A stretch of 45,164 nt of DNA from NCBI GenBank assembly GCA_018607905.1, contig JABBAP010000031.1, positions 1-45,164 on the forward strand, given 5' to 3'. This document shows, piece after piece, positions 1 through 45,164 of this stretch. The position numbers were made by a program, and so were the translations under genes. Position 1 is the stretch's first letter. The number at the start of each line of letters is the position of its first letter. A model generated the notes under the pieces. It ran no database searches and was not told the DNA's origin. It worked only from the letters and a program-made list of their open reading frames with translations. The DNA comes from Paracoccaceae bacterium (GTDB lineage Bacteria; Pseudomonadota; Alphaproteobacteria; Rhodobacterales; Rhodobacteraceae).

Positions 1-12
1 ACCATTCCCGTA

Positions 13-31
13 GGGCGGGGTTCACCCCGCC
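13..31. repeat. hairpin after fusA
   Basis: Perfect stem-loop with 7-bp G/C arms (GGCGGGG at 14-20, CCCCGCC at 25-31) and a TTCA loop, a few bases past the fusA stop on the minus strand. No T-run follows on the minus strand, so it is not a classical intrinsic terminator. It is more likely an mRNA processing or stabilising structure in the fusA-tuf spacer, if tuf follows outside the window as is usual. Confidence 0.6.
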
Positions 32-38
32 GCACCGG

Positions 39-2156
39 TTATGCAAATTTCGATTGAATCTCTTCAGAGATGTTCGAAGGAACCGCGTCATAGTGTGAGA
101 ACTGCATAGAGAAGTTCGCACGACCAGAAGACATGGACCGCAATGTGTTGATGTAACCAAACATGTTTGCCAGTGGCACACGTGCGTCGATTGCAATCGC
201 GTTACCGCGTGTATCTTGGCCCTGAACCATCCCGCGACGAGATGTCAGATCACCAATAATACCACCTGTGTATTCGTCAGGTGTTACAACTTCTACTTTC
301 ATGATTGGTTCCAACATTTTCGCGCCGGCTTTCTTCATGCCTTCGCGCATGCCCATACGACCAGCGATTTCAAACGCCATAACGCTGGAGTCAACATCGT
401 GGTACTTACCGTCGAGCAATTCAACCTTGAAGTCGATCACAGGGAAGCCAGCCAAAGGACCACTGTCCATAACGGACTCAATCCCTTTTTGAACGCCCGG
501 GATATATTCCTTAGGGACGTTACCGCCAACAACTTTGGATTCAAACGAGAACCCTTCGCCCGGCTCCGTTGGAAGGATCAGCATCTTAACTTCAGCGTAC
601 TGACCAGACCCACCAGATTGTTTCTTATGCGTGTAAGTAATTTCCGCTTCGTGGGAAATCGTTTCACGATAAGCAACTTGTGGCGCACCAATGTTCGCTT
701 CAACATGGAATTCACGACGCATACGATCAACAAGAATATCGAGGTGAAGTTCCCCCATACCCTTCATGATGACCTGACCGCTTTCGATGTCTGTTTCAAC
801 ACGGAAAGATGGATCCTCAGCGGACAAACGCTGCAACGCAACGCCCATTTTCTCTTGGTCGCCTTTTGTTTTTGGCTCAATGGCAATCTCGATCACAGGA
901 TCAGGGAAGGTCATTGTTTCAAGAACAACAGGAGCATTTACAGCACACAGCGTGTCACCAGTTGTCGTGTCTTTCAGGCCACCCAAAGCGATGATATCGC
1001 CAGAGAATGCTTCTGAAATTTCATCACGATCATTAGCGTGCATGATCATCATCCGGCCAACGCGCTCTTTTTTACCCTTAGTAGAGTTCAAGAACGTGTC
1101 ACCCTTTTCCAATTTACCGGAGTAGATCCGTGTAAATGTCAAAGAGCCCACAAACGGGTCATTCCAGATTTTGAACGCAAGACCAGAGAACGCCATGTCA
1201 TCATCTGCACGACGTGCGATGTCACGTGTTTCTGTTTCGTCACCAGGCTTAAAGCCCATGTAATCGACAACATCCAAAGGCGACGGAAGGTAATCCACAA
1301 CAGCGTTCAACAAAGGCTGAACACCTTTGTTTTTGAAGGCGGAACCACCCAGAACAGGAACAAATGCGATTGCCAAACAACCCTTACGGATCAATTTGCG
1401 CAGTGTTGGAACGTCAGGCTCGTTGCCTTCAAGGTATTCCATCATTGCGTCGTCATCTTGCTCAACAGCGTTTTCTACCAATTTAGAACGCCATTTGTCG
1501 GCTTCTTCCTGCAACTCAGCACGAATAGGCGCTTTGATCCAAGATGCACCAAGGTCTTCACCCTGCCACAACCATTCTTCCATTGTTACCAAGTCAACCA
1601 AGCCTTCCAGCTCAGTTTCGGCACCAATTGGGAATGCGATTGGAACAGCGATCGCACCTGTGCGTTCTTCAACCATCTCAACACATTTAGTGAAGTCAGC
1701 GCCGATTTTGTCCATTTTGTTGACAAAAACCATACGTGGAACTTTGTAGCGGTCAGCCTGACGCCAAACTGTTTCTGTTTGTGGCTCAACACCAGCGTTG
1801 GCATCCAGAACACAAACCGCGCCATCAAGAACAGCCAAGGAACGCTCAACTTCGATTGTGAAGTCAACGTGGCCTGGGGTGTCGATGATGTTGAAACGGT
1901 GCTTCGCACTGTCTGCAGTTTCGCCGTCTTCGGTACGTTCCCAGAATGTGGTCGTCGCCGCAGACGTGATAGTGATACCGCGCTCTTGCTCTTGTTCCAT
2001 GTGGTCCATTGTTGCCGCGCCGTCGTGCACTTCACCAATGTTATGCTCTTTACCTGTGTAATACAGGATGCGCTCGGAACAGGTGGTTTTACCTGCATCG
2101 ATGTGCGCAATGATACCGAAGTTACGATATAGATCTAATGGATATTCGCGTGCCAT
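39..2156 (-). CDS. fusA: translation elongation factor G
   Basis: Cytoplasmic GTPase that drives ribosomal translocation and, with RRF, ribosome recycling. The 705-residue product has the normal full length. The P-loop AHIDAGKT is at residues 17-24, followed by the switch motif DTPGHVDF near residue 92 and NKMDK near 146, then the usual domains II-V. It is the last visible gene of rpsL-rpsG-fusA, 15 nt after rpsG, so it is almost certainly co-transcribed from the rpsL promoter. The start lies shortly after a GGAAGG-type ribosome binding site. Nothing is missing or truncated. Confidence 0.98.
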
Positions 2157-2171
2157 TCTCTCGTGCCTTCC

Positions 2172-2642
2172 TTACCAGCGATAGTGGCTAAAGGCTTTGT
2201 TAGCCTCGGCCATCTTATGCGTGTCTTCGCGTTTTTTCACAGCGGAACCACGGGAATTCACGGCATCCATCAATTCTGATGCAAGACGTTCTTCCATTGT
2301 GTTTTCGTTGCGTGAACGTGCAGCTTTGATCAACCAACGGATCGCCAATGCTTGGCGCCGCTCAGGGCGAACCTCAACAGGAACCTGATAGGTTGCACCA
2401 CCCACACGACGGGAACGAACCTCGACGGATGGTTGGATGTTTTCCAGCGCTTCGTGGAACACTTCCACTGGGGCACGTTTTGTTTTGTCTTCAACGCGAT
2501 CAAGCGCGCCGTAAACAATGGATTCAGCTGCGGATTTTTTACCGTCCAGCATTAGGTTGTTCATGAATTTAGACAGAACATGGTCGTGAAATTTTGCGTC
2601 TGGCAGAATTTCACGTTTTTCAGCGCGGTGGCGTCTAGACAT
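2172..2642 (-). CDS. rpsG: 30S ribosomal protein S7
   Basis: Primary 16S rRNA-binding protein that nucleates assembly of the 30S head and contacts E-site tRNA. The 156-residue length is the family norm and the protein begins [15 protein letters not shown], a typical alphaproteobacterial S7 N-terminus. The RNA-binding stretch around residues 75-100 ([20 protein letters not shown]) and the C-terminal [15 protein letters not shown] are intact. It lies 12 nt after rpsL and 15 nt before fusA. In many bacteria S7 represses translation of its own operon, but the relevant intercistronic structure is not evident in such a short spacer. Confidence 0.98.
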
Positions 2643-2654
2643 ATCTCTCTACCC

Positions 2655-3026
2655 CTATTTCGGTTTCTTCGCGCCGTATTTCGAACGACGTTGTTTACGG
2701 TCTTTAACACCTTGGGTATCCAACACACCGCGCAGGATGTGGTAACGGACACCCGGAAGGTCTTTTACACGGCCCCCACGGATCAGAACAACAGAGTGTT
2801 CTTGCAGGTTGTGGCTTTCACCTGGGATGTAAGAGATGACCTCAAAACCATTTGTGAGGCGCACTTTGGCAACCTTACGCATAGCCGAGTTCGGCTTCTT
2901 AGGTGTTGTTGTGTAAACGCGGGTACATACACCACGTTTTTGCGGACAAGACTGCAAGTGCAATGACTTGGAGCGTTTAACTTTCGGCTGGCGCGGCTTG
3001 CGGATCAGCTGTTGGATTGTTGGCAT
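2655..3026 (-). CDS. rpsL: 30S ribosomal protein S12
   Basis: Decoding-centre protein of the small subunit, 123 residues, full length. The conserved [19 protein letters not shown] and [14 protein letters not shown] segments are present, with the wild-type lysines at the two positions (K43 and K88 by family numbering) where streptomycin resistance substitutions usually occur. First gene of the visible str operon. The preceding 458 bp up to a divergent gene must hold its promoter, and a short hairpin lies about 15-37 nt upstream of the start. Confidence 0.98.
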
Positions 3027-3040
3027 TCGGAACTCCCGTA

Positions 3041-3063
3041 TGACCTATTTCAAACTCGAATAG
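3041..3063 (-). promoter_or_regulatory. stem-loop in the rpsL 5' leader
   Basis: ACCTATT at 3041-3047 pairs with AATAGGT at 3057-3063, a 7-bp stem with a 9-nt loop about 15 nt before the rpsL start codon. It could influence translation of rpsL or be a remnant of an operator. There is no further evidence of function. Confidence 0.3.
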
Positions 3064-3325
3064 GTGCCTGATCTGTCGATCAAACACCGCGAACACGGCA
3101 CCCCGCACGATTGTGAATGGGCTACCGCGGTTAAAGAACAGAGGATCGGAGATTTCTCTCGGATCATGACCGCCAATTTAGGCTAGAAACGATTCTCAAA
3201 ACAAGGAACCGTGGCTCGTGCCGCGCATATACGGGGAGTCGCTCTGCCTGTCAACAGATGTGGGGGTTGGGGGGATTGGCCCATCAGCAAAATTGAACCA
3301 CCCATTTTCAAATCTGGTGCGTTCA

Positions 3326-3363
3326 TTCGAAAATAGATTCGATTCGAATAGCACGTTTTCGAA
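3326..3363. promoter_or_regulatory. nested TTCGAA palindromes in the rpsL divergent region
   Basis: In the 458-bp space between rpsL (minus) and the gene at 3485 (plus), an outer inverted repeat TTCGAAAA (3326-3333) / TTTTCGAA (3356-3363) encloses an inner 13-nt palindrome ATTCGATTCGAAT (3337-3349) with almost the same centre. This looks like a compound operator for a dimeric regulator. It lies about 120 bp upstream of the plus-strand gene and about 300 bp from rpsL. The rest of the spacer (3064-3325 and 3364-3484) shows only a possible TACAAT -10 box at 3429-3434 for the plus-strand gene. Confidence 0.4.
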
Positions 3364-3484
3364 AGACCATTTTCCGCTCAAGGTTGGCCTTTGTGATATC
3401 TGTCACTCATTAGCTGCCCTTTTTCATATACAATGTAAATCAATGCCCCATTTTTCATGTGCCCCTACACGGAGTTAATGCCAA

Positions 3485-4159
3485 ATGACTATCGAACACA
3501 TTATCGTCCACGACACGCGGTTGCGTGGAACCGTTTCGCCCCAAGAAAATGCACGGCTCGTTCGAACGCACTGTGAAACAACTGATCAAATTTCTACACG
3601 CGTAAACGACCTCTGCTCTGGTGGAGGCGGAGCGGCACAATCGATGCAAGTTTCCAGCCGAATTCGGGACCGCGCCGATAGTGTCCCTGTTCCTGTTATC
3701 AGCATTCTTGCACATGGCGCGAGCATCGAAAGCGGTCCCCTCGATTGGGTAATGCAATTGGGAACAAACTGTGTGGACAAAAACAACGCAAGAGAATTTG
3801 GCCGAAGCATCAGACGTTGTGTATCAGACCGCATCAGGGTTCTGTGTTGCAATGCCGCTGGAACGGATGACGCAAAGGCAACCATGCGCGCTTTGGCTCA
3901 AGGTGCAGGCGTGCCTGTTTTCGCCTCAACAACCAACCAAAGATACGCCCGTGGTCTCGGGACCGGTGATCGCGTTTTGGGCTACTTTCGCAGGGAAGGC
4001 GAACACGGCGGATGGATCAATTTTGGCCGATGGGAAGGCGTAGTCATGCGTTTCCCACCTTCAGGCGGAGAAGGGACCGTTGCGTTTCGGGGCGACCCAC
4101 TGTCATCGACACCAGCAAGCAATCCCGAAGATGATCCGTATCAAGTGGTATGCCAATAA
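3485..4159 (+). CDS. hypothetical protein with DUF4347/clan CD-like core
   Basis: Not securely recognised. The 224-residue protein has no signal peptide or membrane segment. A hydrophobic strand runs into ILAHGAS (His77), then a LG...N segment near 92-95, then IRVLCCNAAG (Cys121-Cys122) and PVFASTTNQRYARG. The order strand-HG, strand-CNxA, strand-fAST resembles DUF4347 and other caspase-fold (clan CD) proteins, in which such His and Cys positions form the catalytic dyad. That is inference from pattern only. The start follows a CGGAG Shine-Dalgarno sequence. It is divergent from rpsL and convergent with the MscS gene. Activity may be lost or unrelated to proteolysis. Confidence 0.7.
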   Translation: MTIEHIIVHDTRLRGTVSPQENARLVRTHCETTDQISTRVNDLCSGGGGAAQSMQVSSRIRDRADSVPVPVISILAHGASIESGPLDWVMQLGTNCVDKNNAREFGRSIRRCVSDRIRVLCCNAAGTDDAKATMRALAQGAGVPVFASTTNQRYARGLGTGDRVLGYFRREGEHGGWINFGRWEGVVMRFPPSGGEGTVAFRGDPLSSTPASNPEDDPYQVVCQ

Positions 4160-4181
4160 CCAACATTGAAAAAGCATACTA

Positions 4182-4216
4182 CAAAAAAAGGGCCCCGCTA
4201 CCCGCGAGGCCCTTTC
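4182..4216 (-). terminator. rho-independent terminator after the mscS-family gene
   Basis: G/C-rich stem (GGGCC at 4190-4194, GGCCC at 4208-4212, with internal CGC/GCG pairing) that on the minus strand is followed by seven T residues. It lies between two convergent genes; the T-run direction assigns it to the minus-strand channel gene. Confidence 0.8.
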
Positions 4217-4249
4217 CCCTACACAAAACTACTCATTACGAACGCTGTT

Positions 4250-5053
4250 TTACTTCGCGTTATGAACAACAATTTGTTGGAATGGAATTTCAATTCCATC
4301 CTTGTTGAACTGCTCGTAAATTTCTTGTGGCAGCGAATATTTCACATCGAAATAATGCTCGCCGTTCGTGAAGGGACGCACCAGAATATCGACCGCAGAT
4401 GCGCCCAGCGCCTGAACCTCTACAAACGGTGCAGGATCGGCCAGCACGTTTTTATTCGCCTTCAAAACCTTCGCAATCGACGCTTTGGCCTTTTTGATAT
4501 CCGTGCCGTAGGCCACGTTCGCAACCATATCGACACCGCGTACGGGGTGATGGGAATGGTTGGTGATTTTCGTACCCCAAATTTCGCCGTTGGGAACAAT
4601 GATCTGCTGGTTATCGAACGTCACCAAATCCGTGGTGAACAAACTGATGCCCTCAACCTTGCCCCCCGTGCTGGCAACATCAACGAAATCGCCAACCTTA
4701 TACGGGCGGAACAACATCAACATCACGCCAGCCGCCAGATTGGACAACGTGCCTTGCAACGCCAAGCCAATCGCCAAACCAGCCGCACCAATCAGCGCGA
4801 TCAACGATGTGGTCTCTACGCCAAAACGCCCCAGAACCGCGATAACCGCAAACGCCAAAATCGCGTAACGCACCAGCGACCCGAGGAAATGAAACAACGT
4901 CTCATCCAACGCTTCATAGTTCTGACCCATCTTCACAATCAAACCCTTCACAAGGTTTGAAATCCAAAGCGCCACCAGAATAATGATAACCGCATACACC
5001 ACGTTCATCGCATTGCCAGAGGCCCAAGCCCCCCAAGTTGACATCGTTTCCAT
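4250..5053 (-). CDS. MscS-family small-conductance mechanosensitive channel
   Basis: Inner-membrane channel that releases solutes on hypo-osmotic shock. With the start at 5053 (ATG 6-7 nt after GGGGGAG) the protein has 267 residues, close to E. coli MscS (286). An upstream in-frame extension to 5119 lacks a ribosome binding site and is rejected. It has three hydrophobic segments in the first 110 residues. The third carries the Gly/Ala-rich pore helix (IGAAGLAIGLALQGTLSNLA), followed by the beta domain (YKVGDFVDV) and a soluble C-terminal domain ending in the typical GIEIPFQQ strand. It is monocistronic, with its own terminator. Confidence 0.92.
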   Translation of the reverse strand: METMSTWGAWASGNAMNVVYAVIIILVALWISNLVKGLIVKMGQNYEALDETLFHFLGSLVRYAILAFAVIAVLGRFGVETTSLIALIGAAGLAIGLALQGTLSNLAAGVMLMLFRPYKVGDFVDVASTGGKVEGISLFTTDLVTFDNQQIIVPNGEIWGTKITNHSHHPVRGVDMVANVAYGTDIKKAKASIAKVLKANKNVLADPAPFVEVQALGASAVDILVRPFTNGEHYFDVKYSLPQEIYEQFNKDGIEIPFQQIVVHNAK

Positions 5054-5164
5054 AAGTATCTCCCCCAGAAATCTAGCGGGCGCCAAAACAGCGCCCTTAA
5101 ACCCGATATGGGAAGGCAAATCGCAATTTCAATCCAAAAGGAGACTCTTTAAAGGCTAATCGCC

Positions 5165-5836
5165 CTAAAACCCGACAAACCGCGTGACGTTATCCACATC
5201 GCGGCGGCGCGATACCACGCTATTGGCCTCAAAATCTTCATCGGGCCAGCCCATCGCAACACAGGTCATAATCACCTGATCATCGGGAATGCCCGCGTGT
5301 TCGCGCACCACGGGCGATTGCATAATTCCCTGCCCGTTGATCACACACCCCAGCCCCTTGGACCACGCCGCCAGCACCAAACCATAGGTCATCGCACCAA
5401 GATCGAAATGTCCGATCGTGTCATCCACCAGCGATTTATCCAGACACACAACAAACGACACGGGCGCATCAAATTGGCGAAACCCGCGCATCACCCAATC
5501 TTGGCGCATCTCTTTGTCGTGGCGTTCAATCCCCATCGCCTCGAACAGTTGCACAGCAATTTCAATCTGGCGATCACGGTGCGGCCCCGCATAGGCCGCG
5601 TGCGCCGAAATTTCACGCACAGGTGGCACGCCTGCCAACATCCGTTCGGAATTGCCTTTGCGCACCGCTTCCAATGGCTCACCCGTCAAAACATGCAAAT
5701 GCCATGGCTGCGTGTTCATCGAACTTGGCGCGCGATTTGCCAGCGCCACAACCTCCTCCAACAGCTCTTGGGCCACAGGCTTATCCAGAAACCCCCGAAT
5801 GCTGCGCCGCTCGCGCATCGCTTGCTCTAATTCCAT
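5165..5836 (-). CDS. nitroreductase family protein
   Basis: FMN-dependent NAD(P)H oxidoreductase of the nitroreductase fold, 223 residues, cytoplasmic. The N-terminal RRSIRGFLDKPV and APSSMNTQPWH segments form the usual FMN-phosphate site. The GLGCVINGQG and CVAMGWPDEDF segments complete the C-terminal half. The physiological substrate cannot be read from sequence; nitroaromatics or quinones are typical in vitro substrates. The start follows GGGAG by 9 nt. Divergent from the hydroxylase gene, sharing a spacer of about 140 bp. Confidence 0.9.
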   Translation of the reverse strand: MELEQAMRERRSIRGFLDKPVAQELLEEVVALANRAPSSMNTQPWHLHVLTGEPLEAVRKGNSERMLAGVPPVREISAHAAYAGPHRDRQIEIAVQLFEAMGIERHDKEMRQDWVMRGFRQFDAPVSFVVCLDKSLVDDTIGHFDLGAMTYGLVLAAWSKGLGCVINGQGIMQSPVVREHAGIPDDQVIMTCVAMGWPDEDFEANSVVSRRRDVDNVTRFVGF

Positions 5837-5977
5837 GATCCATCTCCCAAAGTGTTCGGAAATTTATGGCCACCCGCGTCTACACGGTCAACCGCCCCCG
5901 CCAAACGCCGTTGCGGCACACCCCTGTCGCAAAGTCAGCCCTTTCCAATACAGCGCATTCTGCTTTACCCTAACGGA

Positions 5978-6745
5978 ATGATACTCGACACAACGGCACT
6001 TGATACAACAACCCGCGCAATCGCCACACGATTTGCGCTGCTGTACAGTCATGCCTCGATCTGGATCATGACCGGCGTTTTGATCATGGCCATCGCCTTC
6101 ATCATCCCGCACTGGTCGACAGCGATGCCGCTGCTGATTATCGCAGGGATCGGTGGCCAAATGCTGACGGAATACAACATCCACCGCTATATTTTTCACC
6201 TGCCCCCACCGCAAAACCAACGCGCGTTTAACGCGCTGTATCTGTGCCACTACGGCCACCACGATTTCCCGACCAACCCGAAACTGTTTTTCGTGCCAAT
6301 CTGGTTTATGCTGCCCGTTCTGGTCAGCGGCTTTCTGATCTACTGGGCCATTTTCGCGATCCTCGGCTTCACCAACGCCCTGCCAATGGCCGTCGCTTTC
6401 GTATTTGTCGGCCACGTCATGACCTTTCTGGGATACGAATGGTATCACATGACCGCACACCTCAATATTCGCAAATTCGCGCCCGAAGTCGCGGTCACAC
6501 GCCGCCACAACATGCATCACTTCAAAGATTTTTCCAAAATGTTCCACGTCTCTTACGGCGGCCACATCATTGATCGCGCCATGGGAACTGAGATTGACCC
6601 AGAGCGCCGCGATAAACTTTCCCGCACCGAATTCATCCGAACGCTGGGCATGAAACCAGATGATCCACGCCTGATTTCTGCGCGCAATTTATACGCCGCC
6701 AAACTCGGCCTCAGTGAAAAACAACTCTTAAACGCGCAACGCTAA
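5978..6745 (+). CDS. sterol desaturase/fatty acid hydroxylase superfamily membrane protein
   Basis: Integral membrane di-iron oxygenase family (FA_hydroxylase). From the ATG at 5978 the protein has 255 residues; the longer open frame back to 5852 has a low-complexity leader unlike the family and no better start. Histidine clusters expected to bind iron are visible: HRYIFH (69-74), HYGHH (91-95), HMTAH (157-161) and HNMHH (177-181). Four hydrophobic stretches lie near residues 22-45, 50-65, 103-130 and 136-152. The substrate is unknown; lipid acyl chains, sterols or carotenoids are possibilities in this superfamily. It is followed 23 bp later by an M20 peptidase gene on the same strand. Confidence 0.85.
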   Translation: MILDTTALDTTTRAIATRFALLYSHASIWIMTGVLIMAIAFIIPHWSTAMPLLIIAGIGGQMLTEYNIHRYIFHLPPPQNQRAFNALYLCHYGHHDFPTNPKLFFVPIWFMLPVLVSGFLIYWAIFAILGFTNALPMAVAFVFVGHVMTFLGYEWYHMTAHLNIRKFAPEVAVTRRHNMHHFKDFSKMFHVSYGGHIIDRAMGTEIDPERRDKLSRTEFIRTLGMKPDDPRLISARNLYAAKLGLSEKQLLNAQR

Positions 6746-6768
6746 TATTTCCAACCTTAGGAGCCAAA

Positions 6769-7932
6769 ATGCCAATTGTGAACCGCATCGCCGACCTTGC
6801 CCCCGACATGCTGGAATGGCGTCACCACTTGCACTCCATCCCTGAACTTGGCTTTGATTTGCACAAAACATCCGCTTACGTGGCCGATAAATTGCGCAGC
6901 TTTGGCGTGGATGAATTGCACGAAGGCATCGCGCAAACGGGCATGGTCGCAATCATCAACGGCCAATCCGACGGCCCCACAATCGGCTTGCGCGCCGACA
7001 TGGACGCCCTGCCAATCCTTGAAAACAGCACCGCCGATCACGCCTCAACGCACAGCGGGAAAATGCACGCTTGCGGCCACGACGGGCACACCACCATGCT
7101 GCTCGGTGCTGCAAAATACCTCGCCGAAACCCGCAACTTTTCAGGCCGCGTTGCGCTGATCTTTCAGCCCGCCGAAGAAGGCGGCGGTGGCGGCGAAGTC
7201 ATGTGTGCCGAGGGCATGATGGATCGTTTCAACATTTCCCAAGTCTACGGCATCCACAACATGCCAGGCACCCCGCAAGGCACGTTCCACACCAACCAAG
7301 GCCCCCTGCTCGCTGCCGCCGATACCTTCTACATCAACATCAAAGGATCAGGCGGACACGGCGCACAACCCGAAAATACTCACGACCCGCTCATTGCGGG
7401 AACGGCCCTTGTGCAAGCCATCCAAACCATCTCATCGCGCAACCTTGGCGGGCTGGATACAGCCGTCATTTCCGTGGGCGAATTTGTCTCTGGCACCGCA
7501 AACAACATCGTCCCCGAAACCGCCTACGTCTCTGGCACGGTGCGCACCTTTGACAAAGCCGTCCAAGCCAAAATCGCCACCCGCATGGCCGCGATCTGCG
7601 AAGGCATCGCCGCCAGCTACGATGTGTCGGTCGATCTGAAATATGAATACGGCTACCCCCCAACCGTGAACGACGCCGCCAAAGCATTGATCGCCGCCGA
7701 GGTCGCCAAAACGGTCGTCGGCGAAACCCAAGTCGACGCGAACACCAAACCCATCTTCCCCGCCGAAGATTTCGCCTACATGCTAGAAGAACGCCCGGGC
7801 GCGTATCTGTTCCTCGGCCAAGGGGAAGGCGGCGCACCCGTCCACCACCCAGATTACGATTTCAACGACGATATCGCCCCCATCGGCGCGAGCTTTTTCG
7901 CAAAACTGGTGGAGACGGTTCAACCGAGGTAG
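6769..7932 (+). CDS. M20 family amidohydrolase (hippurate hydrolase-like)
   Basis: Metal-dependent amidohydrolase that probably cleaves N-acyl amino acids or similar amides in the cytoplasm. The length of 387 residues is normal. Signature segments are GLRADMDALPI (73-83), ACGHDGHTTMLL (101-112, metal ligands C102 and H104) and FQPAEEGGGGGEV (132-144, with the glutamate pair E136-E137). The dimerisation domain occupies roughly residues 185-300. The start is set by AGGAG 5 nt upstream. It forms a same-strand run with the following sulfatase (21-bp gap) and SnoaL-like genes, suggesting an operon. Confidence 0.9.
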   Translation: MPIVNRIADLAPDMLEWRHHLHSIPELGFDLHKTSAYVADKLRSFGVDELHEGIAQTGMVAIINGQSDGPTIGLRADMDALPILENSTADHASTHSGKMHACGHDGHTTMLLGAAKYLAETRNFSGRVALIFQPAEEGGGGGEVMCAEGMMDRFNISQVYGIHNMPGTPQGTFHTNQGPLLAAADTFYINIKGSGGHGAQPENTHDPLIAGTALVQAIQTISSRNLGGLDTAVISVGEFVSGTANNIVPETAYVSGTVRTFDKAVQAKIATRMAAICEGIAASYDVSVDLKYEYGYPPTVNDAAKALIAAEVAKTVVGETQVDANTKPIFPAEDFAYMLEERPGAYLFLGQGEGGAPVHHPDYDFNDDIAPIGASFFAKLVETVQPR

Positions 7933-7953
7933 CCAATCGCCAAAGGGTCTAAC

Positions 7954-9567
7954 ATGTCGGAACAAACCAAACCCAACGTCATCCTAATACTGGCCGACGA
8001 CATGGGCTTTGCAGACCTTGGGATCACTGGATCGGAAATTCAAACCCCCAACATCGACGGGCTGGCGCAAGACGGCGTCATGCTCTCAGCGATGTACAAT
8101 TGCGCACGCTGCTGCCCCACCCGCGCGTCCCTTTTAACGGGCCTCTACCCCCACAACGCGGGCGTCGGCCACATGGGCGCAAACCTTGGCACACCCGCCT
8201 ATCAGGGATTTTTGCGCAAAGACAGCGCCACAATCGCCGAACATTTACGCGCAGACGGCTACGCCACATTGATGTCTGGAAAATGGCACGTCGCAGGCGA
8301 TTTCGACAGCAATAAAATCGACAGTTGGCGCGTTGGCACACCGGAACACCCAACGCCCATGCAACGCGGCTTCGATCATTTCTATGGCATCATGGACGGC
8401 GCGGCACATTTCTTTTCGCCCCACTGCATCTTTGAAGACGAGAGCCGCGTCGATACAATCAATGATGATTTCTACTTCACCGACGCCATCACCGACAAAG
8501 CAATCGGCATGATCAAAGGCGCAGTAGCAGACGAAAAACCGTTCTTCCTCTACCTCGCACACACCGCCCCGCACTGGCCGCTTCACGCCCCACCAGAAGA
8601 TATCGCAAAATACGAAAACACCTACGCCAAAGGCTGGGATCAAACCCGAACCGCCCGCCACGAAGCCATGAACGGCAAAGGCGTGTTGCAACAAAATTGG
8701 GATATTTCGCCACGCGATACAGACGTGCACGATTGGGGCGACGAAAAGAACCAAGATTGGGAAGCCAGCAAAATGGCCACCTACGCCGCGATGGTGGATC
8801 GGATGGATCAATCCATCGGCAGGCTAATTGCTTCGCTCAAACAGCTCGGCCAATTCGAAAACACGCTGATCCTATTCCTGTCGGACAACGGCGGCTGCGC
8901 CGAATTCATGGCCGAAGACGGCTGGGCGCAATTCTATCCAGATCAAACCCACGACGGCAAACAAATCACGATGGGCAACGTCACTGGCCTGCGCCCAGGG
9001 GACGCGCAAACCTTCCAAAGCTACGATAAACCGTGGGCCAATGTATCGAACGCGCCGTTCCGTCTGTTCAAACACTTCGTCCATGAGGGCGGAATTTCGA
9101 CACCACTGGTCGCCCATTGGCCCGACGGGTTTCAACCCCGTTCAAACGCCCACGCCGCCTGTCACGTCGTCGATATCCTGCCAACCATTTTAGAAGTAAC
9201 TGGCGCATCTTATCAAAACGAAGTCGACGATCACGAAATCCAACCAATGCAAGGCGAGTCCCTTTTGGGCCTGTTGCGCGGCAAAGATTGGGAACGCGAG
9301 CAACCGATTTTCTGGGAACACGAAGGCAACGCCGCCGTGCGATTGGGCCAATTCAAACTCGTACGCCAACACAACTTGGATTGGGAATTATACGACATGG
9401 AAGTTGATCGAACCGAACTGCATAATCTGATTGGCAAGAACCCAAAGTTAGAAGCCGAAATGGCAAAACAATACTTTGATTGGGCGGATAAAATCGGCGT
9501 AATGGATTGGGAACAAGCACTGCCAAAACTGCTGGCGGCGTGGGATATGGAAACAGTGAATGGGTGA
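7954..9567 (+). CDS. arylsulfatase (type I, Cys-type)
   Basis: Sulfatase of 537 residues that hydrolyses sulfate esters. The N-terminal NVILILADDMGFADLG supplies metal-binding aspartates. The activation motif CCPTRASLLTG begins at Cys53 (C-x-P-x-R), the residue converted to formylglycine in the active enzyme, so a formylglycine-generating or anSME maturase must be encoded elsewhere. HTAPHWPLHAP (near 200) and LSDNGG (near 310) are other conserved sulfatase segments. No signal peptide is visible, implying a cytoplasmic enzyme. The substrate could be an aryl or choline-type sulfate or a small sulfated sugar; the sequence alone does not decide. Confidence 0.93.
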   Translation: MSEQTKPNVILILADDMGFADLGITGSEIQTPNIDGLAQDGVMLSAMYNCARCCPTRASLLTGLYPHNAGVGHMGANLGTPAYQGFLRKDSATIAEHLRADGYATLMSGKWHVAGDFDSNKIDSWRVGTPEHPTPMQRGFDHFYGIMDGAAHFFSPHCIFEDESRVDTINDDFYFTDAITDKAIGMIKGAVADEKPFFLYLAHTAPHWPLHAPPEDIAKYENTYAKGWDQTRTARHEAMNGKGVLQQNWDISPRDTDVHDWGDEKNQDWEASKMATYAAMVDRMDQSIGRLIASLKQLGQFENTLILFLSDNGGCAEFMAEDGWAQFYPDQTHDGKQITMGNVTGLRPGDAQTFQSYDKPWANVSNAPFRLFKHFVHEGGISTPLVAHWPDGFQPRSNAHAACHVVDILPTILEVTGASYQNEVDDHEIQPMQGESLLGLLRGKDWEREQPIFWEHEGNAAVRLGQFKLVRQHNLDWELYDMEVDRTELHNLIGKNPKLEAEMAKQYFDWADKIGVMDWEQALPKLLAAWDMETVNG

Positions 9568-10327
9568 TCAAATGTCAAAGAAAGACCAAATTCGCGCTTT
9601 GCTAAAAAGCATTGAAACAGGCGATCCCGAACCCATCGCTGTGGTCAATGAGGCGAAATACATCCAGCACAATCCGCAAACCCATGAAGGCAGCGAGGGG
9701 CTCGCATCGCTGTTTGCCCGCCTGTCCAAAACCAACCCGCGCGTGAATGTCGTTCGCGCGTTTGAAGACGGTGACTATTTCTTCGGCCACACCGAATACG
9801 ATTTTGCATCCCGACGCATCGGCTTCGAAGTGTTCCGTTTTGAAGACGGCCAAGCCGTTGAGCATTGGGACAACATCCAAGAACGACACGGCCCAAATCC
9901 ATCGGGCCACAGCATGGTGGACGGCCCAACAGAAGCCACAGATTTTGATCGAACCGAAGAAAACCGCACGCTAATTCGCAGGTTTTTGGAAACGGTTTTG
10001 ATCAAAGGTCAGCACGACGAACTGCCCGATTTCATGATGCCCAATTACGTAGAGCATAACCCCAATCTAACCGACGGAATTGCCAATCTGCGCACTGCGC
10101 TAATCGCAAAAACCGACGGCACGCGAACAATCGACTATCACCAAACCCACCGCATTCTGGCGCAGGGCAATTTCGTCCTCGCCGTGACTGAGGGCGAAAA
10201 CGCAGGCGCGCATTCCGCCTTCTACGATCTCTTCCGCGTCGCAAACGGCAAGATTGCCGAACACTGGGACACCACCGAAAAAGTCGCTCCGAAAGAAGCG
10301 TGGAAGAACGACAACGGGAAGTTTTGA
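9560..10327 (+). CDS. tandem SnoaL-like/NTF2-fold protein
   Basis: 255 residues made of two homologous halves. Each has a YIQHNPQTHEG / YVEHNPNLTDG motif (near residues 31 and 161) and a closing EHWDNIQE / EHWDTTEK motif (near 101 and 229). This pattern matches SnoaL-like polyketide-cyclase-type proteins of the NTF2 fold (the 'predicted aldol condensation-catalysing' group). The ATG at 9560 overlaps the sulfatase stop by 8 bp; an alternative ATG at 9572 gives 251 residues, and neither has a strong ribosome binding site. Translational coupling with the sulfatase is likely. Function unknown. Confidence 0.85.
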   Translation: MGDQMSKKDQIRALLKSIETGDPEPIAVVNEAKYIQHNPQTHEGSEGLASLFARLSKTNPRVNVVRAFEDGDYFFGHTEYDFASRRIGFEVFRFEDGQAVEHWDNIQERHGPNPSGHSMVDGPTEATDFDRTEENRTLIRRFLETVLIKGQHDELPDFMMPNYVEHNPNLTDGIANLRTALIAKTDGTRTIDYHQTHRILAQGNFVLAVTEGENAGAHSAFYDLFRVANGKIAEHWDTTEKVAPKEAWKNDNGKF

Positions 10328-10329
10328 GT

Positions 10330-10454
10330 TAGCGCTATGCCCGACCTCGGGAGGCCTCGACTTCGGGTGCTTTGATTTGGCCATAACCAAAATTTTGGCA
10401 AACACTGCCAGCAACGCGAATGCCCTCCCATGGGGGAGGTCGGGCATAGCGCTA
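10330..10454. repeat. interspersed-repeat-like element with perfect 19-bp inverted ends
   Basis: TAGCGCTATGCCCGACCTC at 10330-10348 is repeated exactly as its reverse complement at 10436-10454. Inside lie secondary hairpins: CCTCGGGAGG at 10345-10354 and CCTCCC...GGGAGG around 10424-10439. The element is 125 bp, begins 2 bp after the SnoaL gene stop, and has no convincing ORF. The structure suggests a MITE- or REP-like intergenic repeat. Copies elsewhere in the genome cannot be checked here. No transposase is nearby and target duplications were not identified. Confidence 0.65.
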
Positions 10455-10492
10455 TCGCGCTGGGTGAAAACTCCCTCCACAAACGCAACGCA

Positions 10493-10570
10493 TTAACCTT
10501 TTGGCGTTAACTTTTGGTGCCATACAAAGTGCCATACAGGTGCCATACGCTTTGCATACCGTTTTCATAC
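10493..10570 (-). repeat. phased GTATG-box array, copy A
   Basis: Read on the minus strand, five GTATG boxes (plus-strand CATAC starting at 10521, 10533, 10544, 10555 and 10566) are spaced 11, 11, 11 and 12 bp. They are followed 22 bp later by GGTTAA (plus-strand TTAACC at 10493-10498). The core matches copy B at 26161-26249 at about 43 of 45 positions, with the same 11, 11, 12 spacing. It sits in a convergent intergenic region between the SnoaL gene and the rpoC terminator, so it is not placed as a promoter of either gene. Function unknown. Confidence 0.75.
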
Positions 10571-10650
10571 GCTTTGCGGACAATTTCTCGCCCTCAAAAT
10601 CATGGTTAACGGGCCAATCTTACCCCACCGTACGCACCCTGCCCCGGAAC

Positions 10651-10682
10651 GCAAAAGCCCGACCAAAGGGCCGGGCTTTCGC
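10651..10682 (-). terminator. rho-independent terminator after rpoC
   Basis: 8-bp stem AAAGCCCG (10654-10661) / CGGGCTTT (10672-10679). On the minus strand it is followed by a short T-run, 25-55 nt after the rpoC stop. It ends the rplJL-rpoBC transcription unit. The 10571-10650 interval to the left contains a GTTAACC motif and nothing else obvious. Confidence 0.85.
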
Positions 10683-10706
10683 AATTCTTAAGGCTGAGGT
10701 TTCAGC

Positions 10707-13700
10707 TTAGCTTGGCTGTTCTGTGCCGTCGCCGCTATCGCCAAATCCTGCGCTTAGGTCTTCACCCATCACGCCGTCATTAGCTTCGGAAACCTTAAAG
10801 CCTTCCATGTTGTCGTCCCCAACTGGGCCGAGCAATGCTGCAGCTTCTTCTGCTGCAATTCTTGCGCTTTCAACAACAACGGTATCACGATCAGCCGCGA
10901 TCTTTTTGATCTGGAAGGTCGCACCGCCCGTACCCGCTGGGATCAAGCGCCCAACGATGACGTTCTCTTTCAGACCGATCAATTTATCGCGCTTACCTTG
11001 AACAGACGCTTCCGTCAGAACCCGTGTGGTTTCTTGGAAAGATGCCGCAGAGATAAACGAACGTGTTTGCAACGAAGCCTTTGTAATACCAAGAAGAATT
11101 GGTCCACCTTTGGCTGGGTCGAGACCCTTCGCCGCGGCTTTCGCATTCACTTCGTCAAACTCGGCTTTGTCCACCTGCTCACCCTTCAGAAGGGTCGTGC
11201 CGCCAGAGTGGGTGATTTCCCACTTTTGCAGCATTTGGCGAACGATCACTTCGATGTGCTTATCGTTGATCTTCACGCCTTGCAGACGGTACACGTCCTG
11301 AACTTCGTCCACCATATAGTCGGCCAACGCTTCAACACCCATGATATTCAGGATGTCATGGGGCGCTGGATTGCCGTCCATGATGTACTCGCCCTTGCGG
11401 ATGAAATCACCTTCCTGAACAGGAATGTGTTTCCCCTTTGGAACCATGTATTCCACTGGTTCCGCGCCTTCTTCGGCAGCTTCGATTGAAATGCGACGTT
11501 TGTTTTTATAGTCGCGGCCAAAGCGTACGTAACCATCAATCTCAGCGATGATCGCGTGGTCTTTTGGACGACGTGCTTCAAACAATTCCGCAACCCGTGG
11601 CAGACCACCAGTAATGTCTTTCGTCTTCGCACCTTCGCGCGGAATACGAGCAACAACATCACCAGCTTTTACCTCTTGGCCGTCTTCAATGGACAAGATA
11701 GCATCAACAGAAAGCGCATAGGAAATTGGGTTGCCCAGCTCGTTACGCTCAGGATCGCCATTGGCATCCATGATGATAATTTCAGGCTTCAGATCGCTGC
11801 CTTTTGGCGCAGAACGCCAATCAGTAATGATCTTCTGGCTGATACCAGTCGCGTCATCGGTCTCGTCACGAACAGAGATGCCCGGAACCAGATCGACAGC
11901 TTTCGCAGTACCCGCTTTTTCTGCGATAATCGGCAGAGTATACGGATCCCATTCATACAGCTTGTCACCACGTGCAACTTTGTCGCCGTCTTTGACCATG
12001 ATTTTGGAACCATAAGTCAATTTGTGCGACGCGCGTTCCACATCGTTTTCGTCCATGATCGCAATCTCAACGCTCCGACCCATGATGACCATTTCGCCGT
12101 CACGGTTTTTCAGAATGTTGGCATTGCGCAGCTCGACTTTACCGTCGACGCTGGCTTCTTGGAACGATTGCTGACCACCTTGCGCAATACCGCCGATGTG
12201 GAATGTCCGCATCGTCAGCTGTGTGCCAGGTTCACCGATGGATTGTGCGGCGATGATGCCCACAGCTTCGCCCGGGTTCACTTGCGTGCCCCGTGCCAAA
12301 TCGCGGCCATAACATGTTGCACAAATACCGTCTTCGGCTTCACAGGTTAGCGGCGAACGGATGAACAAGGTCGGAACACCAGAGTTCTCGATCAAGTCAG
12401 CCATACGCTCGTCGATCAGCTCACCACGTGGGCAGATCACTTCTTCTGTGCCAGGCTTCAGAACGTCTTCATTGGTTACACGGCCCAGAATACGCTCGGA
12501 CAAGGAAGCAACAACTTCACCGTCGTTAACCGCAGCAGATGCTGTGATGCCGTTTTCTGTTCCACAATCGATTTCGCGAACGATACAATCTTGTGCAACG
12601 TCAACCAAACGACGTGTCAGATAACCAGAGTTAGCCGTTTTCAAAGCCGTATCTGCCAGACCCTTACGAGCCCCGTGGGTGGAGTTAAAATACTCCAAAA
12701 CGGTCAGACCTTCTTTAAAGTTCGAGATGATCGGCGTTTCGATGATTTCACCGTTCGGCTTAGCCATCAAACCACGCATACCACCCAGCTGCTTCATCTG
12801 TGCAGGGGAACCACGCGCGCCAGAATGCGCCATCATGTAAACCGAGTTTGGCTCCATTTCAGTACCAGCATCGTCTACTTTCATGGACGAAATTTCGCCC
12901 ATCATCGCATCCGCAACCGCATCCGAACATTTCGACCAGCTGTCGACAACTTTGTTGTACTTCTCACCCTGAGTGATCAGGCCGTCGAGATACTGTTGTT
13001 CGAACTCTTTTACTTGGTCACGTGTGTCGTTCACGATGTGCCATTTGCTGTCAGGGATAACCATGTCGTCCTTACCGAACGAGATGCCAGCCTTAAACGC
13101 TTCGCGGAAACCCAAGGTCATGATCTGATCACAGAAGATCACAGATTCTTTCTGACCACAGTAGCGGTAAACGATGTCGATGACCTCGCCCACTTCTTTT
13201 TTCCGCAGCAAACGGTTGACGATGTCAAACGGCGCTTTGGTGTTCAGCGGCAGCAATGTACCCAAACGAACCCGACCAGGCGTCGTTTCGTAACGCACAA
13301 AGATAGAATTACCCTCGTCGTCAACCTGCTCCACACGGCAGTTAATTTTGGAGTGCAAATGCACGATGCCAGCGTCCAGCGCGTGGTTTACTTCCTGTGG
13401 GGAAGCAAACGTCATGCCTTGGCCTTTCATGCCTTCGCGTTCCAGCGAAATATAGTAGATGCCCAAAATCATATCCTGTGAAGGAACGATGATTGGCTTA
13501 CCGTTGGCAGGCGACAGCACGTTGTTTGTCGACATCATCAGAACACGCGCTTCCAACTGGGCCTCAAGGCTCAGAGGAACGTGAACCGCCATTTGGTCAC
13601 CGTCAAAGTCGGCGTTAAACGCGGAACACACCAGCGGGTGCAGCTGAATGGCTTTACCCTCGATCAGTGTGGGTTCGAACGCTTGGATGCCCAAACGGTG

Positions 13701-14996
13701 AAGCGTCGGCGCACGGTTCAACAGAACTGGGTGCTCGCGGATCACTTCGTCGAGAATATCCCAAACTTCTGGGCGTTCTTTTTCCACGATTTTCTTGGCT
13801 TGCTTCACAGTCGAAGACAGACCTTTGGCTTCAAGCCGTGAATAGATGAACGGCTTGAACAGCTCCAACGCCATCTTCTTAGGAAGACCACATTGATGGA
13901 GTTTGAGTTCAGGCCCCGTTACAATTACTGAACGACCAGAGAAATCGACCCGTTTACCCAAAAGGTTTTGACGGAAGCGACCTTGCTTACCTTTCAGCAT
14001 GTCGGACAGTGATTTCAACGGGCGTTTGTTCGCACCCGTGATCACACGGCCACGACGGCCGTTGTCAAACAACGCATCCACAGATTCTTGCAACATCCGT
14101 TTTTCGTTACGCACGATGATATCAGGCGCACGAAGTTCGATCAGACGTTTCAAGCGGTTGTTACGGTTGATAACCCGACGATACAGATCGTTCAGATCGG
14201 ACGTCGCAAAACGACCACCATCCAGTGGCACCAAGGGGCGCAATTCTGGCGGGATCACAGGGATAACTGTCAAAATCATCCACTCTGGGCGGTTGCCAGA
14301 TTCTAGGAAGGATTCAACAACTTTAAGACGTTTGATGATCTTCTTTGGCTTCAATTCGCCAGTGGCTTCGGCCAGATCAGCACGCAGCTGGTCGGCTTCT
14401 GCTTCCAGATCAATGTTGGACAGCATTTCACGGATGGCTTCTGCACCAATACCCGCGTTAAACGCATCTTCGCCAAAGACGTCTTGCGCGTCCATGAACT
14501 CTTCTTCGTTCATCATCTGACCATAGTTCAGGTCCGTAAGACCCGGCTCGATCACAACGTATTGTTCAAAATACAGAACACGTTCCAGCTCGCGCAGGGT
14601 CATGTCCAGCATCAGGCCGATACGGCTTGGCAGGGATTTCAGGAACCAGATGTGCGCAACAGGTGCTGCCAATTCGATGTGGCCCATACGTTCGCGACGT
14701 ACCTTTTGCAGCGTTACTTCGACACCACATTTTTCGCAGGTCACACCGCGGTATTTCATCCGCTTGTATTTGCCGCACAGACATTCGTAATCTTTGATCG
14801 GGCCAAAGATACGTGCGCAGAACAGGCCGTCCCGCTCTGGTTTGAACGTACGATAGTTGATGGTTTCTGGCTTTTTAATTTCGCCGAAAGACCATGACAA
14901 AATCCGCTCTGGCGACGCAAGTGAGATTTTGATCTCATCAAATGTGCGTGGCGCCTGGACGGGGTTGAACGGGTTGTTCGTGATTTCTTGGTTCAT
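10707..14996 (-). CDS. rpoC: DNA-directed RNA polymerase subunit beta'
   Basis: Largest core subunit of RNA polymerase, 1429 residues, the usual alphaproteobacterial length. The N-terminal zinc ribbon ([19 protein letters not shown], near residues 71-89), the catalytic metal loop [15 protein letters not shown] (near 460) and the second zinc-binding cysteine group ([19 protein letters not shown], near 890) are all present. The acidic C-terminal tail ([19 protein letters not shown]) is typical of the group. It lies 47 bp after rpoB and is co-transcribed with it. No intein or split is seen. Confidence 0.99.
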
Positions 14997-15043
14997 TTTT
15001 TGATCCTAATCTCGATTTCCAAAGGGAGTAAGGCGCGAGCGCC

Positions 15044-18000
15044 TTACTCTGTTTCCGCGTCCAGCAGCTCGACGTTTAAGCCAAGCGAGCGGATTTCTTT
15101 CACAAGAACATTGAACGATTCTGGAACACCAGCTTCGAAATTGTCCTCACCTTTAACGATGGCTTCATAGACCTTGGTCCGGCCTGCAACGTCATCCGAT
15201 TTCACCGTCAGCATTTCCTGCAAGGTGTAAGCGGCGCCGTATGCTTCCAGTGCCCAAACTTCCATCTCACCAAAGCGTTGGCCACCGAACTGCGCCTTAC
15301 CACCCAGCGGTTGCTGAGTAACCAAGGAGTACGGACCAGTGGAACGCGCGTGGATTTTATCGTCCACAAGGTGATGAAGTTTCAGCAAGTATTTGACACC
15401 GACCGTTACAGGGCGTGCAAACTGCTCGCCTGTGCGGCCATCAAATACGATGCTTTGGCCAGAAGTTTCGAAGCCAGCACGTGTCAGCGCGTCGTTCACA
15501 TCCGCTTCTTTCGCACCGTCAAAGACGGGCGTCGCGATTGGAACACCACCTGTTACGTTGCCAGCGGCTTCCAAGAACTGATCGTCGTTCATGTCGGCCA
15601 CAACTTCGTTGTACAAGTCTTCGCCATACGCAGTTTTCATCGCGTCTTTGACAGGGGACATGTCACCTGTGCGACGGTAATCGCGCAAGCTTTCGGAAAT
15701 GGTCTGGCCCAAGCCGCGTGCGGCCCAACCCATGTGCGTTTCCAAAATTTGGCCCACGTTCATACGTGACGGAACACCAAGCGGGTTCAGACAGAAATCA
15801 ACGGGCGTACCATCCGCGAGGAACGGCATGTCTTCGACAGGAACAACGCGCGAAATAACGCCTTTGTTGCCGTGACGACCAGCCATTTTATCACCTGGTT
15901 GCAGCTTACGCTTCACCGCGATGAACACTTTGACCATCTTCATCACACCTGGGGGCAGATCGTCGCCGCGGCGCACTTTTTCTACCTTGTCTTCAAAGCG
16001 CGCTTCCAAAGCTTTTTTCTGCACTTCGTATTGTGCATTCAAAGCTTCGATTTCGGCCGCATCTTTGTCGTCACCCAGTGCCAACTGCCACCACTGTCCA
16101 CGCGACAGCATGTCCAGCAATTCTGCATCAATAGTCGAGCCAGCTTTAACGCCTTTTGGACCTTTGACAGCAACATTACCTTCGAGCAAACCACGCAAAC
16201 GCGCGTAGATGTTGCGATCAAGAATGACCATCTCATCGTCGCGGTCACGGCTCAAACGCTCTACTTCTTCGCGTTCGATTTGCAGCGCACGTTCGTCTTT
16301 TTCAACGCCGTGGCGGTTGAACACACGAACTTCGACAACAGTACCGTAATCCCCCGGTGGCAGACGCAAGGATGTGTCACGCACATCGGATGCTTTCTCA
16401 CCAAAGATGGCGCGCAACAACTTCTCTTCAGGAGTCATCGGGCTTTCGCCTTTTGGTGTGATCTTACCAACCAGAATATCCGCAGGGCCAACTTCCGCAC
16501 CGATGTAAACGATACCAGCCTCATCGAGGTTGCGCAGCGCTTCTTCACCGACGTTTGGAATGTCGCGAGTGATTTCTTCTGGACCCAGTTTCGTATCACG
16601 GGCCGCCACTTCGAATTCTTCGATGTGGACAGATGTGAACACGTCTTCTTTCACGATCCGTTCAGAAATCAGGATGGAGTCTTCGTAGTTGTAGCCATTC
16701 CAAGGCATAAACGCGACGAGGATGTTTTTACCCAAAGCCAATTCACCAAGATCGGTGGACGGGCCATCAGCAACAACTTCGCCTTTGGACACAGTATCAC
16801 CAACTTTCACCAATGGGCGTTGGTTGATACATGTGTTTTGGTTTGAACGCTGGAACTTACGCAAACGATAAATGTCTACACCTGGATCACCAGGTTCCAG
16901 ATCAGCCGTCGCACGCACAACAATCCGCATCGCGTCAACTTGGTCGATGATACCCGCACGACGTGCAGTGATCGCAGCGCCGGAATCCCGGGCAACAACT
17001 TCTTCGATCCCTGTACCAACGTATGGCGCTTCTGCGCGCAACAATGGAACAGCCTGACGTTGCATGTTCGAACCCATCAATGCGCGGTTGGCGTCATCGT
17101 TTTCAAGGAATGGGATCAAAGACGCAGCAACGGACACCAACTGTTTTGGTGAAACGTCGATGTAATCGATGTTTTCAGGAGCCGTCAGCAGATATTCACC
17201 CGCCTGACGCGAAGAGGCCAAATCGTTGACGAATTTGTTGTTCTCATCCAACTGGGCATTGGCCTGCGCAACTGTATAGCGCATTTCTTCGGTCGCAGAC
17301 ATGTACTGAACTTCGTCGGTCACAACACTATCCGTCACTTTACGGTAAGGTGTTTCGATAAAGCCGTATTTGTTCACACGTGCAAAGGATGCAAGGGAGT
17401 TGATCAGACCAATATTCGGACCCTCAGGCGTTTCAATCGGACACATCCGACCGTAGTGCGTTGGGTGAACATCGCGAACCTCAAAGCCAGCACGCTCGCG
17501 GGTCAAACCGCCAGGTCCAAGCGCTGAAAGGCGACGCTTGTGCGTAACCTCAGACAGCGGGTTGGTTTGGTCCATGAACTGCGACAGTTGGCTAGAGCCG
17601 AAGAATTCACGAACGGCAGCTGCCGCAGGTTTCGCATTGATCAGGTCTTGTGGCATGATCGTGTCGATCTCAACGGAGGACATCCGCTCTTTGATCGCAC
17701 GTTCCATGCGCAACAGGCCAACACGGTATTGGTTTTCCATCAGCTCGCCAACAGAACGCACACGACGGTTGCCAAGGTGGTCAATGTCGTCCACGTCGCC
17801 TTTGCCGTCACGCAGATCAACCAACGCCTTAATTACCGCGATGATATCTTCTTTGCGCAATGTGCGCTGCGTGTCTTCTGCATCAAGTTGCAGACGCATG
17901 TTCATTTTCACACGACCAACAGCAGACAAGTCATACCGTTCGCCATCAAAGAACAACGTGTCAAACAACGCGGAGGCTGCTTCTACGGTTGGTGGCTCGC

Positions 18001-19180
18001 CCGGGCGCATAACGCGGTAGATATCCATCAACGCTGTGTCGCGGTGGTGGTTTTTGTCCACTGCCATCGTTGTGCGGATGTAAGGGCCGACGTTTACGTT
18101 GTCGATGTCGAGCGTAGGGATGTCAGTGACACCATTTTCCATCAACAACGGGATTGTGCCGCCGTTAACTTCGCCTTCTTTGTCGTACTCAAACGTCAGC
18201 TCATCGCCCGCTTCAACCCAGATCTCGCCGGTTTCTTCGTTGATGATGTCTTTGGATGCGAAACGACCAGCCAATGCTTCGAACGGAACCAAAATCTCGG
18301 TGACTTTGCCGTCGTCTTTCAGCTTCTTGACTGTGCGTGGCGTAACTTTCTTGCCAGCTTCTGCAATCACTTCGCCAGATTTGGCGTCGATCACATCGGT
18401 TGTTGGCTTCGTGCCACGGATACGATCAGGGAAGAATTTGGTTGCCCAACCGTTCTTCTTCTTGATCATCCGATAGTTCACGGTGTCGTAATACGCGTCA
18501 CAAATGCCTTCTTGATCCAAGCCCAGCGCATAAAGCAGGGTTGTCACTGGCAACTTACGACGACGGTCAATACGTGCAAAAACTACGTCTTTGGCATCGA
18601 ATTCGAAATCCAACCATGACCCACGGTATGGGATGATGCGCGATGCGAACAACAACTTACCAGAAGAGTGCGTTTTCCCTTTGTCGTGGTCAAAGAACAC
18701 GCCAGGGGAACGGTGCATCTGGGAAACGATAACACGCTCTGTGCCGTTCACAACGAATGTACCGTTGTGCGTCATCAGTGGCATGTCGCCCATGAATACG
18801 TCTTGCTCTTTGATGTCCTTAACGGACTTCGCGCCTGTATCTTCGTCGATATCAAACACGATCAAACGCAATGTCACTTTCAGCGGCGCACTGTAGGTCA
18901 TGTCGCGCTGTTGGCATTCTTCAACGTCATACTTCGGACGCTCCAGCTCGTATTTTACGAACTCAAGAATAGCAGTTTCATTGAAATCTTTGATCGGGAA
19001 CACCGATTGGAAAACACCTTGGATGCCTTCGCCGTCTGTGTGTTCTGCCTGATCGCCTGAACGCAAGAAAAGATCATAAGAGCTTTTCTGTACTTCGATC
19101 AAATTCGGCATATCCAATACTTCGCGGATTTTGCCGTAATATTTGCGGATGCGTTTGAAGCCGGAATGGGTTTGAGCCAT
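15044..19180 (-). CDS. rpoB: DNA-directed RNA polymerase subunit beta
   Basis: Second-largest RNA polymerase subunit, 1378 residues from the ATG at 19180 ([18 protein letters not shown]). An in-frame GTG four codons upstream at 19192 is possible but less like homologues. The rifampicin-binding region ([19 protein letters not shown] then [13 protein letters not shown]) has wild-type residues at the usual resistance positions. The C-terminal [25 protein letters not shown] segment that contacts beta' is intact. It lies after rplL with a 269-bp structured spacer and is followed closely by rpoC. Confidence 0.98.
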
Positions 19181-19323
19181 GCGCGTCGTCACCTTTTATA
19201 TTATGTCCACCTATCACAGCCGTTGGGCAGCGGTTGATCGGGCCAACTAACAGATTTGGGGACTCAATTCTTGCAAAAGGACCCAACCTCTCGCACCCGA
19301 GCCATTCCCGCGTCTTTCAAGAT

Positions 19324-19399
19324 ACCCCATCAGGGGTGCCTAGAAAGAGGCGTGCCTTTAAGACGTTTACGGCTGGACCCACAACCTGTGGATCCAGCC
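19324..19399 (-). promoter_or_regulatory. paired hairpins in the rplL-rpoB spacer
   Basis: Two stem-loops lie in the 269-bp spacer. GGCTGGA...TCCAGCC (19371-19399) also pairs CCACA/TGTGG internally, for 12 base pairs in all; ACCCC...GGGGT is at 19324-19337. Neither is followed by a T-run on the minus strand. In E. coli the equivalent spacer holds a partial attenuator and an RNase III processing site that set the ratio of L7/L12 to polymerase; these hairpins are candidates for the same role, by position only. Confidence 0.5.
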
Positions 19400-19449
19400 A
19401 AATTAGTGTTTCAGGCAAACCGAAGTTTGCGCCAAAAACTAAAACCCAA

Positions 19450-19824
19450 TTACTTGAGTTCAACCTCAGCGCCAGCTTCTTCAAGCTTCTTCTTGATTTC
19501 TTCAGCTTCAGTCTTGTTACAGCCTTCTTTAACGGCTTTGCCACCAGCTTCTACAAGGTCTTTAGCTTCTTTGAGGCCCAGGCCAGTGATGGCGCGAACT
19601 TCTTTGATGACGTTGATTTTCTTGTCGCCAGCGGCTTTCAAGATTACGTCGAACTCATCTTTTTCTTCAGCAGCTGGACCAGCGTCCGCGCCACCAGCAA
19701 CCATTACAGCGCCACCAGCAGCAGGCTCGATGCCATACTCGTCTTTCAGAATAGTTTTCAGTTCTTGTGCTTCCAGCAGTGTCAATCCAACGATGCTTTC
19801 AGCGAGTGCTTTGATATCAGCCAT
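19450..19824 (-). CDS. rplL: 50S ribosomal protein L7/L12
   Basis: Stalk protein of the large subunit that recruits translational GTPases; it binds L10 as dimers. The 124-residue product has an N-terminal dimerisation domain ([21 protein letters not shown]), an Ala/Gly-rich hinge near residues 37-52 and a C-terminal domain starting [21 protein letters not shown]. It lies 81 bp after rplJ in the usual rplJL pair. Confidence 0.98.
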
Positions 19825-19905
19825 TTGATATTTCCGTTTCCGTAGTTGTGTGTTTGTCCGGTGTGATGTTGTTTTTCACGCTCCGGTCGACAATTGCAGT
19901 TGTTA

Positions 19906-20424
19906 TTATGCAGCCTCTGCTTTTTCTTCAACGGTCGAAATAATCGACGCGATGTTAGAAGCAGGCGCGCCAATCGCACCAGCGATGTTGGAAGCAGGTG
20001 CACCAATGCAACCAACGATAGAAGCAATAAGCTCCTCGCGGGATGGCATTGCCGCAACGGCCTTAACACCGGCGACGTCGAGAAGGTTATCCCCCATTGA
20101 TCCACCAAGGATAACGAGCTTTTCGTTATCTTTAGCAAAGTCCTGTGTGGCTTTCGCCGCAGCAACTGGATCTTCGGAATATGCAAAAACGGTCATACCT
20201 GTCAGCAGGTCTTTAACGCCTTCACATGGAGTGCCCTCAAGAGCGATTTTGGCGAGCTTGTTTTTGGTTACACGTACAGAACCACCGACATTGCGCATAC
20301 GCGCACGGTAATCCTGCATTTCTGCAACTGTTAGACCGACATAGTGAGATACGACCACTACACCAGAGTCCGTGAAGATTTGACCGAGTTCTTCGACCAC
20401 TGCTTCTTTTTGGGCTCTATCCAC
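19906..20424 (-). CDS. rplJ: 50S ribosomal protein L10
   Basis: Base of the L7/L12 stalk, binding the GTPase-associated region of 23S rRNA. The 172-residue product begins [17 protein letters not shown] and has the conserved [16 protein letters not shown] segment near residue 25. Its C-terminal helix ([13 protein letters not shown]) is the L12-binding arm. A 20-residue stretch near 140-162 contains the near-repeat [20 protein letters not shown]. It follows a structured leader of about 130 nt, the expected site of autoregulation by the L10-L12 complex. Confidence 0.97.
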
Positions 20425-20560
20425 AGTATTGCTCCAAATTATGGAAGGCTTTCACCCTCCGGCTCGTTTTTACCAGTTTCACCGAAGCAGAACTGGCACT
20501 TAGGGTCCTAATTACGGTCCCCTCCCAAACCGCCCGAGGCTTTCACCACATGGCATTTTG
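20425..20560 (-). promoter_or_regulatory. probable L10 (rplJL) leader RNA
   Basis: The leader directly before rplJ carries a stable stem CCAGTT...AACTGG with a 12-nt loop. It also has a direct repeat of the 11-mer GGTGAAAGCCT (minus strand), whose plus-strand complements lie at 20446-20456 and 20537-20547. The second copy lies beside a purine-rich GGAGGG stretch that may pair with GCCTTCC near the ribosome binding site. Autoregulatory L10 leaders are well known in bacteria; assignment here rests on position and folding potential. The remaining spacer to 20754 probably holds the rplJ promoter, but no clear -35/-10 pair was seen. Confidence 0.6.
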
Positions 20561-20754
20561 TTCAGATACCGTCTCAGGCAAGAAATTAAGTGGGAAACCC
20601 ACACTCACCGTCTTGGACGACGCAGAAAAAGCGCACGACGAATCGCACGCTTTTATTGCTATGGGCTACATAGGCTGTGGGTGGGGGAATGCCAAGGGCT
20701 ATTGATGAACACTTGCTTAATTTCAAGGTTATCCGAACAATTCCAAAGATCAAA

Positions 20755-20792
20755 CAAAAAAAGGCCCCGATGTTTCCATCGAGGCCTTTTCA
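20755..20792 (-). terminator. rho-independent terminator after rplA
   Basis: 10-bp stem with one mismatch (GGCCCCGATG / CATCGAGGCC, 20763-20786). On the minus strand it is followed by a run of T residues, 20-50 nt after the rplA stop. It separates rplKA from rplJL-rpoBC. Confidence 0.88.
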
Positions 20793-20811
20793 AATTCTTG
20801 CGGTGAAAGGC

Positions 20812-21510
20812 TTAGCTTTCCAGCGTGCCTGCTACATCAACAGATACGCCTGGGCCCATAGTGGAGCTGATGACGATCTTTTTCATGTAGGAACCTTTGG
20901 AGCCTGTTGGCTTGGCTTTTTGAACGGCAGTCACGAATGCCTTCACGTTCTCTGCCAGATGCGCCTCGCTAAAGGATGCTTTGCCAACACCAGCGTGTAC
21001 AACGCCAGCTTTTTCCACTTTGAACTGCACTTCACCACCTTTGGCGGCTTCAACAGCGGCTTTAACATCCATCGTTACCGTGCCCACTTTTGGGTTTGGC
21101 ATCAGGTTGCGTGGGCCAAGCACTTTACCAAGACGACCAACGATTGGCATCATGTCAGGTGTCGCGATGCAGCGATCAAATTCGATCTTGCCGCCTTGCA
21201 CAATTTCCATCAAGTCTTCTGCGCCAACAATGTCTGCACCAGCGGCTTGGGCTTCTTCAGCCTTTGGGCCACGTGCAAATACTGCAACACGAACGTTTTT
21301 ACCTGTGCCATTTGGCAGGGATACAACACCACGAACCATTTGGTCCGCGTGACGTGGATCAACACCAAGGTTCAGCGCGATTTCAACAGTCTCGTCGAAT
21401 TTCGCGTTTGCGTTGCCCTTAACCAATGCAACAGCGTCTGCGATTGAAAGGTTTTCTTTGCCTGCGAATGCTTCGCGTGCGGCAGTTGTTCTTTTACCAA
21501 ACTTAGCCAT
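20812..21510 (-). CDS. rplA: 50S ribosomal protein L1
   Basis: Protein of the L1 stalk that controls tRNA exit from the E site; in many bacteria it represses its own mRNA. The 232-residue product has the usual length. It shows the conserved segments VPNGTGK-like [17 protein letters not shown] (near 65-80), [15 protein letters not shown] (near 130) and the C-terminal [22 protein letters not shown]. The start codon overlaps the rplK stop by one base (TAATG), so the two genes are translationally coupled. Confidence 0.98.
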
Positions 21511-21935
21511 TACTTCACCTCGATGCCCATAGAACGGGCAGAACCCAGAATGATCAACATTGCAGCGTCGATATCGTTAGCGTTCAGATCTTTCATCTTC
21601 GCTTCAGCGATTTCTTTCACCTGCTTGGATGTCACGGAACCAACAATTTCACGACCTGGCAATTTTGCGCCAGATTTCAACTTTGCAGCTTTCTTCAACA
21701 TGTAAGACGCGGGTGGCGTCTTGATTTCCATAGTGAAGGATTTGTCCACGTAATACGTGATGATCGTTGGACACGGCGCACCTGGATCGAGTTCCTGTGT
21801 TTTAGCGTTGAACGCCTTACAGAATTCCATGATGTTGATACCGCGTTGACCCAACGCAGGGCCCACAGGTGGGGATGGGTTGGCAGCGCCTGCAGGAACC
21901 TGCAGTTTCATAGTGCCAGCTATCTTTTTAGCCAT
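21510..21935 (-). CDS. rplK: 50S ribosomal protein L11
   Basis: Binds the GTPase-associated centre of 23S rRNA. From the ATG at 21935 the protein has 141 residues and begins [16 protein letters not shown], as in homologues; an in-frame extension to 21962 is rejected. The N-terminal proline-rich segment ([21 protein letters not shown]) is the thiostrepton-contact region, and the C-terminal [10 protein letters not shown] is conserved. First gene of rplKA. The 453-bp region upstream (21936-22388) is divergent with a cupin gene and must contain the promoter; no other gene or RNA was seen in it. Confidence 0.98.
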
Positions 21936-22388
21936 TGGCTTTCCTTTTCCAATGCCACCCACACGCGAGGGATGGCGGTTTTATGGTGTGGTCTGGTCCG
22001 CAACACGCGCGCTGCTCGCCTCCCACAAGAGATGCCGCACAGGGGCGACATCGGGGGCGTATAGGGGGGATGGATGTGGAAAGCAAGGGGGATGGGCGCG
22101 TAAGTGAATGGCAATTTTGCGGACAAATTTGCCCTTTGACGTCGCGAGAAAACTCCAATCGCAGCACAATTTCAAATCGCACGAATCTAAAGATGAATGC
22201 TCGATGGCAATGCCAGAACCAAACTGGCGCTTCTGCTCAAGAGGAAACCGATATTTCCAAGGCTGGGAAAAGTTGCGTTACGTTTGCTTTGCGCTTTTTT
22301 GTTGGATTAGCCAAAAGTATTTCATGCACAGCACCCTGCAATCGCAAAGATATTACCGAAAATTGCAGTGCCTGAAGGAGAATTCACG

Positions 22389-22916
22389 ATGACCAAAGAC
22401 GATTCCAAAAACGAAGCACTGATGCCGTATCAACTCCCTTTTCCAAAGGACGCGCTAGAGGAAATCGTTGTTGCGAATGCGATCCCAGAGGACGAACGGA
22501 TCTGGGTTCCACAAGCCGAGAATGTCTGTTTCCGACCACTTTGCCTGAATCGATCACAGGGATATTGGGTAAACCTGCTGCGCGTTCGCAAATCTGGTGT
22601 GCTCTCGCGGCATCGCCATCCTCAACCCGTGCATGGCTTTGTCTTAAAGGGGCGCTGGCACTACTTAGAGCATGATTGGACCGCTGCCGAAGGTGGCTAC
22701 GTTTTTGAACCTCCCGGCGAAACCCATACTCTGGTCGTTCCTGAAGACGTTGAAGAAATGATCACGCTTTTTCAGGTCAATGGCGTCATGTGTTATGTCG
22801 ATCCCTGGGGAAAAGTGACTGGTTATGAAGATGTCTTCACTAAAATTGACCTATGCAGAAAGCACTATACAGAGGTCGGGCTGGGGGAAGGCTTTGTTGA
22901 TCAATTCATTCGCTGA
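22389..22916 (+). CDS. 2,4'-dihydroxyacetophenone dioxygenase-like cupin protein
   Basis: Single cupin domain, 175 residues from the ATG at 22389, which follows AAGGAG by 8 nt. Metal ligands are visible as HRHPQPVH (His75, His77, His82) in motif 1 and PPGETH (His113) in motif 2. In the first motif the usual Glu is replaced by His, as in the DAD family that cleaves the side chain of 2,4'-dihydroxyacetophenone. The protein is probably cytoplasmic. The substrate is uncertain, since many relatives are untested. Monocistronic, divergent from rplK, with a 206-bp AT-rich spacer after it that shows nothing identifiable. Confidence 0.8.
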   Translation: MTKDDSKNEALMPYQLPFPKDALEEIVVANAIPEDERIWVPQAENVCFRPLCLNRSQGYWVNLLRVRKSGVLSRHRHPQPVHGFVLKGRWHYLEHDWTAAEGGYVFEPPGETHTLVVPEDVEEMITLFQVNGVMCYVDPWGKVTGYEDVFTKIDLCRKHYTEVGLGEGFVDQFIR

Positions 22917-23122
22917 GTAAAGTCGGCGCGTTTGATTGCCCACAGAGGTTCATTTACTTGCCAAAGAATTGTAGCAAGATTTAGAATATCGACTCTATAA
23001 AATTTAGATTTTTGAGCGATGGCAAAGCGAAACCTGCAGAGCGGCATAAACATAATGGCCGAAGGTCCGCTTTGGGAGGCTCCGCCGCGTAAACATGGCA
23101 TCAACCTCACCAACAACCCGCA

Positions 23123-24025
23123 TTAAACGCTGTCGGGACGCCACCTTCGATGCACCCAAAACCATTGCTCTGGCGTTGCTCGTATTCGCGTGCCCAAGTT
23201 GTCGTTCACCGCTTGCATCATCACCAATGGGTCGTCGTGCGCGATCGGGGCCTCTAGCACTAACTCAAAACTTAACCCGTCTGGTTGGCGAATGCCGAAA
23301 TAAGGGATGAGGACCGCGTTAAAGCGGATTGCCAGCTCGGCCACGGACAAAGACGTGCGCGCAGGCTGGCCCATGAAATCCAGCACAGGCGCTCCAAAGA
23401 CATGCAAATCATGCAGCATGACCATTTGGCCACCTGCCTTTAGGTGGCGCACAAACCCTGCTGTGCCACGGCGACCTTGGGGGAAAGCAGGCCCGCCCAG
23501 ATCATGCATATTGCGCACGTAATGTTCGTTGAAATGGGGGTTCGAAAGGTTGCGATACAAACATCCAACGTCATATCCACGCGTAACCAACGCAGCCCGT
23601 GTTGCCTCAAAATTGCCGAAATGGCTGCCAGCAAGAATGACAGGACGACCCTCTGCTTTGGCTGCGGCAATGGCCGCTACGCCTTCGCCAGTTATTGGAT
23701 GATCTTTCATCCGCTCAAGCAATTCGCGGCCTGAATAATTTTCAATAAACGACCGTCCGGCATTGTTCAGGCAGGCCGTCGCTAGGGATTTACGGGTTTT
23801 CAAATCCATATCAGGAAAGATATGCGCCAAATGTTCTATCGCGCGACGACGATACCCAACAATCGGGCCAATAACATAAGCCATGATTGCGCCAAAAAGA
23901 CGTACACGCATATTATACGGCAACGCCAACGCGGCCCTAATCATACAGCCGTGAATAATGGCATTGGATAAGTAGTGTTCTGCCCTTTTTATCCAAGGAT
24001 CGCCATTGTCAGGTGTTGGTTTCAT
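23123..24025 (-). CDS. LpxL/HtrB-like lysophospholipid/lipid A acyltransferase
   Basis: 300 residues from the ATG at 24025, which follows AAAAGG; an in-frame extension to 24082 lacks support. The acyltransferase motif HxxxxE is seen as SHFGNFE (His135, Glu140). Hydrophobic stretches near residues 26-55 suggest membrane association. The later FPQGRRG and MVMLHDLH segments match the lauroyl/myristoyl acyltransferase family, which adds secondary acyl chains to lipid A; relatives also acylate other lipids. The AQEQWFW-type ending (TPEQWFWVHRRW) is typical. It stands alone, with 250 bp of unremarkable sequence before the next gene. Confidence 0.85.
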   Translation of the reverse strand: MKPTPDNGDPWIKRAEHYLSNAIIHGCMIRAALALPYNMRVRLFGAIMAYVIGPIVGYRRRAIEHLAHIFPDMDLKTRKSLATACLNNAGRSFIENYSGRELLERMKDHPITGEGVAAIAAAKAEGRPVILAGSHFGNFEATRAALVTRGYDVGCLYRNLSNPHFNEHYVRNMHDLGGPAFPQGRRGTAGFVRHLKAGGQMVMLHDLHVFGAPVLDFMGQPARTSLSVAELAIRFNAVLIPYFGIRQPDGLSFELVLEAPIAHDDPLVMMQAVNDNLGTRIRATPEQWFWVHRRWRPDSV

Positions 24026-24275
24026 GTTCGCCTTTTGGCCAAAGTAAGTGCTAACTTTGGTAAATACCCCCGTTTCAAACACCCCACGATGAACACATGT
24101 CCGTCGTCAGGGTTTCAGAAATAAATAGGGCCTTAAACAAAGACAGAGCGTATTTCATCTGGAAGATTCGTGATGTAGTGCCTTCCAAACTTGCCTTATT
24201 TTGTGCCGCGAATGCTCTTTGACGTCAATCGAATTAAGCTAGACCTGACGTTTGGTATTTGATCGCCGTTCTACG

Positions 24276-25070
24276 TTACAACAACTTCGGAAACTCTGCC
24301 CCATCCAACGGATCGCCGTGCTGCAATGTCACGTTTGGAAACGGCGGCGAAGTTACGATCCCGTCGCGCCGTGCGAATGTCGCATCATCCCCAACCAGCC
24401 GCAGGGAAAACGCGCGGCGTTGCGCTATGCTAGAGGTATTCGCGGGCGCTCCGTGGATGGTTCGGTAATCAAACGCCAGCGCATCGCCCGGCGACAGCGC
24501 CCAGCCCAGAATATCGTAATCGTCGCGGGCTGCATCAATATCGGGCAATTCCTCCAGCCCGTCATTTTCGTTCAACGCCGTGCCGTCAAAGCGTTGCGGG
24601 CGATAAAACTTGCCCCATTCATGCGAGCCCGCCACAAACTCCAACGTGCGGTCACGCGGAATTTCATCGAGCGGAATCCAGATGCTAACGGTTTGGGAGG
24701 CGTCCAAACAGTAATACGGCAAATCCTGATGCCACGGGGTCGGCGTGCCTGCTTTGGGTGTTTTCACCAAGACGTGTTCGTGAAACAACCGCGCGCCTTT
24801 GCTGCCCATCAACTCTGCACCTACTTCCGCTGCGGGGGAATTGAAGATGAAATCCTCGTACTGATCAATGCGCGCCCAGTTGCAATAATCTACAAAGAAC
24901 CGCCCACCGCCCTCGGTTTCATAGTTCCGCGCGTTTGGTGCAGGATCGGCCATATTTGCAGCCACACCCGCGCGCAGCACATCGACCCAATCAGCGAACA
25001 CGCCTTTTAGCAGGGTCGCGCCTTGCGTCTGAAATTCTTTGATTGTGTCGTCTGACAAATGTTTGCCCAT
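24276..25070 (-). CDS. phytanoyl-CoA dioxygenase family protein
   Basis: Fe(II)/2-oxoglutarate oxygenase, 264 residues from the ATG at 25070 (GGGGG 5 nt upstream). The iron ligands are WHQD (His114, Asp116) and a distal His206 in DYRTIHGAP; Arg218 or Arg219 is placed to bind 2-oxoglutarate. The substrate is not deducible. Family members hydroxylate fatty acyl-CoAs, ectoine or small natural products. The start lies only about 11 nt past the nusG terminator T-run, so it needs either read-through or a promoter inside nusG. Confidence 0.88.
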   Translation of the reverse strand: MGKHLSDDTIKEFQTQGATLLKGVFADWVDVLRAGVAANMADPAPNARNYETEGGGRFFVDYCNWARIDQYEDFIFNSPAAEVGAELMGSKGARLFHEHVLVKTPKAGTPTPWHQDLPYYCLDASQTVSIWIPLDEIPRDRTLEFVAGSHEWGKFYRPQRFDGTALNENDGLEELPDIDAARDDYDILGWALSPGDALAFDYRTIHGAPANTSSIAQRRAFSLRLVGDDATFARRDGIVTSPPFPNVTLQHGDPLDGAEFPKLL

Positions 25071-25080
25071 AGCAGCCCCC

Positions 25081-25118
25081 AAAAGAAAAACCGCAAAAGG
25101 CGCGGCCCCTTGCGGTTT
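25081..25118 (-). terminator. rho-independent terminator after nusG
   Basis: 8-bp stem AACCGCAA (25089-25096) / TTGCGGTT (25110-25117), followed on the minus strand by TTTTTCTTTT. The T-run nearly abuts the ribosome binding site of the PhyH-like gene. Confidence 0.85.
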
Positions 25119-25150
25119 ATTTTGCCAGTCGTTTGCGAAAAGTCAAAGGC

Positions 25151-25684
25151 TTAGGTTTGTTTGGAAACCTGCGTGTATTCCAGATCGACCGGCGTTGCGC
25201 GGCCAAAGATGGATACGGTCACTTTCAAACGGGCGTTCTCTTCGTCCACGTCTTCGACCATGCCAGTGAAGCCCTCGAATGGGCCGTCTGTTACGTTCAC
25301 GTTTTCACCGATTTCGAATGTGATCAATGTGCGTGGACGTTCCGCGCCTTCTTCAACTTGGTTCAGAATGCTTGCAACTTCGCGGTCGCGCATTGGGCTT
25401 GGTTTGCCGGGCTGGCCAAGGAAACCTGTGACGCGATTGATGTTGTTTACAAGGTGATAGCCCTTCTCGGACATCTCCATTTGGATCAACACATAGCCTG
25501 GCATAAAGCGACGCTCGGTCGGGACTTTTTTGCCGCGACGCACTTCGATCACTTCTTCGGTCGGGACCAAAACCTGAGCGATTTCATCCTCTAGACCTTC
25601 TTGCGTAACTGCTTCTCTGATCGCTTCGGCAATCTTTTTCTCAAAGTTTGAGAGCACAGAAACCGAATACCAACGTAACGCCAT
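25151..25684 (-). CDS. nusG: transcription termination/antitermination protein NusG
   Basis: Binds RNA polymerase and couples it to Rho or the ribosome. It has 177 residues from ATG 25684 (MALRWYSVSVLSNFEKKIAE); an upstream in-frame TTG at 25705 is unlikely. The N-terminal NGN domain includes RRGKKVPTERRFMPGYVLI. The C-terminal KOW domain (NVNVTDGPFEGFTGMVEDVD, near residues 125-145) is complete. It follows secE as usual, but a terminator-like hairpin lies between them. Confidence 0.97.
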   Translation of the reverse strand: MALRWYSVSVLSNFEKKIAEAIREAVTQEGLEDEIAQVLVPTEEVIEVRRGKKVPTERRFMPGYVLIQMEMSEKGYHLVNNINRVTGFLGQPGKPSPMRDREVASILNQVEEGAERPRTLITFEIGENVNVTDGPFEGFTGMVEDVDEENARLKVTVSIFGRATPVDLEYTQVSKQT

Positions 25685-25769
25685 CTTGACCGACACCTTT
25701 GCCAACAGCGAGCCATGCTCGCCTAAAATTCATTTGTTACAGATGCTTACACATCCAAAACCCGATAAG

Positions 25770-25803
25770 AAAAAGGCGCACAATCCGAATCTAGTGCGCC
25801 GTT
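25770..25803 (-). terminator. terminator-like hairpin between secE and nusG
   Basis: Perfect 7-bp stem GGCGCAC (25775-25781) / GTGCGCC (25794-25800) with a T-run on the minus strand. It suggests that secE and nusG are at least partly separate transcription units or that nusG is attenuated. Confidence 0.75.
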
Positions 25804-25850
25804 CTATGTGGGATGGGGCCGAATACCGCGCGGAGCAGCTGATTTCAAGC

Positions 25851-26042
25851 TTAGAATGCCAGAATTGTCGACAGGAGAAGCTGAATCAATTGATCCATGC
25901 CAAAGAAGAACAGCGCAAACACAAACGCCATGATAAAGACCATGACCGTTGTGATCATCGTTTCACGGCGTGTCGGCCAAACGATCTTAGCGACCTCAGC
26001 GCGAACCTGTTGCATGAACTGCAGTGGATTTGTAACAGCCAT
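25851..26042 (-). CDS. secE: preprotein translocase subunit SecE
   Basis: Small inner-membrane subunit of the SecYEG channel, 63 residues, the short single-span alphaproteobacterial form. The amphipathic segment VRAEVAKIVWPTRRETMITT precedes one transmembrane helix (VMVFIMAFVFALFFFGMDQLI). It lies upstream of nusG. No tRNA-Trp gene was found before it, although that arrangement is frequent in bacteria. The upstream 251 bp contain a short palindrome and phased-box array B. Confidence 0.96.
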   Translation of the reverse strand: MAVTNPLQFMQQVRAEVAKIVWPTRRETMITTVMVFIMAFVFALFFFGMDQLIQLLLSTILAF

Positions 26043-26121
26043 GATCGGCTCCTGTAGCTATTTTCAAAGGTTCAGATACGCCTTTGCGTTGCATAAGACA
26101 AGGGGTGGGCGCGCGCTCAAT

Positions 26122-26139
26122 CAACACTTTGAAGTGTTG
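26122..26139. promoter_or_regulatory. CAACACTT/AAGTGTTG palindrome upstream of secE
   Basis: Two 8-bp inverted arms separated by 2 bp, about 80-97 bp upstream of the secE start codon. The size and symmetry fit a regulator binding site. No T-run follows on either strand, which argues against a terminator. Confidence 0.35.
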
Positions 26140-26160
26140 GATTTGTGAAAGCCCAAAAAC

Positions 26161-26249
26161 GTATGGCAAAAGGGCTGCAAAGTGTATGCAAAGCGTATGG
26201 CATGTGTATGGCACTTTGTATGGCACCCGTTTCGCAGACCAAAGGTTAA
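26161..26249 (+). repeat. phased GTATG-box array, copy B
   Basis: GTATG boxes start at 26161, 26184, 26195, 26206 and 26218 (spacing 23, 11, 11, 12), with GGTTAA at 26244-26249. The last four boxes match copy A closely in sequence and spacing; the 23-bp gap is two turns, with one box lost. It lies between the secE 5' end and the RTX-gene 3' end, in the opposite orientation to copy A. It may be a regulatory or architectural site near the secE promoter, or one member of a dispersed repeat. Confidence 0.75.
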
Positions 26250-26293
26250 CGCGGCTGTTTTACGATTAAAATAAATTCACCGCTGCCTCGGGA

Positions 26294-29200
26294 TCAAGCC
26301 ATGCCGCGACCCAATACTTCTGCCTCGTATCCCTTCAAACTGAACCGTGCGGCGGGGCCGTAGGCGGTTGGTTGGTCGGCGAGTTCTGGGAACAGCGACA
26401 AGATTTCATCCCGCGCGTCTTGGCTAACGGCGTCCATCGCTTGTTCGCCGGGATGAAAGCTCTCGGACAGGGCGCCGTTGGCGTGGATCACTTGATGGGT
26501 TTCAAACAGGATGTGGAAATATTCAACCGTTTCCAGTTTTGCGCGGTACACGCCATCCCAGCTGAGCAGGTGTTTGGCGGGAACCAAAACTTCGGGCTCG
26601 CCAAACAGCAATTCTGCCACCGAGCCTGCGACCAACATGCGGTGTTGTGGGCTGACGGTTAGATCGGAGTGGTTGCCAAGAACGCCTTTTGCGATTGTGA
26701 TCGGTGCGAAATCGCCCGTAGCTGGAACTGTCCGCGAGCCGATCCATTTTATTTGTTGCAACCCGTGATCGAGGCTGAGGATCTGATCACCCTCGGACAA
26801 GTCCTCGATCAAGACTTCCCCTGAATGGGTCAGGATTTTTGTGCCGCGCGCAAAACAAATAATGTTCTCGATCTCGGAGAAATCAACACGGGTGCCGTCG
26901 AGCAAAAACGCAAAACCCGTAAGCCCGCCGTTTGCATCATCGTCATCGGTGATGACCAATGTACCCGTGTCGAGCAGGCCGTTGAAATTGAGCGTGTCGC
27001 CGTTTGTTTCGCCGCCTTCACCGCCAACAATGGTGATGTTGCCAGTGCCCGCGTCGGTCTGGTTGATGTTGAACGTGTCGTCGCCGTCTCCACCCGTAGC
27101 GACATCGCCGTCGCCAACCGTAATCGTGTCGTCCCCGGTGCCGCCCGACAGTGTGTCGTTGCCGTCACCACCTGCAAGCGTGTCATTCCCTGCGCCACCG
27201 ATTAGAACATCTGCGCCAGTGCCACCCGTGATACTATCGTTGCCATCACCGCCATCAATGGACAGGTCCGTCGTGGACAATGCGCCATCAACGGTGTCGT
27301 CTTGATCCGTAAGAATGAGGGCTTCGATATCGCTGAAGGAGGCGTCAGTTCCAGTGCCATCAATCGTGCCTGTTTCGCTCGCCGTGAAGGTAACATCAAC
27401 GCCAGAGGTGAGGCTCGACATATCAATCGTATCTGTGTCTGTACCGCCTGATCCCCCGTCAATGCTGTCGGTGCCGCCACCATCTTGCAGAACAAACGTG
27501 TCTGCATCATCGCCACCAAACAGCGTGTCGTCGCCGCCACCACCGTTGATTGTGTCGCTGCCCGTGCCGCCATACAGCTCGTCGGCCGCCGCGCCGCCAG
27601 TGATGGTGTCATCGCCAGCGCCTGCGAAAACGGTCATTGAATCAGTGGCAAGCGCGCCGTTGATCGTGTCCGCCTGCCCTGTCAAAACAAAGCTTTCGAT
27701 TTCAGAAAAATTAACCGTGTCAGCGCCGCTGGTTACTGTGCCTGTTTCGCCACCAGTGAAATCCACGCTGATACCGCTGGTCACTGCGGATGCGTCGATT
27801 ACATCGTTATCTGTACCGCCTTCGCCGCCTTCAATCGTGTCGTTGCCAAAGCCGTCTTGGTACAAAAATGTGTCCGCATCATCGCCGCCAAACAAGGTAT
27901 CATCGCCACCGCGACCATCCAGCGTATCCGCGCCAGCACCGCCGTAAAAGATGTTGGTGAAATCTACACCTTGGGCGTTAAATCCTGTCAGAGTATCGCC
28001 AAAATCGGACCCAATGAGGCCGTCAATTCCAGCGATTGTGTCGCCAGTCGCGTGCCCCCCCGAAGTCGCGTTAGACGTAAGGTTTACGGAAACACCCGCA
28101 TCAGAATTGGAATAATCTGCGAAATCCATGCCAGCGCCGCCAGCCAAAGAGTCCGCGCCTGCGCCGCCTTCAAGTGTATCGTCGCCAGTGCCCCCGATAA
28201 GCGTATCGTTACCAGTGCCGCCAATCAGGCTGTCGTCGCCTGCACCGCCATCAATAGACATAGACGTAGTCGAGGCTGAGCCATCAACCGTGTCGTTTTG
28301 GTCGGTCAAAATCAGGTTTTCAATTTCGCTGAACGTGGCATCTGTATCAAAGCCATCCACGGTGCCTGCTTCATCGCCTGTGAACAAAACCGTGACACCC
28401 GATGTTAGCGCCGAGGCGTCGATTGTATCGCTGTCTGTGCCACCTTCGCCGCCAACAATGCTGTCATCGCCAAGGCCATCGCCCATCTGGAATGTGTCTG
28501 CATCATCACCGCCGAACAGCGTGTCATCATCTTCGGACGCATTGATGGTATCGTCGCCTGTGCCACCATAAACCGTGTCGCTTTCGACACCACTGTCGAT
28601 GCTGTCATCACCTGCGCCCGCATCAACGATGTCTTCGTTGCCGCCAAGTGGGATCGCCACAAATTCAACGTCGGTAATATAAACCGCCTGCGTACCCGTT
28701 CCGCCCTGATCGTAATCAACAACGAAATACGCAACAGGGCCAGGAATGGTAATTAAAACGGACCCGTCCAGATCCGATTCAGAGTTGGCGTTATCCCCGC
28801 CCGTAATGGTGTTTCCGACGACGGTTTCATCACCACCTACGGTGAATTGGACCTCGATTTCATTGCCATCAGCATCATAGGCACGAACGGTGATCACATC
28901 GCGAAACGCGCCTGTGGCACTGTCGATATCATTGATGCGAAACTGCACATCTCTGACTTCTTCGCTGTAGCCAGACCCCGTTACAGATGAAAAATCCACC
29001 CGCATGGTAGACGTGTCGCCGCTTGGCCCGTTCCCGTACAACAGCAAAGAAGAGTTTGGATCAAAGCCTTCGCCTGCGCCAACGTATTGGGTTTGGGACG
29101 ATTCAACGCTCCATTCCGTGCCCGCGCCATCGTCGGTAAAGCTAACATCTACTTGGATGCCGCCGGTGTCTTGGGAAACGCCGCCAAACAGGTCGGTTTC

Positions 29201-29791
29201 ATCCGCCCCTTCGGCATCCCAGTTTAGATCCAGATCAACGCCTGTGACATTTATACTATCAAGGCCATCGACCTCTTCGCCCTGTGGATCACCCGTGTAA
29301 CTATCGTCGATGACATCATCATTGTCAGTGCCGTCAACCGTGCCATCAGGGTTATCGGCAACATAATCATCGTAGCTAAAGGTTGCGTCTGCCGCGTCTG
29401 GATCATCGTTAAATGTAACTGTGCGGTACACATGGCCAGGAACAAGTGGCAGTTCAGAAACCGTATAATAGCCGCTCGCACCGCCATTTTCGACGTGAAA
29501 CGTAACTATTTGAAACGTCTCGCCTGTGGTCACGTCTAATAGTGTCCAACTTTCTTCGGCGCTGACAGCTTCACCAGAAGAGGTGTTGCCGTTGATCGTT
29601 ATCGAAACGGTCGCGTCCTCGCCCGAGGTGTTGTCTTCAAGCGTTTCACCAAGCGTCCCTGACCCGCTGTCAGATATAATGGCATTGGTTTCAGAATTTG
29701 CAGGCCCTGAATAGGTAATCTCCCCGCCCACCGTTTGTGAAAACGTGAAAAAGGGATCGAAATCGTATACTCCGACTGTAAAATCAGTCAT
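26294..29791 (-). CDS. RTX-repeat calcium-binding protein with C-terminal Hint_2 domain
   Basis: 1165 residues, strongly acidic, without an N-terminal signal peptide, as expected for a type I secretion substrate. Residues 1-380 form a beta-rich, non-repetitive region. Residues 385-960 hold clusters of GGxGxDxLxG nonapeptides, which bind calcium after export. The Hint domain begins at Cys979 (CFARGTKILT), includes SPQHRMLV, and ends with THQVIHANGALSESF; about 50 further residues follow. Hint_2 domains at the end of RTX proteins are common in roseobacters and may self-process. No HlyB/HlyD genes are in the window. The role could be surface attachment, matrix or biofilm; this is inference. Confidence 0.9.
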   Translation of the reverse strand: MTDFTVGVYDFDPFFTFSQTVGGEITYSGPANSETNAIISDSGSGTLGETLEDNTSGEDATVSITINGNTSSGEAVSAEESWTLLDVTTGETFQIVTFHVENGGASGYYTVSELPLVPGHVYRTVTFNDDPDAADATFSYDDYVADNPDGTVDGTDNDDVIDDSYTGDPQGEEVDGLDSINVTGVDLDLNWDAEGADETDLFGGVSQDTGGIQVDVSFTDDGAGTEWSVESSQTQYVGAGEGFDPNSSLLLYGNGPSGDTSTMRVDFSSVTGSGYSEEVRDVQFRINDIDSATGAFRDVITVRAYDADGNEIEVQFTVGGDETVVGNTITGGDNANSESDLDGSVLITIPGPVAYFVVDYDQGGTGTQAVYITDVEFVAIPLGGNEDIVDAGAGDDSIDSGVESDTVYGGTGDDTINASEDDDTLFGGDDADTFQMGDGLGDDSIVGGEGGTDSDTIDASALTSGVTVLFTGDEAGTVDGFDTDATFSEIENLILTDQNDTVDGSASTTSMSIDGGAGDDSLIGGTGNDTLIGGTGDDTLEGGAGADSLAGGAGMDFADYSNSDAGVSVNLTSNATSGGHATGDTIAGIDGLIGSDFGDTLTGFNAQGVDFTNIFYGGAGADTLDGRGGDDTLFGGDDADTFLYQDGFGNDTIEGGEGGTDNDVIDASAVTSGISVDFTGGETGTVTSGADTVNFSEIESFVLTGQADTINGALATDSMTVFAGAGDDTITGGAAADELYGGTGSDTINGGGGDDTLFGGDDADTFVLQDGGGTDSIDGGSGGTDTDTIDMSSLTSGVDVTFTASETGTIDGTGTDASFSDIEALILTDQDDTVDGALSTTDLSIDGGDGNDSITGGTGADVLIGGAGNDTLAGGDGNDTLSGGTGDDTITVGDGDVATGGDGDDTFNINQTDAGTGNITIVGGEGGETNGDTLNFNGLLDTGTLVITDDDDANGGLTGFAFLLDGTRVDFSEIENIICFARGTKILTHSGEVLIEDLSEGDQILSLDHGLQQIKWIGSRTVPATGDFAPITIAKGVLGNHSDLTVSPQHRMLVAGSVAELLFGEPEVLVPAKHLLSWDGVYRAKLETVEYFHILFETHQVIHANGALSESFHPGEQAMDAVSQDARDEILSLFPELADQPTAYGPAARFSLKGYEAEVLGRGMA
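26911..28640 (-). repeat. RTX nonapeptide coding repeats with three long modules
   Basis: Degenerate GGxGxD-coding repeats occupy this part of the RTX gene. A longer module of about 120 residues recurs three times, beginning at DDTLFGGDDADTF near residues 424, 630 and 754. Each copy continues through SGVxVxFT...GT and FSxIExLxLTxQxDT to an SIDGG-type end. A unit distinct from the module (FADYSNSDAGVSVNL) separates the first two copies. Confidence 0.8.
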
Positions 29792-29869
29792 AATCTATAC
29801 CTACCGCCTGTGAGAGCTTTGCGCTCTTCTTGAGATGTCCTCGTGAAACATCATGTTAAATATTTAGGC

Positions 29870-29902
29870 GGCAAATGTGGCGAAACGGGGGCAAATGTGG
29901 CG
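29870..29902. promoter_or_regulatory. tandem 13-bp sites upstream of the RTX gene
   Basis: GGCAAATGTGGCG occurs at 29870-29882 and again at 29890-29902, exactly 20 bp apart, about 80-110 bp before the RTX start codon. Two helical turns between direct repeats is the geometry of tandem activator sites. The rest of the 332-bp spacer (29792-30123) has no ORF or RNA gene that I can support. Confidence 0.45.
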
Positions 29903-30123
29903 CTGGTGCCCCATTGCAGCAGGCAAATTAGTGCTTTGGGTGCAACAAACCTGACCAATTAACGTAAACGGAAAGCGATATTTTCGGCGGCGGCAAAAAA
30001 ACCACCGATCAACTGGGGCACCTTTGGATCACTCTGTTAGGCAGGCTTGCCGCCTTAATTACCCCCCTTTTCAGCGCAGGCGGTTCGTGTGAATGTTGCC
30101 AAAACCTTATTCGGAGCAGGCCC

Positions 30124-30750
30124 TTGCACGTGCTGACCATTCTCGATCATCCTGATCCATCCTCTTTTAGCGGCGCGGTCGCAAAGCAGTTTAATGCAGG
30201 CGCATTGGCGGCGGGGCACACGGTGGAATTGGCTGATTTGCACCTTGAAGGGTTTGATCCGCGCTGGAGCATGGCAGACATAAACGGAGAGGCAGATGGT
30301 GCCATCCCTGCGGATATTTTGGCTGAACAAGCCCGAATTGCCCGCGCAGATGCGGTCTGTTTTGTGTTTCCGCTGTTCTGGTGGGGCATGCCTGCAATGA
30401 CCAAAGGCTGGGTCGATCGCGTCTGGTCTTGGGGCTGGGCCTATGACCAATTGGATGATCCAGATTGTTCGTTGCAACGCCCCCGCACAGGCGTTTTGCT
30501 GATCCCCGCTGGTGCCCGTTCAGACGAAATGGAAGAAAGAGGCTACGCGGCGGCGATTGAAACAAGTTGGATCGACGGCACATTCGGATATTTCGGATTT
30601 GTGCAGCGACATTTGCACCTTTTGAACGGGTCAACAGGATCGGCTGAACGGCGCGAAGGTTTGTTGAAAGACGCTTACGCGGCGGGGTATGATTTACGAA
30701 GCCCGGCTGACGGCGAACCCAAAAATCAGGCGTCCGCGCCGCCGTCATAA
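30124..30750 (+). CDS. NAD(P)H dehydrogenase (quinone)/flavodoxin-fold family protein
   Basis: 208 residues, cytoplasmic, FMN- or FAD-binding flavodoxin fold of the NQO1/KefF/MdaB type. The opening strand and phosphate loop are VLTILDHPDPSSFSG, and the segment VCFVFPLFWWGMPAMTKGWVDRV (near 79-101) is the family signature. The start is TTG at 30124 with GGAG 8 nt upstream; GTG at 30130 is an alternative two codons later. It probably reduces quinones or similar electrophiles. Its 3' end overlaps the convergent M81 peptidase gene by 25 bp. Confidence 0.85.
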   Translation: MHVLTILDHPDPSSFSGAVAKQFNAGALAAGHTVELADLHLEGFDPRWSMADINGEADGAIPADILAEQARIARADAVCFVFPLFWWGMPAMTKGWVDRVWSWGWAYDQLDDPDCSLQRPRTGVLLIPAGARSDEMEERGYAAAIETSWIDGTFGYFGFVQRHLHLLNGSTGSAERREGLLKDAYAAGYDLRSPADGEPKNQASAPPS

Positions 30751-32237
30751 ACAGGGCCGTTTGGGCCAAGCCGAACCCCCGCGCGCAACCGCGTGTAGGG
30801 GATGGTTTCGATCCGACACGGATTTGCACCCGGCGATTCTGAAAAAATAACTTCCTGCGCAATCGGCTCGTAATCGGCCAGAAAATGGATCGCACTTTTC
30901 ACCGCCACCACTTTGAAATCCTCGGGGTTGGCCCCGATGTGCCGCAGGATCGCCTGGTCCGCATTTTGCGCACGGTTTGAGCCCACCACAATCGTCACAT
31001 CCGCCGCGCCTTGGCGCACACGCAATCGCGCGCAGGGGCCAAGATTGGCCGTCATCCCCCCAAACATCGGCCCCGTGCACAGAAATTTTCCATCACTTAG
31101 CTGTTCAACGCTGGCACGCACAGAAATCGCGGGCCCACCGCTTTCAGGGAATTGTCCACCGATCTGCGCGTCAATCATCGCGCCAACACCCGCTTTATGG
31201 GCCTGCGCGGCGGTTTTTGCATCCCAAATCATGCCGATCACACCATGGGTATTGTCATTCAACATCGCCGCCAAAAGGCCCGTTGCATCGCCGGGCGCAC
31301 CCGCACCTGGGTTGTCTTGGGGATCGGCCAAAATGACGGGTTTCGCGCCGTTCACCTCCATCGCGCGGCGCACGGCGGCGGGGGCAGCAGTTAGCCCCGT
31401 GTCAAAGTCATCTTCGGCGTTTTGAAGGGCAGCAAGCATCGCATCAGCGGCGGCGTCAACCGCCGCTTGATCGGTTCCGCAGGCGTAAACCGACGTGCCA
31501 CAATTGTAGATATCCGCTGGCGGAAATCCGAAGGCAAAGTCGATGGACGACACGCCGTCTGGCGCCGCCAAACCATCCAAACTGGCGTAAAGGCGCCCCC
31601 CCGGTTCACGCCGTGTCGATTGCGCGGTGATCGGGATGATGTAATCCAACTGGCGAAACGCGGTGCAAAACGGTTTGCCATGCTTCAACAATTCCATCAA
31701 CAAATGCGCCGCCCGCGCCCCCGTCGCGGCCATGTCGATGTGGGGATAGGTGCGATACATGGTCATGCAGGATGCAAGTTCAGAAAATTCGGGCGACAGG
31801 TTTCCGTGCAGATCAAGGCTGACAGCGATGGGCAAATCGGGGCCAACAACGGCGCGAACACGGCGTAGAATTTCCGCCTCGCCGTCCTCAAAATCGTCCG
31901 TCACCATCGCGCCGTGCAGATCCAGATAGACCGCATCTATTTCGCCAGCATCGGCCAATCGTTCGCACAGGGTTGCGGTGATTTGATCAAACGCTTGGGT
32001 CGATACCAACCCGCCCGGTTCTGCTGCTGCGTATAAAAGCGGCACCAATTCCATGCCATTGGCCGCGCCCACAAACCCACCGAGCGGGACATTTAGACCA
32101 CGGGCTTGTTCGATGGCTTTTGCCCCCTCTGCGTAGGGTGGCCATGCGCCCGGCGTTTGAAAATTGGGCCATTCCGTTGGAAATGGCGCAAAGGTATTTG
32201 TTTCATGCTGAAACCCAGCAACCGCAACGCGTGGCAT
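30726..32237 (-). CDS. M81 family metallopeptidase (MlrC-like)
   Basis: 503 residues, the normal length for MlrC-type enzymes, which cleave linear peptides such as linearised microcystin and its tetrapeptide, though most homologues in bacteria without microcystin pathways have unknown substrates. Visible features are the N-terminal GFQHETNTFAP (His11, Glu12), LDLHGAMV and SLDLHGNLSPEF (near 105-165, zinc-site segments), and ADPQDNPGAGAPGD near 305. No signal peptide. It is divergent from the transporter operon, across 217 bp, which suggests shared regulation and a possible role in degrading an imported amide or peptide-like compound. Confidence 0.88.
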   Translation of the reverse strand: MPRVAVAGFQHETNTFAPFPTEWPNFQTPGAWPPYAEGAKAIEQARGLNVPLGGFVGAANGMELVPLLYAAAEPGGLVSTQAFDQITATLCERLADAGEIDAVYLDLHGAMVTDDFEDGEAEILRRVRAVVGPDLPIAVSLDLHGNLSPEFSELASCMTMYRTYPHIDMAATGARAAHLLMELLKHGKPFCTAFRQLDYIIPITAQSTRREPGGRLYASLDGLAAPDGVSSIDFAFGFPPADIYNCGTSVYACGTDQAAVDAAADAMLAALQNAEDDFDTGLTAAPAAVRRAMEVNGAKPVILADPQDNPGAGAPGDATGLLAAMLNDNTHGVIGMIWDAKTAAQAHKAGVGAMIDAQIGGQFPESGGPAISVRASVEQLSDGKFLCTGPMFGGMTANLGPCARLRVRQGAADVTIVVGSNRAQNADQAILRHIGANPEDFKVVAVKSAIHFLADYEPIAQEVIFSESPGANPCRIETIPYTRLRAGVRLGPNGPVYDGGADA

Positions 32238-32368
32238 CGATTAACCCCCGAAAAGTTCGAATTTTCATCATCGTGGCGAGCCTTTTAAGCGCCGTCAAGC
32301 ATCGTGTTTTTGGCGTGGACGGCGTGACAAAACACACCGAAATCAGCCTGTGGGAAAATAATAAAAAG

Positions 32369-32398
32369 TTGACTCGAAGTGGCTGTTTGATCTTAACT
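32369..32398 (+). promoter_or_regulatory. possible promoter of the ABC transporter operon
   Basis: TTGACT at 32369-32374 is a good -35 match. The best -10 candidate, TTAACT at 32393-32398 after an 18-bp spacer, is weak. Position (about 57 bp before the start codon) and direction fit the transporter operon. Confidence 0.3.
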
Positions 32399-32454
32399 TT
32401 AACAAAGGCGCCGCTGCTGGGGCTGAAAATCAAACAAGAATTGTTGCCTGTTTA

Positions 32455-33525
32455 ATGATTGAAATCAAGAACCTAACCAAGATTTTTGGCGCGGGGCCGA
32501 CGGCTTTTACCGCGCTGAAAGATATCAACGTCGAGATTGCGCAGAACGAGTTTTTCACGCTTTTGGGGCCATCTGGTTGCGGTAAAACCACCTTGCTGCG
32601 ATCCATCGCAGGGTTCGTAGATCCGAGTGAGGGAACCCTGACAATTGACGGCGCTGACATCTTGGGATTGCCGCCCTACAAACGCCCTGTGAATACGGTT
32701 TTTCAAAACTATGCGCTGTTTCCACACATGAGTGTGGCGCAAAACATCGGCTTTGGTTTGGAAATGCAGAACCGCCCTAAGGCCGAGGTGAAATCCGCTG
32801 TCGATGACATGCTGGAGCTGGTGAAAATGACGGCGTTGGCGGATCGAATGACCAGCCAAATTTCGGGCGGGCAACAACAACGTGTGGCGCTAGCCCGCGC
32901 CCTTGCCCCCAAACCCAAGGTCTTGTTGTTGGATGAACCGCTATCCGCGCTCGATTTCAAATTGCGCAAAGAAATGCAGATCGAATTGAAACGCCTGCAA
33001 CACGAAACGGGCATCACGTTTGTTTTTGTCACCCACGATCAGGAAGAGGCATTAACCATGTCTGATCGCATCGCGGTGATGAACGAGGGCCGCATTTTGC
33101 AGATCGGCGGACCCAAAGAGATTTACGATCATCCCGCCGAACGGTTCGTGGCGGATTTCATCGGCGATACCAATTTTATCTCGGCAGAAATTCAGTCGAT
33201 AGACGGGGAAATGGCGCAGGTGAAACTGGCGTCTGGAAAGGTGATCGCCGCGCGAACAGTTGACGGCGGTGCAACATCTGGCGCGGTTACCTTGGCGGTG
33301 CGCCCCGAACATGCCAGCCTGAAAGCATCGGGCGGTACGATCAACGGGACCCTGCAAAACATCGTCTATTTCGGCACAGACACCCATTATCACGTTGATC
33401 TGGAAGACGGATCAAACTTCGTTGTGCGCCGCCAGAACCAACCCGACGCAGGCGAAGATTTCGCCGTAGGCCAAGCGGTCGGCGTGCATTTCAAAGATGG
33501 CATCGGCCAAGTGTTGAGGGATTGA
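32455..33525 (+). CDS. ABC transporter ATP-binding protein, PotA-like
   Basis: ATPase of a polyamine/opine-type importer, 356 residues. Walker [10 protein letters not shown] is at 38-46, the Q-loop FQNY near 83-86, signature SGGQQ at 137-141, Walker B LLLDE at 157-161 and the H-loop His194. A C-terminal TOBE domain starts near residue 235, as in PotA, PhnT-like and FbpC-like subunits. First gene of a four-gene transporter operon; the stop overlaps the next start by one base (TGATG), so the pair is translationally coupled. Confidence 0.93.
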
Positions 33526-34427
33526 TGGCCACCCAGATCGAAAAAAACGCGACACGGACACGCTGGTTTTTGCTGAGCCCAGCGATTGCCATCCTGTTGT
33601 TTGCGGCCTCTGGCCCGCTGTTGATTGTTATCTTGTATTCATTCCTAACGCCCGGGGATTACGGCGGAGTTATCTGGGATTTTTCCGGGCAAGCGTGGTT
33701 TAACGTCGTCGTTGAGCGCGATTTTTTCGATGACACGTTGTCCCTGTCCGATGCGCATCTTTCTATCTTTTGGCGCTCGGTCAAACTGTCTTTGATGACG
33801 ACAGTTGTGGCGTTCTTGGTTGGCTTTCCAACGGCGTATTTCATTGCCACACGGCCCAAGAACACCCGCGATATCTGGATGCTGTTGATCATCATTCCGT
33901 TCTGGACAAACCTGTTGATCCGCACCTTTGCCGTGATGGAAATTATCCGCAACGAAGGGGTGATCAACACGGTGCTGATGGGGCTTGGCATTGTCGATCA
34001 GCCCATCCAGATTCTGTACACGGAATTCGCGATCACGCTGGGCATGTTTTACGTGTATCTGCCGCTGATGGTGCTGCCGATTTATGCCTCGCTGGAACGG
34101 CTTGATTTCTCGCTCGTAGAGGCGGCCTATGATCTTTATGCCTCTCGGTGGCGGGTTTTGCGCAAGGTGATTTTCCCGCTCACACGCCCAGGAATTATCG
34201 CGGGCTCAATCCTTGTTTTCGTGCCCTCGCTCGGCGCGTACGTCACGCCGCGTGTACTTGGCGGTGGCAAACAATTGATGCTGGGCAACCTGATCGAACT
34301 GCAATTTGGCCAAGGTCGAAACTGGCCTTTGGGGGCCGCGCTGTCGATCACACTGCTGGCCATCGTGATGATCGCGCTTCTGTTTTACGTCCGTTCTGCG
34401 GGCAAAGAGGAGATGTCGCATGGCTAA
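33525..34427 (+). CDS. ABC transporter permease, PotB-like
   Basis: Inner-membrane subunit, 300 residues from the ATG at 33525 that overlaps the ATPase stop. Six hydrophobic segments are visible, the first at residues 15-40. The EAA-type loop that docks on the ATPase is at VEAAYDLYASRWRVLRKVIFPLTRPGI (near 205-230). The family type is the spermidine/putrescine permease group I. It overlaps the second permease gene by 8 bp. Confidence 0.92.
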   Translation: MATQIEKNATRTRWFLLSPAIAILLFAASGPLLIVILYSFLTPGDYGGVIWDFSGQAWFNVVVERDFFDDTLSLSDAHLSIFWRSVKLSLMTTVVAFLVGFPTAYFIATRPKNTRDIWMLLIIIPFWTNLLIRTFAVMEIIRNEGVINTVLMGLGIVDQPIQILYTEFAITLGMFYVYLPLMVLPIYASLERLDFSLVEAAYDLYASRWRVLRKVIFPLTRPGIIAGSILVFVPSLGAYVTPRVLGGGKQLMLGNLIELQFGQGRNWPLGAALSITLLAIVMIALLFYVRSAGKEEMSHG

Positions 34428-35244
34428 AAATCGGGCCTTTGATGTGCGGCGTCAAACGGGGTTCACGCTGGTTGCGCTGATCTGTTTTGTGCTGCTGTAT
34501 CTGCCGATTATTCTGCTGGTGATTTATTCGTTTAACGCCGGCCAAAGCATTGCGATTTGGGAAGGATTTTCCCTGCAATGGTACGTGTCCGCGTGGCAAA
34601 ACGAAAAGGTCCAAGACGCGACCATTCGATCCCTGATCATTGCGTGTTGTGCATCCGCCGTTGCCACATCTGCCGCTGTAATGGCCGCACTGGCCACCAC
34701 GCGGACACGGGGGTTCAAAGGGTACACCTTTGTTTTTGCGATGATAAATCAACCTCTGATGATCCCTGAGATCGTCACGGCGGTGGCGCTTCTGATATTC
34801 TTCGCGATGATCAAAGTGGCGACGGGGTACACGGGGCTTTGGTATCTAATTCTTGCGCATTCCGCTTTTTGTATTCCGTTTGCCTACATGCCGATCCGTG
34901 CGCGCCTTCAGGGGATGGATTTGAATTTGGAACACGCAGGCGCGGACCTTTATGGCACGCCTTGGCGGGTGTTTCGCCGCATCACGCTGCCGCAACTTTG
35001 GCCAGGTGTTTTGGCGGGCGCGATGCTTGCCTTCGTGATCTCGCTTGATGATGTGGTTATCACTGAATTTGTAAAATCGGCAGGCCAAGATACACTGCCG
35101 ACCTATATGCTTGGCCAACTTCGCCGCGTGATCACACCCGAAGTGAACGCCATTTCTACTGTTTTGCTCGCAATCTCCGTCGCTCTGGTGATCGCGTTCT
35201 ATCTACTTTCAAGGGGCACGAACAAAACCAAACAGGGAGATTAA
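34420..35244 (+). CDS. ABC transporter permease, PotC-like
   Basis: Second permease subunit, 274 residues, with six predicted membrane spans. Its EAA-type loop reads [28 protein letters not shown] (near 170-198). The [11 protein letters not shown] segment after it is characteristic of PotC-like proteins. The start lies inside the 3' end of the first permease gene; the stop is 1 bp before the binding-protein gene. Confidence 0.92.
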
Positions 35245-35245
35245 C

Positions 35246-36271
35246 ATGAAACGCATTGTAACCGCTGCCGCCATTGCAGCCAGTTTCGCGCTGCCAGCTT
35301 TCGCTGATGGCGAGTTGAACATTTACAACTGGGGCAATTACACAAACCCCGATCTGATCAAAAAGTTTGAAGCCGAAACAGGCATCAAAGTGACCATCAC
35401 AGATTACGACAGCAACGACACAGCATTGGCCAAGGTCAAAGCGGGCGGTCACGGCTTTGATATCGTGGTTCCATCGGGCACCTACATCCCGATCTGGGTC
35501 GGCGAAGGCCTGCTGTTAGAAACAAACCCAAGCGGGATGGCGAATTTCAAACACATGGACCCGCAATGGGTGGATGTGGCGTTTGATCCGGGCCGTGCCT
35601 ACACGGTTCCGTGGCAGTGGGGCACCGTTGGCCTAACGGTGAACACCGCCGTTTACAGCGGCAACCCAAACACCGCCGCGATCTTTCTTGATCCACCAGA
35701 GGAGCTGAAGGGTAAAATTAACGTCGTTCCAGAAATGAACGATGTGATGGGTCTGGCGATCAAATATCACGGCGGCGATCAATGTACGGGTGACAAAGCG
35801 ATCCTGAAACAAGTGCGCGACACGTTGGTTGCGGCCAAACCCCATTGGCTGTCGCTGGATTACGGCACCGTGGAAAAATACGCCAAGGGTGACATCGCTG
35901 CGGGTGTAAACTGGAACGGATCGTCTTTCCGCTCACGCCTGCAAAATGAGGACATCGTGTTTGGCTACCCGCAAGAAGGCTTCCCCGTTTGGATGGACAA
36001 TGTGGCCGTGCTGTCTGATGCGAAAAACGTCGAAAACGCCAAGACATTCCAGAACTTTGTGATGGAGCCTGAAAACGCGGCGCTGATTTCTTCGTTTGCG
36101 CGTTATGCGAACGGGATCACAGGATCAGAGGCGTTTATGCCAGCAGATATGGCCACCGCACCTGAGGTGAACATCCCAGCAGACCTGAAAGCCGCCGCCT
36201 ATGTGGCCGAGGTGTGTGACCCTGCAGTCACCAAGATTTACACACAAATCTGGACTGACTTGCAGAAGTAG
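35246..36271 (+). CDS. ABC transporter substrate-binding protein, PotD/spermidine-putrescine type
   Basis: Periplasmic solute-binding protein, 341 residues. A clear Sec signal peptide ends AFA before Asp21. The mature N-terminus [12 protein letters not shown] and the following [10 protein letters not shown] match PotD and related proteins. Aromatic and acidic residues that bind amines in PotD have plausible equivalents (YNWGNY near 27-32, VPWQWGT near 125), so a cationic amine or opine-like ligand is likely but not proven. Last gene of the transporter operon, followed by a strong terminator. Confidence 0.93.
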
Positions 36272-36279
36272 GTAATTCA

Positions 36280-36310
36280 GGCGGCGCGGTTTGAAGCTGC
36301 GCCGCCTTTT
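36280..36310 (+). terminator. rho-independent terminator of the transporter operon
   Basis: Perfect 8-bp stem GGCGGCGC (36280-36287) / GCGCCGCC (36299-36306) with an 11-nt loop, followed by TTTT, 9 nt after the binding-protein stop. Confidence 0.88.
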
Positions 36311-36331
36311 CCAAACGCTAGCGTCGGTAAT

Positions 36332-36955
36332 ATGGACATGCCCAAAATACAGACTGCGATAATTTTTGATTGTGAGTTCCTTGTCGCTGAAAACGCGCAG
36401 CGAAGATTTTGGTGCGGGCCACGCGACCCTGATCCTATTATTGCGCAAATTGGGGCGGTCAAAATCTCACTGAACGACAGCTTTGAAATTGTCGACACGT
36501 TCAAAGCCTACGTCACCCCTATTGATCGGCACGGAGCGCAATATCAGCTCGATCCATTTTTCACAAAACTCACAGGCATCACCCCAGAGGTCATTGATTC
36601 CAAGGGTGTTTCCTTGTTTGAGGCCAACAACCAGCTGCGCGATTTTGCAGGGGATGCAAAGCTGTGGTCATGGGGCAAAGACGAGCTGAACATGATGGCG
36701 ATTAGCTGTTACATCGCGGGGATCGAGCCTTGTTTACCCGCTAGTCGGTTCGATAATGCCTGTCGATTGCTGCTGGCTTCGGGCATGCCGTACGAAGATT
36801 TGGTGCAAACGCGAAGCAACACATTGGCGGCGTACTTCAAACTCGAACATCCGCCTTTGAAGGGGCATGACGCCTTGGATGATGCGCTGTCCGTTACCTA
36901 TGTAATCCAACATTTGCTGACATCTCAAAAGCTAACCTCTGCTGACTTCGCATAA
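36332..36955 (+). CDS. DEDDh 3'-5' exonuclease family protein
   Basis: 207 residues with the RNase-T/DnaQ exonuclease fold. Active-site residues can be placed as Asp13 and Glu15 (FDCEF), Asp117 (GKDE), and His179 with Asp184 (GHDALDDA), the DEDDh set. The TGITPEVID segment is a conserved family feature. It resembles KapD/ERI1-type RNA or DNA exonucleases; the substrate is unknown. It sits between the transporter terminator and the amidohydrolase gene, 50 bp before the latter, an unexpected neighbour for a catabolic locus. An alternative ATG lies two codons downstream. Confidence 0.87.
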   Translation: MDMPKIQTAIIFDCEFLVAENAQRRFWCGPRDPDPIIAQIGAVKISLNDSFEIVDTFKAYVTPIDRHGAQYQLDPFFTKLTGITPEVIDSKGVSLFEANNQLRDFAGDAKLWSWGKDELNMMAISCYIAGIEPCLPASRFDNACRLLLASGMPYEDLVQTRSNTLAAYFKLEHPPLKGHDALDDALSVTYVIQHLLTSQKLTSADFA

Positions 36956-37005
36956 AAAACAGGCATAACCAGCCACACTGTTATCCAAACGAAAGAACCT
37001 ACCCC

Positions 37006-38655
37006 ATGCCTGATCTGGTCATTCTTAACGGCAAAATTATCACCTTCGCTGGCCCCGATGCCGAGGCTTTGGCGATTGAGGGCGGTAAAATTGTCGCCAT
37101 TGGAACCACTGCAGAAATTCGCGAAATTGCTGGCACTGCAAAGGTGATTGATGCGCAGGGAAATACGGTTTTGCCAGGCTTTATCGACAGCCATGTGCAT
37201 TTGTTTCAGGGCGCGGCAGAGCTGAATTACCTCGACCTTTATGACGTAAAAGGCGTTGATGGGCTGGCGGCTGCGATCCGTCCCTACGCGGCATCCCGCC
37301 CCGATGATCAGATGCTGTTTGCCAGCGCGATTGATTATCACGCGATTTCCAAGGATCACACGCCAACGCGCCACGATCTTGATGCGGCTTTCCCTGATCG
37401 CCCGTTTGCGGCCATGACCTCGGATCATCACACGGTTTACGCCAATACCAAGGCGCTGGAGCTGGCAGGGTTGCTGCATGGCAAAGATGTTGATGAGGGA
37501 TCAGAGGTCGTGATGGGCGCGGACGGCACTGCCACGGGTGAGTTGCTAGAGGCCGCTGCTTTTGGCCCTGTGCTGGCAAAAACGCCACTCGGTGGGCGCG
37601 AAATGTTGGGTATGACAACGGGCGCCGACCCGATCCCTGCGCCCGATGCAAACACCCGCGCAACGGACAAGGATATCATCGCCCAAGGGCTGGCGCATTG
37701 CGCATCACACGGGATCACCAGCCTGCACAATATGGACGGCAATTTCTATCAGCTGGAATTGTTGTCCGAGTTGGAAGACGACGGCAGATTGTTGTGCCGT
37801 ACCGAAGTGCCGATGCACCTAAAACACACCGACCCGATTGATCGCTTGGCCGAAGCGGTGGACATGCGCGCCAAATACAGGGGCGAAAATGTGTGGTGTG
37901 GCCGCGTGAAAATGTTCATGGACGGGGTGATCGACAGCAAAACCGCGTATATGTTGCAGCCCTACCCGGGCAGCGAAAGTTGCAGCGCGCCACTGTTTTC
38001 AGATGCGCATTTCAAAGAGGTCTGCATCCGTGCAGATGCCGAAAATCTGCAGATTTCCGTGCATGCCATTGGCGACGGGGCGATCCGTCAAACCCTTGAT
38101 GGATACGAGGCCGCGCAACAGGCCAACGGTGTGCGCGATAGCCGCCACCGCATTGAACATCTCGAAACCATCAACCCTGTCGACATTCCGCGTTTGGCGC
38201 AGCTTGGTGTGGTCGCATCCATCCAACCGCTGCACTCCCCGCGCGGTGGGTTTTTCCCGCCTTATGATCCCGGCGGTGTGATCCATGATTGGCAGTTTGA
38301 GCATGCTTTTGCATGGAAGGCCATTCGTGACAGCGGTGCCAAAGTGATCTTTTCTACCGATTGGCCTGTGGTGCCTGTGGATGTGATGCCGTCGATCCAA
38401 GGGGCGGTGGCGGGTGTTGAATTGCCCGCAATCTGGCCCGATCAACGCCAAGGCCTGCGCGAAACGCTGCGGTCTTACACGGCTGACAATGCGTGGGTCG
38501 AATTTAACGAACACCGCAAAGGCACGCTGGCGGCGGGCATGATGGCGGATGTGGTGGTGATGGACACCGATCTGGAAGCAATCGACCCAGATCAATTGGG
38601 CCAAACCCGCGCCGCCGTTACCATTTGCGGCGGGCGGATCACCTATCAGGCATGA
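37006..38655 (+). CDS. amidohydrolase family protein (YtcJ-like)
   Basis: 549 residues of the metal-dependent amidohydrolase superfamily, COG1574/YtcJ type. The metal-binding HVH is at 63-65 within GFIDSHVHLFQGA. Further ligand segments are VHAIGDGAI (near 350), RHRIEHLE (near 380) and FSTDWPVVPVD (near 450). The function of this subfamily is poorly known; relatives hydrolyse formamides or N-acyl and cyclic amides. It is cytoplasmic by sequence. A 36-bp gap to the amidase gene suggests co-transcription and sequential hydrolysis of a substrate brought in by the upstream transporter. Confidence 0.9.
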   Translation: MPDLVILNGKIITFAGPDAEALAIEGGKIVAIGTTAEIREIAGTAKVIDAQGNTVLPGFIDSHVHLFQGAAELNYLDLYDVKGVDGLAAAIRPYAASRPDDQMLFASAIDYHAISKDHTPTRHDLDAAFPDRPFAAMTSDHHTVYANTKALELAGLLHGKDVDEGSEVVMGADGTATGELLEAAAFGPVLAKTPLGGREMLGMTTGADPIPAPDANTRATDKDIIAQGLAHCASHGITSLHNMDGNFYQLELLSELEDDGRLLCRTEVPMHLKHTDPIDRLAEAVDMRAKYRGENVWCGRVKMFMDGVIDSKTAYMLQPYPGSESCSAPLFSDAHFKEVCIRADAENLQISVHAIGDGAIRQTLDGYEAAQQANGVRDSRHRIEHLETINPVDIPRLAQLGVVASIQPLHSPRGGFFPPYDPGGVIHDWQFEHAFAWKAIRDSGAKVIFSTDWPVVPVDVMPSIQGAVAGVELPAIWPDQRQGLRETLRSYTADNAWVEFNEHRKGTLAAGMMADVVVMDTDLEAIDPDQLGQTRAAVTICGGRITYQA

Positions 38656-38691
38656 TCCGCGCAATTTGGATGCACAGATAAGGACAGACAC

Positions 38692-40125
38692 ATGACCAGC
38701 GACCTCGCTTATATTTCGGCCCACAGCGCATTGGCGCAGTTTAAATCCAAAAAACTGTCCCCTGTTGAATACATGAGCGCGATCATTGGGCGGGCGCGTG
38801 AGGTGGAACCGCAGGTCAACGCGCTGGTGAACACGCGGTTTGATCATGCAATGACAGCCGCGAAAAAAGCAGAGGCAAAATACGCCAAAGGCGGGCGCAC
38901 CCGCGCGCTAGAGGGCTTGGCGATTGGGATCAAAGACGAGAGTTTTATCAAGGGCTTGCCGACCACGTTTGGATCGTTGTCGCACAAAGATTTCATCGCG
39001 CCGAGCACGTCGCCTGTGAATGCGAAAATCTTGGCGGCAGGCGGTATCGTTCACGCACGAACCGCAACGCCAGAATTTTCGTGCACCGTTTCGACGCACA
39101 CCAAATTGCACGGCACAACGCGTAATCCTTGGAACCTTAAATTTACGCCAGGCGGGTCGTCTGGGGGCACGGCGGCGTCGCTAAGTTCGGGCACGTCAAC
39201 CCTTGCGACGGGGTCAGATATTGGCGGGTCTATTCGTATTCCCGCGTCCACCTGTGGCCTGTTTGGGCTGAAACCCACGTTTGGGCGCAACCCTGCGGAC
39301 CCGCCGTTTAACCTTGATCAATATGCCACGGATGGCCCGCTTGCACGCACGGCGCGCGATATGATTATGCTGCAAAATGTGATGTGTGGGCCGCATCGGG
39401 GCGATATGGTTTCTTTGCGTCCCAAGTTGCGCATCCCGACAGATGTGCAATCCATCAAAGGCTGGAAGATCGCCTATTCCCCGAACCTCGGATTTTATGA
39501 AATCAGCGATGACGTGCGGCAAAACACCGAGGCCGCGCTTGATGTTTTTCGCGCGGCTGGCGCAATTGTGGAGCAGGTAGATATTCCGTGGAACGCAGAC
39601 ATTTTGCAGGGCGCAATGGCGCATCTGGAGCATCTTTTCGGTGGCTCACTGGCAGAATTGGTGGATTCTGATCCCGAAAGCTTCATGAATTACACCCGCG
39701 ACATTGTGGAAAAAGGGCGGGGATCGACAGCACAAAAATTCTTACTCGCCGCCGATGTGGCTAATGAAATGTACGCCCATATCGCGCAAATATTTTCTAA
39801 GCACCGCCTGCTGATTTGCCCGACAACGGGCATCCCTGCCGTTCCCGCTGACAGCAACGGTGTCGACACGGACATCCGCATTAACGGCAAACAGGTTCAC
39901 CCGCTGCATGGTTGGATTTTAACCGTCCCCTTCAACATGCTGAACCGGTGCCCTGTGGTTGCTGCACCTTCTGGGTTTGGTGGCTCAGGCGTGCCAACAG
40001 GTATCCAGATTGTCGGGCAAACCTACCGCGATCAAGACGTGTGCCGCGCTGCATTGGCCTATGAAAATGTGCTGGGCGAAGGGTTTTCAAAACAAACGCA
40101 TCGGCCCGTTTTGGCGGGTGCATGA
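38692..40125 (+). CDS. amidase signature family protein
   Basis: 477 residues of the amidase signature family. The catalytic Ser-cisSer-Lys triad can be placed as Lys81 (IGIKDES), a Ser in GGSSGG (156-157) and Ser180 in GSDIGGSIR. It hydrolyses an amide to acid and ammonia. It is not GatA in context: no gatC or gatB is nearby, and the gene follows the amidohydrolase. The start is supported by AAGGA 8 nt upstream. Convergent with the AraC-type regulator, with a 16-bp gap. Confidence 0.92.
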   Translation: MTSDLAYISAHSALAQFKSKKLSPVEYMSAIIGRAREVEPQVNALVNTRFDHAMTAAKKAEAKYAKGGRTRALEGLAIGIKDESFIKGLPTTFGSLSHKDFIAPSTSPVNAKILAAGGIVHARTATPEFSCTVSTHTKLHGTTRNPWNLKFTPGGSSGGTAASLSSGTSTLATGSDIGGSIRIPASTCGLFGLKPTFGRNPADPPFNLDQYATDGPLARTARDMIMLQNVMCGPHRGDMVSLRPKLRIPTDVQSIKGWKIAYSPNLGFYEISDDVRQNTEAALDVFRAAGAIVEQVDIPWNADILQGAMAHLEHLFGGSLAELVDSDPESFMNYTRDIVEKGRGSTAQKFLLAADVANEMYAHIAQIFSKHRLLICPTTGIPAVPADSNGVDTDIRINGKQVHPLHGWILTVPFNMLNRCPVVAAPSGFGGSGVPTGIQIVGQTYRDQDVCRAALAYENVLGEGFSKQTHRPVLAGA

Positions 40126-40141
40126 TCGGCGTGATTTCTGC

Positions 40142-40978
40142 CTACAGCTTGTCCCCAAGAAGGCGATAACACCAGAACGGCTCGTCGGTTTCGATCAACT
40201 GATTGAGTCGCCCAGGGGGGAATCCTGTTACCTTTTTAACGGCGCGACCCATGTGGGATTGATCGCTGAATTGCGCGTCTGCCGCGATCGAAGCCAAGCC
40301 GATATCTGGATCTTTGCTGCGTAACGCAAGCAGGTTTTCCATCTGTGCATAACCCTTCAAGGCCTGTTGCGATTGACCCGTCCAGCGTTTCATGCGCCGC
40401 TCAAACGATCTGGCACTTTGCCCCACATTCGACAGGGCCGCACGCACCAACAAGTGGCGTGTCCAATCGGCTATTTTATGCGAGCCAGCCCAGTGCGGCG
40501 TTTGATTTGCAGCCCTTGCCTTGGCCCAAATCGGCCCAAGGCTGGTGCAAAGAGTTTCCCAAACGGGTTCGATTTGCTCAGCCTCCAGAACCTGCGAGGC
40601 GGCTTTGTGCAGCTGTTCGGGCAGCGTGTTTGCCGCGATATCGCCGCCAAGCTGGGCCCAAGCGTCTGTGTAAAAACCGATGGTTAATACATGGATCGGG
40701 CCATCGCTCCAACTTTGGGTCGGAAGCGGTTGAGGCGGTGTGACCGAAATCTTGGGCAGCACGTCCATCGTGCGCAATGTCGCCAAATCGCAAATGTCGC
40801 GCGACACCCGCAATTGGCCCTGGAAAACAATGGTGAAAGCCACCAGCGGTGAGGCCGGAAAATAGTTCAACCTGTCTTTGGCGCTCAGCTGCACACCGCG
40901 CGTGTCGCGCACAATCGCAAAGGCCATACAGCTCGCCAACTCGGGCGGTGGGAAAAGAAGACGTGAGGTGACCATCAT
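40142..40978 (-). CDS. AraC family transcriptional regulator
   Basis: 278 residues from the ATG at 40978 (GGAA 6 nt upstream); a TTG four codons further up is less likely. The C-terminal third holds the two helix-turn-helix units (QSARSFERRMKRWTG and SIAADAQFSDQSHMGRAVKKVTGFPPGRL). The N-terminal 170 residues are the effector-binding part and match no family I can name. Convergent with the amidase gene and adjacent to the catabolic cluster, so it may control it, but it could equally regulate the hydrolase gene 90 bp upstream on the other strand. Confidence 0.88.
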   Translation of the reverse strand: MMVTSRLLFPPPELASCMAFAIVRDTRGVQLSAKDRLNYFPASPLVAFTIVFQGQLRVSRDICDLATLRTMDVLPKISVTPPQPLPTQSWSDGPIHVLTIGFYTDAWAQLGGDIAANTLPEQLHKAASQVLEAEQIEPVWETLCTSLGPIWAKARAANQTPHWAGSHKIADWTRHLLVRAALSNVGQSARSFERRMKRWTGQSQQALKGYAQMENLLALRSKDPDIGLASIAADAQFSDQSHMGRAVKKVTGFPPGRLNQLIETDEPFWCYRLLGDKL

Positions 40979-41068
40979 ACAAAATTCCAATCTGTCGCAT
41001 TCATTCTATAGCCGCGACGGAGCGAATGGCAAAGAGGCGCAAGGTTCATAAAAAGAGGGCGCTACGCC

Positions 41069-42148
41069 ATGGCAAATTTCAAATTCTCGGGTTCGATAAA
41101 ACAACGGGTGCGCAGTTTTCTCAAGCTAAACAGCATCGCTTTGGGAGTGTATCGACGGCATCTGTTTGGACAAAAAATGGCGGGTGACTGGGATGCAAAT
41201 ATGGAAATCGGCATCCTATTTTGGCGCCATCAATTTAGCGTTGCAATGAACCATCCCGATATCAAAACGGGTCGCGCCATTTATGAGAGCCTTCAGCTGC
41301 TGCCTGATGATGTTTACGACGTGACACCCAAAATTGAGGTCACGCCAAAAGGCTGTTGGTATCTGCCAAAAAACATCACCGCCAAGGCGACCTTGCTGTA
41401 TTTTCACGGGGGTGGTTACACCTTTAACGGCCCTGTCAGCGAACGGTTTGCAGCGATGATTGCCCATCACACGGGGGCGCGCGTGTTCATGCCGACCTAT
41501 CGCCTTACGCCCGAACACCCCCATCCCGCACAGGCCGAGGATGCGATGACCGCTTGGCAGTTTTTACGCCAAAATATCGCCGCGCAGGAGTTGATCGTGA
41601 TTGGTGACAGTGCTGGTGGGCACATGTCGTTGTCGCTGCTCAAGACATTGAAAGATCGGGGTGAGCCGCAGCCTGCTTTGTGTATCGCGCTGTGCCCTTG
41701 GACCGATATTGGCAATCGCGGCGCGAGTTTGAAGACCAATGATCGCTATGATCTTGTGCAGGGCTGGATGGCGCTGCGGTTTGGTGAATGGCTGGACCCA
41801 GATGGGAAATATGGGCGCGAGGCTTTGTCGCCGATCAACTGGGATTTTTCGGGCATGGCACCCGTTTACATGCAGGCAGGAGGACGAGAGAACCTGCGCG
41901 ATATGATTGTTGATTTTGCGCAAGTTCAATCCGAAATTGGCGCAAGTGTGCTGCTCGATTTGTGGGATGACATGCCTCATAATTTTCAAGCCGGCGACAG
42001 TCTTCATGTATCGTCTGCGCAGGCGCTCAGGCGTATTTCTGGGGCTGTACAAGCGGTGGGTGACGGATCAGGCCTGCTGCCGCCCTTGCCAAATATCACC
42101 CGAACGGCAAGCGGTGCTTTTGTGGGCAACCCGTCCCAAAAACGCTAA
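41069..42148 (+). CDS. alpha/beta hydrolase (HSL/acetyl-esterase type)
   Basis: 359 residues. The oxyanion motif HGGG is at 113-116 and the nucleophile elbow GDSAGG at 179-184 with Ser181, the hormone-sensitive-lipase subgroup. A downstream His in DDMPHNFQ (near 307) and an Asp about 25-30 residues before it complete the likely triad. No signal peptide; cytoplasmic esterase of small acyl esters. Divergent from the AraC regulator, starting about 90 bp away. Confidence 0.88.
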   Translation: MANFKFSGSIKQRVRSFLKLNSIALGVYRRHLFGQKMAGDWDANMEIGILFWRHQFSVAMNHPDIKTGRAIYESLQLLPDDVYDVTPKIEVTPKGCWYLPKNITAKATLLYFHGGGYTFNGPVSERFAAMIAHHTGARVFMPTYRLTPEHPHPAQAEDAMTAWQFLRQNIAAQELIVIGDSAGGHMSLSLLKTLKDRGEPQPALCIALCPWTDIGNRGASLKTNDRYDLVQGWMALRFGEWLDPDGKYGREALSPINWDFSGMAPVYMQAGGRENLRDMIVDFAQVQSEIGASVLLDLWDDMPHNFQAGDSLHVSSAQALRRISGAVQAVGDGSGLLPPLPNITRTASGAFVGNPSQKR

Positions 42149-42270
42149 TCACGGCTGTTGGGGATGAAATCGCTACCCTGTCACTCTTTGCACCAATCGC
42201 GATTGTGTGGGTTATACATTTTTGAGCGTTGGTATAGCGTTGGCGGGCAATTGCTAGAAAGAGAATACCC

Positions 42271-43215
42271 ATGCCTGATCCAGCGACGGAGCTTGTTTTT
42301 CACAATTATCCGCAATCCCCTGTAGCGGAAAAAGTGCGTGTCGCCTTTGGGATCAAAAATCTGTCGTGGCGCGATGTAGAGATCCCGCGTCTGCCCCCCA
42401 AGCCGATGCTTACGGCGCTTACGGGCGGGTACCGCCGCACGCCCGTCATGCAAATTGGTGCCGATATTTATTGCGACAGCCAGTGCATCCTGCACGAGCT
42501 GGAGCGGCGTCACCCGATGCCGTCTTTCATGCCAAAATCAGACGCGGGTTTGATGTGGTGCTTCGGGCGTTACAGCGATGGTGATCTGTTTTCGCTTGCG
42601 ATTAAGATCGTGCTCGGGTCTGCGGGGGATGACCTGCCAAGCGATTTTGCACAGGACCGAGGCCGATTGTATCTTGGCGAAGATTGGGCCGCGGGGCTTA
42701 AGCGTGCAAATGCGCAGCTTCCCCACCTTGTCGCACAATTGCGCGCGCCATTGTCTTGGATGAATGAGCAGTTGAAAGACGGACACGCCTTTTTGCTGGG
42801 GCCTGATCCCAGCGCGATAGATGCGCAGATGTATTCGAACATCTGGTTTTTGCGGGGGCGGTGGAGCGGCGGACCGTTGATGCTGTCAGAATTTTCTGCG
42901 CTGGAACGCTGGGAGGATAATGTCCGCGCAATTGGCCACGCAACATGGTCTGGAATGAGCGCACAAGACGCCATTGCCCGTGCAAAATCGCTGGAGCCAA
43001 CTTCGGATATCGGTGTTGCGCCAAATGATCCCCAAGACTTGCAGGTTGGCACACTTGTGACGGTCAGCCCTGATCTTGACGGTGGTGAACAGCCCGTTGC
43101 GGGCAAGGTGCGGCATGCGGATGCACACACGATCGCGATTGAGCGGAGCAGCGAGGAGGTGGGAACGGTTTGTGTGCATTTCCCGCGCGCTGGCTACCGC
43201 GTTACTGTTCAATAA
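42271..43215 (+). CDS. glutathione S-transferase family protein with extra C-terminal domain
   Basis: 314 residues, longer than the usual 200-230 of bacterial GSTs. An N-terminal thioredoxin-like domain (ELVFHNYPQSPVAEKVRVAF, residues 7-26, then RRTPVMQIG) is followed by an all-helical domain to about residue 250. The last 60 residues (from VGTLVTVSPDL) look beta-rich and SH3-like, separate from the GST fold. Whether it binds glutathione is uncertain. The gene is followed 40 bp later by a methyltransferase on the same strand. Confidence 0.85.
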   Translation: MPDPATELVFHNYPQSPVAEKVRVAFGIKNLSWRDVEIPRLPPKPMLTALTGGYRRTPVMQIGADIYCDSQCILHELERRHPMPSFMPKSDAGLMWCFGRYSDGDLFSLAIKIVLGSAGDDLPSDFAQDRGRLYLGEDWAAGLKRANAQLPHLVAQLRAPLSWMNEQLKDGHAFLLGPDPSAIDAQMYSNIWFLRGRWSGGPLMLSEFSALERWEDNVRAIGHATWSGMSAQDAIARAKSLEPTSDIGVAPNDPQDLQVGTLVTVSPDLDGGEQPVAGKVRHADAHTIAIERSSEEVGTVCVHFPRAGYRVTVQ

Positions 43216-43255
43216 CCTACGGCATGGCTGCAAACGGCCAAAGACAGGGGGAAAT

Positions 43256-44005
43256 ATGGGTGTTGTGAAGAAAATCCTCGGGTTTATTCTGGCGAAACCG
43301 CCGGGGCAGCCGCGCAACAGCGGTCGCAGACAAAAGCATCCGTTCAAAGGGATGAAACCGCCTGAAATATTCGATCTCGTCTATCAAAATGGGTTGTGGG
43401 GGAAAGACAGCCAAGGGCGTTCGATCAGCGGCAGTGGGTCGCACGAAAATCGTATAAAAGACCCCTATATTCAGGCGATTAGGGGAATTATTCGAAAGCA
43501 TAACCTCAAAGTAATTATTGATCTGGGCTGCGGCGATTTCAATGTCGGGAAAAACTTTGTCGAGGCGTGCGAGCGTTACATCGCCTGTGACATTTCGAAT
43601 GTGATATTAGAGCGAAACAAGAAGATATTTACCGAAGATAAGATCGAGTTTCGCAACATCGATATCGCCCGAAACGAGTTGCCGTTAGGGGACATCGCCT
43701 GTGTTAGACAAGTGCTGCAACACATGTCCAACGACGATATTTTGCGGTTTGTAAATCAAATCAAAGCCACCTCGCCCTATAAATTTCTTGTTGTTACTGA
43801 ACACCTTCCGTCTGCGGACGGTTTTCCAGAAAACTTGGATAAACCGGTCGGGCCAAATATTCGCGCGGCGATGAACAGCGGAATTGTGCTGGACAAAGCA
43901 CCATTTAATTTACGCGCTAAGACAACCGAGGTGGTTCTTGAGGTAAACGAGGCGCAGGAAGGCAGAGAAGACGCCATCATTCGAACGACGGTGTACGAAT
44001 TTTAG
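43256..44005 (+). CDS. SAM-dependent methyltransferase family protein
   Basis: 249 residues from the ATG at 43256 (AGGGGG 5 nt upstream); the open frame extends further upstream inside the GST gene but has no start signal there. The AdoMet-binding motif I reads VIIDLGCGDFNVG (87-99), followed by an acidic ribose-binding position in YIACDISN. The basic N-terminus (residues 1-35) is followed by FDLVYQNGLWG. Acceptor unknown; similar proteins are often near glycan or lipid genes, but none are here. Confidence 0.82.
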   Translation: MGVVKKILGFILAKPPGQPRNSGRRQKHPFKGMKPPEIFDLVYQNGLWGKDSQGRSISGSGSHENRIKDPYIQAIRGIIRKHNLKVIIDLGCGDFNVGKNFVEACERYIACDISNVILERNKKIFTEDKIEFRNIDIARNELPLGDIACVRQVLQHMSNDDILRFVNQIKATSPYKFLVVTEHLPSADGFPENLDKPVGPNIRAAMNSGIVLDKAPFNLRAKTTEVVLEVNEAQEGREDAIIRTTVYEF

Positions 44006-44035
44006 GCCGAAACATTTCATTTTCAGCCCTCAAAC

Positions 44036-44545
44036 TCACCTGTTTTCAAGAAATTCGTAAGCCTCAAGAATTGTGTCGGTCAGCCCGTCAAAAAAGCCCG
44101 CGACGCTGACATCCACAAGCCCAGATGTTGTGTGCGTTTCGTCAGCCATATCTTGCGCTGACTTCACAACAACAAAGGCGTTTGGGGCATTGAGCAATTC
44201 GCGGTAACTTGCGCCTTTTCCGTGTTTCAGCACGTTGATTGCCAGATAATATTGGTGGAACCTATCCGCGAGGTCAGATTGCTTCGCCTCCAGCAGCAAA
44301 GATTTCAATTTGCGCGAAAACGGCCCGCGCCTAAAGTGGTGCTGCATCCGTGCCTCGAACAGGGAAAAGATATCGACGGAGGCCAATTCGAGCGCATCCG
44401 TCGCGGCGCGCAGGTCTTCATCCTCGGAGCTGGGCCCACCTTGCCCGTCCATCCGTTTCACGATTTCTGCGATGCGATCTGTCGAAACTTTCGCAGCTGT
44501 CTTCGCGGTCGCAACCAGCTCGGGAACAGCCTGTAAATCTCCCAT
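44036..44545 (-). CDS. hypothetical protein, mostly helical
   Basis: 169 residues, not recognised. No signal peptide, membrane segment or catalytic motif is visible. Heptad-like patterns near residues 10-35 and 45-70 and a long helix-rich region to 115 suggest a coiled or bundle fold. AGGAG 10 nt upstream supports the start. Convergent with the methyltransferase gene. About 190 bp without features separate it from the small gene to its right. Confidence 0.7.
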   Translation of the reverse strand: MGDLQAVPELVATAKTAAKVSTDRIAEIVKRMDGQGGPSSEDEDLRAATDALELASVDIFSLFEARMQHHFRRGPFSRKLKSLLLEAKQSDLADRFHQYYLAINVLKHGKGASYRELLNAPNAFVVVKSAQDMADETHTTSGLVDVSVAGFFDGLTDTILEAYEFLENR

Positions 44546-44734
44546 CTTTCAGTCTCCTTTTGGCGGCGATGTCGGCGCATCAAAAGATGCGGCAATTATC
44601 CCGAGGCGTTGTTTTTTCGTGCGCAGGCGTTCGCCGCCAAACATGCGCTGGCTCCGTTTCAAAAGCCGCTTTGGGACATCGCACCTGAATAGGCTGAGCA
44701 AGTTTTTCTGATGAAAATCACCCTGACCGACACG

Positions 44735-44911
44735 TTACTTTTTATCGAGCGCGGATTTTTCTTCTTTGGTCAATTTGTTGTTCCACGCGTTTTTGCTTAA
44801 CCCCAATTCGTGTGGAAATGGTTTGGTTTTGCCAACGCTGACCTTGCCGCCCTTGTTCAAGAATTCCTGAATAAGCGCGTCATCTGTGTTTTCTTTTGGG
44901 ACATGTTTCAT
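44735..44911 (-). CDS. small basic hypothetical protein
   Basis: 58 residues from the ATG at 44911 (AGGA 8 nt upstream); a GTG six codons further up is possible. Lysine-rich (13 Lys), with no hydrophobic segment and a C-terminal NKLTKEEKSALDKK. Function unknown. The basic, short form would fit a DNA- or RNA-associated or stress-type protein, which is a guess. Confidence 0.6.
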   Translation of the reverse strand: MKHVPKENTDDALIQEFLNKGGKVSVGKTKPFPHELGLSKNAWNNKLTKEEKSALDKK

Positions 44912-45014
44912 AGCTACGTTCCTAATCACTCGGTTGCATTCTTGTCACGCACAATCCGTTCAAAACCAAATTTATTGGTTCAATTTGAAATGTGTTTGCC
45001 AAAAACCAACTGCG

Positions 45015-45164
45015 TTAGAAAGAGATCAAATACCGCATCCGGATACCAAAATCATGCACATCCGAACGCACCTTACCGTAGTCCATATCCAGCGTCAGCG
45101 TGCCAGGCCCCGATGTGTCCGATAGGCCAAGCCCGAAGCGCCCAGAGGTAAAATCGCTTTTGCC
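45015..45164 (-). CDS. outer-membrane beta-barrel protein, C-terminal fragment
   Basis: The last 49 codons of a gene entering from the right edge; the stop is at 45015-45017. The residues show alternating polar and hydrophobic strands (TLTLDMDYG, HDFGIRMRYLISF) and end in Phe after a YLIS pattern, the classic C-terminal recognition signal of Bam-inserted barrels such as autotransporters. The protein's identity cannot be judged from this fragment. Confidence 0.7.
   Translation of the reverse strand, partial: GKSDFTSGRFGLGLSDTSGPGTLTLDMDYGKVRSDVHDFGIRMRYLISF

Follow-up and report, generated by a model that had tools for sequence, protein, structure and literature searches.

In bacteria, GC skew is normally ascribed to the direction of replication, transcription and selection contributing less, and a strand on which G exceeds C (and T exceeds A) bears the mark of a leading strand that advances in the 3′ direction. 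KOPS, the FtsK-orienting sequence GGGNAGGG, is a single 8-mer, and Chi, the directional hotspot of RecBCD/AddAB, is a single short word found every few kilobases. The PHO boxes of Streptomyces have been described as direct repeats with an 11-nucleotide unit (PMC6988585), and the CenR motif is given as TGA-N8-TGA, the letters of which count to 11 bp although the paper writes 10 (PMC9275681). In plasmid R388, StbA acts on two sets of five 9-bp repeats separated by two nucleotides, which lie in an operon adjacent to the transfer origin (PMC3098194). For the Rhodobacterales, a survey available to us in part reports GC-skew peaks that are enriched in core and GTA (gene transfer agent) genes, with codon selection as part of the cause (PMC9836097). 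Among the titles and abstract openings of the openly licensed literature, we found no description of arrays such as those reported here or of a local skew linked to them. The novel result is their polarity: in some marine bacteria, the direction of a GTATG array usually matches the strand that is rich in G over the following thousands of bases.

The window analyzed here is a 45,164-nt stretch of DNA from a Paracoccaceae bacterium (genome G000, the own genome below). An earlier note on this DNA had described two arrays of GTATG boxes, each followed by GGTTAA, and both were borne out on re-measuring. Array A (10521–10570, minus strand) consists of five boxes starting at 10570, 10559, 10548, 10537, and 10525 (spacing 11, 11, 11, and 12 bp), with the words AAAACG, CAAAGC, GCACCT, and GCACTTT, and its GGTTAA starts at 10498 (10493–10498, minus strand). 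Array B (26161–26222, plus strand) has boxes at 26161, 26184, 26195, 26206, and 26218 (spacing 23, 11, 11, and 12 bp), with one non-GTATG unit between 26161 and 26184 accounting for the 23-bp gap, and its GGTTAA starts at 26244 (26244–26249, plus strand). Compared by eye, the last four boxes of the two arrays are identical at 43 of 45 bases, as had been claimed. A degenerate first unit, GTCCGCAAAGC, was also seen by eye in phase ahead of array A (10571–10581, minus strand), and this unit or a near variant (e.g., GGCTGCAAAGC) stands, again by eye, ahead of most of the 36 arrays of the own genome. GGTTAA is probably not part of the array proper, because a similar flank occurs without an array at rpoC in the relative G003. 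The pattern (GTATG N6-7)x3 matched five times in the window and not once in 100 dinucleotide shuffles, so shuffled sequence does not reproduce it, in agreement with the earlier reading.

Array A lies between convergent genes, as previously noted: rpoC (10707–14996, minus strand), the stop codon of which is 137 bp away, with a terminator-like hairpin recognized by eye between the two, and a SnoaL-like gene (9560–10327, plus strand). Downstream of the latter gene, we also noted by eye a 19-bp inverted repeat, TAGCGCTATGCCCGACCTC and its complement (10330–10348 and 10436–10454, loop of approximately 87 bases), of which no exact 20-base version was found. Array B sits between a minus-strand gene (26294–29791), whose 1165-aa product carries RTX calcium-binding repeats and, C-terminally, a Hint_2 domain, and a short frame on the minus strand (approximately 25867–26043), which we took for secE because it precedes a NusG-like frame. 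The window's only Rfam match at the gathering score, the Rhodo-rpoB RNA (RF03074; 19211–19303, minus strand, 46.8 bits) directly upstream of rpoB, is located away from the arrays, and an Rfam RNA element was rejected as their identity.

The earlier note had counted two loci. The own genome (3.17 Mb) contains 74 overlapping matches to the pattern, grouped into 36 arrays, which rules out a two-copy site and reveals a dispersed family. An array is a run of about three to six head-to-tail 11-bp units with the core GTATG, or a GTCGG-like core in other dialects, and the consensus in the own genome, derived by eye, is gtCCGCAAAGC-GTATGCAAACG-GTATGCAAAGC-GTATGGCACCT-GTATGGCACTTTT. Five bases of the unit are fixed and the other six vary inside most arrays, which are not simple tandem repeats (LSSR). 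Two atypical arrays of the own genome have the reversed word order: L046, upstream of what by eye looks like prfC, and L042, which precedes a gene that by eye is cold-shock-like. One of them mixes GTATG and GTCGG boxes in a single 11-bp phase. Among the first 100 of the 157 GTATG pairs with gaps of 1–28 in this genome, the gap was 6 in 71 pairs, 7 in 9, 5 in 1, and another length in 19, the sole gap-5 case (a 10-bp step) being an isolated pair. In contiguous 400-kb stretches drawn from contigs already known to bear arrays, start-to-start distances of 10, 11, and 12 bp numbered 0, 35, and 2 for Puniceibacterium sediminis DSM 29052 (G110) and 0, 14, and 0 for Pseudooctadecabacter jejudonensis CECT 8397 (G178). 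When all 1024 5-mers were compared as W in a (W N6)x3 test in these two stretches, GTATG, its one-base shifts, and their complements ranked at the top. The 11-bp step thus stands, while the rule of one helical turn per box does not quite hold: with 10 bp almost absent and 11 bp dominant, the step looks more like a protein footprint than like B-DNA phase alone.

Three-box arrays were present in 9 of 41 genomes, the own genome included, all in its genus, and four-box arrays in 11 of 296 genomes of the family (295 genera); a scan of the wider collection listed at least 119 array stretches, from which no rates are derivable. The spacer words are genome-specific “dialects”: CAAAGC and GCACCT in the own genome, GCTGGC and GTTTGC in Pseudooctadecabacter, GAAACC and GAAAGC in Puniceibacterium, and ACTCGC in G113. 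Arrays with differing words occur at orthologous places (gltD-gltB, gltX-comEC, the gyrB 3′ end, and others), which were looked up without using the box pattern and counted by eye, leaving out G011 and G046 (weak, probably paralogous matches) and the contig-edge case L227. At the gyrB 3′ end, at least two phased boxes were seen in 4 of the 29 displayed genomes (one not evaluable), with decayed boxes in one; upstream of gltX, an array was seen by eye in 7 of 30 genomes; downstream of gltD, a GTATG array was found in 6 of 28, and the same step with GTCGG-like cores in four more (G001, G006, G014, and G021); and at the rpoC 3′ end, only the own genome of 27 has an array, the relative G003 having similar flanks and none. 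A GTCGG search gave matches in 7 of 33 genomes; by eye, the same four have array-like ones at other places too, and those in G003, G012, and G041 are probably unrelated. The array is thus absent at a given place in most relatives, and where it is kept, the step and the place persist while the core and the spacers drift. Because the boxes and the 11-bp step persist at orthologous loci while the spacers change, something would appear to read the boxes and keep the array phased. The idea of a phased site that something reads is supported to this extent, but not as a two-copy site. Dozens of scattered copies are what the earlier note expected of an interspersed repeat; the conservation of position and the polarity exceed a plain repeat, and we regard the earlier interpretation as a whole as partly supported.

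Bacteroidota, too, have intergenic arrays in which GTATG is constant and the six-base spacers vary (L060–L178, e.g., L062, L100, and L114), some of them adjoined by inverted CCATAC units (L060). These showed no GC-skew polarity (26/53 positive) and were therefore treated as separate, a common origin being set aside.

According to the gene calls around the 36 arrays of the own genome, 12 lie between convergent genes, 19 between tandem genes (11 and 8), 1 between divergent genes, and 4 have a gene call on one side; the caller was a simple codon-usage script, and a looser caller shifts some of these placements. In Pseudooctadecabacter, 18 arrays were placed ->-, 10 +>+, 7 ->+ (divergent), and 4 +>- (convergent). 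Arrays between convergent genes are excluded as promoters, and those between tandem genes could be promoters. An RNA element of the 3′ untranslated region was rejected as the sole reading, since arrays also lie antisense between tandem genes. Exact three-box arrays in Pseudooctadecabacter are spaced more evenly than random (33 gaps, mean 79 kb, CV 0.56, P=0.0004), which suggests that the distribution of the arrays may be under selection.

Local GC skew was positive on the GTATG strand at 34 of 36 arrays in the own genome and 37 of 39 in Pseudooctadecabacter. The same held for 19 of 20 arrays in Puniceibacterium (the 20 distinct arrays among the loci listed of 80 matches), 9/11 in Amylibacter sp. 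SFDW26 (G018), 10/10 in G009, 6/6 in G011, and 5/5 in G023, with 1/3 in G001, 1/1 in G024, 0/1 in G006, and 1/1 in G013. Among the matches listed for other four-box loci, 47 of 55 were positive; these 55 were hand-picked among at least 119 stretches, one is assigned only to Alphaproteobacteria, and some overlap with G009, G011, G018, G110, and G178. The exceptions include L020 and array B of the window, which is without the usual positive skew on its GTATG strand and also opposes the KOPS direction of the window (0 KOPS with it, 3 against). Arrays with ATC/ACT words, classed by eye, were mostly non-polar (3/8 positive). In Pseudooctadecabacter, the skew was positive in genes on the array strand (37/37), in genes on the opposite strand (34/39), and in intergenic DNA (38/39). 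The effect is therefore present in genes of both strands, and a coding-strand artefact was rejected.

When the 5 kb on either side were compared in array-bearing genomes, the skew stepped up at the array in 34 of 39 cases in Pseudooctadecabacter (p<1e−4), 15 of 20 in the own genome (p=0.017), and 9 of 11 in Puniceibacterium (p=0.0098). Control points 4–5 kb downstream of the array showed no positive step. Because the rise sets in 1–2 kb or more ahead of the array, upstream controls did step: at −4 kb in Pseudooctadecabacter (26/39, p=0.029) and at −4 and −5 kb in the own genome (p=0.010 and 0.016), there by more than at the array. In a 9-kb test, the step was seen in 33 of 39 cases in Pseudooctadecabacter (26/31 for plus-strand genes and 25/36 for minus-strand genes), with no left-right difference in its intergenic DNA alone (4/9, p=0.73), and in 16 of 19 in the own genome (p=0.0008; 24 of 36 arrays used), where the T-A skew rose from 0.026 to 0.078. 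Flanks of approximately 1.9 kb showed no left-right difference in the own genome, in other members of the genus, or in Puniceibacterium. These comparisons show that the rise of G over C starts near the array and runs in the 5′-to-3′ direction of GTATG for several kilobases or more; the accompanying rise of T over A on the GTATG strand is clearest in the own genome.

The array direction was compared with KOPS as a marker of replication. In a 400-kb stretch of Puniceibacterium (C45:1–400000), KOPS point one way (84 vs 9), and yet the skew goes negative around five minus-strand arrays; 6 of the 11 arrays agree with the KOPS direction, and KOPS are not inverted in the zones downstream of the minus-strand arrays (20 vs 3). 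On the array strand, the skew changed from −0.011 in the 8 kb upstream to 0.066 in the 8 kb downstream of the array at 282 kb, and from −0.066 to 0.085 at 338 kb; the arrays at 11.6, 102, and 214 kb, three of 11, showed no increase, and the one at 233 kb was flat. A model with a baseline and exponential tails extending from the arrays fitted this stretch with an R2 of 0.445, a decay length of 12 kb, and coefficients of 0.107 downstream and 0.059 upstream, an R2 that none of 500 circular shifts and none of 500 orientation shuffles reached (nine decay lengths were tried in the fit and four in the permutations). The fit for the 400 kb of Pseudooctadecabacter was modest (R2 0.101, equaled by 0.4% of shifts), and the T-A skew gave no signal there and a weak one in Puniceibacterium. 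Downstream skew stayed positive at arrays that opposed KOPS, at all eight of them in Pseudooctadecabacter (two near zero) and at six of seven in the own genome, the KOPS counts per 20-kb window being small. Thus, in the Puniceibacterium stretch, the skew follows the array rather than KOPS, and a polarity due to replichore alone was demoted.

We tentatively propose, at somewhat less than an even chance, that the arrays are dispersed, direction-bearing sites for an oligomeric binder and mark the start of a recurring, one-way, strand-asymmetric DNA process. A putative protein would bind the units cooperatively, one subunit per unit and in a single direction; the array would mark where the recurring transaction begins, and the GTATG strand would be left in a “leading-strand” state. 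A more specific guess, which we hold loosely, is a Chi-like or restart site for a recombination intermediate, at which a 3′ end made at the site could prime a replication fork moving to the 3′ side, and the fork would then lie on the side of the observed skew. A point against this explanation is that events linked to repair might occur too seldom to leave a mark on skew. A stronger version, in which the arrays themselves drive local asymmetry over approximately 10–20 kb in many cell cycles and override the replication-based skew, seems doubtful to us.

Somewhat less probable still is that the arrays simply take their orientation from replication, as KOPS and other strand-biased oligomers do, and that inversions have flipped array and skew together. 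KOPS do run the same way as the array in 30 of 39 Pseudooctadecabacter windows, and the survey cited above infers, in its available part, increased inversions in Rhodobacterales, with core and GTA genes in the skew peaks (PMC9836097). Such inversions should have turned KOPS as well, unless these were quickly re-selected, but KOPS keep their direction in the minus-array zones of Puniceibacterium; a step located near the array is not predicted either, and along that stretch array and KOPS direction agree at only 6 of 11 arrays. The 36 copies with genome-specific words and common flanks, and the sporadic presence in 11 of 296 genomes, would suit a REP-like interspersed repeat that has no cellular role, is kept uniform by gene conversion, and avoids genes. 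We nevertheless consider such a repeat unlikely, given that the boxes and the step are kept at orthologous sites while the spacers change, that the arrays have polarity and a skew step, and that they are evenly spaced in Pseudooctadecabacter.

The unit length and the head-to-tail order are those of the Streptomyces PHO boxes as described in the portion of the report at hand (PMC6988585), and the step resembles that of TGA-N8-TGA bound by CenR of R. sphaeroides, as given in the corresponding part of that paper (PMC9275681); the arrays are head-to-tail 11-bp direct repeats, as operators of OmpR/PhoB-type regulators binding 11-bp units would be. Such operators are, in our estimation, distinctly unlikely, because many sites, lying between convergent gene calls, cannot be promoters (in the own genome, 12 of 36 are convergent, against 1 divergent; in Pseudooctadecabacter, 4 of 39 are convergent, against 7 divergent), no shared function of the targets was apparent by eye, and a skew step is not predicted. 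The arrays could finally be oriT-like or pac-like starts of a one-way DNA transfer or packaging, with the exported strand exposed to deamination. StbA of R388 acts, as far as the available description goes, on repeats with an 11-bp step near a transfer origin (PMC3098194), and an inverted half-box (GTATGGC N3-12 GCCA) follows the last box in 18 of 38 Pseudooctadecabacter arrays (L363–L401), against a shuffled mean of 1.9. We find this reading very improbable: a blastn search of plasmids with a 43-base array query, a weak test, gave no match, the eight stretches on viral contigs carry other words and flanks by eye, links to phages or plasmids were rejected on these grounds, and transfer is probably too rare to set the skew.

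If the arrays themselves drive local asymmetry, they could explain part of the GC-skew peaks in Rhodobacterales, and a cause of the reported peaks (PMC9836097) would become directly testable. Chromosome strand asymmetry would have a new determinant in a short, recognizable site that, in the stretch examined, outperforms KOPS as a predictor of skew sign over several kilobases. The dialects also offer a natural system in which to study how a DNA-binding protein and its dozens of sites evolve together.

Among known systems, REP/BIME elements (PMC2817692) are, like the arrays, dispersed intergenic repeats, but they are palindromes, whereas the arrays consist of direct repeats and have no palindromic body; the arrays form no REP-type hairpin, only the terminal inverted half-box in some of the Pseudooctadecabacter arrays. 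The TAACTGA heptamer repeats also comprise many short intergenic direct-repeat sets per genome and are sporadic across phyla, but, as described in the accessible text, their unit is an invariant heptamer and they lie mostly directly upstream of start codons (PMC4679880). The R388 stbDRs likewise come in fives of direct repeats at an 11-bp step, but they belong to one plasmid, differ in sequence, and are not described, in the part of the report available, as a dispersed chromosomal family (PMC3098194). Compared with PHO/OmpR-family operators as presented in the available excerpts, the arrays extend beyond promoters and have three to six units, genome-specific words, and a link to skew. Chi is directional like the arrays, and a fork restarted there would lie on the side of the observed skew, but the arrays are sparse and multi-unit rather than single short words, and a Chi role here is one that we infer. 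KOPS, finally, share with the arrays a chromosome-wide distribution, an orientation that matters, and a correlation with GC skew. As single copies outside arrays, GTATGGC shows no strand bias (34 vs 37), bare GTATG a modest one (273 vs 203), and CGTATGGC a count of 4 vs 15, while GGGCAGGG stands at 93 vs 18, and the KOPS word was accordingly rejected as the identity of the array. KOPS are present separately in these genomes, and the arrays can point against them.
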